Origin: Ignavibacteria bacterium
GTDB lineage: Bacteria; Bacteroidota; Ignavibacteria; Tepidaquicellales; Tepidaquicellaceae
Direction: 5' to 3'
DNA: 64,000 nt
NCBI GenBank assembly: GCA_019187405.1
Contig: JABAQZ010000018.1
Span: 1 to 64,000, forward strand
The translations under genes were made by a program, and so were the position numbers. Every line of letters starts with the position of its first letter. The first letter of the stretch is position 1. This document shows, in pieces, positions 1 through 64,000 of this stretch. The notes under the pieces were generated by a model that saw only the letters and a program-made list of their open reading frames with translations, had not been told where the DNA came from and did not search any database.

Positions 1-131
1 CAGTTTGAGCATCAACAGATGCTGAAACAAGTTCAGCATGACAGGGTATTATGTCATCCCGATCACTACATTGTCATCCCGATCACTACATTGTCATCCC
101 GAACACCCCATTGTCATCCCGAACACCTCAT

Positions 132-494
132 TGTCATCCCGAACACCTCATTGTCATCCCGAACTTGTTTCGGGATCTGACAGAGTCTGCGCTTGAATGC
201 AGTTTGAGCATCAACAGATGCTGAAACAAGTTCAGCATGACAGAGTGTTGTTCAGCATGACAGGGTGTTGTTCAGCATGACAGGAGTATACTTGTTTCGG
301 GATCTGACAGAGTCTGTGCTTGAATACAGTTTAAGTATCAACAGATGCTGAAACAAGTTCAGCATGACAGGGTATTATGTCTTCCCGAACACCCCATTGT
401 CATCCCGAACACACCATTGTCATCCCGAACACACCATTGTCATCCCGAACTTGTTTCGGGATCTGACAGAGTCTGCGCTTGAATGCAGTTTAAG
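132..494. repeat. 363-bp exact segmental duplication within the array (copy 1)
   Basis: Bases 132-494 match 1872-2234 base for base by eye, at an offset of 1740, with the first mismatches at 131 and 495. A second shorter match is 1-127 against 1011-1137 (offset 1010). This shows that blocks larger than the basic unit have been copied recently. Confidence 0.85.
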
Positions 495-1871
495 CATCAA
501 CAGATGCTGAAACAAGTTCAGCATGACAGGGTGTTGTTCAGCATGACAGGGTATTATGTCTTCCCGATCACTACATTGTCATCCCGAACACCCCATTGTC
601 ACCCCGAGCACCCCATTGTCATCCCGAACACCACATTGTCACCCCGAGCACCCCATTGTCATCCCGAACACCACATTGTCATCCCGAGCACCCCATTGTC
701 ATCCCGAACTTGTTTCGGGATCTGACAGAGTCTGTGCTTGAATGAAGTTTGAGCATCAACAGATGCTGAAACAAGTTCAGCATGACAGGAGTATACTTGT
801 TTCGGGATCTGACAGAGTCTGTGCTTGAATGCAGTTTAAGCATCAACAGATGCTGAAACAAGTTCAGCATGACAGGGTGTTGTTCAGCATGACAGGGTAT
901 TATGTCTTCCCGATCACTACATTGTCATCCCGAACACCTCATTGTCATCCCGAACACCTCATTGTCATCCCGAACTTGTTTCGGGATCTGACAGAGTCTG
1001 CGCTTGAATGCAGTTTGAGCATCAACAGATGCTGAAACAAGTTCAGCATGACAGGGTATTATGTCATCCCGATCACTACATTGTCATCCCGATCACTACA
1101 TTGTCATCCCGAACACCCCATTGTCATCCCGAACACCCCATTGTCATCCCGAACACCCCATTGTCATCCCGAACTTGTTTCGGGATCTGACAGAGTCTGT
1201 GCTTAAATGCAGTTTAAGTATCAACAGATGCTGAAACAAGTTCAGCATGACAGAGTGTTGTTCAGCATGACAGGGTGTTGTTCAGCATGACAGGAGTATA
1301 CTTGTTTCGGGATCTGACAGAGTCTGTGCTTGAATGCAGTTTAAGCATCAACAGATGCTGAAACAAGTTCAGCATGACAGGGTATTATGTCATCCCGAAC
1401 ACCCCATTGTCATCCCGAACTTGTTTCGGGATCTGACAGAGTCTGTGTTTGAATACAGTTTAAGCATCAACAGATGCTGAAACAAGTTCAGCATGACAGG
1501 GTATTATGTCTTCCCGAACACCCCATTGTCATCCCGAACTTGTTTCGGTATCTGACAGAGTCTGTGTTTGAATACAGTTTAAGCATCAACAGATGCTGAA
1601 ACAAGTTCAGCATGACAGGGTATTATGTCATCCCGAACACCCCATTGTCATCCCGAACTTGTTTCGGGATCTGACAGAGTCTGTGCTTGAATACAGTTTA
1701 AGTATCAACAGATGCTGAAACAAGTTCAGCATGGCAGGGTGTTGTTCAGCATGGCAGGGTGTTGTTCAGCATGACAGGAGTATACTTGTTTCGGGATCTG
1801 ACAGAGTCTGTGCTTGAATACAGTTTAAGTATCAACAGATGCTGAAACAAGTTCAGCATGACAGGGTATTA

Positions 1872-2234
1872 TGTCATCCCGAACACCTCATTGTCATCCC
1901 GAACTTGTTTCGGGATCTGACAGAGTCTGCGCTTGAATGCAGTTTGAGCATCAACAGATGCTGAAACAAGTTCAGCATGACAGAGTGTTGTTCAGCATGA
2001 CAGGGTGTTGTTCAGCATGACAGGAGTATACTTGTTTCGGGATCTGACAGAGTCTGTGCTTGAATACAGTTTAAGTATCAACAGATGCTGAAACAAGTTC
2101 AGCATGACAGGGTATTATGTCTTCCCGAACACCCCATTGTCATCCCGAACACACCATTGTCATCCCGAACACACCATTGTCATCCCGAACTTGTTTCGGG
2201 ATCTGACAGAGTCTGCGCTTGAATGCAGTTTAAG
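1872..2234. repeat. 363-bp exact segmental duplication within the array (copy 2)
   Basis: Partner of 132-494, identical in direct orientation over 363 bp. It contains two B hairpins, two full A hairpins, one left-arm-less A unit and several 20-bp half-sites. Confidence 0.85.
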
Positions 2235-3168
2235 TATCAACAGATGCTGAAACAAGTTCAGCATGACAGAGTGTTGTTCAGCATGACAGGGTGTTGTTCA
2301 GCATGACAGGAGTATACTTGTTTCGGGATCTGACAGAGTCTGTGCTTGAATGCAGTTTAAGCATCAACAGATGCTGAAACAAGTTCAGCATGACAGGGTG
2401 TTGTTCAGCATGACAGAGTATTATGTTACCCCGAGCACCCCATTGTCTTCCCGAGCACCACATTGTCATCCCGAACTTGTTTCGGGATCTGACAGAGTCT
2501 GTGCTTGAATACAGTTTAAGCATCAACAGATGCTGAAACAAGTTCAGCATGACAGGGTGTTGTTCAGCATGACAGAGTATTATGTCACCCCGAACACCCC
2601 ATTGTCATCCCGAACACCACATTGTCATCCCGATCACACCATTGTCATCCCGAACTTGTTTCGGGATCTGACAGAGTCTGTGCTTGAATACAGTTTAAGC
2701 ATCAACAGATGCTGAAACAAGTTCAGCATGACAGGGTATTATGTCACCCCGAGCACCCCATTGTCATCCCGAACTTGTTTCGGGATCTGACAGAGTCTGC
2801 GCTTGAATGCAGTTTGAGCATCAACAGATGCTGAAACAAGTTCAGCATGACAGAGTGTTGTTCAGCATGACAGGGTGTTGTTCAGCATGACAGGGAGTTG
2901 TTCAGCATGACAGGGAGTTGTTCAGCATGACAGGATGTTTTTCAGTATTACAGGGAATTATTCAGCATGACGTGTGTGTGATGCCAAACTTTCATTGTGT
3001 ATTTACATTAAATACTTTTCAATAAACCGCGATAAAAATCGAAATTTATCAGTTAAAAATTGAACCACGATTATTTTTAATTAAAAAAATAAATGTAACG
3101 AGGAGTAGCCAGAAAAGTAGTCCAGTTTTCCAGTAATGTGATAATCCTATTTGAATACAATATGAAAA

Positions 3169-4224
3169 CTAATTCTTAATCTCAATTCTTCTAGGAGCAA
3201 TACCTGTCTGATGTGAGCTCAATAAACTTCCGCTGTTATTATAAATCTCCAGTTTCCCGCTTACCTGAAAATTTTTTGCATTCGTAACATAATGAAGTTT
3301 GTTTTGAGAATCAAACTTATATCCATAGAAATAATTTTCTGTGGTATTAGGATTAGGAATTAAAACCGAACTCGTTTCAGAAGAAGTATTAAATTGAACT
3401 ATGTTATTGTAATATGATATGAAATATATATAGTTGCTTTGCGGATCAACTGATATGTCTTTGTCAAACCCAATAGCATTACCGTTTCCAATTGTAAAAG
3501 TATCTATAACTGTATAGTGTGTTAAGTTTACCGTAAAAATTTTCCCGGAGCTAATCGGACCCGGACAGCCGATGTATAAATACCCTTCATTTGATATAGC
3601 CAGAGAAGACGGTGTCTGCATCACCTTAATTATAGCTATCACCTGATCAGTATTAACATCGATGACAGAAACGGTAGAATCAGTTGCACCTCCGAAAACT
3701 CTCGTGTTACACACAAATATTTTCCCGTTGTAATGAAGTATTTCCTGTGGATAAATTCCAACAGGGATAGTCGATAATAAATTGAATGTATTCTTATCTA
3801 AAACTGATACATTATTTGAAGGACCGTTAGTAATGTAAATCTTTGATTGAGTTACGGCAAGCGAAAACGGATTTATACCGGCAGTAGTCGATTTTCTAAC
3901 TGTACCATTTGTATCAAGCAGATATATTTTCCCGTCAGAACCAAAATTTCCCTGTTCTGTCATGTATAATTCCTTTTGTACCAGCTGCATTCCGCTTGGA
4001 AATAACCCAGGCGTTCCAGGATTGAATATATTTTCTGTTATGGAATTTGTCAGAGAATTATAAAATGATAATTTACTTGAACCCGCATTAAATGTTCCTT
4101 CGCACAATACAAAGGCGCCATTTAATGTATTATTATCCGGTGACGGATTTATTAACTCATCCCTTGAACAACTTTGAAGTACTAAAGCAATAAATAAATT
4201 TAGTGTAATTAAAATATTTTTCAT
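3169..4224 (-). CDS. BtuG-like surface beta-propeller lipoprotein (vitamin B12 capture)
   Basis: A 351-residue lipoprotein. A hydrophobic leader ends in the lipobox LQSC with Cys19, followed by a charged SRDE. The rest consists of YVTN/YncE-like propeller blades: repeated 'N.VSVLD..T...L.TIPVG..P', 'STVSVIDVNTDQVIAIIKV' and similar units about 40-45 residues apart. In Bacteroides, BtuG is a beta-propeller surface lipoprotein that binds cobalamin very tightly and caps BtuB. The same role is inferred here from the fold plus position: it is the last gene of a riboswitch-controlled operon that starts with btuB, 8 bp after the small Fe-S gene. Sequence alone cannot show B12 binding. A generic YncE-like propeller is the alternative. 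Confidence 0.75.
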   Translation of the reverse strand: MKNILITLNLFIALVLQSCSRDELINPSPDNNTLNGAFVLCEGTFNAGSSKLSFYNSLTNSITENIFNPGTPGLFPSGMQLVQKELYMTEQGNFGSDGKIYLLDTNGTVRKSTTAGINPFSLAVTQSKIYITNGPSNNVSVLDKNTFNLLSTIPVGIYPQEILHYNGKIFVCNTRVFGGATDSTVSVIDVNTDQVIAIIKVMQTPSSLAISNEGYLYIGCPGPISSGKIFTVNLTHYTVIDTFTIGNGNAIGFDKDISVDPQSNYIYFISYYNNIVQFNTSSETSSVLIPNPNTTENYFYGYKFDSQNKLHYVTNAKNFQVSGKLEIYNNSGSLLSSHQTGIAPRRIEIKN

Positions 4225-4232
4225 TATAAGTT

Positions 4233-4433
4233 TTAATTTAGAGTTTCATTGAATTCGGTTTTTCCTGTTTCTATCATTTTATTAATATAAGGCAGACAAA
4301 GTTTACAGTTTAATGAAACCGGTTTTATATTTCTCAATTCATCAATTGATTTTAAATTATTTTTAATCATGATACTTATCATTTCTTTAAAAGTTGTATC
4401 ATAACAAATACACTTGTTTATTTTAACTTTCAT
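4233..4433 (-). CDS. Small BFD-like [2Fe-2S] protein in the B12 operon
   Basis: A 66-residue protein with four cysteines in the pattern Cys8-x-Cys10 ... Cys43-x-x-Cys46. This CxC-(32)-CxxC spacing is that of BFD-like [2Fe-2S] domains (bacterioferritin-associated ferredoxin, NirB/NasB Fer2_BFD). No signal peptide is visible, so it should be cytoplasmic. It lies 10 bp after the cobalamin adenosyltransferase stop and 8 bp before the BtuG-like gene, so it is co-transcribed with both. The context suggests a redox job in corrinoid handling, for example supplying electrons to reduce Co(II) before adenosylation. That role is an inference; a regulatory or scaffold role is also possible. Confidence 0.7.
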   Translation of the reverse strand: MKVKINKCICYDTTFKEMISIMIKNNLKSIDELRNIKPVSLNCKLCLPYINKMIETGKTEFNETLN

Positions 4434-4443
4434 TATTGTTTAT

Positions 4444-5103
4444 TTAAAAATCAATTCCTGTTCTGATTGGAATGCCTTTATCAAAATAATGTTTTACTTT
4501 TCTCATCTCAGTTATCAAATCTGCTTTCTCTTCAAGCCCTTCCCAAAGTTTATGCCCCGTCATTACCAGCTCGAATTTTTTGTTCGCTTTCCACAAATCA
4601 ATCAATCTGTTAATTTCTTCTTTTTCGACAAGATGATATACTACTGCAGCAATTGCTTCATCGAGTATCAGCAGATCCTGTTCGGGATTGCTTATCAGTC
4701 TTTCGGAAATCTCAAGCGCTCTTTTTGCTTCGGCAAAATCTTCATCGGTATTTTTAAAACGGAATGTTCCGTCATCATTCATCCTTTCGCATCCTGTCGA
4801 GAAAAACTCAACATCATAACCCGACTCTTTGAGCTTTCTCAAAGTATTCAACTCCGCATAATGCTCATTCTTACCTTCATAACCCTTATCAAACTGAACC
4901 AGCCTTACCCTAAGTCCTGCACCGAGCGCTCTCATAATTAATCCCATCACGCATGTTGTTTTTCCTTTTCCATACCCGTAATAGATATGAAAACATTTCA
5001 AATCTTCTTCCGAGAGATTTTTGTAATTCTCGATTGTTGCTTTTATCTTTTTCTTATACTTGTTACCGCCTGCTTTTTTTGCATCTTCTATTTTTGCAGC
5101 CAT
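4444..5103 (-). CDS. cobO: Cob(I)alamin adenosyltransferase, CobA/CobO/BtuR type
   Basis: A 219-residue cytoplasmic enzyme that transfers the adenosyl group of ATP to cob(I)alamin to make coenzyme B12. The P-loop GYGKGKTT is at residues 43-50, followed by the family pattern CVMGLIMRALGAGLRVRLVQFDKG. 'LLILDEA' is Walker B, and 'VMTGH' near the C-terminus is also typical. The ~40-residue N-terminal extension before the P-loop fits CobO/BtuR members. Its ATG lies 2 bp after the btuB stop, so translation is probably coupled. Repression by B12 through the upstream riboswitch makes sense for a salvage enzyme. Confidence 0.93.
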   Translation of the reverse strand: MAAKIEDAKKAGGNKYKKKIKATIENYKNLSEEDLKCFHIYYGYGKGKTTCVMGLIMRALGAGLRVRLVQFDKGYEGKNEHYAELNTLRKLKESGYDVEFFSTGCERMNDDGTFRFKNTDEDFAEAKRALEISERLISNPEQDLLILDEAIAAVVYHLVEKEEINRLIDLWKANKKFELVMTGHKLWEGLEEKADLITEMRKVKHYFDKGIPIRTGIDF

Positions 5104-5105
5104 AG

Positions 5106-7034
5106 TTAAATTTCAAGATTTAAATTTAATTTATAGTTTCTTAAAGGCATCGGATATCCCGGCATTACCTGATAGTTTAGATTGAATATATTGTTTACTT
5201 CAAATTTTACAAGCACATTGATTTTATAAATACTGAAGCTCTGATATATATTTCCGTCAATAATATTTATGGAGGGCATCAGCTGAGTGTTTTCCGCATC
5301 AGTGTATCTTTCTCCCGTATAATTATAAAAAAGATTTAATCCTGAATTATGATATTCGGCATTGAAGCTTACTTTAAAAAGATGCTGCGGAATGTAAATT
5401 ATCATTTTATCATAAGAAGGATCCCCCGGAAAATCCTCGCTTCTTTTCAGCGAAGATGTAAATGAATATTTTATATCTGATTTAAAATTAAATTCTCCCA
5501 GCATAAATTTTTTAGACTGAAAATCTGCAGTAAAAACGTTTGATACTGACTTGCCGATGTTTTCAGGTTTCCATAATCCGGAGGAATTCGGCATCCAGAC
5601 AATTTTATCCTTTGCATCGATATATGTATAAGTCAATTCAATTATACCTGTTTTCTTTCCGGGTAATTCGTAGATAAATCCGGCGTCTGCATTTAAAGAT
5701 TTTTCAGGTTTAAGATCCCGGCTCCCGGCATTTTCCCAGTACAATTCATTAAATGTAGGTGATGAAAAATTATTTCCTGCACTGAATTTAAAGTGTAAAT
5801 TGGTTCCGATAAACGGTTTATAGTTTATTCCGGCTTTTCCTGTAATGATGTTTTCATTTATATCTGAGTAATGTTCAAATCTTACTGAAGGATAAAATGT
5901 CAGTTTGTTCAACATGCTTAAGTTGGATAATAAAAATATGCTTCCTTGAAATCTTCCCGAAGGCGGACTAACTTCATTGCTGTTAATTCCAGAATATCCA
6001 ATTTCAAAACCGGTGATTAGTTCTGCTTCTCCTGCTTTGATCTGAACCTGCGATAAATTCCCAAGATAGGAATTTCTGTAATAACTGTCTGTTAATATTT
6101 TATCATAATATTTCTGATAATCATTCCTAAAATTCAATTGTGATTTAAATTTTATTTTATCCGAAAAATTATCCGAATAACTAAATATATTATTCCAGTT
6201 GTAATCATTCTGAACTGCATTGGAAGGTTCATTACCAGTTTCAATACCGGGGATTTCTCTTCTTGAATTTGTGTACTCCGAATAAAAATTTAATTCAGCA
6301 TCCTTCCTTCCGCGGAATTCAATCTGAACATTGTAATGACTGATATTGTAAGCGGAATTCTTTCTGTTTTTTAATTCATCACTGATTCCATTGAAATAAA
6401 AATAATTAAAATCATTGTCCGAAGTTTCATTGGATACTGATGCTGTAAAATAAAATCTGCCAAAAGGTTTGCTCAATCCAAAATTTATTTTTTTTTGTGA
6501 ATAAGATCCCGCTTGTCCGTTTAAATTTACTCTTAGTTTATTTCCACTTGCTTTGTCAGTACGTATGTTTACAACTCCACCGATTGCATTCGATCCATAA
6601 ACCGCACTCGAGCCGTTATTCAGGATTTCTATGCTTTTAATGTTGTCTTTTGAAATCAGACTCAAATCAGTCAATGCATTTTGAGGAGAATTTAATGTCA
6701 TTCCGTTGAGCAGAACTAAAGTATGCTCAGCGCCGAGGCCATTCATTGAAATAGTATTCAGCGAACCGCTGCCACCGTAATCCTTAATGAAAATGCCTCC
6801 TGCAGTCTGCAAAATATCTGCTAACGAATTTCCGTTTTTATTATTTATGGCTTCTTTATCAATAAGTTGAATTTTTACCGGAGCGGTAAATATGCTGCCG
6901 GAAAATTTATTACTGTGAACTTCTATTTCAGGAGTCAGATATTCAGTGGTGTCAGAAACTTGAGGATATAATTCACGCGCATACACTGCCGAAAGTAAAA
7001 TGAGTAATACGGACTTGTAAATTTTTATTGTCAT
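5106..7034 (-). CDS. btuB: TonB-dependent outer-membrane cobalamin receptor, BtuB-like
   Basis: A 642-residue protein with an N-terminal signal peptide (cleavage near residue 25), a TonB plug domain (about 45-160, including 'LADILQTAGGIFIKDYG' and 'NGSSAVYGSNAIGGVVNI'), and a 22-stranded-type barrel ending in an aromatic/hydrophobic final strand (NYKLNLNLEI). The size matches the BtuB/CirA family. The substrate call comes from the cobalamin riboswitch directly upstream and the adenosyltransferase directly downstream. The ATG follows the U-tract of a terminator hairpin with no intervening bases and no Shine-Dalgarno sequence. First gene of a four-gene operon. No BtuF/BtuCD genes are in the window. 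Confidence 0.92.
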   Translation of the reverse strand: MTIKIYKSVLLILLSAVYARELYPQVSDTTEYLTPEIEVHSNKFSGSIFTAPVKIQLIDKEAINNKNGNSLADILQTAGGIFIKDYGGSGSLNTISMNGLGAEHTLVLLNGMTLNSPQNALTDLSLISKDNIKSIEILNNGSSAVYGSNAIGGVVNIRTDKASGNKLRVNLNGQAGSYSQKKINFGLSKPFGRFYFTASVSNETSDNDFNYFYFNGISDELKNRKNSAYNISHYNVQIEFRGRKDAELNFYSEYTNSRREIPGIETGNEPSNAVQNDYNWNNIFSYSDNFSDKIKFKSQLNFRNDYQKYYDKILTDSYYRNSYLGNLSQVQIKAGEAELITGFEIGYSGINSNEVSPPSGRFQGSIFLLSNLSMLNKLTFYPSVRFEHYSDINENIITGKAGINYKPFIGTNLHFKFSAGNNFSSPTFNELYWENAGSRDLKPEKSLNADAGFIYELPGKKTGIIELTYTYIDAKDKIVWMPNSSGLWKPENIGKSVSNVFTADFQSKKFMLGEFNFKSDIKYSFTSSLKRSEDFPGDPSYDKMIIYIPQHLFKVSFNAEYHNSGLNLFYNYTGERYTDAENTQLMPSINIIDGNIYQSFSIYKINVLVKFEVNNIFNLNYQVMPGYPMPLRNYKLNLNLEI

Positions 7035-7094
7035 AAAAAAAACCTGAGTATCTGTTACACATGAGTCAAGAGAGATAACAGAAAATCAGGTTTT
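7035..7094 (-). terminator. Riboswitch expression platform: terminator abutting the btuB start codon
   Basis: Read on the minus strand: outer stem AAAACCTGA/TCAGGTTTT (9 bp perfect), a 3x3 internal loop, inner stem TCTGTTA/TAACAGA (7 bp perfect), then a run of T whose last base immediately precedes the ATG at 7034. The first four bases of the 5' arm (7094-7091) overlap the proposed riboswitch P1 3' strand. The hairpin could block both transcription and ribosome access. Confidence 0.85.
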
Positions 7095-7302
7095 GCAGAT
7101 TTCTCATTCATCTTTTCCCACGAAGACTACTGAAAACGTTTTTATGGCAGGTCTCCTGACTTAAAGCATTTCCCGGATATCCTTCCCGTAAAATTAAATT
7201 TACAGTGGAATAATTATCCGTTTTTCTTTATACAGTTGCGGGGACAGCTCCGGATTCAAACCGGATTCCCTTTTAATACCTTTAACCGGTAACCGCAAAA
7301 AC
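7091..7302 (-). promoter_or_regulatory. Cobalamin (adenosylcobalamin) riboswitch
   Basis: On the minus strand the order of conserved blocks is that of the cobalamin riboswitch: GGGAATCCGGT..GAATCCGG, then AGCTGTCCCCGCAACTGT, then CCACTG with GGGAAGG, then the B12 box AGTCAGGAGACCTGCC (about 7163-7148). P1 can close as TTTTGC (7300-7295) with GCAAAA (7096-7091). Downstream sits a terminator, so the expected logic is OFF with ligand. It controls btuB, cobO, the small Fe-S gene and the BtuG-like gene. Confidence 0.95.
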
Positions 7303-7321
7303 TTTTTTTAAAAGAACTTTA

Positions 7322-7352
7322 CAAAATTAAATATTTTTTATCTCAATAGCAA
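7322..7352 (-). promoter_or_regulatory. Bacteroidota-type promoter of the B12 operon
   Basis: On the minus strand TTG (7352-7350) is followed after 20 nt by TAATTTTG (7329-7322), matching the Bacteroidota housekeeping consensus TTG-N(17-23)-TAnnTTTG. Transcription would start a few bases before the riboswitch P1 strand. Confidence 0.6.
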
Positions 7353-7392
7353 ATTAGCTGTTGTTTGGGTAATTTTAAAAAAATGATAATTA

Positions 7393-8181
7393 ATGATTTC
7401 ATATAATAATATCTATAATCTTCCTGAATATTATGATGTAGCTTTTTCTTATGATATAAAGCATGAAATAAATATTTACAGGAAAATTTTTAATATTCAT
7501 GTACCGTTTGAAGTTAAAAAAATACTCGAGCCCGCAAGCGGAACGGGCAGGTTTCTCACTTCTTTTCCAAAATACGGTATCAGCATTACCGGATATGATA
7601 TAAGCAATCCTGAAGTGGATTTTGCAAATGCAAAAATCAAAGAGTTAAAGCTGGAAGGAATGGCTGAATCAATTGTTGGAAATATGGAAAGCATAAAGTT
7701 TGAAAGAATATACGATGCAGCAATAAATTCTATTAACAGCATAGGATACATTTTAAAGGATGAAGATGTTTTATTACACTTCATTAATACTTCCGAATCA
7801 ATTAAAAGAGGTGGAGTATATATAATTCATCTTGATTTTTGTCCTGAAAAATATCCGGTTGTTGATTCGGTTAATGAATGGCATTGCGAACGTGACGGTA
7901 TAAGCGTAAACATTACCTGGGGATTATCACATGTTGATATAAAAAACAAATTAAGTCATCAATATTGCCTGCTTAAAGTAAATGATAACGGAAAGCACTT
8001 TGAGATAAAAGAAAATCATACTCTGCGTCTCTGGTTTTATGAAGATTTGAAAGAATTTATTAAAAAATCTCATAATCTGAGAATTGAATCAGTTTACAAC
8101 GAAAAATTTGAGGAGATTGACAGGAAAGGGGAAATAACGGGGGAAATGGGAAATCTGTATTTTGTGCTGAAAGTTTTATAA
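7393..8181 (+). CDS. Class I SAM-dependent methyltransferase
   Basis: A 262-residue enzyme with motif I EPASGTGRFL at residues 46-55, the acidic end of strand 2 in 'ITGYDIS', and 'DAAINSINSIGYI' at the motif-IV position. Later residues (about 140-262) form the usual lid/strand region with 'LRLWFYEDLKEFIKKS'. The substrate is unknown. It is transcribed divergently from the B12 operon and followed by convergent genes, so context gives no pathway. It may be one of the many small-molecule methyltransferases of this fold. Confidence 0.8.
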   Translation: MISYNNIYNLPEYYDVAFSYDIKHEINIYRKIFNIHVPFEVKKILEPASGTGRFLTSFPKYGISITGYDISNPEVDFANAKIKELKLEGMAESIVGNMESIKFERIYDAAINSINSIGYILKDEDVLLHFINTSESIKRGGVYIIHLDFCPEKYPVVDSVNEWHCERDGISVNITWGLSHVDIKNKLSHQYCLLKVNDNGKHFEIKENHTLRLWFYEDLKEFIKKSHNLRIESVYNEKFEEIDRKGEITGEMGNLYFVLKVL

Positions 8182-8210
8182 AATAGTACAAATGAAAAAA
8201 CTTATTGAAT

Positions 8211-8615
8211 CTATTTTAAAAGTTTCTCGGAAGTATTAAAATCAATTTCTCTTTTTTCAAAAATAAATTCATCTTTTGCGGGAATGTAAAACTTCTGAAT
8301 AAGAAAATTTTTCATAATGCTGTCCGATTCAAATGAAAAAATATACTGTGACGATGAAATCTTATCTATTGTAACTTTCGGAGATTTTGAAGCAACGGTG
8401 AAAAATTCTTCCTCAAGATAAATTTGGAGTTCCTCATCATCTTCATCGAGAATCTCCTGTACGAGAGATGAGCTGAAAACTTCTTCGGGAGTTAACAAAG
8501 TATCTGATGCTGATTCAGTATTTTCGTCTTCCCTATCTTCACGGACTTTATCAGTGTTTTCATTTCCGCAGGAATAAAGAAAAACAACGATTAAAATTGA
8601 GTAAATTAATTTCAA
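8211..8615 (-). CDS. Hypothetical acidic lipoprotein
   Basis: A 134-residue protein of unrecognised family. A short hydrophobic leader ends at Cys16 (FLYSC), a lipobox-like site. It is followed by a strongly charged, low-complexity linker (NENTDKVREDREDENTES) and a ~80-residue acidic domain. It starts 5 bp after the stop of the serine-palmitoyltransferase-like gene on the same strand, so it is probably co-transcribed with it. No function can be assigned. Confidence 0.65.
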   Translation of the reverse strand: MKLIYSILIVVFLYSCGNENTDKVREDREDENTESASDTLLTPEEVFSSSLVQEILDEDDEELQIYLEEEFFTVASKSPKVTIDKISSSQYIFSFESDSIMKNFLIQKFYIPAKDEFIFEKREIDFNTSEKLLK

Positions 8616-8620
8616 ATCTA

Positions 8621-9814
8621 TTATTTAATGATTCCCATTTCTCTGCCGATTTCACCAAAGAGTTCGAGAATTCTGTCAAGATGCTTGTCTTCATGAGTTG
8701 CCATGTAAGATGTCCTGAGCATTGCCATTCCGGGTGGTACGCCCGGAGATATAAATGCATTTACAAAAATTCCTCTGTCAAATAGTTTTCTCCAAAAAGC
8801 AAAAACAAGATTATCCTCTCCCAGGACAACAGGAACAATGGCTGTTCGACTTTGAATGACATTGAATCCCATGTTGATAAAACCTTCTCTCATTTTCTTT
8901 GCATTGGCAATAAGACTGAGTATCCTTTCCGGTTCGGCTTTTAAAATATCGAGCGCTGCATCGGCAGCTGCAACGGATGCCGGCGTCGGTGATGCTGAAA
9001 AAATCAAAGCAGGGGAGTGATGTTTAAGATAATTTATTACCGCTTTCTCTGCTCCGACAAACCCGCCCAAAGATGCAAAGGTTTTTGAAAATGTACCCAT
9101 GACCATATCAACTTCGTTTACTAATCCGAATTCCGATGGAGTGCCTCTGCCGCCTTTTCCGAGTACACCCGTAGAATGCGCATCGTCAATAAGTATTCTT
9201 GCTTTATATTTCTTACAAAGGTCAACAAGATTCTGCAGTTCGACAATTTCTCCTGTTGTGGAAAACACTCCGTCGGATGCCACGAGCTTTCCGGCATCAA
9301 GTGGAATTGCCTTGAGCACTCTTTCAAGGTCAGCCATGTCATTGTGTTTGTATCTTTTAAATTCCGCAAATCCGCCTTTAGCCATCATATTAGCAGCAAC
9401 GATGCAAGCATGATTATCTTTGTCTGATATTATATATTCGCCTTTTGAAACAAGCGTAGGAATAATACCTTGCGCAGTCTGATAACCAGTTGAAAACAGA
9501 AGTACTGATTCTTTGCCGAGGAAATCGGCGAGTTTTTCTTCGAGCCTGATATGAAGATCAAGAGTACCTGTCAGATATCTCGATCCCGAACATCCTGTCC
9601 CATAATCTTTTACAGCTTTTATTGCAGCTTCTTTTACTTTCGGATGAGCTGTGAGTCCAAGATAATTATTTGATCCTGCCATTATAATATCTCTTCCTTC
9701 GATTTTAACTACCGGACCTTCATTTGCCTCTATTGCTCTGAAATAAGGATAAACGCCGGCAGCTTTTACTTCATCGGCACGCGTAAAGCCGTAACACTTT
9801 TCAAATAAATCCAT
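8621..9814 (-). CDS. Serine palmitoyltransferase-like alpha-oxoamine synthase
   Basis: A 397-residue PLP enzyme of the alpha-oxoamine synthase family. The PLP-binding Lys244 lies in [12 protein letters not shown], with DDAHS at 210-214, His135 in the 'DKDNHACI' block and '[11 protein letters not shown]' near 48-58. The N-terminal '[13 protein letters not shown]' and '[18 protein letters not shown]' blocks resemble Bacteroidota serine palmitoyltransferases more than biotin BioF or Kbl. SPT condenses serine with a fatty acyl thioester to start sphingolipid synthesis in the cytoplasm. BioF or glycine C-acetyltransferase remain alternatives; no biotin or threonine genes are nearby. A divergent SDR at 9961 could supply the ketone reduction. 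Confidence 0.75.
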
Positions 9815-9960
9815 TTGATTGTTAAGAAATGTATAAGATAATAAAAAATATAAATGAAGATTCTACATCTTACATTTATTTATGTATTTTTTTTAATCAA
9901 GAAAATACGAATTATAATTTATAACTTCTATTGAAATAAAAATCAAATCAGTTACTTTTA

Positions 9961-10944
9961 TTGAAAGCATTAATCACCGGTGCAACCGGCTTTGTAGGAA
10001 GTCATCTTGCCGATAAACTTCTCGAAAAAAATTATGATGTATATTGCCTTAAGAGAAAATCATCAAATACCAGATGGCTTAAAGATAAAAATGTAAAATA
10101 TGTGGAGGGTGATTTATTCTCCAACGAAGCTTTATCCGAATGCATTTCAAAAATGGATTATGTATTTCATGTTGCCGGTCTTGTAAAAGCCAGAACTAAA
10201 GATGAATACATGAAAGCAAATTTTGAATCCACAAAAAACCTGCTTGAAATAACTCATCGAGTTAATCCCGGTTTGAAGAAATTTATTTTAATTTCATCTC
10301 TTGCTGGTACCGGTCCGGCTGTTGATGAAGACTATGTTAATGAAAACTCGGTTCCTCATCCGATCACTTCGTACGGGTTTTCAAAGATGAAAGCTGAGCA
10401 GGAAGTAATGTCATATTCAGACAGATTGAGAACATGCATTATAGCGCCTCCGGCAGTATTCGGCCCAAGAGATACCGAAATACTTATTTATTTTCAGACA
10501 TATTGCAAAGGATTAAACAGCATAATTGGATTTGATGAAAAATATCTTAGCCTCATTTATGTTGAAGATCTGGTAAAAGGAATCGTGCTAGCAGCCGAAA
10601 AAGAGGAATCTGTTTCACAGAAATTTTTTGTTTCAATGGACAAGGCATATAACTGGGATGAAATCGGAACAGTTACTAAGAATCTGCTTCAAAGGAAAGC
10701 ATTTAAAATCAGACTTCCGCATTCACTTGTTTTTTCTGTAGGGTATATTTCAGAATTTGCAATGGGTTTGTTTGGAAAAGCAGCGACTCTTAATGTTGAA
10801 AAGTGCAAAGACATAACGCAACTCAGATGGACGTGCTCAAACAATAAAATTAAAAGCATGCTCGGATTTGAAGCTGATTATTCTCTCGAATCCGGGTTCA
10901 GAAAAACGATTGACTGGTATAAAGAAATGAAATGGATAAAATAA
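9961..10944 (+). CDS. NAD-dependent epimerase/dehydratase family protein (extended SDR)
   Basis: A 327-residue extended SDR. Nucleotide motif GATGFVG (residues 7-13), acidic 'VEGDL' near 48-52, Ser112/113 and the catalytic Tyr138-x-x-x-Lys142 (SYGFSK) are all present, so it should be active. No signal peptide. The start is TTG, with no ATG in frame upstream. It is divergent from the serine-palmitoyltransferase-like gene across 146 bp and 10 bp upstream of argS. A role as 3-ketosphinganine/ceramide reductase, as proposed for an epimerase-like SDR in Caulobacter sphingolipid synthesis, is possible but rests on neighbourhood only. Confidence 0.8.
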   Translation: MKALITGATGFVGSHLADKLLEKNYDVYCLKRKSSNTRWLKDKNVKYVEGDLFSNEALSECISKMDYVFHVAGLVKARTKDEYMKANFESTKNLLEITHRVNPGLKKFILISSLAGTGPAVDEDYVNENSVPHPITSYGFSKMKAEQEVMSYSDRLRTCIIAPPAVFGPRDTEILIYFQTYCKGLNSIIGFDEKYLSLIYVEDLVKGIVLAAEKEESVSQKFFVSMDKAYNWDEIGTVTKNLLQRKAFKIRLPHSLVFSVGYISEFAMGLFGKAATLNVEKCKDITQLRWTCSNNKIKSMLGFEADYSLESGFRKTIDWYKEMKWIK

Positions 10945-10954
10945 AATTGTTTTT

Positions 10955-12607
10955 ATGTCAATGAAAGATTATCTGAGAGATGTTGTAACCGCTGCATGCA
11001 GTAAACTTGGTTTTGATAATGCAGAAATTTATTTTGAAAAACCTAAAGAAGAAAAATTCGGAGACTTATCCACTAATGCCGCATTTCTCCTGGCTAAAAT
11101 TCAGAAGACAAATCCACGTAAATTTGCTGAAGAGCTGGTCTCAAATTTTGATTACGATAAATCAATTATAGAAAAAATTGAAATTGCCGGTCCCGGTTTC
11201 ATAAATTTTTTTATTTCGGATAATTATTACAAAAAACTGATTCCGGAGATTCTCGATAAAAAAGAAAATTACGGGAGATCTGAAATTAACTCAGGCAAAT
11301 CAGTTAATCTCGAATGGGTAAGCGCTAATCCGACTGGATATCTTCATGCAGGACACGGAAGACAGCTCTGTCTCGGAAAAGCTATTGCAAATCTGCTTGA
11401 ATGGTCCGGATATATTGTAACAAGAGAGTATTATTACAATGATGCGGGGAATCAGATGCTTAATATGGGCAAATCAATCTATGCAAGATACATGCAGATC
11501 TTCGAACCTGATTTCCCGTTTCCCGAAGACGGCTATCACGGAGAATACATAAAAGACATCGCACGAAAGATTTATGGTGATAAAAAAGACTCGCTTAAAA
11601 ATTCTGAAAGCATGGACTATTTTATCAATGCTGGCGAGGAATATAATTTTAAATTGATTAAGAATACTCTCGGCAAAATGGGTGTACGCCATGATGTGTT
11701 TTTTAACGAATCGGATTTATATAAAACCGGTGCGGTCGAAAAAACGCTCGAGGAGTTTAAATCAAAAAATCTTTCTTATGAAAAAGACGGAGCAATTTGG
11801 CTAAAGATGGATGAAACCGAAGGATTTCAGAAAGACAAAGTGATTGTAAAGTCAAGCGGTGAACCAACTTACCGCCTGCCCGATATTGCATATCACATTG
11901 ACAAGCTTAACAGAGGTTATGACATTGTGCTTGATATTTTTGGATCCGATCACGGTGATACTTACAAGGAGGTTATTTACGGAGTGAAATCTCTTGGTTA
12001 TCCTTATAAAAAAATTCATGTAATTATTCATCAGATGGTAACTCTCAGAAAAGGCGATAATGTAATTAAGCTCAGCAAAAGAGAAGGTCATTCTTACAGT
12101 CTCGATGATTTGATAGATGATATAGGCGCTGACGCAACGCAGTTTTTCTTTGTAATGAGAGGAGCAAATACTCATCTCGATTTTGACCTGGAACTTGCTA
12201 AAGAGAAATCCGAGAAAAATCCCGTGTATTATCTTCAGTATGCTTTTGCAAGAATCTGCGGAGTTTTAAGAAATGCGGAAAACATTTTCCCTGAATACAA
12301 AGATTTTAATGCAGAAAATATCAATCCCGAACTAATAATTTCAAATGACGAAATAAATCTGCTGAAAACTTTGTCTTTATTCCCTGAAGAAGTGGAAAAC
12401 GCTGCTTTAAGTTTTGAACCCCATAAAATAATAACTTACCTGAATGAAGTTGCCGAGAAATTTCATAAGTTTTATCATAACTGCAGAATTATTGACGCGG
12501 AAAACAAAGCGCAATCTGCGGTCAGACTCTACATCTGTCTTGCAGTAAAACAAACACTGAAAAACGGATTTGATATTATAGGAATTTCAGCTCCGGAAAG
12601 AATGTAG
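10955..12607 (+). CDS. argS: Arginyl-tRNA synthetase
   Basis: A 550-residue class I synthetase that charges tRNA-Arg. The N-terminal Arg-tRNA-synt-N domain (about 1-85), the HIGH-like HAGH at 131-134 inside 'EWVSANPTGYLHAGHGR', and the KMSKS-like KLSKREG beginning near 372 are all intact. The C-terminal DALR anticodon-binding domain spans about 435-550. Length is normal for bacterial ArgRS. The start ATG at 10955 is followed two codons later by another ATG (10961); either could be used. Probably co-transcribed with the upstream SDR. Confidence 0.97.
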   Translation: MSMKDYLRDVVTAACSKLGFDNAEIYFEKPKEEKFGDLSTNAAFLLAKIQKTNPRKFAEELVSNFDYDKSIIEKIEIAGPGFINFFISDNYYKKLIPEILDKKENYGRSEINSGKSVNLEWVSANPTGYLHAGHGRQLCLGKAIANLLEWSGYIVTREYYYNDAGNQMLNMGKSIYARYMQIFEPDFPFPEDGYHGEYIKDIARKIYGDKKDSLKNSESMDYFINAGEEYNFKLIKNTLGKMGVRHDVFFNESDLYKTGAVEKTLEEFKSKNLSYEKDGAIWLKMDETEGFQKDKVIVKSSGEPTYRLPDIAYHIDKLNRGYDIVLDIFGSDHGDTYKEVIYGVKSLGYPYKKIHVIIHQMVTLRKGDNVIKLSKREGHSYSLDDLIDDIGADATQFFFVMRGANTHLDFDLELAKEKSEKNPVYYLQYAFARICGVLRNAENIFPEYKDFNAENINPELIISNDEINLLKTLSLFPEEVENAALSFEPHKIITYLNEVAEKFHKFYHNCRIIDAENKAQSAVRLYICLAVKQTLKNGFDIIGISAPERM

Positions 12608-12613
12608 GTGTTC

Positions 12614-12711
12614 AATTTGCAATGATTAATTTGCAATGTTAAATTTGCAATGATTAATTTGCAATGTTAAATTTGCAATGATTAATTTGCAATGATTAAT
12701 TTGCAGTTTGT
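12614..12711. repeat. 14-bp tandem repeat, seven copies
   Basis: Seven units of AATTTGCAATG(ATT/TTA) in perfect 14-bp register fill almost all of the space between argS and the convergent alpha-2-macroglobulin gene. The two three-base endings mostly alternate, which implies a 28-bp step in the expansion. The last unit is degenerate. Confidence 0.92.
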
Positions 12712-12729
12712 AATTTTATAGTCTAACAG

Positions 12730-15700
12730 TTATTCTGATATATTTAGCTTAATCTTCCCCGTGCTGCCGTTATATTCCGGATAATACATCAGCATTCCTT
12801 TTGCCGGATTTACATTATATTCACCTGGTATTTGCGCTTGCATTATGTATGAAAATTCATATTCGCCTTTTCCCAAATGCGTTGCAAAGAATACAACTTT
12901 ATCATCTCTGACTTCTTTATCAGCGTACCACCATCTCCAGAAGTAATATGAATATCCCATGTAATTGTTTTCGCCTTCAATTGTGTAAGCCCAGTCATCT
13001 TTAATAACTTCGATTCCCGAAGGCAGTTCATCTTCAAGCATGAAATATTGATTATTTTCATCCTTTGTATAAACTCTGAGTTTTACAAGAATTTCATCTC
13101 CCGACTTCACATCCCCGTCAAAATATTTTTTCCTGTAAGTGATCTTATTTTCGCCGTAAGCATTGTATTTCTCAAGCTTGAAATATTCCCTCTCTACTCT
13201 GAAACCGTCTTCTTTCGGTTGAAGGTTTTCCGAATCATTATAATAAGAAGTATAAGATGAATAGTAAAGTTTGCCTTTTCCTGATTTTTCAATTTTAATT
13301 TCATTCTGTCCGTGAACGATTAGTTTGCTGTCTGCATTTATTACTTCAGGTTTTTTAAAAACATCTTCCTTTGTTATTCTTTTTTCAACTATGATTTGTC
13401 CGTTAAAATAAATCTTCATTGTATAATCAGGATCAAGCTCGTTTGAATGTGTCAGATAATCTACAATAGAGTAAATTACAATTGCCGTTTCCTGTGTGTT
13501 TCTCCAATAAAGTCCCATTCTTTGAGTCATGAGCCACCTGACTACTTTCTCTTTCAGCGTAGAGTTTATGTCAATGTTGATTAATGCTTTCAGCGCCATT
13601 GCAGTTGTCTGAACTTTATCATCCTGCCATCTGTAATGAAATTCTTTTCCTTCCCAATACGCTGCACCTTCTCCGCTCTTAAGCGCATCTTTTTCAAGCT
13701 TCTTTAATTCAGCTTTTGCATTTACATCATCCCCAATAAGTTTCCATGTTAATGCAAGCAGACTTCTTGTATAACTGTTTACTTCAGAAGATATTATAAT
13801 ATCAATATTCTCTTTAAAAAGTTCTTTGTCTTTTTCATTTGCAACTGCAAGAGCATATAGCATGTAAGCTCTTGTTGTAGCATCGACTTCTAAATCATTC
13901 AGTTGATTTTTTATTGAAGATATACCCTTATTTATACTTGTTTGCTTAATCTCATAACCGGACTGTCCGGCAATTGATAATCCGTAAACAACATAAGCAG
14001 TCATAAATGGATTGGTCTGATCGTTTTCCCACCAGCCCCATCCGCCATCGGAATGCTGGAATCCATATAATCTTTTCAAACCTTTATCAATCATTTTCGG
14101 AAGTTCTTTTTTCGTTGCTTCGCTTATAGGGGCATTCAGTTTCTGAAATGCATTTGCAACTACAACCGACGGCAAAAATCTGCTCATTGTTTGTTCGACA
14201 CATCCGTAAGGATAACCGGCAAGTTCATCGAGCGCCGTCAGAATGACTGATGCAATTGATGGTTCGGCTGTGAACTTCAACATAGCGCTTTTTAAATCTG
14301 CATTTTCGGGAATTACTACATACTTTGATTCTGTTTTAACTTCATCAGAAATATCCGCTACAGTGTTTACATCCATTTTAAGCCCTGATGGCTGCAAAGG
14401 AACTTTGATCTCAACTGCATCAGATTCTTCGTTTGTCAATGCTTCGGCGTAAATAACGGCATCGCCAGAAGGCTGCTCTGCTTTTACTTTCCAGTCGGCT
14501 CTCAATTCCGAATTCGGATTTATTGTTACATTCTTTTCAGCCGTATTTTCGTTAAGCAAAAGATTTTCACATTTGAACTTTATCCTAACATTTTTTGATT
14601 CATTTAAATAATTGTGAACAATCGTTGATATTGTAACTGCATCTCCTTTCTGAAAAAATCTTGGAGTCTCTACTCTGATAAGCAAATCTTTTCTTGTAAT
14701 TACAGTGGATACTGCCTGACCGGTTTTTGTATCTTCAGTAACAACGCGGGAAGTGATACGCCAGGTTGTTAAGTTATCCGGATATTTAACAGTAACTACT
14801 GCATATCCCTTAGCATCAGTCATTGTAAATGGCGACCATAATACAGCATCCTTAAAATCCGATCTTACCTCAGGCTGGACATAAGTGTTCCCGCTTTCAT
14901 CCGGCTGCATATCTCCTGATTTCTTTTCTTTGGTAATCCCCATTTCTGATACACTCGGTGAGTTTAGCATTCTTTCGTCATTCATTTCGCCCCTGCCATC
15001 AAAAGTTTCAATGTTAGAATTTTGATAATTATTCATTTCCTTATCGTTGTATATTATAATTCTTTTCTTTTGTCCTTTGACGAGGATCAGCTCCTTCAAT
15101 TCTTCTTTCTCAATGTTGTTGTAATAAGCGCTAATTGTGTATTTGCCATTTGGCAGTTTGAATTCAAAATTTCCTTCATCATCTGTAACTGCCGCAAAAT
15201 AATCTTCATCAATGACAATAATGGCATTCGGAATAGGATTTCCGTTTTTTCTTAGCAGCCGACCGGTAACAGTGGCAAGGTCGTATTCACTTGTACTTTT
15301 CAGATTAAACTTTTCAAATATCGTTATTAACCTCGAATGTCCGCTGCTGTTGTATATATTATTGTAAGCAGTAGAAACAGTCAAATTCTTATTTCCGTAA
15401 AAAAACTTCCTGATATCTTTTGTATTATCTTCTTTAATAGAGTATATGCTTTCATCAACAATACCGATGCTTACTTCGGCATTTCTTACCGGATTACCGA
15501 AATTATCGGTTACTCTAACTTTCAGTTCGCCTGTTTCTTTTGGTTTATAAATTAACTGTGAAGGCTCTATTAGCGTTGTTAGAAATTTCTGTTCCGGAAT
15601 TATCATTATTCTCTTTTCGCCCGAATAGAAAGTCCCGTCTTTAACATAATTCACATTAATATCAAAATTTGTTAGAAACTTATCCGTTACGGGTATTTCA

Positions 15701-17733
15701 ACTGTCCCGGAAGTTCCGGAAAAATTTTCCGATTTGTAAAATATTATGTCATCAGTATTTGCAGTTATCAATGCATTAATTCCCGGAGTTGTTGTTATGA
15801 TTAATGCTTTACATATTTCACCCTGTTTGTAACTGTCCTTGTCCGTAATTATCTGAACTGCACCGGACTGATCGTAATACCAAGGAACTTCGCCGCCAGA
15901 CACAAAAAATCCCGCATTGCAGTTAATCTCATTTGATCTTTCATCTCTTGCTTTAATCTCGACAGAGTAATATCCTTCAGCAAGTTTCCCGGATTTATTT
16001 AAAGTGATAATTCCTTTTCCATCGCTAAATGTATTTCCTTTAACACTTGTGATAAAATCCTTCTGCTCTTTGTTATCATATCTGTTCCAGTTTGATTTAT
16101 AAACGGCAGCTTCAAATTCTGTTTTTACCGGTTTATTTGAGAAATCCATTGCAAATACTTCAATGTTTACATTTTCATCGGGCTTGTAAAGATACTTATC
16201 CGTTTTAGCGCTAAGCGAAAATCCTCCTCGCGTTACAAGCACTGTAGCCGTTCCCGAAATCTCCCTTCGTGAATTATCCGTTACTTTAGCCTGCAGTATA
16301 TATTTGTAATCTGAATTCATGTAGTAAGGTTTGTAATAATAATCACTGCCGTATTCCTCTTTAAAATCTTCGTTAATCTGATAATCAAATTCAAATTTAC
16401 CTTCTGAGTTAAGCGTTCCTCTGCCTGAAAATATATATTCAGCTCCTTTGAAATTGTTTTCAGCTTCTTTGTAAAAATCTTCATACCACCATGAATATTC
16501 TGAATAAAGCCACCAAGGTCTGTAATAGCGGACTTTATAAACATTGTATTCTATTTCCGCATTAGTAACCGGGCTTCCAAAAAAATAATCAGCTTTCACT
16601 TCAGCCTTCAGCTTGTCTTTCCCAAAATACTGCTGCTTGTCAGTATTGAGCGAGACTTTAAACTCCGGTTTTTTATACTGCTCGACTGTAAAAGTGGATT
16701 GGAATGTGCTATTCTCATTCAGTTGAATAATAATGGAATAATCTCCAAGTGGTGCATCATTGTCAATTTTATACATTCCGGCAATGCTTCCCATTTGATT
16801 GGAGGTAAGAAGTTCCTTGTAAACTTCCGCACCTTTTGAATCTTTAACTTTTACTGTTACTTCCTTATTGCCGAACGGGATGTACCCGTCAGCAGCGCTC
16901 TCTCTTAAAATGCCTTTAAAGTTAACTTCAGATCCAGTCCTGTAAACCGGTTGTTCGGTAAATACAAATGCAGTATATCTGCTTTCATTGTAACCAAAAT
17001 ACAAATACTGGTCGGAAATTATTATATCTTCGCCAAGACTTCCGATGATAAGCGGATTAGTATTTTTTGCATTTTTAAGTTCATTGTCAAAAATTATATC
17101 CTGATAAAACAGTCCATCTTTAGTTATTCCTTCTCCAATTTTTCTTTTCCCTATATAAAAATTTAACTCCGCTCCGTTAACTGGTGAGCCGGATTTCCTG
17201 TCGATTACATAAGCAAGCATTGAGTTATTGCCTGCTTTTGATATTATACCGAGATTTGTTACCGTAAATCCGCAGTAGGCAACTTTGTTCCCGGAAGATA
17301 CCCTCACGAGATAAGCTCCTTTAGATTTAATATTCAGAGGAAATGATTCATTCACATAATTATATCCGCCATCTCTTTCCCTGCTAATAAATTTTTTAAA
17401 TGAATAAATTTCTTTTGTATATTGCAGGAGATTCATACTATCTGCGCCTAGTACTTCAATGTTGTATCTTGAATTCTGAAGTGAATAAAAAGCAGACAAG
17501 TCTGTTATTTGAAAAATACGGAATGAAAATTCCAGTTTTTTCCCGGCAGTGTTATCCTTTGTATAATCATAAGAGCTAAGGTTAAGCATGATCTTATCAC
17601 CCGGATAATATAAGTTTGAAGTATTTACCGTGAAATTTAAGTCTTCAGACAATGAATATGCTGTCTTGATTTGAAAAAACATTATCACTGTGATGAATAA
17701 TGAAAGACAAATTGCAAATCTGGAATTTTTCAT
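12730..17733 (-). CDS. Bacterial alpha-2-macroglobulin family protein with thioester
   Basis: A 1667-residue secreted protein: signal peptide (about 1-28), a string of macroglobulin beta domains, then a carboxypeptidase-regulatory-like domain (about 845-905, 'VTGRLLRKNGNPIPNAIIVIDE') placed before the region that normally carries bait and A2M signatures. Next come the A2M domain ('VLWSPFTMTDAKGYAVVTVKYPD', 'TTWRI') and a thioester domain with Cys1178-Val-Glu-Gln1181 in 'YPYGCVEQTMSRF', followed by alpha-toroid repeats ('GGWGWWENDQTNPFMTAYVVYGL'). The C-terminal domain is macroglobulin-like. The intact CxEQ means it can trap proteases covalently. It is likely periplasmic, soluble or surface, as the leader lacks a lipobox. 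Unlike the classic E. coli yfhM locus, no penicillin-binding protein 1C gene is adjacent. Monocistronic between convergent argS and divergent DUF2461. Confidence 0.92.
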   Translation of the reverse strand: MKNSRFAICLSLFITVIMFFQIKTAYSLSEDLNFTVNTSNLYYPGDKIMLNLSSYDYTKDNTAGKKLEFSFRIFQITDLSAFYSLQNSRYNIEVLGADSMNLLQYTKEIYSFKKFISRERDGGYNYVNESFPLNIKSKGAYLVRVSSGNKVAYCGFTVTNLGIISKAGNNSMLAYVIDRKSGSPVNGAELNFYIGKRKIGEGITKDGLFYQDIIFDNELKNAKNTNPLIIGSLGEDIIISDQYLYFGYNESRYTAFVFTEQPVYRTGSEVNFKGILRESAADGYIPFGNKEVTVKVKDSKGAEVYKELLTSNQMGSIAGMYKIDNDAPLGDYSIIIQLNENSTFQSTFTVEQYKKPEFKVSLNTDKQQYFGKDKLKAEVKADYFFGSPVTNAEIEYNVYKVRYYRPWWLYSEYSWWYEDFYKEAENNFKGAEYIFSGRGTLNSEGKFEFDYQINEDFKEEYGSDYYYKPYYMNSDYKYILQAKVTDNSRREISGTATVLVTRGGFSLSAKTDKYLYKPDENVNIEVFAMDFSNKPVKTEFEAAVYKSNWNRYDNKEQKDFITSVKGNTFSDGKGIITLNKSGKLAEGYYSVEIKARDERSNEINCNAGFFVSGGEVPWYYDQSGAVQIITDKDSYKQGEICKALIITTTPGINALITANTDDIIFYKSENFSGTSGTVEIPVTDKFLTNFDINVNYVKDGTFYSGEKRIMIIPEQKFLTTLIEPSQLIYKPKETGELKVRVTDNFGNPVRNAEVSIGIVDESIYSIKEDNTKDIRKFFYGNKNLTVSTAYNNIYNSSGHSRLITIFEKFNLKSTSEYDLATVTGRLLRKNGNPIPNAIIVIDEDYFAAVTDDEGNFEFKLPNGKYTISAYYNNIEKEELKELILVKGQKKRIIIYNDKEMNNYQNSNIETFDGRGEMNDERMLNSPSVSEMGITKEKKSGDMQPDESGNTYVQPEVRSDFKDAVLWSPFTMTDAKGYAVVTVKYPDNLTTWRITSRVVTEDTKTGQAVSTVITRKDLLIRVETPRFFQKGDAVTISTIVHNYLNESKNVRIKFKCENLLLNENTAEKNVTINPNSELRADWKVKAEQPSGDAVIYAEALTNEESDAVEIKVPLQPSGLKMDVNTVADISDEVKTESKYVVIPENADLKSAMLKFTAEPSIASVILTALDELAGYPYGCVEQTMSRFLPSVVVANAFQKLNAPISEATKKELPKMIDKGLKRLYGFQHSDGGWGWWENDQTNPFMTAYVVYGLSIAGQSGYEIKQTSINKGISSIKNQLNDLEVDATTRAYMLYALAVANEKDKELFKENIDIIISSEVNSYTRSLLALTWKLIGDDVNAKAELKKLEKDALKSGEGAAYWEGKEFHYRWQDDKVQTTAMALKALINIDINSTLKEKVVRWLMTQRMGLYWRNTQETAIVIYSIVDYLTHSNELDPDYTMKIYFNGQIIVEKRITKEDVFKKPEVINADSKLIVHGQNEIKIEKSGKGKLYYSSYTSYYNDSENLQPKEDGFRVEREYFKLEKYNAYGENKITYRKKYFDGDVKSGDEILVKLRVYTKDENNQYFMLEDELPSGIEVIKDDWAYTIEGENNYMGYSYYFWRWWYADKEVRDDKVVFFATHLGKGEYEFSYIMQAQIPGEYNVNPAKGMLMYYPEYNGSTGKIKLNISE

Positions 17734-17875
17734 GATTATTCTGAAATAAATTTGGAAAATAATTTTTTGATTTTAATAGTTGAAATTAATAATTAGATTA
17801 GCATTAATTCAATCTGTATTTTTAAAGCAAACAATTGGTTTTAGTTCCAAAAAAGTATAACTATCTTAAAAAAAA

Positions 17876-18586
17876 TTGCTTAACGAATTACTCAATCAGC
17901 CGTTTTCGGGTTTTTCAAAAGAAGCTTTAAAGTTTTTGAAATCGCTTTCAAATCCTTTAAATAACAACAAAGCTTGGTTTGATAACAACCGTATCAGATA
18001 CGACGAATTTCTTAAATTTCCAATGAGAAATCTCATAGACGACCTTGCAGTTGAATTAAAAAAAATCGATTCTGATATTGTAGTCAATTATAAGTCAATT
18101 TTCAGAATTAACAGGGATATTAGATTTTCCAAAGACAAGACTCCATATAAAAATTACTATTCGGCGGCATTTGCCTTTGATAAAATTAAATCTTCGGAAG
18201 TCCCGCAGTTTTATTTTCATTTTTCAAAAGATGAATTTCTTTTTGCTGCAGGACAATACAGCACCGATAATGATTATGCCAAAAAAATCAGACTCGGTAT
18301 AGCGGAAAATTATTCTGAATATATCAAGATAGTATCTGAAAAGAATTTTAAAAAAAATTTCGGCATCGTGCAGGGAATCAGTCTCAGCAGAATTCCAAAA
18401 GGATTTGAAAAATATATTGATAAAAATAAACCTATGCTGACCGAATTTCTGAAAAAGAAACAGTTTTATGTTTATAAAACTTTTGATGTTAATGATGTTT
18501 TAAATTCAAAAATGAAAAATGATATAATTTCAGGAATCAACATCACTTATGATTTTACAAGATTTCTTCATTTGTCAACTAAATAA
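17876..18586 (+). CDS. DUF2461 family protein
   Basis: A 236-residue protein matching the DUF2461 (TIGR02453) pattern: 'FLKSLSNPLNNNKAWFDNNRIRYDE' near the N-terminus, 'FRINRDIRFSKDKTPYKNYYSAAF' in the middle and 'FYFHFSKDEFLFAAGQY' next. The biochemical function of the family is not known to me. The start is TTG; no ATG lies upstream in frame. It begins a tightly spaced plus-strand run with the hydrolase at 18592 (5 bp gap). Confidence 0.87.
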   Translation: MLNELLNQPFSGFSKEALKFLKSLSNPLNNNKAWFDNNRIRYDEFLKFPMRNLIDDLAVELKKIDSDIVVNYKSIFRINRDIRFSKDKTPYKNYYSAAFAFDKIKSSEVPQFYFHFSKDEFLFAAGQYSTDNDYAKKIRLGIAENYSEYIKIVSEKNFKKNFGIVQGISLSRIPKGFEKYIDKNKPMLTEFLKKKQFYVYKTFDVNDVLNSKMKNDIISGINITYDFTRFLHLSTK

Positions 18587-18591
18587 AAGTA

Positions 18592-19386
18592 ATGAATAAA
18601 TTAAAAATTAACGGAATAAGCGTAATCGATTACGGCGGGAATGGTCTGCCGATTGTTTTCGTACATGCCTTCCCGCTTTGCAGCAGGATGTGGGATAAGC
18701 AGGCAGAGTATTTTAAAAAAAAATACAGAGTAATTGTATTTGATATCAGAGGGCTGGGTTATAGTTATGATCCGGCAGACCTTCCCTTTACAATGGAGGA
18801 TCTCACCGATGATTTTTTTTCTATACTGGACGGACTTAAGCTTGATAAAGTAATTGCCTGCGGATTATCGCTCGGTGGATATATACTGCTTAGAGCGCTG
18901 GTTAGAGATCAAGGAAGATTTTTGTCGGCGATATTGGCTGATACAAAATCAGAAAGCGAAAACAACGACAGTCTTATCGGCAGATATGCAATGATTAAGA
19001 ATCTTAAATCCGGTAAAGATGGTGTCTTTGATGAATTTATCAAAAAACTTATAAGTAAAACAAGTTATGAAAACGAAGGCTTGAAGAGTTTTATCAAAGA
19101 GATGATGAGCTGGATGGATATAAGAGGAATTTGTTCTGCCATACTTGCGATTGCATCAAGAACAAACACCTCGTTTCAGCTGAAAAATATTTCAATACCC
19201 GTTCTTGCAATTGCAGGAAAAGAAGATATCATCACTCCTCCGTTAAATTCAGTTTACATTTGTGAAAACTTGATGAATGCTGAATTTAAATTTATCTCCG
19301 GCGCGGGACATTTGAGCAATATGGAAGCGCCGGATGAATTTAATAAAGCAATTGAAACTTTTTTAAATAAAAATAACCTGTTATAA
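18592..19386 (+). CDS. Alpha/beta-fold hydrolase
   Basis: A 264-residue alpha/beta hydrolase. The oxyanion-region motif 'VHAFPL' is near 24-29, nucleophile Ser93 in the elbow GLSLGG, an Asp near 216 in 'GKEDIITP' and His near 244 in 'GAGHLSNMEAP' complete the triad. No signal peptide is seen. The sequence resembles the 3-oxoadipate enol-lactonase/haloperoxidase-like branch, but there is no aromatic-degradation gene nearby, so the substrate is open. Second gene in the run from 17876. Confidence 0.85.
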   Translation: MNKLKINGISVIDYGGNGLPIVFVHAFPLCSRMWDKQAEYFKKKYRVIVFDIRGLGYSYDPADLPFTMEDLTDDFFSILDGLKLDKVIACGLSLGGYILLRALVRDQGRFLSAILADTKSESENNDSLIGRYAMIKNLKSGKDGVFDEFIKKLISKTSYENEGLKSFIKEMMSWMDIRGICSAILAIASRTNTSFQLKNISIPVLAIAGKEDIITPPLNSVYICENLMNAEFKFISGAGHLSNMEAPDEFNKAIETFLNKNNLL

Positions 19387-19388
19387 TC

Positions 19389-19823
19389 ATGTCAAATTCA
19401 TTAAGCAGTTTTTCTGATTTCGCTGTATTAATAATGCGATTATCAATTGGGATAATTTATATGCTTGTATTCGGTTTAAGAAAACTTACCGGAGGAGTCG
19501 AGCTATGGAAAAAACTGGGAACGGCAATGTCAAAATTCGGAATTAATTTTATGCCTGAAGTCTGGGGATTTATGGCAATGTTTTCAGAATTTTTTGTTCC
19601 AATTTTAATGATTCTTGGTTTTCTGTACAGACCTTCATTATGTTTAATTACATTTACAATGGTAATGGCTTCAATTACTCATCTTTCAAAAATGGATCCT
19701 TGGGGTGATGTGGCTTTCCCGCTTATTATGATGTTTGTATTTATTTCAATGCTTATCATGGGTCCGGGAAAATTCAGCATTGATTTTTACTTAAAGAAAA
19801 AGAAGAAGACAAATGAAGCTTAA
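19389..19823 (+). CDS. DoxX family membrane protein
   Basis: A 144-residue inner-membrane protein with four hydrophobic segments (about 10-28, 55-75, 78-98 and 110-130), matching DoxX/DoxD-like proteins: 'LRLSIGIIYMLVFGLRKLTG' early and 'MPEVWGFMAMFSEFFVPILMILG' centrally. Molecular roles in this family are poorly defined; some affect redox stress. It starts 2 bp after the hydrolase stop, and its 3' end overlaps truA by 11 bp, so the three genes are probably translated together. Confidence 0.85.
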   Translation: MSNSLSSFSDFAVLIMRLSIGIIYMLVFGLRKLTGGVELWKKLGTAMSKFGINFMPEVWGFMAMFSEFFVPILMILGFLYRPSLCLITFTMVMASITHLSKMDPWGDVAFPLIMMFVFISMLIMGPGKFSIDFYLKKKKKTNEA

Positions 19824-20556
19824 GTTTTTGATAGAATATGACGGAACTGGATATTCTGGCTGGCAGATTCAGAAAAATGCCAAATCCATTCAGGGCACGA
19901 TAATTAAGTCAATTGAAAAAGTTTTTTCGGAATCTAAAGGAAACAATGTTATCAAAGACTTTCAAGGCTCGGGAAGGACAGACAGCGGAGTACATGCGCA
20001 TGAACAGGCAGCACATCTTGAATGTGAGACAACAATTCCTCCGCATGTTTTAAAAATTCTGCTCAACAATGAGCTGCCCTCAAGTATTGCAATACTTGAT
20101 ATTGAAAAGGCTGACGACAGATTTCATGCAAGACATTCGGCAAAAGCAAGACAGTATGTTTACAGAATTTCAAAAAGAAAATCTGCTCTTGGGAAAAAAT
20201 ATGTTTGGTGGGTTAAAGACAAACTTGATGTTGAAAAGATGAAAAAGATTACAAATCTGTTCATTGGAATCCGTGATTATAAATCATTTACCGAAAAAAT
20301 TAAGGAAGAAAAATCAACCAAGGTTTATGTGGAAGAGCTTGATCTTTCAGAAGAAACTGATCTAATCCTGATAAGAATCAAAGCTTCACATTTCCTCTGG
20401 AAAATGGTACGTAGAATTACAGGAGTGCTGGTCGAAGCCGGACGGGGAAATATAGGAGAAAAGGAAATTAAGTCATTATTTAAAAATTATTCCGATCTGC
20501 CTGCAAAACTGACAGCGCCTCCGTCAGGCCTTTTCCTCGAAAAAATTTTTTACTGA
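19813..20556 (+). CDS. truA: tRNA pseudouridine synthase A (canonical copy)
   Basis: A 247-residue enzyme that makes pseudouridine at positions 38-40 of tRNA. The catalytic Asp57 sits in GSGRTDSGVHA, close to the classic GRTDxGVHA. 'FLIEYDGTGYSGWQIQ' at the N-terminus, 'FHARHSAKARQYVYRI', and 'FLWKMVRRITGVLVEAGRG' near the C-terminus are all family hallmarks. It overlaps the DoxX gene by 11 bp. A second, divergent truA lies at 48209-48943 in the same window. Confidence 0.95.
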   Translation: MKLKFLIEYDGTGYSGWQIQKNAKSIQGTIIKSIEKVFSESKGNNVIKDFQGSGRTDSGVHAHEQAAHLECETTIPPHVLKILLNNELPSSIAILDIEKADDRFHARHSAKARQYVYRISKRKSALGKKYVWWVKDKLDVEKMKKITNLFIGIRDYKSFTEKIKEEKSTKVYVEELDLSEETDLILIRIKASHFLWKMVRRITGVLVEAGRGNIGEKEIKSLFKNYSDLPAKLTAPPSGLFLEKIFY

Positions 20557-20561
20557 ACTAT

Positions 20562-21488
20562 TTGAAAAAAAGAGTATTTATCACCGGAGCCACGGGATTT
20601 ATCGGAAGAGCGCTTACGGAAAAACTTTGCAGAGATAGCGCTTTCGTCAGAATTTTAACCGGTGATGTAAAGAAGGCTGAAAATATTTTTTTAAATAATC
20701 ATACTATTGAAATATTTGACAAAGATAGAAATTATGATCCTGTTACGGTGTCAATGCTTATGGAAGAATCCGAAGTTGTTATCAATCTTGCCGGAGCCAG
20801 CATTGGTGCAAAGAGATGGAACGAGGATTATAAAGAACTGATTTATACAAGCAGAGTAGGCATGACTAAACTGCTTGTTGATGCAATTAATTTTTGTAAA
20901 AAAAAGCCGGCTTGTTTTATAAATATTTCCGGTACGGGATTTTACGGTTCGGGAAATGATACTGTGCTTAATGAAACTTCACCTGACGGAGATGATTTCC
21001 TTGCATCACTCTGCAAAGACTGGGAAGCAGAAGCTTTAAAAGCTGATTATTACGGCGTGCGGACTGTCATAATGAGGACGGGATTAGTATTGGGAAAAAA
21101 CTCAGAAGCATTGAAGAAACTTTTACTTTCGAATAAATTTTTAATAAGTACATTCCATGGCTCGGGTAAACAATGGATCTCTTGGATTCACATTGCTGAT
21201 CTGATAAATCTTTTCGAATTTACTTTTGAAAATGAATCCTTAACAGGAATTGTAAATGCTGTTTCTCCTGAACCGGTTACAAACAAAGAATTTACGAATT
21301 CGCTTTCAAAATTCAGAAAGACTTTTCTGACATTGCCGATACCCGGATTCATGTTGAAAATATTAGCTGGTGAATTTGCGGAGTATCTGATTACTGGGCA
21401 GCGCGTAATACCCGAAAAAGCATTAAATGCTGGTTTCACTTTCGGATTACCTGATTTAAAATCTGCTCTTGCAGAAATATTGGATTAA
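20562..21488 (+). CDS. TIGR01777 family epimerase (YfcH/SDR39U1-like)
   Basis: A 308-residue atypical SDR. GATGFIG lies at residues 9-15; 'VVINLAGASIGAKRW' and 'FINISGTGFYGS' are distinctive for TIGR01777, as is 'RTGLVLG' followed by 'FHGSGKQWISWIHIADL'. The C-terminal DUF1731-like region is present ('GQRVIPEKALNAGFTF'). Substrate is unknown in the family. The start codon is TTG at 20562, five bases after the truA stop. Confidence 0.92.
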   Translation: MKKRVFITGATGFIGRALTEKLCRDSAFVRILTGDVKKAENIFLNNHTIEIFDKDRNYDPVTVSMLMEESEVVINLAGASIGAKRWNEDYKELIYTSRVGMTKLLVDAINFCKKKPACFINISGTGFYGSGNDTVLNETSPDGDDFLASLCKDWEAEALKADYYGVRTVIMRTGLVLGKNSEALKKLLLSNKFLISTFHGSGKQWISWIHIADLINLFEFTFENESLTGIVNAVSPEPVTNKEFTNSLSKFRKTFLTLPIPGFMLKILAGEFAEYLITGQRVIPEKALNAGFTFGLPDLKSALAEILD

Positions 21489-21492
21489 AAAA

Positions 21493-22530
21493 ATGCATTA
21501 CAATACAGAGTATATATTAAACAGTTTTGCATGGCTTATAAAAGATTGGCTTGATGCGGAGATTGATTCGGTAAAAGAACTCAAAGCTGATGCGTCAGAC
21601 AGAAAGATTTACCGGTTAATATCCGGCAGCAAATCTTTTATAGGAGTCTTTAATGAAAATGTAAAAGAAAACAGAGCATTCATTTATTTCTCAAAGCTGT
21701 TTCATGATTTGAAGCTGAATGTTCCTGAAATTCACTGCGTATCGGCGGATGAAAATTTTTATCTTGAAGAAGATCTCGGCGACACTACTCTATTTGGATT
21801 TTCAATAAATAAAAGTTATTCTGAGTTGACTAAATATTACCGGCAGGCTGTTAAAGATCTGATAGGTTTTCAGCTAAATACAAAAGATCACATTGATTAT
21901 TCATATTGCATTGGCAAAGGCGGATTGGATTCATCAATTATAAATTCCGACTTGAATAAATTTTATAATTATTTTGTAAAAAAATTTCACAAAAAAAAAT
22001 CAGGTAAAATTGAAATCGAATATAATCAAATTACAGAATTGAGTGAAATATTTAGTAATGTGAATGAACAAACAGAAAAAAGTTTTTTTATGTACAGGGA
22101 TTTTCAGCCAAGAAACATTATGCTTAGAAATGAAAAGTTATATTACATTGATTATCAATCAGGCATGAAGGGTCCTCTGCAGTATGACTTAGTATCTTTT
22201 CTTTATTCGGGCAGCGTTTTTCTTAAGGAGGAAGAAAAGGAAGAACTTCTTGATTATTACTTATTGCAAATTTCAAATAAAATAAAATTAGATACTCCAC
22301 AATTCAGAAATACATTTTACTATTATGCGCTGCTTAGGATTTTTCAGGTGCTGGGGAGCTATGGTTATCAGTATGAACAGAAAAATAATAAAAATATGCT
22401 TCTAAAAATGAAGAAGGCGTTGTCTAATCTCGATGAAATGAAGAAAAGTTTTAAAAATAAAAAAGTCAGTGATTTTGTCGAGAGTTTGCTGGCAAATGCA
22501 AATCCAGATAAGAATGTAAATCCATCTTAA
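21493..22530 (+). CDS. Phosphotransferase of the APH family (AmgK-like sugar kinase?)
   Basis: I use the ATG at 21493 (345 residues) instead of an upstream TTG inside the previous gene. The protein has an APH/choline-kinase fold: catalytic-loop block 'MYRDFQPRNIML' with the catalytic Asp, and the metal-binding block 'YYIDYQSGMKGPLQYDLVSFLY'. The usual His before Arg-Asp is Tyr, as in some small-molecule kinases. The 'RDFQxRN ... DYQSGxxGPxxYDL' layout resembles AmgK, the N-acetylmuramate/N-acetylglucosamine 1-kinase of peptidoglycan recycling. AmgK normally pairs with MurU, which is absent here. Ends 5 bp before the convergent exporter operon. Confidence 0.75.
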   Translation: MHYNTEYILNSFAWLIKDWLDAEIDSVKELKADASDRKIYRLISGSKSFIGVFNENVKENRAFIYFSKLFHDLKLNVPEIHCVSADENFYLEEDLGDTTLFGFSINKSYSELTKYYRQAVKDLIGFQLNTKDHIDYSYCIGKGGLDSSIINSDLNKFYNYFVKKFHKKKSGKIEIEYNQITELSEIFSNVNEQTEKSFFMYRDFQPRNIMLRNEKLYYIDYQSGMKGPLQYDLVSFLYSGSVFLKEEEKEELLDYYLLQISNKIKLDTPQFRNTFYYYALLRIFQVLGSYGYQYEQKNNKNMLLKMKKALSNLDEMKKSFKNKKVSDFVESLLANANPDKNVNPS

Positions 22531-22535
22531 AAATT

Positions 22536-23765
22536 TTATTCGTATCTCAAAGCATCTATAGGATTTAGCTTTGATGCTTTGTAAGCCGGGTAAACACCGA
22601 AAACAATTCCAACTACAGAGCATACCACTACGCCGATGATAACCCAGTCATAAGGTATTACTACCGGACTGCTTAAGTAAATTCCAAGAAGATTTCCGGT
22701 GATTAGTCCTAAGAGAATTCCCACGAATCCTCCCAGTTCACATAAAATGATGGCTTCAATTAGAAACTGTGTGAGAACGCTCGAACTTTTCGCGCCGACT
22801 GCTTTTCTTATCCCGATTTCTTTTGTCCTTTCGGTTACCGAAACCAGCATGATGTTCATGATGCCGACACCTGCTGCAAGCATTGCAATGAATGAAATGA
22901 AACCTGCTCCGTACTTAAAATATTTTGTAAAACTGTTTACTTCCGCTATGAGCGATTCATTCGAAAATATTTCAAAGCTGTTGTCTTCTCCGGGTTTGTC
23001 CTTTCTGATGGACCTCATAACGCTGACAATGTTTTCGAGAGTTTCATTATAAGTATCTTTGCTCTCAGCTTGTATGGCAATGTTGAGCGACCTGTTGTTT
23101 GTTCCGTAAACCTGCTGCATTGTAGTTATCGGAATTAAAGCAAAATTATCATTGCTCTGTCCGAATCCTTCTCCCTTTTTCTCAAAAACTCCTATGACTT
23201 CAAATTCATTATTGTCAACCCGCAACTTCTGCCCGAGGGGATTTACATTCCTGAAAATTTTGTCAACAACATCCATGCCGATTACGGCAACTCTCGAGTT
23301 GTTATTCAGATCAGTCTGTGTGATAAATCTTCCGAACTGAACTGCTCGGTTATTGCAGGTCAGATATACAGGCAGTACGCCGCCGATATAATGATTTGGA
23401 TTTGTGGCATCACTTGAACTTTTAAATGTCTTGTTGTAAATATAATCTTCGAGAGATATGTCTTTGTATATAGTAGCTTTTTCTATCAGTCTCAATCCCT
23501 GACTGTATGTAATATCCGGTCTGTTCCTGTATTTGTTTCTGCTTCCCGGTCCGCCGACCTGCATTGCCGGAAATTTTTGAACCTGAAATGTGTTGCTTCC
23601 GAGTTCGCTTAATCCACCTTCAATGCCTGCCTGAAGCGCGTTCAGCAAAGTCATGATGGCTATTATGGAAAACACTCCAATAATGATACCCGACAGTGTC
23701 AACGATGCTCTTAGTTTGTTTGACCTTAAAGTATTGACGGCTATTTTAATTAATTCAGTCAGCAT
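22536..23765 (-). CDS. MacB-like ABC transporter permease (second subunit)
   Basis: A 409-residue inner-membrane permease of the MacB/FtsX type: one N-terminal membrane helix ('LTLSGIIIGVFSIIAIMTLL'), a large periplasmic MacB_PCD domain (about 45-260), and a C-terminal FtsX domain with three helices and the motif '[19 protein letters not shown]'. It has no fused ATPase. It is paralogous to the permease at 23771-24997 (same architecture, '[12 protein letters not shown](V/I)GAK' in both) and lies 5 bp after it. The two presumably form a heterodimer with the ATPase at 24994. Confidence 0.92.
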   Translation of the reverse strand: MLTELIKIAVNTLRSNKLRASLTLSGIIIGVFSIIAIMTLLNALQAGIEGGLSELGSNTFQVQKFPAMQVGGPGSRNKYRNRPDITYSQGLRLIEKATIYKDISLEDYIYNKTFKSSSDATNPNHYIGGVLPVYLTCNNRAVQFGRFITQTDLNNNSRVAVIGMDVVDKIFRNVNPLGQKLRVDNNEFEVIGVFEKKGEGFGQSNDNFALIPITTMQQVYGTNNRSLNIAIQAESKDTYNETLENIVSVMRSIRKDKPGEDNSFEIFSNESLIAEVNSFTKYFKYGAGFISFIAMLAAGVGIMNIMLVSVTERTKEIGIRKAVGAKSSSVLTQFLIEAIILCELGGFVGILLGLITGNLLGIYLSSPVVIPYDWVIIGVVVCSVVGIVFGVYPAYKASKLNPIDALRYE

Positions 23766-23770
23766 GATTT

Positions 23771-24997
23771 TTATTCATATCGTAATGATTCTACAGGATC
23801 CATCTTTGAAGCATTGAAAGCAGGGAAAAATCCGGCAAGTACGCCAAACAACATTGAAACAAATAAGCCAAGTACTATGACCCAGAGAGGCATTGCCGTC
23901 GGCAAAACAAATGCATCAATTATCAGACTTATTGGAAAAGAAATCATTATACCTATTATTCCTCCTATTAGACATATCGTGCATGATTCGATTAAAAACT
24001 GAAATAAAATGGAACGTCTTTTTGCGCCGATTGCTTTTCTAATTCCTATTTCCTTTGTCCGCTCCTTAACCGATACAAACATTATGTTTGCTATTCCTAC
24101 AGAACCAACTATGAGTGACATTGAAGTGATTAATGTTCCAATTATCTTTATTAAAGAAGTAAGATTGTCAAAAGTAGATTTGAATGCTTCCTGCTGATTT
24201 ACGCCGAAGTCATTCTTCTCGCCGAAGGGAACTTTTCTGGCTTTTCGCATAATAGAAATTACTTCTTCCTTGGTTTCATCTATATTTTTTACATCATCTG
24301 CTTTGATATTAATCGATAAGCTTCTCTTTCCACCGTAAAGTTTAAAGAATCTGTCTATTGGTATGATTACTCTGTTGTCAAGACTGAATAATCCGAGTAG
24401 GCTTCCTTGTTTTTCGGCAACTCCAATAACTCTGAATGAGTATGTGCCTATTTTAATTGTCTTGTTAATCGGATCAGTGTTTTCAAAAAATGCATTCTTT
24501 ATTTCTGTTCCTATAATACAAACCGGGTATGCACCTTCCGATTCTTTTCGAGTAAAGAATCTTCCTTCATCAAGATTAAGTCCAAATGTCATTTGATACT
24601 CATAGGTGCTGCCTAATACAAATACATTTTCCAGCACAAGGTCTTGATACTTAAGAGTTTTGCTTGTTCCCGTAGTAGGACACATTACTTCCGAAGTCTG
24701 CGCATTCTTTTTTAAAAAATTGAATTGTCCCATGGTAATGTCTTTTCGGTTTCTGAAAAAAGACCAGTCTTCCTTGCTGAACCATTCGAACTTTTGAACA
24801 TACAAAACATCAGCTCCAACTGCGGAAATACTTTTTTCAAATGCTCTGTTTATGCCTTCGATTGCTGTCTGCATCAGTGTTACCGAAGTTATACCAATAA
24901 CAATTCCCAGCGTGGCAAGAAAAGACCTGAGCTTATTAGCAGTGATTGCTTTCAGCGAAATAACAATACTTTCTTTTATCTCAGTGTAAAAATTCAT
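23771..24997 (-). CDS. MacB-like ABC transporter permease (first subunit)
   Basis: A 408-residue permease with the same layout as its downstream paralogue: N-terminal helix '[22 protein letters not shown]', MacB_PCD periplasmic domain, and C-terminal FtsX domain with '[19 protein letters not shown]'. Its ATG overlaps the ATPase stop by 4 bp, implying coupled translation. With the adaptor and TolC-like genes upstream it makes a tripartite exporter; substrates of such pumps include macrolides, lipopeptides, peptides or toxins, and nothing here selects one. Confidence 0.92.
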
Positions 24998-25731
24998 TTT
25001 GATAAAGTTGCCGTTTCCTTAAATGAAAAAGCTTTCTGACCTTTCTCGCTGTAAGTATCGCTTTCGATGAGACCGTCGCGTATCTTTACTATCCTGTGTG
25101 CATGTTTGGCAATGTCTTCTTCATGAGTAACAATGACGATTGTGTTTCCTTTCTGATTCAGCTCTTCCATCAACTGCATTATTTCTTCGCCTGTTTTGGA
25201 ATCAAGATTTCCCGTCGGCTCGTCAGCAAGTATTAACGACGGTTTATTCACAAGCGCTCTTGCTATTGCAACTCTCTGTCTTTGTCCTCCTGAAAGTTCA
25301 TTCGGTTTATGCATCATCCTGTCTTCAAGTCCTACATTGTAAAGAGCTTCTTCTGCTCTTTCCAGTCTTTCAGCTTTTGACAGACCACTGTATATCAAAG
25401 GCAATTCGACATTATGAAGAGCATTGCTTCTTGGAAGCAGATTAAATGTCTGAAACACAAAACCGATTTCTCTGTTTCTGATTTCTGCAAGCTCGTCATC
25501 GTCCATTTCGCTGACATTCTTTCCGTTTAAATGATACTCGCCGCTCGATGGTGTATCCAGACATCCGATAATATTCATTAAAGTTGATTTCCCTGAACCC
25601 GATGGTCCCATAATTGCCACGTAATCATTTTTCTTGATATAAGCGCTGACTCCTTTTAATGCATAAAGCTCTTCCATCCCCATGATATAAACCTTTGTAA
25701 TATCTTTCAGCTCGATTAAATTACTGCTCAT
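24994..25731 (-). CDS. ABC transporter ATP-binding protein (MacB/LolD type)
   Basis: A 245-residue ATPase. Walker [10 protein letters not shown] at 42-50, signature LSGGQRQR at 146-153, Walker B LILADEP at 166-172, D-loop and '[20 protein letters not shown]' switch region are all intact. It powers the two permeases encoded downstream. The family includes LolD and the MacB nucleotide-binding domain; adaptor and TolC neighbours favour the export role over lipoprotein release. Confidence 0.95.
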
Positions 25732-25749
25732 GATTTAACTATGTTAATT

Positions 25750-27093
25750 TTAATCTTCTTCGCCATCATTCTTTTTCTTCTTTTTAATTTCATTGTCAAC
25801 TTTAACTTTCGAGCCGTCTTCAAGTTCTTTGTTAATTGCCTTGAAGCTGCCTTTAATAACTTCCTGTCCTTCCTGCACTCCCTCAAGTATCTCAATATAT
25901 GAATCATCGCTTATTCCGGTTTTTACCTCTTCTTTTTTGGCAATTCCGTTATCAACGAAAAACACAATTTCTTTGGGCTTCTGCTTCTTACTCGCTTTCT
26001 CTCCAGACTGAGTCTTAAGGTTTTCGTTTTCTTCATCCGAATTCATGCTCTTCATGTCAAAATCTTCTCTTGTAGTAACGGACTGTATCGGAACTGAAAG
26101 TACGTTTTCTTTTGTCTTAACCATAATATCTACTGTACAACTCATTCCCGGTCTTAATTCAAACTTGTCATTGATTATTCTAATTTTAACAATGAAGTTA
26201 ACTACTTCATCCTGCGTTCCCATGCCGGTTGTCGTTGCAGTATTTGCAATTTCGTAAACATGCCCAATAAAATCTTTATCAGGGAAAGCATCTATTTGTA
26301 TTTTTGCGGAGTCTCCTATTTTAACAAATGTAACGTCGGTTTCTCCTACTTCTACCTGACATTCCATTTTGGTTAAATCGGAAATTGTCATTATGTTTGA
26401 ACCTTGATTGGAAATTGTTCCTAATACTTTTTCGCCTGTTTCATTGTTAAGCTGTGTTACCGTTCCATCAATGGGAGAATAAATAGTAGTCTTCGACAAA
26501 TCATATTTAATCTGAGACATTCCAGTTTTTTGCTGATTGATCTGAGCTATGTTGGAATTTATAATCGCTAAAGTCTGATCGTAGTTATTTTGTGCAATGT
26601 CAAGCTCGCTTTGTGAAGCTAAACCTTTGCTGAACAGTTCTTTTATTCTGTCGAGCTCAAGTTCGAATTTCTTCAGGGTTACTTCATTTGTTTTGAGATT
26701 GCTTTCTGCAACTTCAATAGCCGCTTTTTGCTGCTGTATTTGAGGAGTATATGCTTCTTGTTTTATTTTAACTAACAAATCATTTTTCTTGACAAAATCG
26801 CCTTCTTTAAATGGTAGGGAAATTATCTCACCGCTGATTTCAGCGCTGATGTTGACTTCTGTTTCCGATTGTATCTTACCGGTTGCAGTTACAACCTGTG
26901 TAATATTTCTTTTTTGAATTTTTTCTGTCTGAACCTCAATCAGCGGTTCTTTTTTACCGGAGATTATTACTGCTGCAACTATAAGTACAATCAGTAAAAG
27001 CCCGATGATCCAGAAAAGTTTTTTCCTGCTCTTCTTTTTCTTGTTTTTTATTGGACTTACAGGTTTCTGAATTTGTGCTGAATCCTCTGACAT
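25750..27093 (-). CDS. Periplasmic adaptor (HlyD/MacA-like membrane fusion protein)
   Basis: A 447-residue adaptor. A Lys/Arg-rich cytoplasmic tail is followed by one membrane helix (about 26-47). The barrel-sandwich/lipoyl half-motifs flank a coiled-coil hairpin (about 115-200, 'QQQKAAIEVAESNLKTNEVTLKKFELELDRIKELFSKGL'). The beta-barrel and membrane-proximal domains follow. The C-terminal tail is very rich in Lys and acidic residues. It links the ABC permeases to the TolC-like channel and lies 18 bp before the ATPase gene. Confidence 0.93.
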   Translation of the reverse strand: MSEDSAQIQKPVSPIKNKKKKSRKKLFWIIGLLLIVLIVAAVIISGKKEPLIEVQTEKIQKRNITQVVTATGKIQSETEVNISAEISGEIISLPFKEGDFVKKNDLLVKIKQEAYTPQIQQQKAAIEVAESNLKTNEVTLKKFELELDRIKELFSKGLASQSELDIAQNNYDQTLAIINSNIAQINQQKTGMSQIKYDLSKTTIYSPIDGTVTQLNNETGEKVLGTISNQGSNIMTISDLTKMECQVEVGETDVTFVKIGDSAKIQIDAFPDKDFIGHVYEIANTATTTGMGTQDEVVNFIVKIRIINDKFELRPGMSCTVDIMVKTKENVLSVPIQSVTTREDFDMKSMNSDEENENLKTQSGEKASKKQKPKEIVFFVDNGIAKKEEVKTGISDDSYIEILEGVQEGQEVIKGSFKAINKELEDGSKVKVDNEIKKKKKNDGEED

Positions 27094-27125
27094 TATTTTT
27101 TATAAATTATTTTTTTATTTAAAAA

Positions 27126-28469
27126 TTAATAGTTTAAATCGCCGGAAAAATAATTGAGTCTTTTTTCTGCAAGCAGAAAATCATAATATGCATTAATTCT
27201 TTCTACGAGAAGTGAATTTAGCTTGACGGATGCAGTCTGAATGTCAAGCAATGTACCTGATCCTACTCTGTAACTTTCTTCCGAAAGCAGTTTATCTTGT
27301 TCTGCCGACTTAATATTTCTGTTTAATATTTCGATCTGTTTGAAGGCAGTTTCAAGATCGAGATAAGCTTTTTTCAAATCACTTCTAATCTGCTGCTTGA
27401 GTTGATCAAGATTGTCCTGTTTTTGTCTGATTGAAATTTCAGATGATTGTCTTTTGGTATCGAGACTGAAGCCTTGAAAAATCGGATAGTTAAGAGAAAG
27501 CCCAAATGAAAATGAACGCGAATCAAGTATGTCGTTTACCCTCGATGCGTTGAGATTGTATGAAGCAAAACCGGATATTGTTGGAAAATACTGATTCTTA
27601 CTGTTAATGCTGAGCTGCGTTTCACCGATTTTAATATCCTGCAAATATGATTTATAGTCGTATCTTTTTTGAACAGCTTTTGAAAAAAGCATCTCTGCAT
27701 TTGAATTTATTTCCAGAATGAGTTTCAGATTATCTTCTGAAAGTTCGGCAGCTAATCCGGCATCAGACGGAGTAAAATCTTTGTTCATATCGTCATTCAT
27801 TACCAGCAGAAGATCTACTTTGCTTTTTTTATAATCATTCACGGATCTTTCCAGCAAAAGTTCGTTTTGAGCAACCTGAACATCCTGTCTGTAAACATCT
27901 GCAATAGTCCTCTTGCCTACATTCATAAATTCTTTCACCCTTTCAAGCTGGTCTCTGGAATCTTTCAGATTCGCTTCGTTCACACCGACAATTTTTACTT
28001 TTTTCAGTACGTCAAAATAAACAGAGTTTACTTTGTAAGCTAAGTCATACTTTTCTTTATCCAGATTAATACGTATGTAATTTTCATTTTCGTTCTGAAG
28101 ATCAATCTGTTTGTAATTTGAAAAACCGTCAAAAAGTTTTACCTGTGAGTTTAATCCGAGTCCAAAATTATTTATCCATGAATCCTGCTTGGGAATAATT
28201 ATTGGTACACCGTTTTCATATCTTACTGTTCCTTCCGAAAAGGTATTGTTTCGGCTCCATGATGCATTCATGCTTAAAGAAGGTATGAGACTGCCTACGG
28301 CTGCTTTTGTCGAAAGCTCCTGAATCCGCAAACTGTTTTCGAGGTTTGCAACAACAGTACTGTTTTGAAGCGCTGTCTCAACCGCTTTGTTTAATTCTAA
28401 AATTTCCTGACAGTATGCCTGAAAATTGAACATCATTACAATTGCTGAAAGGATAAAATACTTAATCAT
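27126..28469 (-). CDS. TolC family outer-membrane efflux protein
   Basis: A 447-residue outer-membrane channel. A signal peptide ends near residue 20 (FQAYCQ). Two repeated outer-membrane-efflux halves with long alpha-helices and short beta regions follow ('SLIPSLSMNASWSRNN' and 'QYFPTISGFASYNL'). It is the first gene of the five-gene exporter operon, with 32 bp before the adaptor. The 213 bp upstream has no other gene and must hold the promoter. Confidence 0.93.
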   Translation of the reverse strand: MIKYFILSAIVMMFNFQAYCQEILELNKAVETALQNSTVVANLENSLRIQELSTKAAVGSLIPSLSMNASWSRNNTFSEGTVRYENGVPIIIPKQDSWINNFGLGLNSQVKLFDGFSNYKQIDLQNENENYIRINLDKEKYDLAYKVNSVYFDVLKKVKIVGVNEANLKDSRDQLERVKEFMNVGKRTIADVYRQDVQVAQNELLLERSVNDYKKSKVDLLLVMNDDMNKDFTPSDAGLAAELSEDNLKLILEINSNAEMLFSKAVQKRYDYKSYLQDIKIGETQLSINSKNQYFPTISGFASYNLNASRVNDILDSRSFSFGLSLNYPIFQGFSLDTKRQSSEISIRQKQDNLDQLKQQIRSDLKKAYLDLETAFKQIEILNRNIKSAEQDKLLSEESYRVGSGTLLDIQTASVKLNSLLVERINAYYDFLLAEKRLNYFSGDLNY

Positions 28470-28682
28470 TTAAAGGTTAGTTACTTCTGGAATTAGTTTT
28501 TTAAACGTATGTTAAAATAAGAAGTTTCACTGTTAAGATAAATGAATTTATCATTAATCTGCCTGCAATACTGTTCAATAACATAAAAATAAATATCTAA
28601 ACATTTTTCTAAAAAACTGCCTTTGAATTATTAGATATATTATTCTGACTTAAATATGATTAATAAGGTTTCATTTAATGAG

Positions 28683-29417
28683 TTATTCTTTTGAAATATA
28701 AAACCGGCTGCCGATTTTAGAACATTCCTTAATTATGTTTAAAAAAAATAATCCTGCTTTAACCTCACTGAGCTGGCATTGAAGAAGTTTGTAGCTTTCA
28801 AAAGGAAAATAAATTCTGTCTTTCAGATCAAAATTGAACACAAATTTATCAATAGTTTTTAAATGAGATTCTGTCAGAAAAAAATACTTATCAAAAAGAA
28901 TAAACATTGTTCCGAGGAATTCATCGGCTATTATTTCTCTTGATGAGGAATCAGAGACCAAAGTTCTTTTTAAAGCAGCATTCATGGAATCGAGATTTTT
29001 GACAATTTCAGTTTTGAATTTAGAAACTATTGAGTCAATTTTAAGCGAAGCCAGTTCGCACTTTTTTAAATCAAGATCCTGCGGTCTTATGTCTCCTGGA
29101 AATCCAGGAAATTCCTGCTGCTGAGACTGCGGATGCCGGTTAAAGCTGTCCATATTGGTTTTAAAATTATCGATGTGTCTTTCAATTTCTTTTTTCAGTT
29201 TTTTCAAACCGGTTTCCGTGTGTTCGAGAAAATACAGAGAATCATCAAATCCTCTGACAAGGATTTTTTTGTTAAGCAGCCAGGCAGCATCTCTGCAGTT
29301 TTTTGGGGGGTTGCCAAGGTCTTTTATAATTTTATGAAATGATGTATCAACCTGCGAAGCGGCAGAAGAAACTATAACAAAAATTAAAAATGTCAAAAAA
29401 GATAGTTTAACTTTCAT
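28683..29417 (-). CDS. Hypothetical secreted protein
   Basis: A 244-residue protein of no family I recognise. It has a clean signal peptide (cleavage after about residue 22, SSAASQ) and no lipobox. The mature part is mostly helical, with a Gln/Pro-rich patch (HPQSQQQEFPGFPG) near the middle and four cysteines. It stands alone between the exporter operon and a divergent QueD-like gene. Confidence 0.65.
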   Translation of the reverse strand: MKVKLSFLTFLIFVIVSSAASQVDTSFHKIIKDLGNPPKNCRDAAWLLNKKILVRGFDDSLYFLEHTETGLKKLKKEIERHIDNFKTNMDSFNRHPQSQQQEFPGFPGDIRPQDLDLKKCELASLKIDSIVSKFKTEIVKNLDSMNAALKRTLVSDSSSREIIADEFLGTMFILFDKYFFLTESHLKTIDKFVFNFDLKDRIYFPFESYKLLQCQLSEVKAGLFFLNIIKECSKIGSRFYISKE

Positions 29418-29507
29418 CGGCTAATTCATAAAAATTTCTATAAATTAAAAAATATATCTCAAAGAAAATGTATTAAAAAATTAATGACATTTACTTCCAC
29501 AAAATTA

Positions 29508-29717
29508 GTATCCAAAATATTTTTTCATTTCAATAAAGACTTTTTTAAGATTAAGATTGTCAATAAAATTTCTCTAATCTTGAAACAACCCCACTCTTGC
29601 CCTAAGCTTTGCAAGGGATTGTTGGGAGGGGATTTATGAAGAATAACAATGTATTCGGATATTTTAAAAGCCTAAAACTTTTTTTTAACATTACAACTTC
29701 AAATATTTTTGGACGGA
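29508..29717 (+). repeat. Dispersed ~200-bp intergenic element, copy 1
   Basis: Starts GTATCCAAAATATTTTTT and ends CTTCAAATATTTTTGGACGGA-like; the two ends form a degenerate inverted repeat (TCCAAAA.ATTT). Inside are conserved blocks ATTGTCAATAAAATTTCTCT and AACAACCCCACTCTTGCCC followed by CTTTGCAAGGG. Related copies occur at 34015-34213 (same strand) and 45896-46102 (opposite strand). It fills much of the divergent intergenic space 29418-29795, which holds no gene. Confidence 0.8.
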
Positions 29718-29795
29718 AGCTCATTCGGAAAATTATCTTCAACTGCTTTATGCATTTCTTATAATGGCAATTAGGATTAATTTTGGGAAAAATTA

Positions 29796-30209
29796 ATGAG
29801 CATGATTTATATTACCCGAAGAGAGCATTTCTCTTCTTCTCATAAACTTGAGAATCCAAAACTATCAAAGAAACAAAATGAGGAAATGTTCGGTAAGTGC
29901 AGTAATTTTCACGGACACAATTATTACATTGAAGTTACATTAAAAGGCAACCCTGACAAAGACAGCAGCTATGTAATGGACCTTAAATTGCTGAAAAAAA
30001 TTATATTCGAAGAAATAATTGAGAAAGTCGATCATAAGTATCTTAACGATGTCGATTTATTCAGAAAAGTAATACCTACGACAGAAAACATGGCGATAAT
30101 TTTCTGGGATTTGCTTGCAAAAAGATTAAAGCAGTATAATGTGAAGCTTCATTCAGTTAAGTTGTATGAAACGGAAAAGAATTTTGTTGAATACAAAGGA
30201 GAAAAATAG
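29796..30209 (+). CDS. queD: 6-carboxy-tetrahydropterin synthase / PTPS family (QueD-like)
   Basis: A 137-residue PTPS-family enzyme. The zinc ligands His16, His39 and His41 (SSSH and FHGHNY), catalytic Cys35 (FGKCSN), Asp79-His80 and the substrate-binding Glu125 (LYETEKN) are all present, along with 'PTTEN'. QueD makes 6-carboxytetrahydropterin from dihydroneopterin triphosphate for queuosine synthesis. No other queuosine gene lies in the window, so a pyruvoyl-tetrahydropterin synthase activity cannot be excluded. It precedes a SpoU methyltransferase by 48 bp. Confidence 0.88.
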   Translation: MSMIYITRREHFSSSHKLENPKLSKKQNEEMFGKCSNFHGHNYYIEVTLKGNPDKDSSYVMDLKLLKKIIFEEIIEKVDHKYLNDVDLFRKVIPTTENMAIIFWDLLAKRLKQYNVKLHSVKLYETEKNFVEYKGEK

Positions 30210-30257
30210 CTTGGTTGTTTTAAATTCATTTATATCATCTTTGCTCAAAAGCATATT

Positions 30258-31079
30258 GTGAAATTATTCCAAACTCAATTGTTGTCAAAGGAAAGACTGA
30301 AGTTCATATCAAAGCTCCATCTTAAGAAATTCAGACAAAAAGAAAAGCGATTTTTAATCGAAGGTTTGAATTTGATGGTAGAATGTCTGAATTCTCTTTA
30401 TTATGCTGATAATCTTGAATTGATAATAATTAGAGAAGATGTAAAACATGACAGACAAATAATGAATATATGTTCAAATGCCGGCATAGCGGAAATAAAC
30501 ATTTTGAAAAATAGTGATTTCAAAAAGTTATCCGACACAGTAAATTCTCAGGGAATACTTGGTATTGTAAAATTACCTGAACCTAAGCAGTTGATTTCAA
30601 AGGCTTCAACTCTAAAAAATCTGGTAGTCTTGCTTGAAGGTATAAATGATCCAGGGAATCTTGGGACAATTATGAGAAATTGCTACTGGTTTGGTGTTGA
30701 TGAATTGATAGTAGGGAAAAATTCTGCGGATGTATTTAACCCGAAAACTGTTCGTTCTTCTCAGGGTGCAATTTTTAATCTGAATATCAAGGACAATGCT
30801 GACATACGGATCGAGATTGAAAAGCTTTACAAGGAAACTTTTAATATTTTTTTGACGGATTTAAATGCTGAGATATATTTGGATGAAGTTGATTTTCGAT
30901 CTTTCAAAAAAAGCGCTATTGTATTTGGAAATGAGTCAGCAGGCATTTCTAAAAATCTGCTTCAAGATAAAAATTACAGGAAAATAAAAATAAGAAGTTA
31001 CGGAAAATGTGAATCTCTTAATGTTGCCGTCAGCACTGGAATAATATTGAATGAATATAAAAAAAGCTGTTCCGGTTAA
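30258..31079 (+). CDS. TrmH/SpoU family RNA 2'-O-methyltransferase
   Basis: A 273-residue SPOUT enzyme. An N-terminal substrate-binding domain (about 1-110, 'FRQKEKRFLIEGLNLM') is followed by the trefoil-knot domain: motif 1 'NDPGNLGTIMRN' (130-141), motif 2 'IVFGNESAGIS', motif 3 'CESLNVAVSTGIIL'. The enzyme class methylates ribose in rRNA or tRNA; the target is not readable here. Start codon is GTG. Its last codons overlap a hairpin that terminates the opposing gene. Confidence 0.9.
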   Translation: MKLFQTQLLSKERLKFISKLHLKKFRQKEKRFLIEGLNLMVECLNSLYYADNLELIIIREDVKHDRQIMNICSNAGIAEINILKNSDFKKLSDTVNSQGILGIVKLPEPKQLISKASTLKNLVVLLEGINDPGNLGTIMRNCYWFGVDELIVGKNSADVFNPKTVRSSQGAIFNLNIKDNADIRIEIEKLYKETFNIFLTDLNAEIYLDEVDFRSFKKSAIVFGNESAGISKNLLQDKNYRKIKIRSYGKCESLNVAVSTGIILNEYKKSCSG

Positions 31080-31092
31080 CCGAAACAGCTTT
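31059..31092 (-). terminator. Intrinsic terminator of the T9SS gene, inside the 3' end of the SpoU gene
   Basis: Stem AAAGCTGTT/AACAGCTTT (31063-31071 with 31084-31092), extended by CGG/CCG, with seven T on the minus strand (A-run 31059-31065). It spans the stop codon of the convergent methyltransferase. Confidence 0.8.
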
Positions 31093-31113
31093 GACTGAAT
31101 TTGAAGAATAAAA

Positions 31114-32046
31114 TTATTTTATCAGAATCATTCTTTTTGTAGCTTCAAACTTTTTATTGTCAACTCCTTCTACATTCATTCTGTAAAAATATACTCCACT
31201 GGCGAGATTTGCACCGTTGAACCTTGCCGTATGTACACCAACTGGTTTTACATCATTGACAAGCAACATTACTTCTCTTCCGGTAATATCATAAATTCTA
31301 ATAGTAACTTTTCCTTCAACAGGCAGACTGTATTCAATGTTTGTGCTTGGATTAAACGGATTCGGATAATTCTGAGCCATTGAAAATTCCTTTGGTATGA
31401 AGTTAGCTACAGGGGCTGGAGTAACTCCCGTCAAGAAATCTATAAAGTGTCTGTTGGAATCGGTTACTTCAGTATTTACGTGTCCATTAAGACCAGTATA
31501 AGCAAAAATTTTAGTGTAAAATGTAAGAGAATTTTTAAATCTGATATTATTACCCGGAGCTCCGGCAAATGAAGTTGTAACATTTTTAAATGACATTCTT
31601 ACAACTCTTACTCCATAACCGCCGTTTCCGGTATCCGGGATTATCATACCGTTTCCATAACCAGGAAAAACATTGATGGCTAATCTTAGATAGGTTGTGT
31701 CTGCACTAATAGAAGCGCTCCTTGGAATTAAAGTTCTTGGAAATAAATCCGAAATAGTATCATTCATAGTCCCAAGCTTATAGAAATATGAAAGTCTTCC
31801 AAGATTTCTGAATGCCTGAGTAAAATTAAAAAAATATTGACCGCCTGCATATTCAAATACAGTTTCTGTCGGATTTGTATGTCTTATAAAAATATCAAAT
31901 ACAAGCTCATTTGGATCAAATGAAACCTGCTTTGCATACAAGTTGTACGTTGGTCTGATAAATGTTGTATCAGCATGTAAATATGAAATGCTTGCACTGC
32001 TAATCAGGATTACCAGTGCTAATAAATTTCTAATTGCTTTTTTCAT
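31114..32046 (-). CDS. Secreted protein with type IX secretion C-terminal sorting domain
   Basis: I start at the ATG at 32046 (310 residues), since this gives a normal signal peptide (MKKAIRNLLALVILISSASISYLHA). An upstream in-frame ATG would add 20 residues. The central ~190 residues form a beta-rich domain of unknown function. The C-terminal ~75 residues are a clear Por/T9SS sorting domain: 'AQNYPNPFNPSTNIEYSLP', 'IYDITGREV', 'GVYFYRM' and a basic end. The protein should cross the outer membrane by T9SS and be released or anchored. Confidence 0.9.
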   Translation of the reverse strand: MKKAIRNLLALVILISSASISYLHADTTFIRPTYNLYAKQVSFDPNELVFDIFIRHTNPTETVFEYAGGQYFFNFTQAFRNLGRLSYFYKLGTMNDTISDLFPRTLIPRSASISADTTYLRLAINVFPGYGNGMIIPDTGNGGYGVRVVRMSFKNVTTSFAGAPGNNIRFKNSLTFYTKIFAYTGLNGHVNTEVTDSNRHFIDFLTGVTPAPVANFIPKEFSMAQNYPNPFNPSTNIEYSLPVEGKVTIRIYDITGREVMLLVNDVKPVGVHTARFNGANLASGVYFYRMNVEGVDNKKFEATKRMILIK

Positions 32047-32178
32047 TTTTAAATTAATTATTATAAAATTTTTGGGTAAAAATTCTTGTGTGAAAGTTAA
32101 TTCCAATATTTAAAAAATTCAACACAATTAATAATTGGCATAAATTAAATTACGCTGCTTTGATTAAGCATTAATTTT

Positions 32179-33897
32179 TTAAGGATGAACTGAAATCACA
32201 AATTCAGCTGAATTATTATTGCAGATTTGCTGGTCTGATCCGTCCACAATACCGTCAGCATTCAAATCTGTTACTATATAACCTGTCTGAAACAGAGTTG
32301 CATCATTATCCACACTGCCGTTGTCACTGCCGTCAATCACTTCGTCCTGATTGACATCTCCATTATACACGCTGAATATGCCTCCAATTCTTTTCAAATT
32401 GTTTCCAAAGGCATTTGTGCTGTCTGTCGTGAAATCATAATTTGTTAAACCGCCTCTTGTCATGGATTCTCCGCCTGATTTGCTCCAAGTCTGAATTGAA
32501 TTTCTGTGAGTAAAAACAATATAGTAATTTCCATTAACGGCATTTTCAAAAAAACAAAGTCCGTCGAAAGTCAACGAATCCAATATGCATTTTGAAGTGT
32601 CAACTATTGAATAAGGAGGTGCAGAATCTCTTAAATAAATAACAGCTGTATCAGATAAGTTCATTGAAAGACTCGGCTCATTATAAAAACCTTGTATAAC
32701 AGATTTCAGATTCAGAGTTATTACACTTGTATTGACAAATTTATACAGTCTTCCTAAGGAGCCTGAATATCTGCATACGTATAACTCATTGTTTTCATCT
32801 TCGCCGAACGTAGATATAAGAAAGTTTGTATCCTGTAAAAGAGCATTTACGGTTGGGTTAATTCCGTCATAAGTCAGGGACCAAATTTCTCCGGTTTGAT
32901 AATCACCGTATATGTATTTACCGTATAGATCAGGAAGGAGATTTCCTCTGTAAACATAACCTCCTGTTATTGATCTTGCAGAACCTCCGGGGTGGCTGTA
33001 TTCCCAAACTGGTCTTGTGAATCCCATACCTGTTGTATCGCAAGTGCCGTAACAATGAAAGCCTTCCATTTTATTCCAGCCATAATTTTTTCCGTTTTCT
33101 ATTATGTCAATTTCTTCCCATGCATTTTGACCTACATCACCAGCCCAACACTGTCCGGTAGTATAATCAAAATTAAATTTCCAAGTATTTCGTAAACCAT
33201 ACGCATAAATTTCCTGTTTGTAGCCTGATATGTTTCCGTAAAAAGGATTAGTCACTGGAATTGAATAATTTAATCCTCCTGAAGCTGAATCAACATTTAT
33301 TCTGTGAATTTTACCAAGCAAGGTAGATTTATTTTGTCCGTTGCCTTGCGGATCTCCACCGCTTCCTCCGTCACCGAAAGAAAAATAAAGATAGCCGTCA
33401 GGACCGAAAGCAATCTTACCGCCGTTGTGATTTGAATATGGCTGAGCAACGGTTAAAAGGATCAATTCAGTATTTAGAAGGACAGTATCTGGATTTGAGG
33501 AGCTGGCGGTAAATCTGGATATTCTTGAATAGCCATTCGAACTGCCTGCGCTGTCGAATGTAAAATTTAAATATAAATATCTGTTGTTTTCATAATCCGG
33601 ATGAAAAGCAAGTCCGAGTAAACCTTTTTCGCTTCCGGATGAAGATACCTTACTGCTGAAATTCATGAAAGTCTTTCTTGTACTGACCGTAGGTGAATTA
33701 TTAAATACATAAATCAGTCCTCTTTGTTGTGCGACAAAAATCCTGTTTGTACCGTCCCCTGCATTTGTAACTTCAATCGGATTGGAAAAATCCGGCATAC
33801 TTGGAAAAGCCGGTTGAAGTTTGTACTGAGCTTTTAAATCAATTAAACTAAACGAGAAAATCAAAATAAGAGTAAAGATTGCTGCTGAGAGTTTCAT
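32179..33897 (-). CDS. Secreted PQQ-dependent sugar dehydrogenase homologue with shared C-terminal module
   Basis: A 572-residue protein. Signal peptide (about 1-23) is followed by a glucose/sorbosone-dehydrogenase propeller (about 30-375): 'GLLGLAFHPDYENNRYLYLNFT', 'HNGGKIAFGPDGYLYFSFGDGGSGGDPQGNGQ', 'QEIYAYGLRNTWKFNFD' and 'AGDVGQNAWEEIDIIENGKNYGWNKMEG' are all family blocks. Members use PQQ and calcium to oxidise sugars; some have other roles. The last ~170 residues are a module shared with the next two upstream genes: 'HRNSIQTWSKSGGE', 'YDFT', 'AFGNNL', two Ca-loop-like motifs (DVNQDEVIDGSD, DLNADGIVDGSD) and a 'FVISVHP' end. Confidence 0.87.
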   Translation of the reverse strand: MKLSAAIFTLILIFSFSLIDLKAQYKLQPAFPSMPDFSNPIEVTNAGDGTNRIFVAQQRGLIYVFNNSPTVSTRKTFMNFSSKVSSSGSEKGLLGLAFHPDYENNRYLYLNFTFDSAGSSNGYSRISRFTASSSNPDTVLLNTELILLTVAQPYSNHNGGKIAFGPDGYLYFSFGDGGSGGDPQGNGQNKSTLLGKIHRINVDSASGGLNYSIPVTNPFYGNISGYKQEIYAYGLRNTWKFNFDYTTGQCWAGDVGQNAWEEIDIIENGKNYGWNKMEGFHCYGTCDTTGMGFTRPVWEYSHPGGSARSITGGYVYRGNLLPDLYGKYIYGDYQTGEIWSLTYDGINPTVNALLQDTNFLISTFGEDENNELYVCRYSGSLGRLYKFVNTSVITLNLKSVIQGFYNEPSLSMNLSDTAVIYLRDSAPPYSIVDTSKCILDSLTFDGLCFFENAVNGNYYIVFTHRNSIQTWSKSGGESMTRGGLTNYDFTTDSTNAFGNNLKRIGGIFSVYNGDVNQDEVIDGSDNGSVDNDATLFQTGYIVTDLNADGIVDGSDQQICNNNSAEFVISVHP

Positions 33898-34014
33898 TAG
33901 AAAAATGTTATTTTAAGTTTGTTAAATAAGTTTATTATGATGGGGTGAAGTAAAATAATAAATTATAATTGATTTAAAAACATTTGAAAATTTACGAATT
34001 TATTTTATCCGTTA

Positions 34015-34213
34015 GTATCCAAAACATTTTTTGAATTCAATAATAACTTTTTTATAAGAAATAATTGTCAACAAAATTTCTCTAATCTTCAAACAACCCC
34101 TTAACTGACAAAGAGGATTGTGAAAGATTTTATAAAGAAAAATTATGAATTAAAATAATTAAAAAGTTTAAAAATTAAGTTTAACTTTACAACTTCAAAT
34201 TGTTCTGGACGGA
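34015..34213 (+). repeat. Dispersed ~200-bp intergenic element, copy 2
   Basis: Same start (GTATCCAAAACATTTTTTGA) and end (CTTCAAATTGTTCTGGACGGA-like) as copy 1, with the blocks ATTGTCAACAAAATTTCTCT and AAACAACCCC in the same order. The GC-rich middle is more degenerate than in copies 1 and 3. It lies in the 394-bp gap 33898-34291, where I see no gene. Confidence 0.78.
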
Positions 34214-34291
34214 TTAGATTTTTTATTTCAAAAAATCTGTCGTTTGAAATTCTCTTAAATCTTTTATTTATAATTTTTTAAGAGTTGTTTA

Positions 34292-35815
34292 TCAAGGTCT
34301 TATAGAGCTTACAAAAGATGACGCATTATTATCAGCAATCACGGCATCACTTCCATCCGTAATATTATCACCGTTTAAATCTGTAATTGTAAATCCTATA
34401 ACAAAATTTAAAGCTTCATTTTCGATCATTGCATTATCGGCGCCGTCAATAAATCCGTCCTGATTTGTATCTCCGTTATAAATGCAATACTTGCTGCCGT
34501 ATAAAATTAAATTACTGCCAAAAGCTTTGTTGCTGCTATCGGTAAAATCATAGCTGAAATTATCTCCCGGAGAAAAATACTCGCCGCCTGTTTTACTCCA
34601 TGTCTCAATTGAATTTCTATGCCGGATCTGAATGAAATAATTGCCTTCATTTAGTCTGCGTGAAACTCCCGAACAGGTAAAATTTATTGAATCGGCAAGC
34701 GATATTACTGTATCTGAAATTAAATATGGAGATTCATTTTTTCTGAAATATATCTTAACTGAGTCCCTTCTGTTAAGCTTATTTATTGAAGGATTGTAAA
34801 GTCCCTGCACAATGACTTTTACCTCTACCTGTGTTGCATTCCCGAATTCGAAGGAAGCAAATACGGGTAAATGATCTGAAGCATAATGTAAAGCATTTGC
34901 AACAGTCTGAGTTACTGAAGTATTCGGGATCTTGTTTATAGAATCATTGTAATGATTTCCGTCATTTCCATAAGCGGTATATGATGCGCTTAAAAATTTG
35001 ATTCCTCCGTTTTTAACGACGGAATTTGAATTTAATATCATGTCAAATCGGTCATCAAGACCTCCAGTAGCGCCGTCTCCGAAACTTCTTGTCCTTGTTG
35101 ATTGAGTATGATAAAATCTGTAAGCAGATGAATTCCATGTACCGGTCAAATTAAGATGGTCGATGAAATTTCCGTCATCCGTGGGATTATCCTGCAGAAG
35201 CTTTTGATATGCAGGTTCAAAAGATCCATAAATATTAAAATCTCCAAGCGCAATGAAATCGGTTCCTTTCGGAAGTAAATTTGTTTTTTTTCTAAGACTG
35301 TCGATTTCAGCTCTTCTTCTTACAATACTTGTATCACCTGCTCGTAAATGAACAGCGTAAATTATCAAAGTATCTGAATATTTTTTATCTGAAATCTTAA
35401 ATTCATTTATATCTCTCAGCTGAGTATATATTCTTGTATTGCTGATAAAATTGATGACAGAACTTTTATAAAATAATGCATTGTCTGAATCAAAGCCGTC
35501 GATGTATGTTCCAGCTGAATATAGATTTGAAGTGTAATTCAGTACATTATTAAGAAACGAATTCACTCCCGATTGTGTATTAATTTCGCTGACAACGAGA
35601 ACATCGGGATTGACAGCATTTATGATAGTTCTGAAATGAGGGTTTCTAATGTTTGTATCTGTATTTGGATAATTAAGCAGATTATAAGTCATAATCTTTA
35701 TCTGCTGCTGTGAATGAGCCAAGTTGACAGAAAATATAAAAACAAATAAAAGACTTAACGTAGCAGACTTCAATCTTGTTTTAAGGAGTAATCTTTGAAA
35801 TGAAATTTGCTGCAT
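34292..35815 (-). CDS. Secreted endonuclease/exonuclease/phosphatase (DNase I-like) with shared C-terminal module
   Basis: A 507-residue protein with a signal peptide (cleavage near 36, AHSQQ). The EEP domain spans about 38-325: Asn45 in 'TYNLLNY', Glu77 in 'VSEIN', 'HLRAGD' near 156-161, 'GDFN' at 191-194 and catalytic 'SDHLP' at 313-317. The family hydrolyses phosphodiesters or phosphate esters with a metal. Residues ~330-507 are the same C-terminal module as in the flanking genes ('RHRNSIETWSKTGGEYF', 'DTNQDGFIDGAD', 'DLNGDNITDGSD', end 'FVSSIRP'). Its start lies 35 bp inside the upstream endonuclease I gene. The 394 bp downstream contains a dispersed repeat. Confidence 0.88.
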   Translation of the reverse strand: MQQISFQRLLLKTRLKSATLSLLFVFIFSVNLAHSQQQIKIMTYNLLNYPNTDTNIRNPHFRTIINAVNPDVLVVSEINTQSGVNSFLNNVLNYTSNLYSAGTYIDGFDSDNALFYKSSVINFISNTRIYTQLRDINEFKISDKKYSDTLIIYAVHLRAGDTSIVRRRAEIDSLRKKTNLLPKGTDFIALGDFNIYGSFEPAYQKLLQDNPTDDGNFIDHLNLTGTWNSSAYRFYHTQSTRTRSFGDGATGGLDDRFDMILNSNSVVKNGGIKFLSASYTAYGNDGNHYNDSINKIPNTSVTQTVANALHYASDHLPVFASFEFGNATQVEVKVIVQGLYNPSINKLNRRDSVKIYFRKNESPYLISDTVISLADSINFTCSGVSRRLNEGNYFIQIRHRNSIETWSKTGGEYFSPGDNFSYDFTDSSNKAFGSNLILYGSKYCIYNGDTNQDGFIDGADNAMIENEALNFVIGFTITDLNGDNITDGSDAVIADNNASSFVSSIRP

Positions 35816-38597
35816 TATTCTCAGCTATCAGAGCATCGCTTGCATCAATGATTAAATCACCGTTAAGGTCTGTATTCAAATATCCGGTTACAAATTGAGA
35901 TGCATCATTATCTATTCCGCTTAAGTCAGAAGCATCAATAATTCCGTTTTGATCGGTATCACCGCTGTAAATGCAGTATCTGCTGCTTTTCAAAACAAGA
36001 TTATTACCATAAGCTTTATCAATGGCATTAGTAAAATCATATTCTGTTAATGCGCCTTGATTGAATGTAACGGGAAGTTTGCTCCACGTCTCTACGCCGT
36101 TTCTATACTTAGCTGAGATAAAATAATTTCCTTGCTGTAAGTTTGGAAAACTAAATAAACCTATAAATGAGTTCGAGTCTATTGTTGAAACTGCAGAATC
36201 CACAATATTATATGGTGAAGCTGAATTTCTTAATTCTGTCGTAAGAGTATCTTTAAGATTAAGTTTATCGGTGGAATTATTGTAAATACCTTCGATAATT
36301 ATCTTAAGATTTAATTCAGAAGGAGACGAACCGGGAATTACCACATCATCAAATACGGCGGAATCATTTGCTCCAGTAGCATGATTCCAGTAAGCTCCGG
36401 AATACATCAATGCAGTAGAAGTATAAGAATTATCTGAGACTGACCCGATTTGAGTAGTGGCATTTCGAGGGTCTGCATGCGGAAAGCCTGCTGAACTTGA
36501 ATCTACAAAAAGCGTCCAGCTGCTTCCCGAAGGGTTAAAAACAATTTTTACGCTTAGATACTGATTGGAATAATCACCACCTGAAATTAAGTTTGCAAAT
36601 TTTGCATTAGTATTAATTCCTCCTGTAAATTTAGTTAGTCTTACGGGATCGGAACTTCCGCTTTGACCTAAAACAAAAGCATAACCTGAACCTGAAGTAA
36701 AATCTGATGATGATTTTCCAATTACATATCCTATACCGTAATTGTTTCCATCGAAACCCGAAGGATCTGATCTGGATTGTCTAATATTAAAAGCCCAGAC
36801 GAGAGGAGAAGATGATGCATTCAGCTGTAGAGGATAACCATTTATATCTTCGTGATTAATAAATGCAAATTCTCTACCTGCTGTTGTGCTTTTAGCTTTA
36901 ATTCTTCCAAAGGAAACAGAAAGTGAACCGGGTGTAACGGTTTCAGTTTCCTGCCATTGCACTGTTTCCGGCAGAAGAGTATTTCCCAACACATTATTAT
37001 CCGGACGGTTGAAGTTATCCAGCAGATTGGAAGAGTAGCTTGAACTGGAATTTGAAGTTGCAGCGCTCAAGTACGGAATCTGACCATCTGTTTTATAATT
37101 TATTTCAGCTGAATTACCGTTGTATGAATAAATTCTGAAATAGTAGTTTGTGTTTGAATTCAAACCGTAAAAAGTATAATTATTTACTGATGCATAGTTT
37201 ACATTGACAACGGCATCACCATCGCTTAGATTAATGTCGTCGGAGTAATAAGTTCCGTCTGAAGGAAGAATAAAATTATTATCATTATTCGCCGCTATCA
37301 GATACCCCGAAGGGGCTTGAAGTCCAGGTAATGCATCATTCCAGACAATTTGAATTGAAGCAGAAGAAATACTTCCTGCCGATAAATCTTCTGCATGGTT
37401 AGATGGTTCTTCAGCAAGTAAAGGCGGTATAAATGCTGTAATATTCGGAAATGTTCCGTTAGTTTTATAATTTATCTGAGTGCCTGAACCATTATAGGAA
37501 TATAAAGTAAAATAATAACTTTTATTTGTTGGAAGATTGTTGAAGCTGTAATTATTCGGATCATTAAATGGAATATTTATTAGTGCATATCCGTCATTAA
37601 GATTTGTGTCGTCAGAATAAACACTTCCGTCAATTGGGATGAAATAGTTATCATAATCATAAGCAATCAGTAAATAACCTGAAGGCAGCTGGCTTCCAGT
37701 AGCATCAGACCAAGAGAGATTAATGTTTGAATTTGAAACATTTGCTCCAAAAGAAGATGGATAATTATCCGGTTCATTAGCAAAAAGAGGATTAAGCTTT
37801 GAGAGATTATGAAAATTTATAAAGCTGACATATTCCGGATGATCCGTAAAAGGGTTTCTATTTAGCTGAACAGATTGTACGTAATCACATCTTTCCACTT
37901 CATATTTGTCCGGAGGGTCAATTTTGTTCCAGTCTGTTAACACCGCAACGCTTTGGGAATCTTCTCCAAGTGATGGAAGTTTTGTTCCGTTTAACCAATT
38001 AAAATTCCATGTATTTCCGGAAACATCATCATATCTAATACATGCATATAGCAGAGCTCTTGCCGCATCACCTTTATGTTTATCTCTGGGTTCATACACA
38101 ATTTCTCCAAGAGAGTTTGTTCCCAGCTTACCTTCCAAAAATTGGTATGTAACATTCTGAACGATACCAAAAGGATGGTTGCTTCTTCTGTTATTTGCAT
38201 TAGTATTATGTGTTGGAAAAAGTAAAAACTGATCAGAGTACTGATCGTTATTTGTACTGGGATAAGTAGGCATCCAGCTATGAGCCCAAGTATGTTCTCT
38301 GCTTAAAGTAACCCATGTAAAGGTTCCCGAATAAATATATTCATACCCCGAATAAACACAAAAGACAGATTTAGTGCCGTTTCCGTTGTCAATTGATGCA
38401 AAATTTGCAATGTTAGTTTCATCGAACTGATCATAAGAAATTCTATTGTAAGGAGTTCTTATTCTACTTTTAAGATCACTAATGAATGTAATGCTTGACG
38501 TTGAAATTGAATTATAATAATTACCGGGTTGAGAAAACGTCTCAGAGAAAAATATAAATAAAATTAATATGGAAAGAAAAATGATATTTCTATTCAA
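35781..38597 (-). CDS. Secreted endonuclease I-like nuclease, multidomain, with shared C-terminal module
   Basis: A 938-residue protein. After the signal peptide (about 1-22) comes an endonuclease I/NucM domain (about 25-265): catalytic block REHTWAHSW at 100-108, 'NTNANNRRSNHPFG' (131-144), 'EPRDKHKGDAARALLY' (169-184) and 'NRNPFTDHPEYV'. Two fibronectin-III-like repeats follow (about 275-390 and 395-510, each with 'SGYL(L/I)A' and 'YYFTLYSYNG...INYKTNG'). Next is a concanavalin/LamG-like region (about 525-755), then the ~170-residue module ('KYRNGVETWSK', 'DTDQNGIIDASD', 'DLNGDLIIDASD', end 'FISKITP'). It degrades extracellular nucleic acid. It overlaps the EEP nuclease gene, so both are expressed together. 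Confidence 0.9.
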   Translation of the reverse strand: MNRNIIFLSILILFIFFSETFSQPGNYYNSISTSSITFISDLKSRIRTPYNRISYDQFDETNIANFASIDNGNGTKSVFCVYSGYEYIYSGTFTWVTLSREHTWAHSWMPTYPSTNNDQYSDQFLLFPTHNTNANNRRSNHPFGIVQNVTYQFLEGKLGTNSLGEIVYEPRDKHKGDAARALLYACIRYDDVSGNTWNFNWLNGTKLPSLGEDSQSVAVLTDWNKIDPPDKYEVERCDYVQSVQLNRNPFTDHPEYVSFINFHNLSKLNPLFANEPDNYPSSFGANVSNSNINLSWSDATGSQLPSGYLLIAYDYDNYFIPIDGSVYSDDTNLNDGYALINIPFNDPNNYSFNNLPTNKSYYFTLYSYNGSGTQINYKTNGTFPNITAFIPPLLAEEPSNHAEDLSAGSISSASIQIVWNDALPGLQAPSGYLIAANNDNNFILPSDGTYYSDDINLSDGDAVVNVNYASVNNYTFYGLNSNTNYYFRIYSYNGNSAEINYKTDGQIPYLSAATSNSSSSYSSNLLDNFNRPDNNVLGNTLLPETVQWQETETVTPGSLSVSFGRIKAKSTTAGREFAFINHEDINGYPLQLNASSSPLVWAFNIRQSRSDPSGFDGNNYGIGYVIGKSSSDFTSGSGYAFVLGQSGSSDPVRLTKFTGGINTNAKFANLISGGDYSNQYLSVKIVFNPSGSSWTLFVDSSSAGFPHADPRNATTQIGSVSDNSYTSTALMYSGAYWNHATGANDSAVFDDVVIPGSSPSELNLKIIIEGIYNNSTDKLNLKDTLTTELRNSASPYNIVDSAVSTIDSNSFIGLFSFPNLQQGNYFISAKYRNGVETWSKLPVTFNQGALTEYDFTNAIDKAYGNNLVLKSSRYCIYSGDTDQNGIIDASDLSGIDNDASQFVTGYLNTDLNGDLIIDASDALIAENNAANFISKITP

Positions 38598-39054
38598 ATG
38601 TTAAGGAGTTGAAAAAGTTAATAATATGCTTCTGAAATTCAATAAATTTCAGGTGGTTTTTAAAGCTGTTTAAGTTGAATTTATTCAAAAATAAGATAAA
38701 CCGATTTTAAATTCAATTAGCAATAATAAAAATTCGGAAGAGTTTTATGAAGAAATTTACATGAATATTCTGAAAATTAATAAAAGAAAAGTTGAAAAAA
38801 ATGTTTATAGTATTAAAAAGTAAGAACATTGAATGATAAAAAAACAATAATGAAGATTTATTACAATTTATGTAAAAAAGCGGTTATATCCGGCTGTATC
38901 AAATTGGAATTAGTCATCTGAAAAATTATCACAGTTACTTGGATTTGGAAGAGAACAATCACAGTTTAAGGAAATTTTTAACTTCAGATGATGATTTTAT
39001 AGATGGAAGAATGAATGAGAAATTAGAATTGTGAAAAAGAAAATTAATTAAGGA
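38598..39054. other. Gene-free AT-rich intergenic stretch
   Basis: 457 bp between the endonuclease I start and the first tandem array. No convincing reading frame, RNA gene or repeat was found. It should contain the promoter of the secreted-nuclease genes, but I could not fix one. Confidence 0.5.
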
Positions 39055-39480
39055 AAACCGTTTAAACGGTTTCTTACCATCCCCCGCCTTTTCCATGCTA
39101 AGAAATAGAGACATGCATGAAACGAAAACTAAGGAAGTCTAATTTCATTTTTTTTGAGAGAGAATAAGTTCGGGGTTGAGAAGCCGCAATTACAACAGTG
39201 ACTTCATAATATGTGCATATTAGAAACCGTTTAAACGGTTTCTTACCATCCCCCGCCTTTTCCATGCTATGAAATTGAGACATGCATGAAACGAAAACTA
39301 AGGAAGTCTATTTTCATTTTTTTGAGAGAGAATAAGTTCGGGGTAGAGAAGCCTCAATTACAACTGTCACTTCATAATAGGCGCATCTTAGAAACCGTTT
39401 AAACGGTTTCTTACCATCCCCCGTCTTTTCCATACTAAGAAATAGAGAAGTGCATGAAACGAAAACTAAGGAAGTCTATC
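39055..39480. repeat. Tandem array of ~169-bp units led by an 18-bp perfect palindrome
   Basis: Each unit starts with the palindrome AAACCGTTTAAACGGTTT (39055-39072, 39224-39241, 39392-39409), then CTTACCATCCCCCG(C/T)CTTTTCC and ATGAAACGAAAACTAAGGAA. A CGGGGT.GAGAAG block later in the unit can pair with the CCCCCG. Two full copies are separated by 169 and 168 bp. The third stops after about 88 bp. Differences between copies are few. Confidence 0.93.
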
Positions 39481-39520
39481 TTTTTTAAAAAAAATACAGT
39501 GTTGGGTGAGAACACTGTAT
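39481..39520 (-). terminator. Strong hairpin between the two tandem arrays
   Basis: Perfect 10-bp stem ATACAGTGTT/AACACTGTAT (39494-39503 with 39511-39520) with a 7-nt loop. On the minus strand it is followed by a run of eight T, as in an intrinsic terminator. No minus-strand gene ends just before it, so its client is unclear. Confidence 0.6.
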
Positions 39521-39540
39521 AATATTTCAAAGTTAGTAAT

Positions 39541-40001
39541 AAAATCCGTGAAATCAATTAATCAGTGCAAATCCGTGATTAAGACAACTAAACTTGAAAA
39601 AATATCTGAACTATAATTATTACAAAACGAATCAGAAGATTCATAACTCAAGAGAAAAAGTGATTAAAAAATCCGTGAAATCAATTAATCAGTGCAAATC
39701 CGTGATTCAGACAACTAAACTTGAAAAAATATCTGAACTATAATTATTACAAAACGAATCAGAAGATTCATAACTCAAGAGAAAAAGTGATTAAAAAATC
39801 CGTGAAATCAATTAATCAGTGCAAATCCGTGATTAAGACAACTAAACTTGAAAAAATATCTGAACTATAATTATTACAAAACGAATCAGGAGATTCATAA
39901 CTCGAGAGAAAAAGTGATTAAAAAATCCGTGAAATCAATTAATCAGTGCAAATCCGTGATACAGACATCTAAACTTGAAAAAATATCTGAACTATAACTT
40001 T
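39541..40001. repeat. Tandem array of 127-bp units, about 3.6 copies
   Basis: Units start at 39541, 39668, 39795 and 39922, exactly 127 bp apart. Each begins with AAAATCCGTGAAATCAATTA, then a partly repeated CAAATCCGTGATT, and contains the small inverted repeat GAATC/GATTC. The fourth unit breaks off after CTGAACTATAA. Copies differ at only a few positions. Sequence is unrelated to the neighbouring 169-bp array. Confidence 0.95.
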
Positions 40002-40265
40002 TACGTTACACACTTTTCAAAATAAAATCTCTTTTTAAAAATATAAAACCCCAATCATTAAGAGTCTTCCGAAATCTATTTTTTTAATTAAGTCTTACCA
40101 TAATTCATTTTTTTAAAATCTGTAAAAAGACTTTTACTAAAATTGCTGTTTCTAAAAATTGATTATAGAAATATCTCCCTTTAATTTTTATGCAGTAATT
40201 TTTTGAAAATACTGTATTGACTAAAATCAAATTATACTTTTTATTAAATTGCATAAAAAATTTTT
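40002..40265. other. Intergenic leader before the 77-residue gene
   Basis: AT-rich, no gene. A 9-bp inverted repeat TTTTATGCA (40186-40194) / TGCATAAAA (40250-40258) brackets a smaller one (CAGTA/TACTG) just upstream of the start at 40266 and could form a cruciform or leader hairpin. Confidence 0.45.
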
Positions 40266-40499
40266 ATGAAGCATAAACATATCCTGAAAAATTCTCCGGA
40301 AGTTAATAAATCTTACAGAGTTGAGTATAATGGAAAGGAATTATATGATGCAGTAATTATTCAATATGATGGAGGCTGCTGGGCTAAAATTAGAATTGAA
40401 AACGTGTTACTGCCGGAAAATGAAAAAATGTACTTCAAAGGTCAGGAATTTGATTTGAAGCTCGGCTATTATAAGCTGTTTGAACTTTCAAATGCCTAA
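40266..40499 (+). CDS. Hypothetical small protein
   Basis: A 77-residue protein with no family I recognise; predicted small beta-rich fold ('YRVEYNGKELYDAVIIQYDGGCWAKIRIENV'), no signal peptide. Its TAA stop shares its last A with the ATG of the following hydrolase (TAATG), so the two are almost certainly translationally coupled. That coupling is the best evidence that it is a real gene. Confidence 0.65.
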   Translation: MKHKHILKNSPEVNKSYRVEYNGKELYDAVIIQYDGGCWAKIRIENVLLPENEKMYFKGQEFDLKLGYYKLFELSNA

Positions 40500-41323
40500 T
40501 GATAATTTCCGAAGAAGAAGTGTTATTAAATGAAACACAAAATAAAATTCTTATCAGCGGATGGGGGAAAGAAGTCAGTGAAATTCCTCTGAAAAAAATT
40601 ATATACAAGTCAGGCAAATCCGAAGTACAAGGTTATCTTTCTATTCCTGCAAAATCAGTCGGGAAAATGCCGTTGATTATTTGGAACAGAGGTGGCAGCA
40701 GAATCGATGGAAAGATAGATGACTTTCTGGCAAAAGGGATATTTGGCGAAATTGCTTCATGGGGATATGTTGTACTTGCATCTAATTACAGATTGGAAGA
40801 TGAGTTTGGTGGAAATGATATAGAAGATGTTTTAAACCTAATTGAATTATCTTGCGATTTACGTTATATCGACAAAGATAGGATAGGCATGGAAGGATGG
40901 AGCAGAGGAGGAATGATGACGTATCTTGCATTAATGAAAACCGAAAAGATAAAATGCGCAGTGATAATATCCGGATTATCGGATTTATTCAGAAATGAGA
41001 AATACAGAAATGGTCAAACTGAATTGTACAGAAAACTATTTGGACATGAAGACGAAAATGAATTTATTAAAAGAAAAAAAGAAAGATCTGCTGTTTACTT
41101 TGCGGACAAGATTAATAAAGATTCGAATATAATGCTGATTCATGGCACATCTGACGAAATGATATCTTATCTTGACTCAGTTGACATGTATAATAAGCTT
41201 AAAGATAGAGGAGTTAACTGCAGACTTGAACTAATAAAAAATGGAGACCATTATTTAAAGAAACATAGAAAACTGACATCGGAATTAAGGAAAGAATGGT
41301 ATAATAAATATTTAAAAAACTGA
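40499..41323 (+). CDS. Prolyl-oligopeptidase-like (S9) alpha/beta hydrolase
   Basis: A 274-residue cytoplasmic hydrolase: 'IIWNRGGSR' oxyanion region near 60-68, nucleophile Ser135 in GWSRGG, Asp219 in 'IHGTSDEM' and His251 in 'NGDHYL'. The short N-terminal part (about 1-45) is not a full propeller, so it resembles dipeptidyl-peptidase-like or BAAT-type acyl hydrolases of the S9C/DLH group. Peptidase or esterase activity are both possible. Start chosen at the TAATG overlap with the upstream small gene. Confidence 0.82.
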   Translation: MIISEEEVLLNETQNKILISGWGKEVSEIPLKKIIYKSGKSEVQGYLSIPAKSVGKMPLIIWNRGGSRIDGKIDDFLAKGIFGEIASWGYVVLASNYRLEDEFGGNDIEDVLNLIELSCDLRYIDKDRIGMEGWSRGGMMTYLALMKTEKIKCAVIISGLSDLFRNEKYRNGQTELYRKLFGHEDENEFIKRKKERSAVYFADKINKDSNIMLIHGTSDEMISYLDSVDMYNKLKDRGVNCRLELIKNGDHYLKKHRKLTSELRKEWYNKYLKN

Positions 41324-41391
41324 AATTTAATTGATTAATAATGTGTTCAGAAGTTTTACAACAAAAAATAAACTGAAAGGAATAAAAAACT

Positions 41392-41829
41392 ATGTATGAT
41401 CCTGTAATGGTTCAGCCAATGAGAGATGAAGTTAAAGAGATAGGTTTTAAAGAATTATTCTCTCCCGAAGAAGTTAATGCAGAGCTTTCCAAAAAAGGAA
41501 CGACGTTTGTATTTGTAAATTCAGTCTGCGGATGTGCCGCTGGTAAAGCTAGACCCGGACTTATTGCTGCTTTGGAATGGGCTAAAAAAAATAATCTTAC
41601 TCCGGATAATTTAGTTACTGTTTTTGCCGGAATGGAAAAAGAAGCTGTAACCGAAGCAAGGAAATACTTCAAAGGATATCCGCCTTCTTCTCCACAAATG
41701 GCATTAATCAAAGACGGCGAAATAATTCACATGATACAGCGATATGAGATTGAAAATAATGATGCAAACACCGTTGCAAATAAAATAGCGGGAGTATTCA
41801 AAGAATATTGCGCCAAAGAAACTGCTTAA
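41392..41829 (+). CDS. BrxA/BrxB family bacilliredoxin
   Basis: A 145-residue thioredoxin-like protein with the hallmark Cys46-Gly47-Cys48 in 'NSVCGCAAGKARPG', plus 'VFAGMEKEAVTEAR' and 'GYPPSSPQMALIKDG', typical of YphP/YqiW (BrxA/B). In Firmicutes these remove bacillithiol from mixed disulfides. An AAAGGA Shine-Dalgarno-like sequence lies upstream. No bacillithiol synthesis gene (bshA/B/C) is seen in the window. A strong terminator follows. Confidence 0.93.
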   Translation: MYDPVMVQPMRDEVKEIGFKELFSPEEVNAELSKKGTTFVFVNSVCGCAAGKARPGLIAALEWAKKNNLTPDNLVTVFAGMEKEAVTEARKYFKGYPPSSPQMALIKDGEIIHMIQRYEIENNDANTVANKIAGVFKEYCAKETA

Positions 41830-41853
41830 AAGCTCCGTCAAATTTGACTATCA

Positions 41854-41886
41854 AAAACCGGAGCAATTGCTCCGGTTTTCTTTTTT
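41854..41886 (+). terminator. Intrinsic terminator after the bacilliredoxin gene
   Basis: Perfect 11-bp stem AAAACCGGAGC/GCTCCGGTTTT (41854-41864 with 41869-41879), AATT loop, followed by CTTTTTT. Confidence 0.92.
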
Positions 41887-41992
41887 AGGAATTAAAATGT
41901 CAGTTAATTCAGTTTATATGGTTATCATAAAATCAACAGGAATATTTTATAAACGGATTAATATTAATGCATTAAAAAAAATCGATTTTTTA

Positions 41993-42000
41993 TATATTTG
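41993..42000 (+). promoter_or_regulatory. Possible -7 element of clpC
   Basis: TATATTTG fits the Bacteroidota TAnnTTTG element 89 bp before the clpC ATG. No TTG lies at the expected upstream distance, so support is partial. Confidence 0.35.
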
Positions 42001-42088
42001 ATTAAGTTAAAATTAATTTTCATTTTATATAAAATAAACCGGTAAAATAAAATACCCCAAATTAATTTAATTAAACCAGCAGACAAAA

Positions 42089-44605
42089 ATGGACAGTAAT
42101 TTTTCAAATAGAGTTCAGGATGTAATAAGGTTAAGCCGAGAAGAAGCTATTAGACTCGGTCACGATTATATCGGCACTGAGCATCTTTTATTGGGAATTA
42201 TCAGAGAAGGTGAAGGAATTGCAATTAAGATTTTTAAAAATCTCGGCGCAGATACATTTAAAATAAAAAAGACGATAGAAGATACCGTCAGGCAGTCCGG
42301 CGGTACACTTACTGTAGGAAACATTCCTCTTACAAAACAGGCTGAAAAAGTTCTGAAAATTACTTATCTCGAGGCAAAACTGTTTAAATCAGAAGTTATT
42401 GGTACTGAACATCTTCTTCTTTCCATTCTAAGAGAAGATGATAATCTTGCAGCTCAAATACTTCATCAGTTTAATATTAATTATGAATCAGTAAAATCCG
42501 AGTTGTTAAACATCTTAAGCGGTAAACCATCCGGTAATCAGCCGTCATCAAAATCCGCTCAGGAAAAGAAACAGGAAAGAAGTAAAACACCTGTCCTGGA
42601 TAATTTCGGCAGAGATTTGACAAAGATGGCAATGGATAATAAGCTTGATCCGATTGTAGGCCGGGAAAAAGAAATCGAAAGAGTGGCTCAGGTGTTAAGC
42701 AGAAGAAAAAAGAATAATCCCGTGCTAATCGGAGAACCCGGAGTCGGTAAAACTGCTATTGCAGAAGGTCTTGCCTTAAGAATCATCAATAAAAATGTTT
42801 CAAGAGTCCTTCATAATAAAAGAGTTGTAACTCTTGATCTTGCTGCATTAGTTGCCGGTACTAAATACAGAGGTCAGTTTGAGGAGAGAATGAAAGCTGT
42901 CATGAATGAGCTGGAAAAGGCAAAAGATGTAATACTTTTTATTGACGAACTTCATACAATTGTAGGTGCTGGCGGAGCCAGCGGCTCGCTCGATGCTTCT
43001 AACATATTTAAACCTGCGCTTGCCAGAGGGGACCTGCAATGTATTGGCGCTACGACTTTAAATGAATACAGGCAGTATATTGAAAAAGACGGAGCTCTTG
43101 ACAGAAGATTCCAGAAAATTATGGTTGACCCGACTACCGTTGACGAGACAATCCAGATACTAAATAACATAAAAGGCAAATACGAAGAACATCACAATGT
43201 AAAATATACCGATAAGGCAATTGAAGATGCAGTAATTTTAAGCGACAGATACATAACGGACAGATATCTTCCAGATAAAGCAATTGATGTCATGGATGAA
43301 GCAGGTTCGAGAGTTCATCTATCCAATATCATAGTTCCGCAGGAAATAGTTGACCTCGAAGCTGAAATTGAAAAAATCAGACAATTCAAAAATCAGGTTG
43401 TAAAAAATCAGAATTACGAGGAAGCAGCTAAGCTTAGAGATAACGAGAAGAAAGCATTGTCGGATCTCGAGCAGCTCAAGCTTGACTGGGAAATAAAATC
43501 ACAGAGTATGATTTATGAAGTAACGGATTTGAATGTTGCAGATGTAGTTGCTATGATGACAGGTATCCCCGTAAATCAGATTGCCGAAGCTGAATCAGAA
43601 CGATTAGTAAAAATGGAAGAGCATCTGAAACATGTAGTGATCGGACAAGATGAAGCAGTAACAAATATTTCAAAAGCAATAAGAAGAGCAAGAGCAGGAT
43701 TAAAAGATCCCAACAGACCGATCGGTTCATTTGTTTTTCTGGGACCTACCGGAGTTGGAAAGACTGAACTTGCAAAACAACTTGCCAAGTTTTTGTTTAA
43801 TTCAGAGGAAGCATTGATTAGAATCGACATGAGCGAGTATATGGAGAAATTCAATGTTTCAAGACTTGTTGGCGCGCCTCCGGGATATGTCGGCTATGAA
43901 GAAGGCGGACAACTTACGGAAAAAGTCAGACGAAAACCTTATTCGGTTGTTCTTCTGGATGAAATTGAAAAAGCTCATCCGGATACATTCAACATTTTGC
44001 TTCAGGTGCTCGATGACGGGGTTTTAACTGACGGACTTGGTCGCAAAGTTGATTTTAAGAATACGATAATTATCATGACTTCTAATATCGGTACAAGAGA
44101 TATTAAGCTTGACAAAGTTTTTGGATTCGGCGAACCAACACAGAAAACAAATTATGAAAAAATAAAAGGAACAATCGAGGAAAATGTCAAAAGAGTCTTT
44201 TCACCTGAATTTTTAAACAGAATAGACGAGATGATTATTTTCAAACAGCTTGAAAAAGAAGATATCATCAAAATTGTTGAGGTAAATGTTAAAAGACTTA
44301 TTTCAAGAATTCAGCTTCAGGGAGTAAAAATAGATCTTAACAAATCTGCTCTTGAATTTCTTGCTGAAAAGGGATTCGATCAGAATTTCGGAGCAAGACC
44401 TCTTAGAAGAGCAGTTCAAAAGTATCTTGAGGATCCTTTGAGCGAAGAAATACTGAAAGGAAATCTGAAGTTAGGCGGAAAGATAAAGGTTAAACATAAA
44501 AAAGGTACCGATGAGCTTTCTTTCAATGATGATAAAAAAGAATCATCAACTGGTAAAGAGGAATCAATAGAAACAATTGAAGATACTAATGAAAAGTCCG
44601 AATAA
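42089..44605 (+). CDS. clpC: ATP-dependent Clp protease ATP-binding subunit ClpC
   Basis: An 838-residue Hsp100 unfoldase. It has two N-terminal Clp-N repeats (about 1-145), AAA+ domain 1 with Walker A GEPGVGKT at 215-222, and a middle region with a UVR-like stretch ('[18 protein letters not shown]'). AAA+ domain 2 has Walker A GPTGVGKT at 552-559, and a C-terminal D2-small domain follows. The UVR motif and size mark ClpC over ClpB or ClpA. It unfolds substrates for ClpP in the cytoplasm. CtsR, McsA and McsB are not next to it. fabH starts 5 bp after its stop. Confidence 0.96.
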
Positions 44606-44610
44606 TAAAA

Positions 44611-45615
44611 ATGCTTAACAAAGGACCTTTCAACGCGGCAATAACTGCGGTTGGACATTATTTCCCGGAAAGAATTATCAGCAATAAATATTTTGAAGAG
44701 TATCTTGATACTTCGGATGAATGGATAAAAACAAGAACGGGGATAATCGAAAGAAGAAGACTCGACAAAGACAAACCAACTTCATTCATGGCTGTCAAAG
44801 CCATTGAAATGTTGTTGAAGAACAGAGGAATTGGAATAGAAGAAATAGATCTTATAATAGTAGGTACTGTTACTCCTGACATGATTTATCCTTCCACTGC
44901 CTGCGTTATTCAAAAAGAAATGGGCGCAAAGAATGCCTGGGGATTTGATATCTTAGCAGCATGCTCGGGATTTTTATTCTCATTGATGACTGCAGTGCAG
45001 TTCGTTCAGTGTGGCTCTCATAAAAAAGTCATTGTAGTCGGTGCAGATAAAATGTCTGCAATTTCAAATATGGAGGATAGAAATACCTGCATACTTTTTG
45101 GAGATGCCGCCGGCGCAGTGCTTTTAGAACCTACTGAAGATAAATCATACGGTGTCGTTGATGCGATATTAAAAATTGACGGTGAAGGAGGAAAAAATCT
45201 TCATCAGCTCGGTGGAGGTAGTCTCAATCCTGCTTCGCATGAAACTGTTGAAAAAAGAATGCATTATGTCTATCAGGATGGGAAATCTGTATTTAAAGAT
45301 GCAGTCAAAGGTATGGCCGATGTCTCTTACGACATTATGGTGAATAACAATTTGTCTTCCGAGCAGATTTCTTTTTTGGTCCCGCATCAAGCAAATTTAA
45401 GAATCATAACTGCTTGCGCCGAAAGAATGGGAATCTCTATGGACAAAGTTATGGTAAATATAAATAAATACGGCAACACGACCTCTGGAACTATTCCTAC
45501 ATGCATCTCTGAATATTGGCATGAAGGCAAACTCAAAAAAGGAGATTATATAGTTTTGTCAAGCTTCGGCGCCGGTTATACCTGGGGCTCGATTCTCGTC
45601 AGATGGGCATATTAA
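44611..45615 (+). CDS. fabH: 3-oxoacyl-[ACP] synthase III
   Basis: A 334-residue KAS III that condenses acetyl-CoA (or branched acyl-CoA) with malonyl-ACP to start fatty-acid synthesis. The Cys-His-Asn triad is complete: Cys118 in 'LAACSGF', His259 in 'VPHQANLRI' and Asn289 in 'KYGNTTSGTIP'. 'TSDEWIKTRTGIIERR' at the N-terminus is typical. It follows clpC by 5 bp and is probably co-transcribed. No other fab genes are adjacent, and an 857-bp gap follows. Confidence 0.96.
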   Translation: MLNKGPFNAAITAVGHYFPERIISNKYFEEYLDTSDEWIKTRTGIIERRRLDKDKPTSFMAVKAIEMLLKNRGIGIEEIDLIIVGTVTPDMIYPSTACVIQKEMGAKNAWGFDILAACSGFLFSLMTAVQFVQCGSHKKVIVVGADKMSAISNMEDRNTCILFGDAAGAVLLEPTEDKSYGVVDAILKIDGEGGKNLHQLGGGSLNPASHETVEKRMHYVYQDGKSVFKDAVKGMADVSYDIMVNNNLSSEQISFLVPHQANLRIITACAERMGISMDKVMVNINKYGNTTSGTIPTCISEYWHEGKLKKGDYIVLSSFGAGYTWGSILVRWAY

Positions 45616-46472
45616 ATTTTTTTTTTTTACTTCTTCCAAAAAATTTTAACTAATTTGTTATAAATTCAAAAATCATTCATCTTGTGATTGAGTTATTTTT
45701 ATTTTAAAATAATTTAATCCTCTCTATCTCACATCATCTGAAATTAAAATCTTCTTTATTATTCAAAGAACTAAATTGTTCCCTGATTATCTTTGAATCA
45801 AACACTATTTAATGTTAACTCATTTTGGTTTCTTGTAACAAACAAATTAAAATTTACTGGGAAAAATTACACTTTGATGCTGAATAATATTTACATCCGT
45901 CAAAAACCATTTGAAGTTGTAAAGTCAAACTAAAGTTATAAGTTTTCAATTTATTTGAAACCATAATTATTTTCACGAATCCCTCCAAACCTTATCTTTG
46001 CAAAGTAGAGGGCAGGAGTGGGATTTGTTTGAATATTAAAGAAATTTTGCTGACAATCATTTCTTAAGAAAAATATTATTAAATTGAAAATATCTTGGAT
46101 ACAAATGAATCATATTGTTGACAGCAATATTGTCGTTGTCTGAATTTATAAAAGCAATTTTGTGCTTAATGAATAGCTGTCAAGGTTTTGCCAGTTGAAC
46201 TTCTATTTTATTGTTGTCAACTTTCTGACTTTTAATTGTAAAAGTAAGAAATAAAGGAGTTTATGATTTCTGCATAAAAGGCACAATAAAATATTCAATT
46301 GCTGAATAGCTTTGGATTATATATTAATGATCAATTAAGGAATGATTTATTACTATTTACCTTTCAAATATTTTAGATATCTACCATCAGAGTTTTCTTC
46401 GATGTAGTTTTTAAACATTTACTTTTCTTATTAAAAATAATTATTTTAAAAAGACAATAAATATATTCATCA
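45616..46472. other. Long gene-free region between fabH and ispE
   Basis: 857 bp with no convincing coding frame or RNA gene. It starts with a T-run just after fabH and contains one inverted copy of the dispersed ~200-bp element (45896-46102). The rest is AT-rich; a short stretch with repeated TTGTTGACAGC/TTGTTGTCAAC-like words lies at about 46115-46225. Confidence 0.6.
45896..46102 (-). repeat. Dispersed ~200-bp intergenic element, copy 3 (inverted)
   Basis: Read on the minus strand it starts GTATCCAAGATATTTTCAAT, contains ATTGTCAGCAAAATTTCTTT and CAAATCCCACTCCTGCCCTC then CTTTGCAAAG, and ends in CTTTACAACTTCAAATGG then TGACGGA. It is closest to copy 1 in the GC-rich middle block. Confidence 0.78.
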
Positions 46473-47339
46473 TTGAAAACAAAACTGCAATCATTCGCAA
46501 AAATTAATCTGGGCTTAAGGATACTCGGAAAAAGAGAAGACGGTTATCATAATCTTGAGACGATTTTCTATCCTGTAAAACTTCATGATGATATTTACAT
46601 CCATATTGAACCTTCTGATAAAAATCTTAATACCGTAATTTTAAAATCCAATAAATCATTTATTCCTCTGAATAAAGACAATCTTTGTTATAAAGCTGTT
46701 GAGAAGTTTTTTATTTATTTCAGAATAAAAGAATTTTATAAAATTGAAATTGAACTTATTAAAAATATTCCTGTAGGCGGAGGGCTTGGAGGAGGAAGTT
46801 CTAATGCTGCTTCGGTGCTCAGGCATTTAATCAGATATTTTAATCTTAATATTGAAAATAACAGGGAAAAGTTAATGGAACTTGCGCTTTCACTCGGCAG
46901 CGATGTTCCTTTTTTTCTTGTGATGAAGCCTTGCTATGCTACTGGAAGGGGAGAAAAAATCAAAATACTAAAGAGTTTTTTAATAAAAGATTTAATACTT
47001 ATTGTAAATCCGAATCTTCACATTTCCACAAAATGGGCTTTTGAAAAACTGAAGCTGCCTTCTGAACCGATATCTAAGCCCGTTCTAAATACAGTTGACA
47101 GCTTTAATCAGAAAAATATTGGAGTATTTATCAATGATTTCGAAAGCATTGTGTTTCCTAAATATGAAATACTTAAGAAGATAAAAGACGAACTTTATGC
47201 ATCAGGTTGTTCGTTGGCATCTTTAAGCGGAAGCGGTGCAACTATGTACGCTATTTATGAGAATAAACAGAGAAAAGAAATGCTTAAGATGTTTGATTAC
47301 TACAAAGAACAAAAGTATTTTACTTACATCTCCGATTAA
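46473..47339 (+). CDS. ispE: 4-diphosphocytidyl-2-C-methyl-D-erythritol kinase
   Basis: A 288-residue GHMP kinase of the non-mevalonate isoprenoid pathway. The ATP-binding glycine-rich motif GGGLGGGSS spans 102-110 after 'KNIPV'. 'SFAKINLGLRILGKREDGYHNLETIF' is the IspE N-terminal signature, 'LGSDVPFF' follows, and 'LASLSGSGATMYAI' closes the substrate site. Start codon is TTG. It converges with the next gene across 1 bp. Confidence 0.95.
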   Translation: MKTKLQSFAKINLGLRILGKREDGYHNLETIFYPVKLHDDIYIHIEPSDKNLNTVILKSNKSFIPLNKDNLCYKAVEKFFIYFRIKEFYKIEIELIKNIPVGGGLGGGSSNAASVLRHLIRYFNLNIENNREKLMELALSLGSDVPFFLVMKPCYATGRGEKIKILKSFLIKDLILIVNPNLHISTKWAFEKLKLPSEPISKPVLNTVDSFNQKNIGVFINDFESIVFPKYEILKKIKDELYASGCSLASLSGSGATMYAIYENKQRKEMLKMFDYYKEQKYFTYISD

Positions 47340-47340
47340 T

Positions 47341-48207
47341 TCAGAAAGTAACTTTCATGTTTGCCACAGGAATAGTAAACTTTTCGCCGTCATAAGAATA
47401 AGCATTTTCCAAATGCACTCCGGTTTCTACCTTTAATTCTTTATTAAACATGGAAACGCTCCATGCAGCATCTGCAGCGCTTAATAAATGATTTACAATA
47501 ATGAGAGTAGAAGCAGTGGATCGCTTATTGTAATAATCGTTTGCCTGCTGCCTGTCATAAGAATAACTAGTAAACATATTAGTTTTATATGAGCCGTAAT
47601 TATTTCTGTTAACTACACTCAAATCGGCGTCAGCCCAGCCCGGAACAAAATTCTGATACTTTCCTATGAGCTCGTAATACTGCTGGTCGCCATAAGGCGG
47701 AAGCTGATGAGAAAAATTTAGTGACTCACAGTAATTAACCTGATGTCTGAGAACATCTTTATTTGCCGAAAGGTCTATACCTTCCGAGCCTTGAAAATTT
47801 TCATCTTTAAGCCAGCCAGCATATTTGTAAACGTCCCAGTTTTCATTTGCAAAATTCTGATAATAATCTGTCTGGTCGTCGCCTTTATTATCATAAACGA
47901 AATAAGCTGTCCAAAGTCCTGCTTCTATTGCAAAAAATATCCCGGCTTTTATAAAACTCTCTGCATAAAATTCCCCTGTGCCCGGAATTATTCCAGAAAA
48001 CAGCGCTCCGAGATATGGTGATTTCTCACCTTTCTTCTTAGAAGGGCTTTCCAAATTTAGATTACCTACCGAATTAACTTTACTATCCTGGTTGATGAGC
48101 TTTTCCTTTATTTCAAGCTTTTTGTATTGATTTGATTCCTGAGATATGACATTCAAATTGAAAACTAAAACCAAAATGAATGAAATTATAAATTTTATTT
48201 TTTGCAT
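47341..48207 (-). CDS. DUF5683-like envelope protein (paralogue A)
   Basis: A 288-residue protein with a signal peptide (cleavage near 23, NVISQ) and a central block 'SPYLGALFSGIIPGTGEFYAESFIKAGIFFAIEAGLWTAYF'. This matches 'SPALALLYSIILPGAGHFYLNRMDVGKYFLGADALSWLG' in the gene at 48953, so the two are paralogues. The block looks like the DUF5683 type: hydrophobic helices after a GxG turn. It is the last gene of the dsbD operon, 1 bp after truA-2. Function unknown. Confidence 0.72.
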   Translation of the reverse strand: MQKIKFIISFILVLVFNLNVISQESNQYKKLEIKEKLINQDSKVNSVGNLNLESPSKKKGEKSPYLGALFSGIIPGTGEFYAESFIKAGIFFAIEAGLWTAYFVYDNKGDDQTDYYQNFANENWDVYKYAGWLKDENFQGSEGIDLSANKDVLRHQVNYCESLNFSHQLPPYGDQQYYELIGKYQNFVPGWADADLSVVNRNNYGSYKTNMFTSYSYDRQQANDYYNKRSTASTLIIVNHLLSAADAAWSVSMFNKELKVETGVHLENAYSYDGEKFTIPVANMKVTF

Positions 48208-48208
48208 T

Positions 48209-48943
48209 TTAATATTTTATCTTATTTAAAAATAAAGCGTTAGCAGGTAAATAATGAATTTTAAATTTTTCTCCTTTGCAAATTAAATTTTTTATTTTAT
48301 CGGCATTCTCCTTGCCTCTTGCAATATCAAGTGTGCAGCCAAGCATTGCTCTAATCATAGAATGAAGAAATCTGTTGCCTGAAATTATAAATATAATTTC
48401 ATTTTTTAATTTTAAATACTTGTATTCAAGCTTAATTAAATCACAGTAAAATCCTGATTTATCTTCTTTGTTTTTGCATAATGATCTGAAATTTTTCTGA
48501 ATCTTTAAAAACTTTATGAAATCGTCGAGCTTCTTGAAATCCGGTATAAAATTTATTCTATAATAATGATTACTGTTTATAGATTTTTTTTGAGTGGTAA
48601 TCCTGTATATGTATTCACGGCTTTTGGCAGAATGTCTTGAATTAAATTTTTTACTTACTCTTGAAATTTTTTTAATTGTAATTGCATTATCGAGAATTGA
48701 ATTAACGGAATGCAATATTTTATGAATGTCAAACAATTTTTCCGAAAAAAAATTCGCCGTCTGATTATATGCGCTAACTTTTGTATCCGTCCTTCCGGCT
48801 GCAGTTAATTTAATTTCCTGCTTTAATACAGTCTTGAAAGCTGATTCAATCTTTTCCTGTATTGTATTAGTTGTATTTTTCTGTTTCTGCCATCCGAAAT
48901 AATTAAGTCCGTCATATTCAATGATCAGCTTATAATTATACAT
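48209..48943 (-). CDS. Second, divergent TruA-like pseudouridine synthase
   Basis: A 244-residue TruA homologue. Catalytic Asp53 is kept in GRTDTKVSA, but the usual GVHA is changed to KVSA. N-terminal 'LIIEYDGLNYFGWQKQ', 'FNSRHSAKSREYIYRI' and 'FLHSMIRAMLGCTLDIARGK' are family blocks. It is clearly different from the canonical copy at 19813-20556. It lies between two paralogous envelope-protein genes in the dsbD operon, an odd place for a tRNA enzyme. It may share the TruA target or act on other RNA sites. Confidence 0.88.
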   Translation of the reverse strand: MYNYKLIIEYDGLNYFGWQKQKNTTNTIQEKIESAFKTVLKQEIKLTAAGRTDTKVSAYNQTANFFSEKLFDIHKILHSVNSILDNAITIKKISRVSKKFNSRHSAKSREYIYRITTQKKSINSNHYYRINFIPDFKKLDDFIKFLKIQKNFRSLCKNKEDKSGFYCDLIKLEYKYLKLKNEIIFIISGNRFLHSMIRAMLGCTLDIARGKENADKIKNLICKGEKFKIHYLPANALFLNKIKY

Positions 48944-48952
48944 CTGTAATTA

Positions 48953-49708
48953 TCAGAAGTTTTTTGCTATGTTAATTTTAACGCCGTCAAAATCGAAATC
49001 TTTTGTATAAAGAAGTTCAGGTTCGAAATGCAATGAAGAGGATTTTTTATCCTTACTGGAAGCTATTAGATAGGCGCTGATACCACTGACTACTCTGTTT
49101 GCGATTAACAGACTTCCGAAAATAATTCTGCTGTTATATACTCTCTCGCTGCTTTTTCTCTGCTGCTCGTAAATGTTTTGATTGTTTGTATTATCCCAGT
49201 TCCAGTAATATTTATTCACATCGTAAAGCAAATGATATTCGCCGCGGAGAAGCTTGTCATTATTATACTGGTAAACATTTGAGAAGCTTCCAATGTTTGT
49301 ATAAAAATCGTCATCCTTGCCATCTTTGTCCGTAACTCCAGCATGCTCAACCGAATAAGTTCTCGAATCATCTCTTATATCGTCGCCGTAAACATTAAGC
49401 GAAATTAAACCAAGCCAAGATAATGCGTCTGCTCCGAGGAAATACTTGCCTACATCCATTCTGTTAAGATAAAAGTGACCTGCGCCGGGTAATATAATGG
49501 AGTATAACAAAGCAAGAGCAGGGGATTTATCTGATGCCTGTGATTTATTCCCAACATTAAGATTTTTTTTGCTTTGTTTGTAAGCGGAATATTTTTCTTT
49601 TAATTCCAGGTTTACGTAATCAGTGGACTGAGTTTCTTTTATTTGCGAAAAGCACACTGATGCTGTAAATAATATTATTGTTAAAAATATGGCAGCTTTA
49701 AATTTCAT
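48953..49708 (-). CDS. DUF5683-like envelope protein (paralogue B)
   Basis: A 251-residue protein with signal peptide (about 1-21, SVCFSQ) and the block 'SPALALLYSIILPGAGHFYLNRMDVGKYFLGADALSWLG' shared with the gene at 47341. Mature C-terminal part is Asn/Tyr/Asp-rich, then 'RVVSGISAYLIASS'. Its ATG overlaps the dsbD stop by 4 bp (ATGA), so it is translated with dsbD. Function unknown; an envelope role next to a thiol-disulfide system is plausible. Confidence 0.72.
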   Translation of the reverse strand: MKFKAAIFLTIILFTASVCFSQIKETQSTDYVNLELKEKYSAYKQSKKNLNVGNKSQASDKSPALALLYSIILPGAGHFYLNRMDVGKYFLGADALSWLGLISLNVYGDDIRDDSRTYSVEHAGVTDKDGKDDDFYTNIGSFSNVYQYNNDKLLRGEYHLLYDVNKYYWNWDNTNNQNIYEQQRKSSERVYNSRIIFGSLLIANRVVSGISAYLIASSKDKKSSSLHFEPELLYTKDFDFDGVKINIAKNF

Positions 49709-51546
49709 TTATCTGATGTATATTTTTGAAGTGAATTTATTTTTTCTTTAAAGTCTTCAGGTTTAAGAAAACCTGTAACCCGCAAATCTTTATATTCTTC
49801 TCCCGATTGATTCATAAAGATTACAACCGGCAATCCTTTAATATCAAATTTTTCCGTTATTGCGGAATTTTCTTTTGTAAGATCAATCTTAATGTTGTTA
49901 AGTCTGCCTGAAAGTTCTACAATTTCCGGATCAGTATAGGTATATTCATCTAGCTCTTTGCATTGTGCGCACCAGTCTGCATAAAAATCTATCATTACAG
50001 GTTTGTTCCCGGTTTTTATGCTGTTGTCAACAGCTTCAAGCGAGTTCAATACAGACCATTTTACTTCTGATTCAGCTTCTTTGGGTTTTAAATTCCATGT
50101 CCCGAAAATCACTGCAACTATTGCAATAATATATTTTATTTTTGAAAAAACAGGTGATGAATACCCTTTCTTATCTATTAAAATCAAATAAGCGCCAGAT
50201 AAAATAATATACAATGGAAATATAATATTGAAAACATTATCAGGAAAAAGCGGAGCTAAGGTGTTTAAAGCCATTCCAAAAAGTATAAGTCCAAAGATAA
50301 TCTTAACTCCTTCCATCCATTCGCCCGAACGCGGAAGCTTACTGATCGAACTTGATGATGCAGCGAGAAAAATGTAAGGGAATCCTAATCCAAGTGACAA
50401 TACAAAAAACAAAAGAAAACCGGTAAATGCATTTCCTATTTTTCCCACATAAACAAGCAGACTTAATACGAAAGGTCCAATACATGGCGCAGCAATAAAT
50501 CCAACGGTTAATCCCATTAAAACTGAGCCGAAATATCCCGACCTGTTTTTATTTCCCATTAATGCCAGACTTTGCGGAACTTTGATCTCAAACAATCCAA
50601 ACATGCTTGTACCCAATGCAAAAAGAATCAGAGCAATGACAATTATCACAACCGGATTCTGCAAAGCTGTTCCAAGCAGACTGCCTGTAAGAGCTGCAAA
50701 AACACCGAGAAAAGAATAAGTTACCGACATTCCAAGCGCATAAAAAATACCCATCAAAATACTTTGTGACTTGCTTCCGCTGCTCTGTGCGCCAAAGAAA
50801 CTGACGGTAATTGGAATGAGCGGATAAACGCATGGAGTTAAATTTAAAGCAAGTCCACCCAGAAATATAAGGATCAAACTGACAAACATTCCTTTTTCTT
50901 CAATCCAATTAGATACCTGGTCTTCTTCTGAAGCCGGTTTATCCGAACGTGTGTTTTCTGTCAGTTTTCTCTCTTGTGATTTTTCATTACTTGCATTTAT
51001 CGAAGGTTTAGAGAAATCAATTTTTCCAAAAATATCTGAATTAGTCAACTTGCCGGATTCACTGCTGATTAAAATATCAAGTTTTTCATTTATTGTCTTG
51101 GGAGGAAAACAAGTCTTATCATCGCAAGCCTGATATGTAAATGATATGCTGAGATCGTATTTCCCATTTTGAAGATTCGATAATGGTAAGAAACTAACTC
51201 CGGCAATAATTTCATCTTCGTAAACATTAATTTCATTTTCTGAAAATTCGAATTTCAGTTTTTTATCCTGCGGAAAATAAGTATTTACAAGTTTGAAATT
51301 TTCAGATTCTGAAACAATTGATGTTGCTATCAGGTCTGGATCATCCACTTTAAATGAATTGATATGGAATTTTTCCTTTATGGATATTTTTATTGCAACT
51401 TTAACGGTATCAGAGTTTAAATAGCTGTCTTTATTTTTAAAAAATTCAAGAGTTGCATATCCAGGATTTTGAGAAAACGAGGTTAATGGGATAAGTAAAA
51501 GTATACAATTGAGCAGAAAAAATCTAATTGAACTTGTCACCGACAT
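49705..51546 (-). CDS. dsbD: Thiol:disulfide interchange protein DsbD
   Basis: I start at the ATG at 51546 (613 residues), which gives a signal peptide (MSVTSSIRFFLLNCILLLIPLTSFSQ). An upstream ATG would add 27 residues. The N-terminal DsbD-alpha-like domain has a Cys pair region 'ACDDKTCFPP'. A central eight-helix membrane domain has the redox cysteines in 'LTPCVYPLIPI' and 'AAPCIGPFVL'. The C-terminal thioredoxin domain has 'DFYADWCAQCKELD' (CAQC). It moves electrons from cytoplasmic thioredoxin to envelope proteins. It heads a four-gene operon. Confidence 0.95.
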   Translation of the reverse strand: MSVTSSIRFFLLNCILLLIPLTSFSQNPGYATLEFFKNKDSYLNSDTVKVAIKISIKEKFHINSFKVDDPDLIATSIVSESENFKLVNTYFPQDKKLKFEFSENEINVYEDEIIAGVSFLPLSNLQNGKYDLSISFTYQACDDKTCFPPKTINEKLDILISSESGKLTNSDIFGKIDFSKPSINASNEKSQERKLTENTRSDKPASEEDQVSNWIEEKGMFVSLILIFLGGLALNLTPCVYPLIPITVSFFGAQSSGSKSQSILMGIFYALGMSVTYSFLGVFAALTGSLLGTALQNPVVIIVIALILFALGTSMFGLFEIKVPQSLALMGNKNRSGYFGSVLMGLTVGFIAAPCIGPFVLSLLVYVGKIGNAFTGFLLFFVLSLGLGFPYIFLAASSSSISKLPRSGEWMEGVKIIFGLILFGMALNTLAPLFPDNVFNIIFPLYIILSGAYLILIDKKGYSSPVFSKIKYIIAIVAVIFGTWNLKPKEAESEVKWSVLNSLEAVDNSIKTGNKPVMIDFYADWCAQCKELDEYTYTDPEIVELSGRLNNIKIDLTKENSAITEKFDIKGLPVVIFMNQSGEEYKDLRVTGFLKPEDFKEKINSLQKYTSDK

Positions 51547-51670
51547 AGATTGAGCGGAACTAAAAAATAATTTTAAAAGGTTTAAAAAACTTAATTTTGG
51601 ACAATATAACATATTTTCGATTAACAAGATACTAAAAATATTAGTTTCTGATTAAAAAATAAATGAAACC

Positions 51671-51702
51671 TTGACTTTGCTATGCAATTTAGTGTATATT
51701 TG
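51671..51702 (+). promoter_or_regulatory. Bacteroidota-type promoter of the 82-residue gene
   Basis: TTG (51671-51673) and TATATTTG (51695-51702) are 21 nt apart, an excellent match to TTG/TAnnTTTG. The predicted leader before the TTG start at 51797 is about 90 nt. Confidence 0.7.
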
Positions 51703-51796
51703 TATAGGAAAACAATCAAAAAAGTTTGAAATTTCACTAAAATTGCATAAAATCAGTTATTCCTTAAATTATTAATCAAAACCAGGAGACTAAAAA

Positions 51797-52045
51797 TTGA
51801 AACCAGTAGTAAAATCTAAAAGTGACAACCCTTTGAGCGAGTTAATTGATGATAATGTATATAATACTTTGAAGAAGTATAAACTCCTTGATGAAAAAGC
51901 TATAAGAGATTATAAAATAAGACAGATGTATAAAGAGATGAGAAGGGAAATGAGTGCCGGTGAAGCTATTGATAAAATTCAGGAATTATTCCCTTATCTT
52001 CAGTTCGATACGATAAGAAAGATTGTTTACCAGGTTTCTAAGTAA
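51797..52045 (+). CDS. Small conserved-looking helical protein
   Basis: An 82-residue basic, mostly alpha-helical protein ('IRDYKIRQMYKEMRREMSAGEAIDKIQELFPYLQFDTIRKIVYQ'). The C-terminal half reads like a helix-turn-helix, so DNA binding is possible. Start TTG at 51797 is supported by an AGGAG Shine-Dalgarno at 51784-51788, unusual in this group, by a good upstream promoter and by a terminator just downstream. It therefore appears to be an independently expressed gene. I do not recognise the family. Confidence 0.75.
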   Translation: MKPVVKSKSDNPLSELIDDNVYNTLKKYKLLDEKAIRDYKIRQMYKEMRREMSAGEAIDKIQELFPYLQFDTIRKIVYQVSK

Positions 52046-52070
52046 AATAATCAAATAGCAGTGAATTTAA

Positions 52071-52103
52071 AGTCGTCCTATAATTACATAGGCCGGCTTT
52101 TTT
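52071..52103 (+). terminator. Intrinsic terminator after the 82-residue gene
   Basis: Stem AGTCGTCCTAT/ATAGGCCGGCT with one mismatch and one G-T pair, 6-nt loop, then TTTTTTATTT. Confidence 0.8.
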
Positions 52104-52116
52104 ATTTATAAAAGAC

Positions 52117-52935
52117 ATGATTTTAAATTATAATCATACAGAAAAGATATTGACCGAATTTCTGAAAAATGAAATTTTCAGAACGGGCATCAAAAAAGCC
52201 GTCATCGGACTTTCCGGAGGAATTGATTCAGCAGTTTCTGCATATCTGACAGCAAGAGCCATAGGCAGTAAAAATTTAACTTGTCTTCTGATGCCTTATA
52301 AAACCAGCAGCCGAGAAAGCGTTTCTGATGCTATGAAAGTAGTAAGAAATCTGAAAGTGCGACATAAATTAATAGAAATAACCAAAACGGTGAATTCATT
52401 TTCTGGTATTATCGGAGATTCAAATATTTCAAAAATTAGATTAGGCAACATAATGGCAAGGATAAGGATGATACTTTTATATGATGAATCTGCTAAAATA
52501 AATGCTTTGGTAATCGGAACCGGGAATAAAACGGAAATACTTCTGGGATATTCTACTTTGTTCGGTGATGCAGCATGCGCCATAAATCCGATCGGAGATC
52601 TTTACAAAACACAGATATTCGGACTTGCAAGGCATCTCGGAATTCCTGAAAGTATAATAAATAAAAAACCTTCTGCAGATTTATGGACAGGACAGACAGA
52701 TGAAGGAGATTTCGGATTTACTTATGAAAAAGCGGACAATTATTTGTTTAATAAAATAGATGAAAGAAAATCGGATGCAGAATTAAAAAAATTGGGATTT
52801 GATGAAAAGTTCATGAAAAAAATAAATTCAATGGTAATCAGAAATCAATTCAAAAGATTACCACCGTTAATTGCCAAAATATCAAACAGAACAGTAAATG
52901 TTGATTTTAGATATAACAGGGACTGGAACACGTAA
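52117..52935 (+). CDS. nadE: NAD+ synthase, ammonia-dependent type
   Basis: A 272-residue enzyme that amidates nicotinate-adenine dinucleotide to NAD+. PP-loop SGGIDSA at 33-39, 'RMILLYDESAKINALVIGTGNKTEILLGYSTLFGD' and 'PSADLWTGQTDEGDFGFTYE' are specific. There is no N-terminal nitrilase/glutaminase domain, so free ammonia is the likely amide donor. Length is normal for the short form. Confidence 0.95.
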   Translation: MILNYNHTEKILTEFLKNEIFRTGIKKAVIGLSGGIDSAVSAYLTARAIGSKNLTCLLMPYKTSSRESVSDAMKVVRNLKVRHKLIEITKTVNSFSGIIGDSNISKIRLGNIMARIRMILLYDESAKINALVIGTGNKTEILLGYSTLFGDAACAINPIGDLYKTQIFGLARHLGIPESIINKKPSADLWTGQTDEGDFGFTYEKADNYLFNKIDERKSDAELKKLGFDEKFMKKINSMVIRNQFKRLPPLIAKISNRTVNVDFRYNRDWNT

Positions 52936-53008
52936 TCAATTATTAATTAAAATTGCAAATCAACTTTATAATTTACCCATTCATAAAAGTTGATAAATTA
53001 AATTTAAT

Positions 53009-54673
53009 TTGAACAAATTATTTGTTGTAATATTAATCTTCATTTTCAGTTCGTTTGCTTGCGGACAACTGCCGGAATATTCAAACGGTGCAATAAGCTC
53101 AGCTAACGAACTTGCAACAAAAGCAGGAATTGATGTTTTACAAAAGGGTGGAAATGCTATAGATGCGGCAGTTGCTGTAGGATTTGTCCTTGCAGTTGTT
53201 TATCCGCAGGCGGGAAATATCGGTGGCGGAGGATTTATGGTGATTCATTTGAGCAGCGGTCTTAATACGTCTATAGATTACAGAGAAAAAGCGCCTTCAA
53301 ATGCACAAAGAAATATGTATCTGGATAATTCAGGAAATGTAATTCCCGGATTAAGTACGACGGGAAATCTTGCAGCCGGCGTTCCGGGATCAGTTGCAGG
53401 AATGCTGTATGCTCTTGAAAAATACGGGACAAAGAGTATTTACGAAATTCTTGGATATTCCGTAAACATTGCTGATACCGGATTTTACATTAATAAACAG
53501 CTTGCAGACAATCTTAATGCATACTCAAATGAGTTTTCAATGTTTGAAGGAACGAGAAAAATTTTTGGAAAAAATTTTAACGAAGGCGAACTGCTTGTTC
53601 AAAAAGATCTTGCAAATACTTTAAAGGAAATTAGAGACAATGGCGTGAAAGGATTTTATGAAGGAAGAATTGCCGATATTATTGTTTCTGAAATGATTAA
53701 AACAGGAGGTATCATTAATCATGATGATCTTAGGAATTACCGTCCGGTTGAAAGAGAACCAATTACAGGAACTTACAGGAATTTTCAAATTTATTCAATG
53801 GGTCCGCCAAGCAGCGGTGGTATTAGCCTCATTTATTTGCTGAATATTCTTGAAAATTATGACTTGAAAAAATATGGTTACGGAAGTACAAAAAGCATTC
53901 ATCTAATGACTGAAGCGATGAGAAGAGTTTATGCAGACAGAAGCGAGTTTATGGGAGATGCAGATTTTGTGAACGTCCCTGCCGATATATTAACTTCCAA
54001 AGTATATGCGCAAAGGAGAATGGAAGATTATTCAGAAAACATTGCAACTCCCAGCAGCATGGTAAGTCCGGGAGATGCATATTATAAGGAGAGTGATCAG
54101 ACGACGCATTACAGCGTCGCAGATAAAAATGGGAATATCGTGTCAGTTACCACCACTATAAATGATTTGTTCGGAAATAAAGCCGTAGTTGACGGAGCAG
54201 GATTTTTTCTTAATAATGAAATGGATGATTTTGTTTCGAAACCCGGTGTCCCCAATATTTACGGATTAGTAGGAAGTGAAGCAAACTCGATTGAACCCGG
54301 AAAGAGAATGCTTAGTTCAATGACTCCTACAATAATTTTCAAAAACAATAAACCGTTTCTTGTATTGGGCTCACCCGGCGGAGGAAGGATTATAACCGCA
54401 GTATTGCAGACTATAATAAACATCATTGATCATGAGATGACGCTTGATGCTGCAATTGACATTTCGAGATTTCATCATCAGTGGTTACCGGATGAAATTC
54501 AGACTGAAAAAGGATTTCCGGTAAATGATGTTAAAGAAGAACTTGTTAAAATGGGATACAAAATAAAGGAGTTGAACAATTTTGGCAGGATAGACGCCGT
54601 TATTTTCAACAAGAATGGCAGTATGTCAGCTTATTCCGACAGCAGAGGCTCAGGTAAAGCATTGGGATTTTAA
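53009..54673 (+). CDS. ggt: Gamma-glutamyltransferase
   Basis: A 554-residue envelope enzyme that splits or transfers the gamma-glutamyl group of glutathione and related peptides. The autoprocessing nucleophile is Thr365 in 'QTTHYSVADKNGNIVSVTTTIN'. 'GGNAIDAAVAVGFVLAVVYPQAGNIGGGGFMV' and the C-terminal 'PGGGRI' are family blocks. Signal peptide about 1-19; a Cys at the end of it (SSFAC) is a weak lipobox candidate. Start codon TTG at 53009. Confidence 0.95.
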   Translation: MNKLFVVILIFIFSSFACGQLPEYSNGAISSANELATKAGIDVLQKGGNAIDAAVAVGFVLAVVYPQAGNIGGGGFMVIHLSSGLNTSIDYREKAPSNAQRNMYLDNSGNVIPGLSTTGNLAAGVPGSVAGMLYALEKYGTKSIYEILGYSVNIADTGFYINKQLADNLNAYSNEFSMFEGTRKIFGKNFNEGELLVQKDLANTLKEIRDNGVKGFYEGRIADIIVSEMIKTGGIINHDDLRNYRPVEREPITGTYRNFQIYSMGPPSSGGISLIYLLNILENYDLKKYGYGSTKSIHLMTEAMRRVYADRSEFMGDADFVNVPADILTSKVYAQRRMEDYSENIATPSSMVSPGDAYYKESDQTTHYSVADKNGNIVSVTTTINDLFGNKAVVDGAGFFLNNEMDDFVSKPGVPNIYGLVGSEANSIEPGKRMLSSMTPTIIFKNNKPFLVLGSPGGGRIITAVLQTIINIIDHEMTLDAAIDISRFHHQWLPDEIQTEKGFPVNDVKEELVKMGYKIKELNNFGRIDAVIFNKNGSMSAYSDSRGSGKALGF

Positions 54674-54780
54674 ATTTCAATTTTCGGAGCTTTTACTTTT
54701 GAAAAGATTTATTTTTTTTTGCATGTTCTCAATAATTTAACCTAATAGAATTTAAAAATTTTTGTCTTAATTATTCTTTC

Positions 54781-56403
54781 ATGTTAAAAACTATTATTTT
54801 ATTTTTCCTCTCAATTTTAATCTCTTACAATACGTCTGCACAGGTAAAATCAGAGAGGAATTACAATGTTATTTCATATTCACTGGATTTGAATTTGTAT
54901 GACTGCTTTATCAGGCCGTTTCCGACTTCTTTTTCAGCTTCCGAAAAAATTACAGTATTGAATGAATCATCATCCGGACAGATTAGTCTCGATGCTTACG
55001 ATGGTTCGCTTATAATAGACTCTGTCGGATTGAGCGGAACATCTTTTTCTCATTCAGATAATATTTTAACCATTAATCTTGACAGGTTTTATGATTCAAG
55101 CGAAGTGTTTGATTTATTGATTTATTACAGGCACAAAAATGTTAAGGATTCTTCTTTCATGACCGGCAGGGGAATTGTTTATACCGATTGTGAGCCTATC
55201 GGAGCAAGAAGATGGTTTGTCTGCAATGATATCCCTTCGGATAAAGCAATAACTGAAATAACAACACGTGTTCCTGTCGGAGTAATTTACGGAGCAACGG
55301 GAAACCTGACGGACTCATTGGTTTCAAATGATACACTTATTTATAAATATGTCAGCAGATATCCCGTAGCCACTTATCTTGTGGCAATTGCTGGAAAAAC
55401 TGATTTCAGACTTCAGGAAAATATCTGGAACAGATATGGGGATAATGAAAAAATACCATTAAGATATTATTCTCAAAAGGGAGAAACCGAATTCAACATT
55501 AACAATGTAATGAAGAAGGTTCCTGAAATACTTGAATTCTTTTCAAAATTATTCGGACCTTATCCTTTTGAAAAACTGGCATTTGCAACCACTGATCAGC
55601 AGTATCAATGGGGAGGAATGGAAAATCAGACATTGATTACACTTTGTCCGGACTGCTGGATAGAAGATCTTGTTTGCCATGAAGCGGCTCACCAATGGTT
55701 TGGAGATTTAATTTCACCTTCTGCTTGGTCTGATATTTGGTTGAATGAAGGTTTCGCAACATACTGTGAAGCAATTTGGGCAGAGTATAAATATGACTAT
55801 ACCGGTTACAAAAACTTAATTGATTATGAAGCAAGTAAATACTTGAAACATAATCCGGGCAGGGAAATATATAATAAAGACTGGGATAAAAACATACCCG
55901 CAGACACAATTTTGTTCAATGATTATCTGGCATATTCCAAATCGGCATGTGTACTGCACATGTTCAGGTATCTTGTCGGAGATTCGGTATTTTTTAACAG
56001 TCTTGAATTATATGCAAGAAATCCTGAATACATGTACGGTAATATTTCTACAGGTGAGTTTATAAAATTTATGAGCAGTGTAACGAACAGAGATTTACTT
56101 TGGTTTTTTGGGCAGTGGTTAATGCAGCCCAATCATCCCGTTTACCAAAACAGGACTAACATAAAAAAAGCAGGCGATGCAAAATGGAAAGTCGAATACA
56201 CGATTACCCAACATCAGACTAACTCCGGATTTTTTAAAATGCCGGTCGAACTCAAAGTAGTATTTGAAAATGGTTCGGATACACTAATTAAAGTTGACAA
56301 TGATTATAATGTGCAGAAGTATGAGTTCGAATTCTCATCAAAACCAAAACGTGTGCTTTTTGATCCAGATAATCATATTGTACTTAAAGAAGTGATAAAA
56401 TAG
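54781..56403 (+). CDS. Secreted M1 family metallopeptidase
   Basis: A 540-residue zinc aminopeptidase. Signal peptide about 1-20 (SYNTSAQ). The zinc site is His300-Glu-Ala-Ala-His304 with Glu323 (HEAAH...WLNEG), and 'WGGMENQTLI' is the exopeptidase motif. The protein has the N-terminal beta domain and catalytic domain and a short C-terminal beta region, but lacks the large helical C-terminal domain of PepN. It may trim peptides in the envelope. Monocistronic, followed by a hairpin. Confidence 0.92.
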   Translation: MLKTIILFFLSILISYNTSAQVKSERNYNVISYSLDLNLYDCFIRPFPTSFSASEKITVLNESSSGQISLDAYDGSLIIDSVGLSGTSFSHSDNILTINLDRFYDSSEVFDLLIYYRHKNVKDSSFMTGRGIVYTDCEPIGARRWFVCNDIPSDKAITEITTRVPVGVIYGATGNLTDSLVSNDTLIYKYVSRYPVATYLVAIAGKTDFRLQENIWNRYGDNEKIPLRYYSQKGETEFNINNVMKKVPEILEFFSKLFGPYPFEKLAFATTDQQYQWGGMENQTLITLCPDCWIEDLVCHEAAHQWFGDLISPSAWSDIWLNEGFATYCEAIWAEYKYDYTGYKNLIDYEASKYLKHNPGREIYNKDWDKNIPADTILFNDYLAYSKSACVLHMFRYLVGDSVFFNSLELYARNPEYMYGNISTGEFIKFMSSVTNRDLLWFFGQWLMQPNHPVYQNRTNIKKAGDAKWKVEYTITQHQTNSGFFKMPVELKVVFENGSDTLIKVDNDYNVQKYEFEFSSKPKRVLFDPDNHIVLKEVIK

Positions 56404-56404
56404 A

Positions 56405-56447
56405 AAAAGCGTTAGTGTGTTATTAAGCAATTTACTTCCGCTTTTTT
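56405..56447 (+). terminator. Probable terminator after the M1 peptidase gene
   Basis: AAAAGCG (56405-56411) pairs with CGCTTTT (56439-56445), with a further AGT/ACT inside and a T-rich tail. The loop is long, so confidence is moderate. Confidence 0.55.
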
Positions 56448-56860
56448 ATTTTATTAAAATTCAATTTATCATGAAAATTTTTTCTATAAAGTTTTCATTT
56501 TAGCTTTTTGGATTTAACTCGGTAAATTATTGTTTACTTTTTTATTCAGAAGTTACATTATAAAATATACATATAACTGCTGTCATCGGATTTATAATAG
56601 ATATGGAATTCTGATAACTTGGCGAATTCGAATTTCCGGATATTTTTTAGCGCTGAAATTCGCTCCGGATAAAATTCTTTTTCAAGGTAATTTTTGAACC
56701 GCCATTTATTTTTTTGGTTTTGACGGAAGCAAACATTAAAGCAGCGTAAATTTTTACATGCCGCATTCTGCTTTGTTTGGAGTTTTAAAAGCATGATGAC
56801 TTGTTTAGCCGGAGTGAATCTTAAACGAAACATTCAAAATTTATTTGAATGTCAGAGTCT
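56448..56860. other. Gene-free region between the M1 peptidase and rarA
   Basis: About 410 bp between two 3' ends. A 91-codon open frame on the minus strand (56558-56833) has poor composition, no clear start signal and no recognisable motif, so I do not call it. No repeat or RNA was seen. Confidence 0.5.
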
Positions 56861-58180
56861 TCAGTATTTTTTCTTTCCCCATAAGTTCTTTAACCTTTCA
56901 TAAATTTCTTTTTCTTTACCGTTTTCGGAAGGATGATAATAAACTTTGTTTTTAATTTCATCCGGCAAATAGTTTTCAATAATGAAATTATTTTCAAAAT
57001 CATGAGGATACTTATAACCGCTGCCGTAATTTAATTCTTTCATCAGTTTTGTAGGAGCATTTCTTAAATGCAAAGGCACATTAAATGCCGGCAGATTTTC
57101 CGCATCTTCTTTTGCTTTGCTTACGGCAATGTATGATGCATTACTTTTAGGACAAGCTGAAAGATATGCAGCAGTCTGTGACAGCACAAGAGCAGCTTCA
57201 GGCATGCCAATGTAATCAATTGCCGTAAATGCGCTGACTGCAAGTGTCAGTGCAAATGGTTCTGCATTTCCGATATCTTCTGAAGCCAGCACAATCATTC
57301 TTCGGGCAATAAACTTTGGCTCTTCGCCTCCTCTCAGCATTCTCGCCAGCCAGTAGAGCGCAGCATCCGGGTCGCTTCCTCGAATGCTCTTTATGAATGC
57401 TGAGATAACATTATAATGCTCTTCCCGGTTTTTGTCATACTTGATATAGTTGGTCTGAAATGCTTCTTTGAATATTTCGTTTGACAGATTTATATAACCG
57501 TCGTTTCCGGCTTTGGTTAAATTTACAGCAAGTTCAAGTCCGTTTAGAAGTCGTCTCGCATCGCCGTTTGAAAGACCGATTAGAAAATCTTTATCATCAA
57601 TTTTAATCTTTAACTTACTTAACAAAATATCATTTGCCAATGTGTTGTCAATTATTTTCATAAAATCATTTTTTGTAAGTTCTTCGAGAACAAACACTCT
57701 GCTTCTAGAAAGCAAAGGCGAAATAACTTCGAATGACGGATTCTCGGTTGTTGCGCCGATCAGGATTATAGTTCCTTTTTCGGAACTTTGAAGCAGGGAA
57801 TCCTGCTGCGCCTTGTTAAATCTGTGTATTTCGTCAATGAATAAAATTGTTTTGCTGCCTTTTTGTTTGAGATTGTATTCTGCCTTAGTGATGGCATCTC
57901 TGACATCTTTTACTCCGGAAGAAACGGCAGATAACTGAATGAAATCGGATTCAACAAGTTTTGAAATAAGAAGTGCAAGAGTGGTTTTCCCGACTCCGGG
58001 AGGACCCCAGAGTATCATGGATGCCGGTTCCTTATTCTCAATCATAATTCTAAGCGGCTTACCCGGACCGATTAGATGGCTTTGACCTGCAAAATGTTCA
58101 AGATCCTGCGGCCTCATCCTTTCGGCAAGCGGAACTGTCTCTGATATTTTCATTTCAGAATTACCGGAAAATAAATCCAT
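56861..58180 (-). CDS. rarA: Replication-associated recombination protein RarA (MgsA)
   Basis: A 439-residue AAA+ ATPase of the clamp-loader-like WHIP/RarA family that acts at stalled replication forks. Walker A GPPGVGKT at 59-66, 'LFIDEIHRFNKAQQDSLL' as Walker B, 'GATTENPSFEVISPLLSRSRVF' sensor region, and the MgsA C-terminal domain ('IRGSDPDAALYWLARML', 'ASEDIGNAEP') are intact. N-terminal 'LAERMRPQDLEHFAGQSHL' is typical. Confidence 0.96.
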   Translation of the reverse strand: MDLFSGNSEMKISETVPLAERMRPQDLEHFAGQSHLIGPGKPLRIMIENKEPASMILWGPPGVGKTTLALLISKLVESDFIQLSAVSSGVKDVRDAITKAEYNLKQKGSKTILFIDEIHRFNKAQQDSLLQSSEKGTIILIGATTENPSFEVISPLLSRSRVFVLEELTKNDFMKIIDNTLANDILLSKLKIKIDDKDFLIGLSNGDARRLLNGLELAVNLTKAGNDGYINLSNEIFKEAFQTNYIKYDKNREEHYNVISAFIKSIRGSDPDAALYWLARMLRGGEEPKFIARRMIVLASEDIGNAEPFALTLAVSAFTAIDYIGMPEAALVLSQTAAYLSACPKSNASYIAVSKAKEDAENLPAFNVPLHLRNAPTKLMKELNYGSGYKYPHDFENNFIIENYLPDEIKNKVYYHPSENGKEKEIYERLKNLWGKKKY

Positions 58181-58259
58181 GCTTTTATTTTAAATTACAA
58201 ATTAGAAATTTAAAATTACATGCTTCTGAGAAAAAATAATTTGTCAGAAATGAATAATT

Positions 58260-59249
58260 TTAAAGTTTCTCTGATTTATTTATAAAATAAATTCCCACCA
58301 GAATCAATGCCATACCTGCAAAGTGCAGGGGAAATAATTGCTCATCATCCAAATATCCCCATATTACGGCAACTATTGGGACTAAATATGTTACCGAACT
58401 GGAAAAGAGTGTAGAGCTTATCATAATTAGTCTTGTATATAAAATCAGAGCTATTGCCGTCCCGAATATTCCTAGCAATGCAATACAGAATAAAGCGAAC
58501 AAGTATTCGTAACTGAATGATATTTCAGAGAAAAAATCAGTGAACGGCATTAGCATCAATGACACTGGTCCTGAAAAAAATAATGCAACAGAAGTTATTG
58601 TCAGTGAGTCGATTCCCGATAAAGAATATTTTAAGAAATTTAGATTAAGTGCGTAACATATTGTTGCCAGAACAATGAGCCAGAGATAAGAATTTAAATT
58701 GCCGAGGCCGCCGCTGCTGTTGATGAAGCTAAGCAGCACAGTTCCCGCTAAACCTATAACTATGCCGGAGATCTGTCTGAAATTTATTTTGTATTTGAAA
58801 AAATTCACTGCAATAATAACCGTAAACAAAGGTGTGAGTGCATTCAGAATTCCGGTTAACGAACTATCTATTTTTGTCTGAGCCAGCGCAAATAAAATCG
58901 AAGGAATAAGGTTGCTTACAAGTCCGGTGAAAGCAAAGATTTTCCAATTAGCTTTGGTGATATATTTTAATCTCGATATTGCAAAAGGCAGCAATATTAT
59001 GAATGCAAAAAAAATTCTTAACGAACCGACTTCTAAAGGTGAAAATAATTCAAGTCCTCTTTTTATAAGAATGAAAGAGCTTCCCCATATTACGGATAAA
59101 ATAATCAATAATATCCAGGATAATGCGCTGTTTTTATCGGAGAAGTTTTTTTTCAATAGGCTGAATTTTATCGAGCAGTAAAATAATATAATTTTATTAA
59201 ACAATAATCTGAATTTAAACCGCATACCGGATTTATATTTGATCAACAC
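58260..59249 (-). CDS. DMT superfamily (EamA) transporter
   Basis: A 329-residue inner-membrane protein with two EamA repeats and about ten hydrophobic helices. 'SVIWGSSFILIKRGLELFSPLEVGSLRIFFAF' opens the first repeat and the second ends at 'FAGMALILVGIYFINKS'. The start is uncertain: the first ~40 residues are basic and not typical, so a later start near residue 42 is possible. Substrate unknown (metabolite exporter-like). Confidence 0.88.
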   Translation of the reverse strand: MLIKYKSGMRFKFRLLFNKIILFYCSIKFSLLKKNFSDKNSALSWILLIILSVIWGSSFILIKRGLELFSPLEVGSLRIFFAFIILLPFAISRLKYITKANWKIFAFTGLVSNLIPSILFALAQTKIDSSLTGILNALTPLFTVIIAVNFFKYKINFRQISGIVIGLAGTVLLSFINSSGGLGNLNSYLWLIVLATICYALNLNFLKYSLSGIDSLTITSVALFFSGPVSLMLMPFTDFFSEISFSYEYLFALFCIALLGIFGTAIALILYTRLIMISSTLFSSSVTYLVPIVAVIWGYLDDEQLFPLHFAGMALILVGIYFINKSEKL

Positions 59250-59391
59250 ACTGTATTAAATTCTTCCTTTCACATCTCTATAATAATCTCGGTATGATTT
59301 TATTTTATGCAAAAATTATATATATTTAATTTATTGAAATAAGATTTGTAAATGATATAAAAAAAATTTATAAAAATTTAAATATTAATCC

Positions 59392-60372
59392 ATGAAATCA
59401 TTTTCCTTTTTATTAATTCTGGTAGTCATTGTAATTTATTTTTCGTGCAGCGGTTCAGATGATGAGTCTGACAGAATGCAGGATAATCAGCTGATGGGAT
59501 CAAATTGTACCCAGCCTAACTTAAAGATAGATGTCAACATAAACAGAAAATTCTGCGGAAACGATGATTGTTTGTTTCAATTTGCTGGATATTGGTGGTG
59601 GACAAATTATGAGTTTAAAAATGCATCCGAATATTTTTACAATCAGGGTCAAAACTGGAGTCCGAGAAATCCAGTGTTTCAGGCTGACGGCATTCACTTA
59701 AGAGTAAGAAAGGATGATCTAGGTGAAGGCAAATTGAGATGGATGGCTTCAGAAGTAGTGGCAGTTTTTGAAAATGACAAAAGAACTCTTTTTAAAACTG
59801 GTTATGGAACATACCTTGTTTCGGTAAAAGTTCTGACTGCTGATTCATGGGACAAACTTGACAGGAATGTAGTCTTTGGGGCATTTACATATCAGAGAGA
59901 TAAAAGCGGTAACATGAATAATCCATATCTTGAACTGGATCTTGCGGAAATTTCACGTTGGGGAGCGCCTCCTTGCTCCAATCTGCTTGATCAGAGACTC
60001 TGCAGTGGAAATGCGCAGTTCGCCGTTCAACTCTGGGATAGTGATCAAGATAATGTTCATCGATATTCAATTTCTACAGGAGTAAAGGAAATTACTTTGG
60101 TGATGAAGTGGACAAAAGGAAATACACCTGTTACCTTCAGTCAGTATAACGGACTTTATAATCTGGAAAATCTGCCTTCCTCGCCTGCAAATTCTTGGAC
60201 TACGGACAGTGATCAGAATAAGTTCATTCCTTTTGATCAGTGTCAGCTTTTTCACATGAACCTTTGGATGGGAAATTATAAAGAAAAAGGACAGGACAAT
60301 GATCATCCCGGACCAAGCAACGGACAGGATCAGGAAGTGGTTGTCACAAATTTTCAATATAAGCCGCTGTAA
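59392..60372 (+). CDS. GH16-like lipoprotein (putative beta-glucanase fold)
   Basis: A 326-residue lipoprotein; leader ends at Cys19 (IYFSC) followed by acidic SGSDDESD, as in surface lipoproteins of Bacteroidota. The mature part looks like a jelly-roll: 'GYGTYLVSVKVLTA', then Glu181-Leu-Asp183-Leu-Ala-Glu186 (ELDLAE), fitting the GH16 catalytic ExDx(x)E motif, then 'ISRWG'. An aromatic cluster (GYWWWTNYEF) near 67-76 could line a glycan groove. Four or more Cys suggest disulfides. Overall similarity to GH16 beyond the motif is modest. Monocistronic. Confidence 0.6.
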   Translation: MKSFSFLLILVVIVIYFSCSGSDDESDRMQDNQLMGSNCTQPNLKIDVNINRKFCGNDDCLFQFAGYWWWTNYEFKNASEYFYNQGQNWSPRNPVFQADGIHLRVRKDDLGEGKLRWMASEVVAVFENDKRTLFKTGYGTYLVSVKVLTADSWDKLDRNVVFGAFTYQRDKSGNMNNPYLELDLAEISRWGAPPCSNLLDQRLCSGNAQFAVQLWDSDQDNVHRYSISTGVKEITLVMKWTKGNTPVTFSQYNGLYNLENLPSSPANSWTTDSDQNKFIPFDQCQLFHMNLWMGNYKEKGQDNDHPGPSNGQDQEVVVTNFQYKPL

Positions 60373-60670
60373 CAATTAATTTTCCGGGCTGATAAAAAGA
60401 TATATTCGCTTTTACAGGATTGACATTGTAATGTTAAATCTATTTCCGGTTTTTTTGAATAAGTAATTCTACAAGTTGTATTGATCGGATTCAAAAAGGC
60501 TTCTTTCTAAATTCAAATGCTTTTATTAGACCTTGACTGATTTCCTTAAAATCTTTGTCTGATATTCTTCAAATATTTTCAAGTTATAAATTTACTAAAC
60601 ACTTCAGAAGCGTTTATTTAAAATTATTATCTTTCATTGAAATAAATAAAGATAAGATTTAAGTTTATAC
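60373..60670. other. Intergenic region before dinB
   Basis: 298 bp, AT-rich; no gene, repeat or RNA seen. It must contain the dinB promoter; no clear SOS box was recognised. Confidence 0.4.
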
Positions 60671-61852
60671 ATGTCGGAATTTGGTCACAAAATTATATTT
60701 CACATTGACATGGATGCTTTCTTTGCTTCCTGTGAAGAAGCCATCAGACCGGAGCTTAAAAATAAACCCCTTGTGGTTGGAGGTACTAAAGAGGATAAAA
60801 GAAGTATTGTTGCATGTCCGAATTACCTTGCACGGGCAAAGGGAGTCAGGACTGCAATGCCGCTCACAAAAGCAATGGCGCTCGTTCCTGAAGCAAATTT
60901 TATCAGAAGCACCAAAGGGCTATATTCGGATTATTCAAAAAAAGTCAGGGAAATTTTTTACAAATATACGCCTGTAGTTCAGCCGATGAGCGTCGATGAA
61001 GCATTTCTTGATGTTACCGAAGTCCTGCATCTTCATAATAATGATCATATTAAATTAGCGGAAATAATTAAGAACGAAATAAAAAGTACTCTAAAGATAA
61101 CTTGTTCCATCGGAATAGCAGCAAATAAGATATGCGCAAAGATTGGTTCGAAGTTTAACAAGCCAGACGGAATTACCGTTGTTCCATTCGGTAAAGAAAA
61201 AGAATTTTTAGCTGAACTTACGATAGATAAAATACCCGGCGCCGGGAAAGCCACTCAGGATAAGCTTAAAAAATACGGTATCATAAAAATCGGCGACATT
61301 TTGAAATACAATAAGTCATTTTATGAAAATGAAATTGGCATTCATACTTCTTTTCTTATAAATGTGGCAAGCGGGAAATCCAGCGATAAAGTTTCAGAGT
61401 TTGGCGAAGACAGAAAATCGCTTTCAAAAGAAAATACTTTTTGGGAGGATACCGATGATAGAGATTTTCTGCAGTCCGAACTTTATTATCTTATGGAGAG
61501 ATGTTGTCAGAAGCTAAGAAGCATAAATACAAAAAGCAGAACAATTACCGTAAAGGTCAAGTACTTTGATTTCAAAGTAAATCAGAAATCATTTACCGGG
61601 AAGAAATATTCTAATGTGGAAACTGATTTTTATGATGATGCGGTCGAGCTCATGGATAAAATGCTGGTGAAGAAAAAAAAGTTAAGGCTTCTCGGAATAA
61701 AATTTTCCGAACTTGTAAAAGGCGATGCTGCAATGCAGGAAAATATGTTTGATGATGTAGATAAGAAAGAAAATCTTCTGAAAAAAATTGATAAAATAAG
61801 AAAGAAGTATAACTATGATGTCGTTAAATTCGGTCGGACATTTAAGATTTAA
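60671..61852 (+). CDS. dinB: DNA polymerase IV (Y family)
   Basis: A 393-residue translesion polymerase. Catalytic acidic residues: Asp13 in 'HIDMDAFFASCE', and Asp109-Glu110 in 'PMSVDEAFLDVT'. 'YLARAKGVRTAMPLTKA' (fingers), 'CSIGIAANKICAKIGSKFNKPDG' and the HhH region 'IPGAGKATQDKLKKYGI' follow, then the little-finger domain. No beta-clamp peptide was identified by eye at the very C-terminus. Its stop overlaps the convergent GNAT gene by 4 bp. Confidence 0.95.
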   Translation: MSEFGHKIIFHIDMDAFFASCEEAIRPELKNKPLVVGGTKEDKRSIVACPNYLARAKGVRTAMPLTKAMALVPEANFIRSTKGLYSDYSKKVREIFYKYTPVVQPMSVDEAFLDVTEVLHLHNNDHIKLAEIIKNEIKSTLKITCSIGIAANKICAKIGSKFNKPDGITVVPFGKEKEFLAELTIDKIPGAGKATQDKLKKYGIIKIGDILKYNKSFYENEIGIHTSFLINVASGKSSDKVSEFGEDRKSLSKENTFWEDTDDRDFLQSELYYLMERCCQKLRSINTKSRTITVKVKYFDFKVNQKSFTGKKYSNVETDFYDDAVELMDKMLVKKKKLRLLGIKFSELVKGDAAMQENMFDDVDKKENLLKKIDKIRKKYNYDVVKFGRTFKI

Positions 61853-62352
61853 CTTTTTTCATTAAGCATTACAAAATCATTCATTATAAATCCTCCGCCA
61901 ATATCCATGTCGATAATTTTTTCAATTATAAATCCTTTTCTGAAATAGAAATTAATTGCCTGAATATTTTGTCTATTGACTGTTAGCCGAATAGAAAATT
62001 TTTTTTTATCTCCGAAAATATGATTCATCAGAGCAGTGCCGATTCCCTTATTCTGCAGTTTCGGATCAACATAAATTTTGTGAATGAAGTAATCACTTTC
62101 TCCTGTTTTGCTGACTGACATAAATCCTGTCATTACATTTCCCGAATAAGCTGCGGTGAATATGTGCCCTTTTTGAAATATCTGTTCCTTTATACTTTCG
62201 GTAGAGTACATTTGCTCCAGCATGTAGTCCACTTGCTTTTGTCCGATAATGGAAGGATAATGGAAATTCCATATCTTATGAGCAAGTTTTGAAAGAGTTT
62301 CAATTTCTTCCATTTTTATTTGTCTGCAAATTAAAAGTGAGTTCTTATTCAT
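61849..62352 (-). CDS. GNAT family N-acetyltransferase
   Basis: A 167-residue acetyltransferase. Acetyl-CoA motif A is 'IYVDPKLQNKGIGTALMNHIF' (about 102-122, with Q-N-K-G-I-G), followed by 'LTVNRQNIQAINFYFRKGFIIEK' (motif B). Substrate unknown. Convergent with dinB, 4-bp overlap; 41 bp after the peptide-binding protein gene's 3' end on the same strand. Confidence 0.88.
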   Translation of the reverse strand: MNKNSLLICRQIKMEEIETLSKLAHKIWNFHYPSIIGQKQVDYMLEQMYSTESIKEQIFQKGHIFTAAYSGNVMTGFMSVSKTGESDYFIHKIYVDPKLQNKGIGTALMNHIFGDKKKFSIRLTVNRQNIQAINFYFRKGFIIEKIIDMDIGGGFIMNDFVMLNEKS

Positions 62353-62393
62353 AAAGCTTTTACAAGAGTAAACAAACTTAAGATATTTTATCG

Positions 62394-64000
62394 TTAATTT
62401 TTTCTTGTATGATTAAGATTAATAATATTTAATCCGTCGAGAAAAAATCCTTCAATGTTTTTTTGCAGGAGATATACTTTTTGATTGTAATAAAGATAGA
62501 GCCATGCCGCATCATCAATTACTATTTTCTGCATTTCGTCATAGATCTTTTGTCTTTCGGCAAAGTTGGTTATCTCAAGGGATTTTTCATAAAGTTCGTC
62601 AATGACTGGGTTACTATATCCGACTCTGTTTGGTCCTTTCGGAGTAATATTTTTGCTGTAAAATAATGCCATAAAATTTTCGGGATCAAAATAATCGGCT
62701 CCCCAGCTTGCTCTCCAAAATGGGAATACTCCTTCTTCCTGTCTTGAAATCAAAGTTGCCTGAAGCATCTGCTCGAGAATGAGATTAATCCCGAATTCCT
62801 TAAGCTGCTCTTGAACAGCGATGGCAATTGTTTTTTGAATTTCATCATTGCCGGTTACGAGTGTAAGATTCAGTCCTTTGCCTTCGGGATAACCTGCTTC
62901 GGCGAGAAGCTGTTTTGCTTTTTCCTTATTATAAGAATAGCCAATAATTTCTTGATTAAATCCCGGCATACCGGCGGGAATGGGACCGTTTAAAGCAGGA
63001 GCGCCTCGGTTCTTTAAGACAAACTTTAAAATTCTGTTTTTATCTACAGCATAGTTTAGCGCTTGCCGAAGTTTTTTGTTATTTACAAAGGGTCCGTCTT
63101 TGCCGCCAGGTAACTCAAGTGATTGCATCATACCAAAGAAAACGGTCTGAAGCCAAGGTTGCTTAACCAAATTGTAATTTTTTTCTGACGGGCTGTTTAA
63201 ATTTCCGTTTTCATCCGTAATCTGGTCAAAAGTTTCGGATGAAGGTTCGTGGTAGTCATATTTACCATTTTGAAAATCAAGGAACTCCGTTTCTGATGAT
63301 TGTGTAAAGGTAATTTTTATTCCGTCAAGATACGGAATGGAATTTCCGGATTTATCTTTTTCCCAGTATGATTTATTTTTTTCAAAAATCATTTCTTTAT
63401 CTATGTCCCATCTGACAAACTTAAATGCACCGGAACCGACTGGATTCTGCCCGAATTTATCTTTAAAAAAATCAACTGCTTCTTTGGGATAAACATATCC
63501 ATAGCTCATTGTTAAAATGCTAAGGAACGGAGAAAACGGTTTTGTCAATGTAATTTCAAGCGTAGTATCATTTATTGCATTTATTCCGGTAATTTCATTT
63601 ACTTCATTCGAAGATTTTCCTGACATAAAATCGATGTATTCCTGAGCGCCTTTTATTCTGTCTCTGAATACCCATTGTCCACGAGATTTAGTTTTGGGAT
63701 TATTCACTCTTTCCAAGCAGTATTTAAAATCTTGTGCAGTTACTTTCCTTGTTTTTGCATCTCCGAAACAGGCATTATCATGAAAGTAAACATCATTGCG
63801 CAGAATGAAAGTATATTTAAGACCGTTATCGGAAATAAACCAATTTTTTGCAATAGCAGGAGTTATGTTTTTATTCGAATCAAATTTCACCAGTCCGTCC
63901 ATCATTACAGATAAACACCAGATAGACTGGACGGAATTAGACATTACGGGTTCGAGTGTTTCCACCCCGAGATTCAAATTAAAATTAAAAATCTTTTTGC
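62394..64000 (-). CDS. Peptide/nickel ABC transporter substrate-binding protein (5' end outside window)
   Basis: The frame stays open to the window edge (codons before 63977 read KKIFNFN), so the true start and signal peptide lie beyond 64000. The ~535 residues seen form a family-5 solute-binding protein: 'GVETLEPVMSNSVQSIWCLSVMMDGLV', 'DVYFHDNACFGDAKTRKVTAQDFKYCLERVNNP', 'GSGAFKFVRWDIDKEMIFEKN', 'LRQALNYAVDKNRIL' and 'ILEQMLQATLISRQEEGVFPFWRASWGADYFDPENF'. It should bind oligopeptides in the periplasm. No permease or ATPase gene follows it on this side. Confidence 0.92.
   Translation of the reverse strand, partial: KKIFNFNLNLGVETLEPVMSNSVQSIWCLSVMMDGLVKFDSNKNITPAIAKNWFISDNGLKYTFILRNDVYFHDNACFGDAKTRKVTAQDFKYCLERVNNPKTKSRGQWVFRDRIKGAQEYIDFMSGKSSNEVNEITGINAINDTTLEITLTKPFSPFLSILTMSYGYVYPKEAVDFFKDKFGQNPVGSGAFKFVRWDIDKEMIFEKNKSYWEKDKSGNSIPYLDGIKITFTQSSETEFLDFQNGKYDYHEPSSETFDQITDENGNLNSPSEKNYNLVKQPWLQTVFFGMMQSLELPGGKDGPFVNNKKLRQALNYAVDKNRILKFVLKNRGAPALNGPIPAGMPGFNQEIIGYSYNKEKAKQLLAEAGYPEGKGLNLTLVTGNDEIQKTIAIAVQEQLKEFGINLILEQMLQATLISRQEEGVFPFWRASWGADYFDPENFMALFYSKNITPKGPNRVGYSNPVIDELYEKSLEITNFAERQKIYDEMQKIVIDDAAWLYLYYNQKVYLLQKNIEGFFLDGLNIINLNHTRKN

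Follow-up and report, generated by a model that had tools for sequence, protein, structure and literature searches.

We have identified what we take, at a probability of about 85%, to be a cobamide-salvage operon of an apparently B12-auxotrophic Ignavibacteria bacterium, built on a BtuB-BtuG pedal-bin transporter. The operon lies in the window, that is, the whole stretch of 64,000 nucleotides that was analysed, and its elements follow each other on the minus strand in the order riboswitch, hairpin with T-run, btuB, cobO, [2Fe-2S] gene and btuG-like gene (Table 1). Its parts, the fold, the lineage, the gene linkage and the genome context were established by sequence or structure comparison. The four-gene btuB-cobO-FeS-propeller cassette under one cobalamin riboswitch described in the original prediction was recovered in full by cmscan and Pfam.

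Table 1. Elements of the B12 operon, listed in the direction of transcription
Feature	Position	Strand	Evidence
Cobalamin riboswitch aptamer RF00174	7129..7312	-	cmscan 120.6 bits, E 1.1e-29
Hairpin + T-run (AAAACCUGA...UCAGGUUUU UUUU)	7035..7094	-	fold; immediately 5' of btuB ATG
btuB, TonB-dependent cobalamin transporter, 642 aa	5106..7034	-	Plug, TIGR01779, PDB match, AF2 model
cobO/btuR-type cob(I)alamin adenosyltransferase, 219 aa	4444..5103	-	PF02572 153.5 bits
BFD-like [2Fe-2S] protein, 66 aa, CxC-x32-CxxC	4233..4433	-	PF04324 28.5 bits
btuG-like seven-bladed propeller lipoprotein, 351 aa	3169..4224	-	PF16819, PDB sequence matches, AF2 + Foldseek/VIA, lipobox

Since the intergenic gaps measure 2-10 nt, a single transcript is expected. 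The riboswitch is a full aptamer (model positions 1-189 of 189) scoring against a gathering score of 31.5, and it is the only RF00174 match in the whole 3.78-Mb genome. The hairpin that separates it from btuB is likely its intrinsic terminator. Of 18 family loci, most have a long hairpin with a T-run about 34 nt past the aptamer, the stem sequences differing from one locus to another. Taken alone, the hairpin of the window shows a modest gain in stability (z -1.65 versus shuffles), and it is absent from the list returned by a simple terminator scan.

Downstream of btuB, the cobO product scores under the NCBIfam cobA equivalog cut-off. The Fe-S protein passes the Fer2_BFD cut-off of 26 bits and its four Cys are invariant in an alignment of 16 sequences, while its score against the NCBIfam Bfd equivalog NF007803 (16 bits for a cut-off of 75) leads us to claim the Fer2_BFD domain alone. 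Its assignment to the salvage unit holds for the presence of the gene and of the domain, but not for a family restricted to B12 loci: the same subfamily is located between dcd-like and rsmE-like genes in many other Bacteroidota genomes, and for this reason an exclusive B12 partnership was rejected. It is almost an even bet that this gene, unlike the rest of the operon, has no B12 role and came there as a ferredoxin-like gene of general use. Such a reading agrees with the frequent absence of the gene from relatives carrying btuB-cobO-btuG and, to our knowledge, the characterised Bfd proteins act in iron release rather than in corrinoid reduction. Against it, approximately 16 of the 38 sampled loci of the subfamily, from several families, adjoin btuB or btuG, and in a sister family the Fe-S gene sometimes comes directly after metH, at a distance of up to about 6 nt, cobO being close by. 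Both CobO and MetH require Co(I). A B12 role of the Fe-S protein is thus a guess.

The propeller matches PF16819 (DUF5074) with 47 bits for a cut-off of 27.2, and its full-length PDB sequence matches are Bacteroides BtuGs. A phmmer comparison with the BtuG1 domain gave an E value of 1e-7 over residues 37-344, and the family profile reached about 1e-47. The structure prediction proposed earlier for this protein yielded a seven-bladed AlphaFold2 model with a pLDDT of 90.3, for which the top 16 Foldseek matches are all BtuG1, BtuG2 or BtuG3 (best E 1e-20, against 9e-16 for the first non-BtuG); superposed on BtuG, the model reaches Z 36.5 across 301 residues. The BtuG-like call made from the sequence is thereby strengthened. 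However, an archaeal S-layer propeller also gives Z 33 with the model, so that a BtuG-type fold alone is no proof of function. The identity to solved BtuGs is 16-21%. Of the five aromatics named for the BtuG2 pocket, Tyr316 alone is retained unchanged (Y300); Tyr335 is replaced by Phe319, the Trp272 column holds F, and Trp194 and Tyr239 differ. Some of these five residues vary in BtuG1 and BtuG3 too. The lipobox LQS-C19 is followed by SRDE, i.e. by LES-like acidic residues, and an RDE-like acidic tail after the lipobox Cys is found in many relatives; on these features the protein is a predicted surface lipoprotein.

For BtuB, the Plug domain (E 1e-21) and the TIGR01779 TonB-B12 model (E 5e-40) are both matched, yet the latter under its cut-off, and the protein stays below the NCBIfam equivalog cut-offs. 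The best PDB sequence match is Bacteroides BtuB1 (8blw_A, E 4e-33), the match to E. coli BtuB being weaker. Structure prediction, also suggested with the original prediction, gave a plug and a 22-strand barrel for which BtuBs rank first, with 1.9 A to BtuB1 over 587 residues. The EL8-like segment DKIVWMPNSSGLWKPENI includes W488, which is invariant in an alignment of 19 sequences; the same column holds Trp in BtuB1, Phe in BtuB2 and Tyr538 in BtuB3, and a functional role of the EL8 aromatic has been described in Bacteroides BtuB (PMC10404256). An aromatic in this column was rejected as the sole mark of a lidded BtuB, E. coli BtuB having Tyr there. The longer EL8-like loop pattern may separate lidded from lidless BtuB.

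The linkage of the two genes was followed among the relatives. A btuB gene adjoins btuG in 40 of the 40 nearest loci, 37 of which have a riboswitch, and 36 of 40 BtuG homologues sampled across GTDB Bacteroidota adjoin btuB and/or a cobalamin riboswitch; homologues mostly found away from such sites, which would have contradicted the proposed B12 function, were thus not the rule. The riboswitch match (E 1e-29) and the btuB-btuG pairing in the nearest loci are far above chance. The expected conservation of the four-gene order stands for a btuB-btuG core, whereas the exact order is local to one subclade. Over 78 loci, the BtuG and BtuB distances are correlated with r 0.735 (0 of 2000 permutations), a value that still includes shared species history. 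It is improbable that the propeller binds B12 at the surface without capping BtuB, as a loose store that hands B12 over in the manner of BtuK or BtuH. Other B12-binding surface lipoproteins do occur in Bacteroides B12 loci, among them BtuK1 (PMC12751083), which is itself a structural match to our propeller (Z 28.8); a second, more divergent lipoprotein lies past cobO in the sister family, and in two genomes each btuB is accompanied by a pair of btuG genes. But the BtuG match clearly exceeds that of BtuK1 in Z score and in E value (1e-20 versus 3e-14), every near locus has btuG inside the btuB operon, the BtuG distances track those of BtuB, and the EL8-like Trp of BtuB is invariant. That the propeller binds no cobamide but, for instance, a different tetrapyrrole or a partner protein, the gene belonging to the operon for another reason, would suit the low identity to BtuGs, the altered pocket and the versatility of YVTN propellers as scaffolds, and is very unlikely given the linkage to btuB and cobalamin riboswitches in many families and a best structural match that is BtuG.

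Under the BtuB-BtuG reading, for which we infer both B12 binding and lid action of the propeller, low intracellular adenosylcobalamin would let the riboswitch allow readthrough of the terminator hairpin into btuB-cobO-bfd-btuG. BtuG would be exported as a surface lipoprotein, take B12 in its propeller cavity and cap BtuB, of which the EL8-like loop would then displace the vitamin into the TonB-driven barrel. The imported corrinoid would be adenosylated by CobO, its product closing the riboswitch, and the BFD-like protein may, speculatively, act as electron donor in the reduction of Co(II) to Co(I).

The genome context is in agreement with salvage. The host appears to be a B12 auxotroph, seemingly without B12 synthesis, as judged from the single riboswitch, the presence of MetH and other B12-binding proteins, the FecCD permease, a genome search in which neither CobS nor corrin-ring methylases were found, and a set of TP-methylases limited to two, which on inspection resemble RsmI. 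The closest named relatives are mostly Ignavibacteria/Ignavibacteriota MAGs, which bears out the Ignavibacteria-type genome proposed initially. When contigs of named genomes were scanned with the window protein as sole query, no match was obtained, and a family alignment was needed. The genome sets used here follow GTDB, in which Ignavibacteria lie inside Bacteroidota; the NCBI taxonomy holds this lineage as a separate phylum.

On the basis of 313 human gut genomes, BtuG has been reported to occur in Bacteroidetes only (PMC6143338). Transporters capped by a lipoprotein have likewise been described as seemingly confined to Bacteroidetes, where they are likely to be of advantage in the gut (PMC10404256). 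A literature search for BtuG together with Ignavibacteria retrieved no paper. The extension of the BtuG mechanism beyond gut Bacteroidota is supported by the BtuB-BtuG gene pair in Ignavibacteria and qualified by the several named pocket residues that differ. Since this pair occurs in environmental Ignavibacteria with phylogenetic depth, lidded B12 uptake would not be born of gut life, and lidded capture appears older and wider than gut adaptation. CHB1, a heterotroph from an anammox reactor, has been reported to lack key genes for making B12, and its btuB (UTCHB1_731) is expressed (PMC5460018). The UTCHB1 contig among our loci carries btuB-cobO-btuG, and the lidded pair offers a concrete mechanism for the dependence on B12 that has been put forward for the heterotrophs of such reactors.

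There are apparently two ways for the lid to arrive at the cell surface, as a lipoprotein or through T9SS. In two relatives, one riboswitch operon each encodes btuB, a T9SS btuG, cobO, bfd and a lipoprotein btuG. Among the BtuGs of the relatives, a lipobox was counted in 81, a T9SS tail in 18 and both in none. A literature search for BtuG with type IX secretion retrieved one paper, as a match of terms. A joint reading, in which the lid is an old Bacteroidota/Ignavibacteriota component travelling as lipoprotein or as T9SS cargo, both lids serving one BtuB in these two relatives, and in which the [2Fe-2S] protein is a dedicated cob(II)alamin reductant, is tentative and rather doubtful as a whole.

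Among known systems, BtuG1, BtuG2 and BtuG3 of Bacteroides thetaiotaomicron (PMC6143338, PMC10404256) share with our protein the seven-bladed propeller, for which they are the best match among solved structures, the lipobox-bearing signal peptide, acidic residues past the Cys, and an operon in common with btuB under a cobalamin riboswitch. The window BtuG differs from them by its 16-21% identity, its lineage, the lack of a BtuH fusion and the altered pocket aromatics Trp194, Tyr239 and Trp272, and its operon adds cobO and the [2Fe-2S] gene. Another close counterpart is the BtuB1-BtuG1 complex (PDB 8blw), BtuB1 being the best sequence match of our BtuB and BtuG1 the Bacteroides BtuG closest to the window clade in the tree. 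A long loop replaces Trp194 in both BtuG1 and the window BtuG, and BtuG1 still binds B12; BtuG1 differs by its BtuH domain and the complex by its neighbouring genes. E. coli BtuB (b3966) shares with our BtuB the fold of a TonB-dependent cobalamin transporter (Z 44), with a shorter EL8-like segment devoid of the W-x-P...W-x-P pattern, and E. coli has no BtuG homologue (PMC6143338). Finally, the window Fe-S protein has in common with the small Fer2_BFD proteins (bacterioferritin-associated ferredoxin) its size and the CxC...CxxC [2Fe-2S] domain, but it lies far under the Bfd equivalog cut-off and its genomic partners here are B12 genes.

The window operon belongs to the BtuBG kind, which we did not find described from this lineage, and has a locally conserved salvage add-on. 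The original prediction of a cassette made of a cobalamin riboswitch, btuB, cobO, a small Fe-S gene (bfd) and a BtuG-like propeller gene is right as an observation, all elements being found, and largely right in its interpretation. The genes are separated by 2-10 nt. No other Rfam family reached the gathering score in a scan of the whole 64-kb window, and a search of the genome (3.78 Mb, 98% complete) gave no RF00174 match besides this riboswitch. The aptamer is followed, ahead of btuB, by a hairpin whose T-run extends up to the ATG. Taken alone, the hairpin shows modest stability against shuffles (z -1.65) and was not among the results of a simple terminator scan; a long hairpin with T-run occurs about 34 nt past the aptamer in most of 18 same-family loci, a clear one missing in a few, and the stems differ in sequence between loci (e.g., ACTCCCGG/CCGGGAGT). 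Recurrence with varied stems fits a transcription terminator, the function that we infer for it. Just downstream of the operon, a dense repeat array (52-2971) has periods of 20, 40, 119 and longer, with short units including TGTCATCCCGAACACCCCAT and GTTCAGCATGACAGGGTGTT; two more tandem arrays (periods 168 and 127) lie at 39055-40004.

Features of the window operon and of loci from other genomes (L-numbers, coordinates within the locus)
Feature	Location	Strand	Remark
Cobalamin riboswitch (RF00174)	7312-7129	minus	
btuB	7034-5106	minus	
cobO	5103-4444	minus	
Fer2_BFD gene	4433-4233	minus	66 aa
Propeller lipoprotein gene	4224-3169	minus	351 aa
Sister-family B12 cluster	L120:472-10974		similar in L119, L122
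BFD-like gene in dcd-like/rsmE-like context	L170, L175, L183-L185, L193-L199, L203		many Bacteroidota genomes
btuG with T9SS-like tail beside btuB, without lipobox	L044:3944-5248; L071:5938-7257; L077:6001-7320; L093:5914-7230; L046, L073, L075, L078, L083, L089, L094, L102, L176, L177, L212, L216, L234		
One-btuB, two-btuG operon	L044:2073-7267; L046:581-5716		

MetH is encoded in the genome, along with a FecCD permease and a small B12-binding protein that stands alone. A genome search found no CobS, and the only two TP-methylases are both RsmI-like, judged by their sequence and gene context. The organism thus seems to be a cobamide auxotroph.

By sequence and by fold the propeller resembles BtuG. 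Pfam DUF5074 exceeds its cut-off, and in a phmmer search of PDB sequences the Bacteroides BtuGs match full-length, outranked only by the local match of an archaeal S-layer propeller; in the family-profile search BtuG1 and BtuG2 come top (~1e-47). With the AlphaFold2 model (24-sequence input, pLDDT 90.3, pTM 0.86), the first 16 Foldseek matches are BtuG chains (best 1e-20, first non-BtuG 9e-16), and the VIA comparison gives Z 36.5 with BtuG2 (2.4 A, 301 residues), 33.2 with the archaeal propeller and 28.8 with the B12-binding BtuK1. The N-terminus (lipobox LQS|C, then SRDE) resembles the Bacteroidetes export signal that PMC6143338 reports for BtuG. For the window BtuB, the nearest solved sequence is Bacteroides BtuB1 (4e-33; E. 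coli BtuB 3e-16), and BtuBs are the first structural matches of its model (pLDDT 84), with Z 42 for BtuB1 (587 residues, 1.9 A) and Z 44 for E. coli BtuB (537 residues).

Homologues of the propeller are found mostly with btuB or the riboswitch. Each of the 40 nearest loci has btuB within the stretch, and 37 also contain the riboswitch, the stretch ending before its position in two of the other three; among 40 further loci across GTDB Bacteroidota, 33 have btuB, 27 the riboswitch and 36 at least one. In named Ignavibacteria, btuB adjoins btuG wherever the contig extends that far. The BtuG tree, several forks of which are weak, separates much of the window's class from most other classes; BtuG1 falls on the window's side and BtuG2/3 on the opposite one. 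Over 78 loci, BtuG distances are correlated with those of BtuB (r 0.735, shared species history included). This depth suggests an old pair rather than a recent gut acquisition. Conservation of the four-gene order holds in part: btuB-cobO-bfd-btuG is whole in the window and four relatives (G016, G021, G011, G009) and interrupted by contig ends in L127 and L128, many other relatives have btuB-cobO-btuG or just btuB-btuG, and in the sister family btuG precedes btuB. The btuB-btuG pair is the conserved core. No BtuG match was obtained in three near-complete relatives of the same family (G015, G023, G025; genus g16).

Relatives apparently export BtuG by two routes. Among 106 distinct BtuGs, 81 carry a lipobox without tail, 18 a type IX secretion (T9SS)-like C-terminal tail without lipobox (confirmed by TIGR04183 in four), and none both; seven were matched by neither pattern, several being looser lipoboxes by eye. 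The exclusivity gives a Fisher value of 5e-15 on rows that are not independent, and the papers searched yielded no report of these two kinds. Two genomes, G006 and G018, hold both in a single riboswitch-led operon with one btuB; in the L044 and L046 operons the first BtuG is T9SS-tailed and the second, after cobO-bfd, is a lipoprotein.

The four Cys of the BFD-like [2Fe-2S] protein are invariant in a 16-sequence alignment. In the riboswitch-led sister-family cluster its gene lies between metH and cobO, the order in L120 being btuG-btuB-DUF6580 membrane protein-metH-BFD-like-AAA kinase-like-dCMP deaminase-like-cobO, followed by a second divergent lipoprotein with no Pfam match. Across a phylum-wide sample this subfamily adjoins btuB/btuG in about 16 of 38 loci; many others lie between dcd-like and rsmE-like genes (named by inspection), without B12 genes. 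We hypothesize a putative cob(II)alamin reductant, which would accommodate both the CobO and the MetH neighbours.

The BtuB2/BtuB3 segment with Tyr538, a residue that contacts B12 (PMC10404256), has its aligned counterpart in DKIVWMPNSSGLWKPENI of the window BtuB. The window Trp488 is invariant in a 19-sequence alignment; E. coli BtuB has Tyr in this column, but a shorter segment. The named pocket residues of BtuG2 are Trp194, Tyr239, Trp272, Tyr316 and Tyr335 (PMC10404256). Tyr316 corresponds to Y300 of the window propeller, near-invariant across its family, Tyr335 is replaced by Phe319, the Trp272 column holds Phe, and neither Trp194 nor Tyr239 is kept. BtuG1, solved with cyanocobalamin (8ptd), likewise has a long loop where BtuG2 has Trp194. 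The predicted B12 binding is thus likely.
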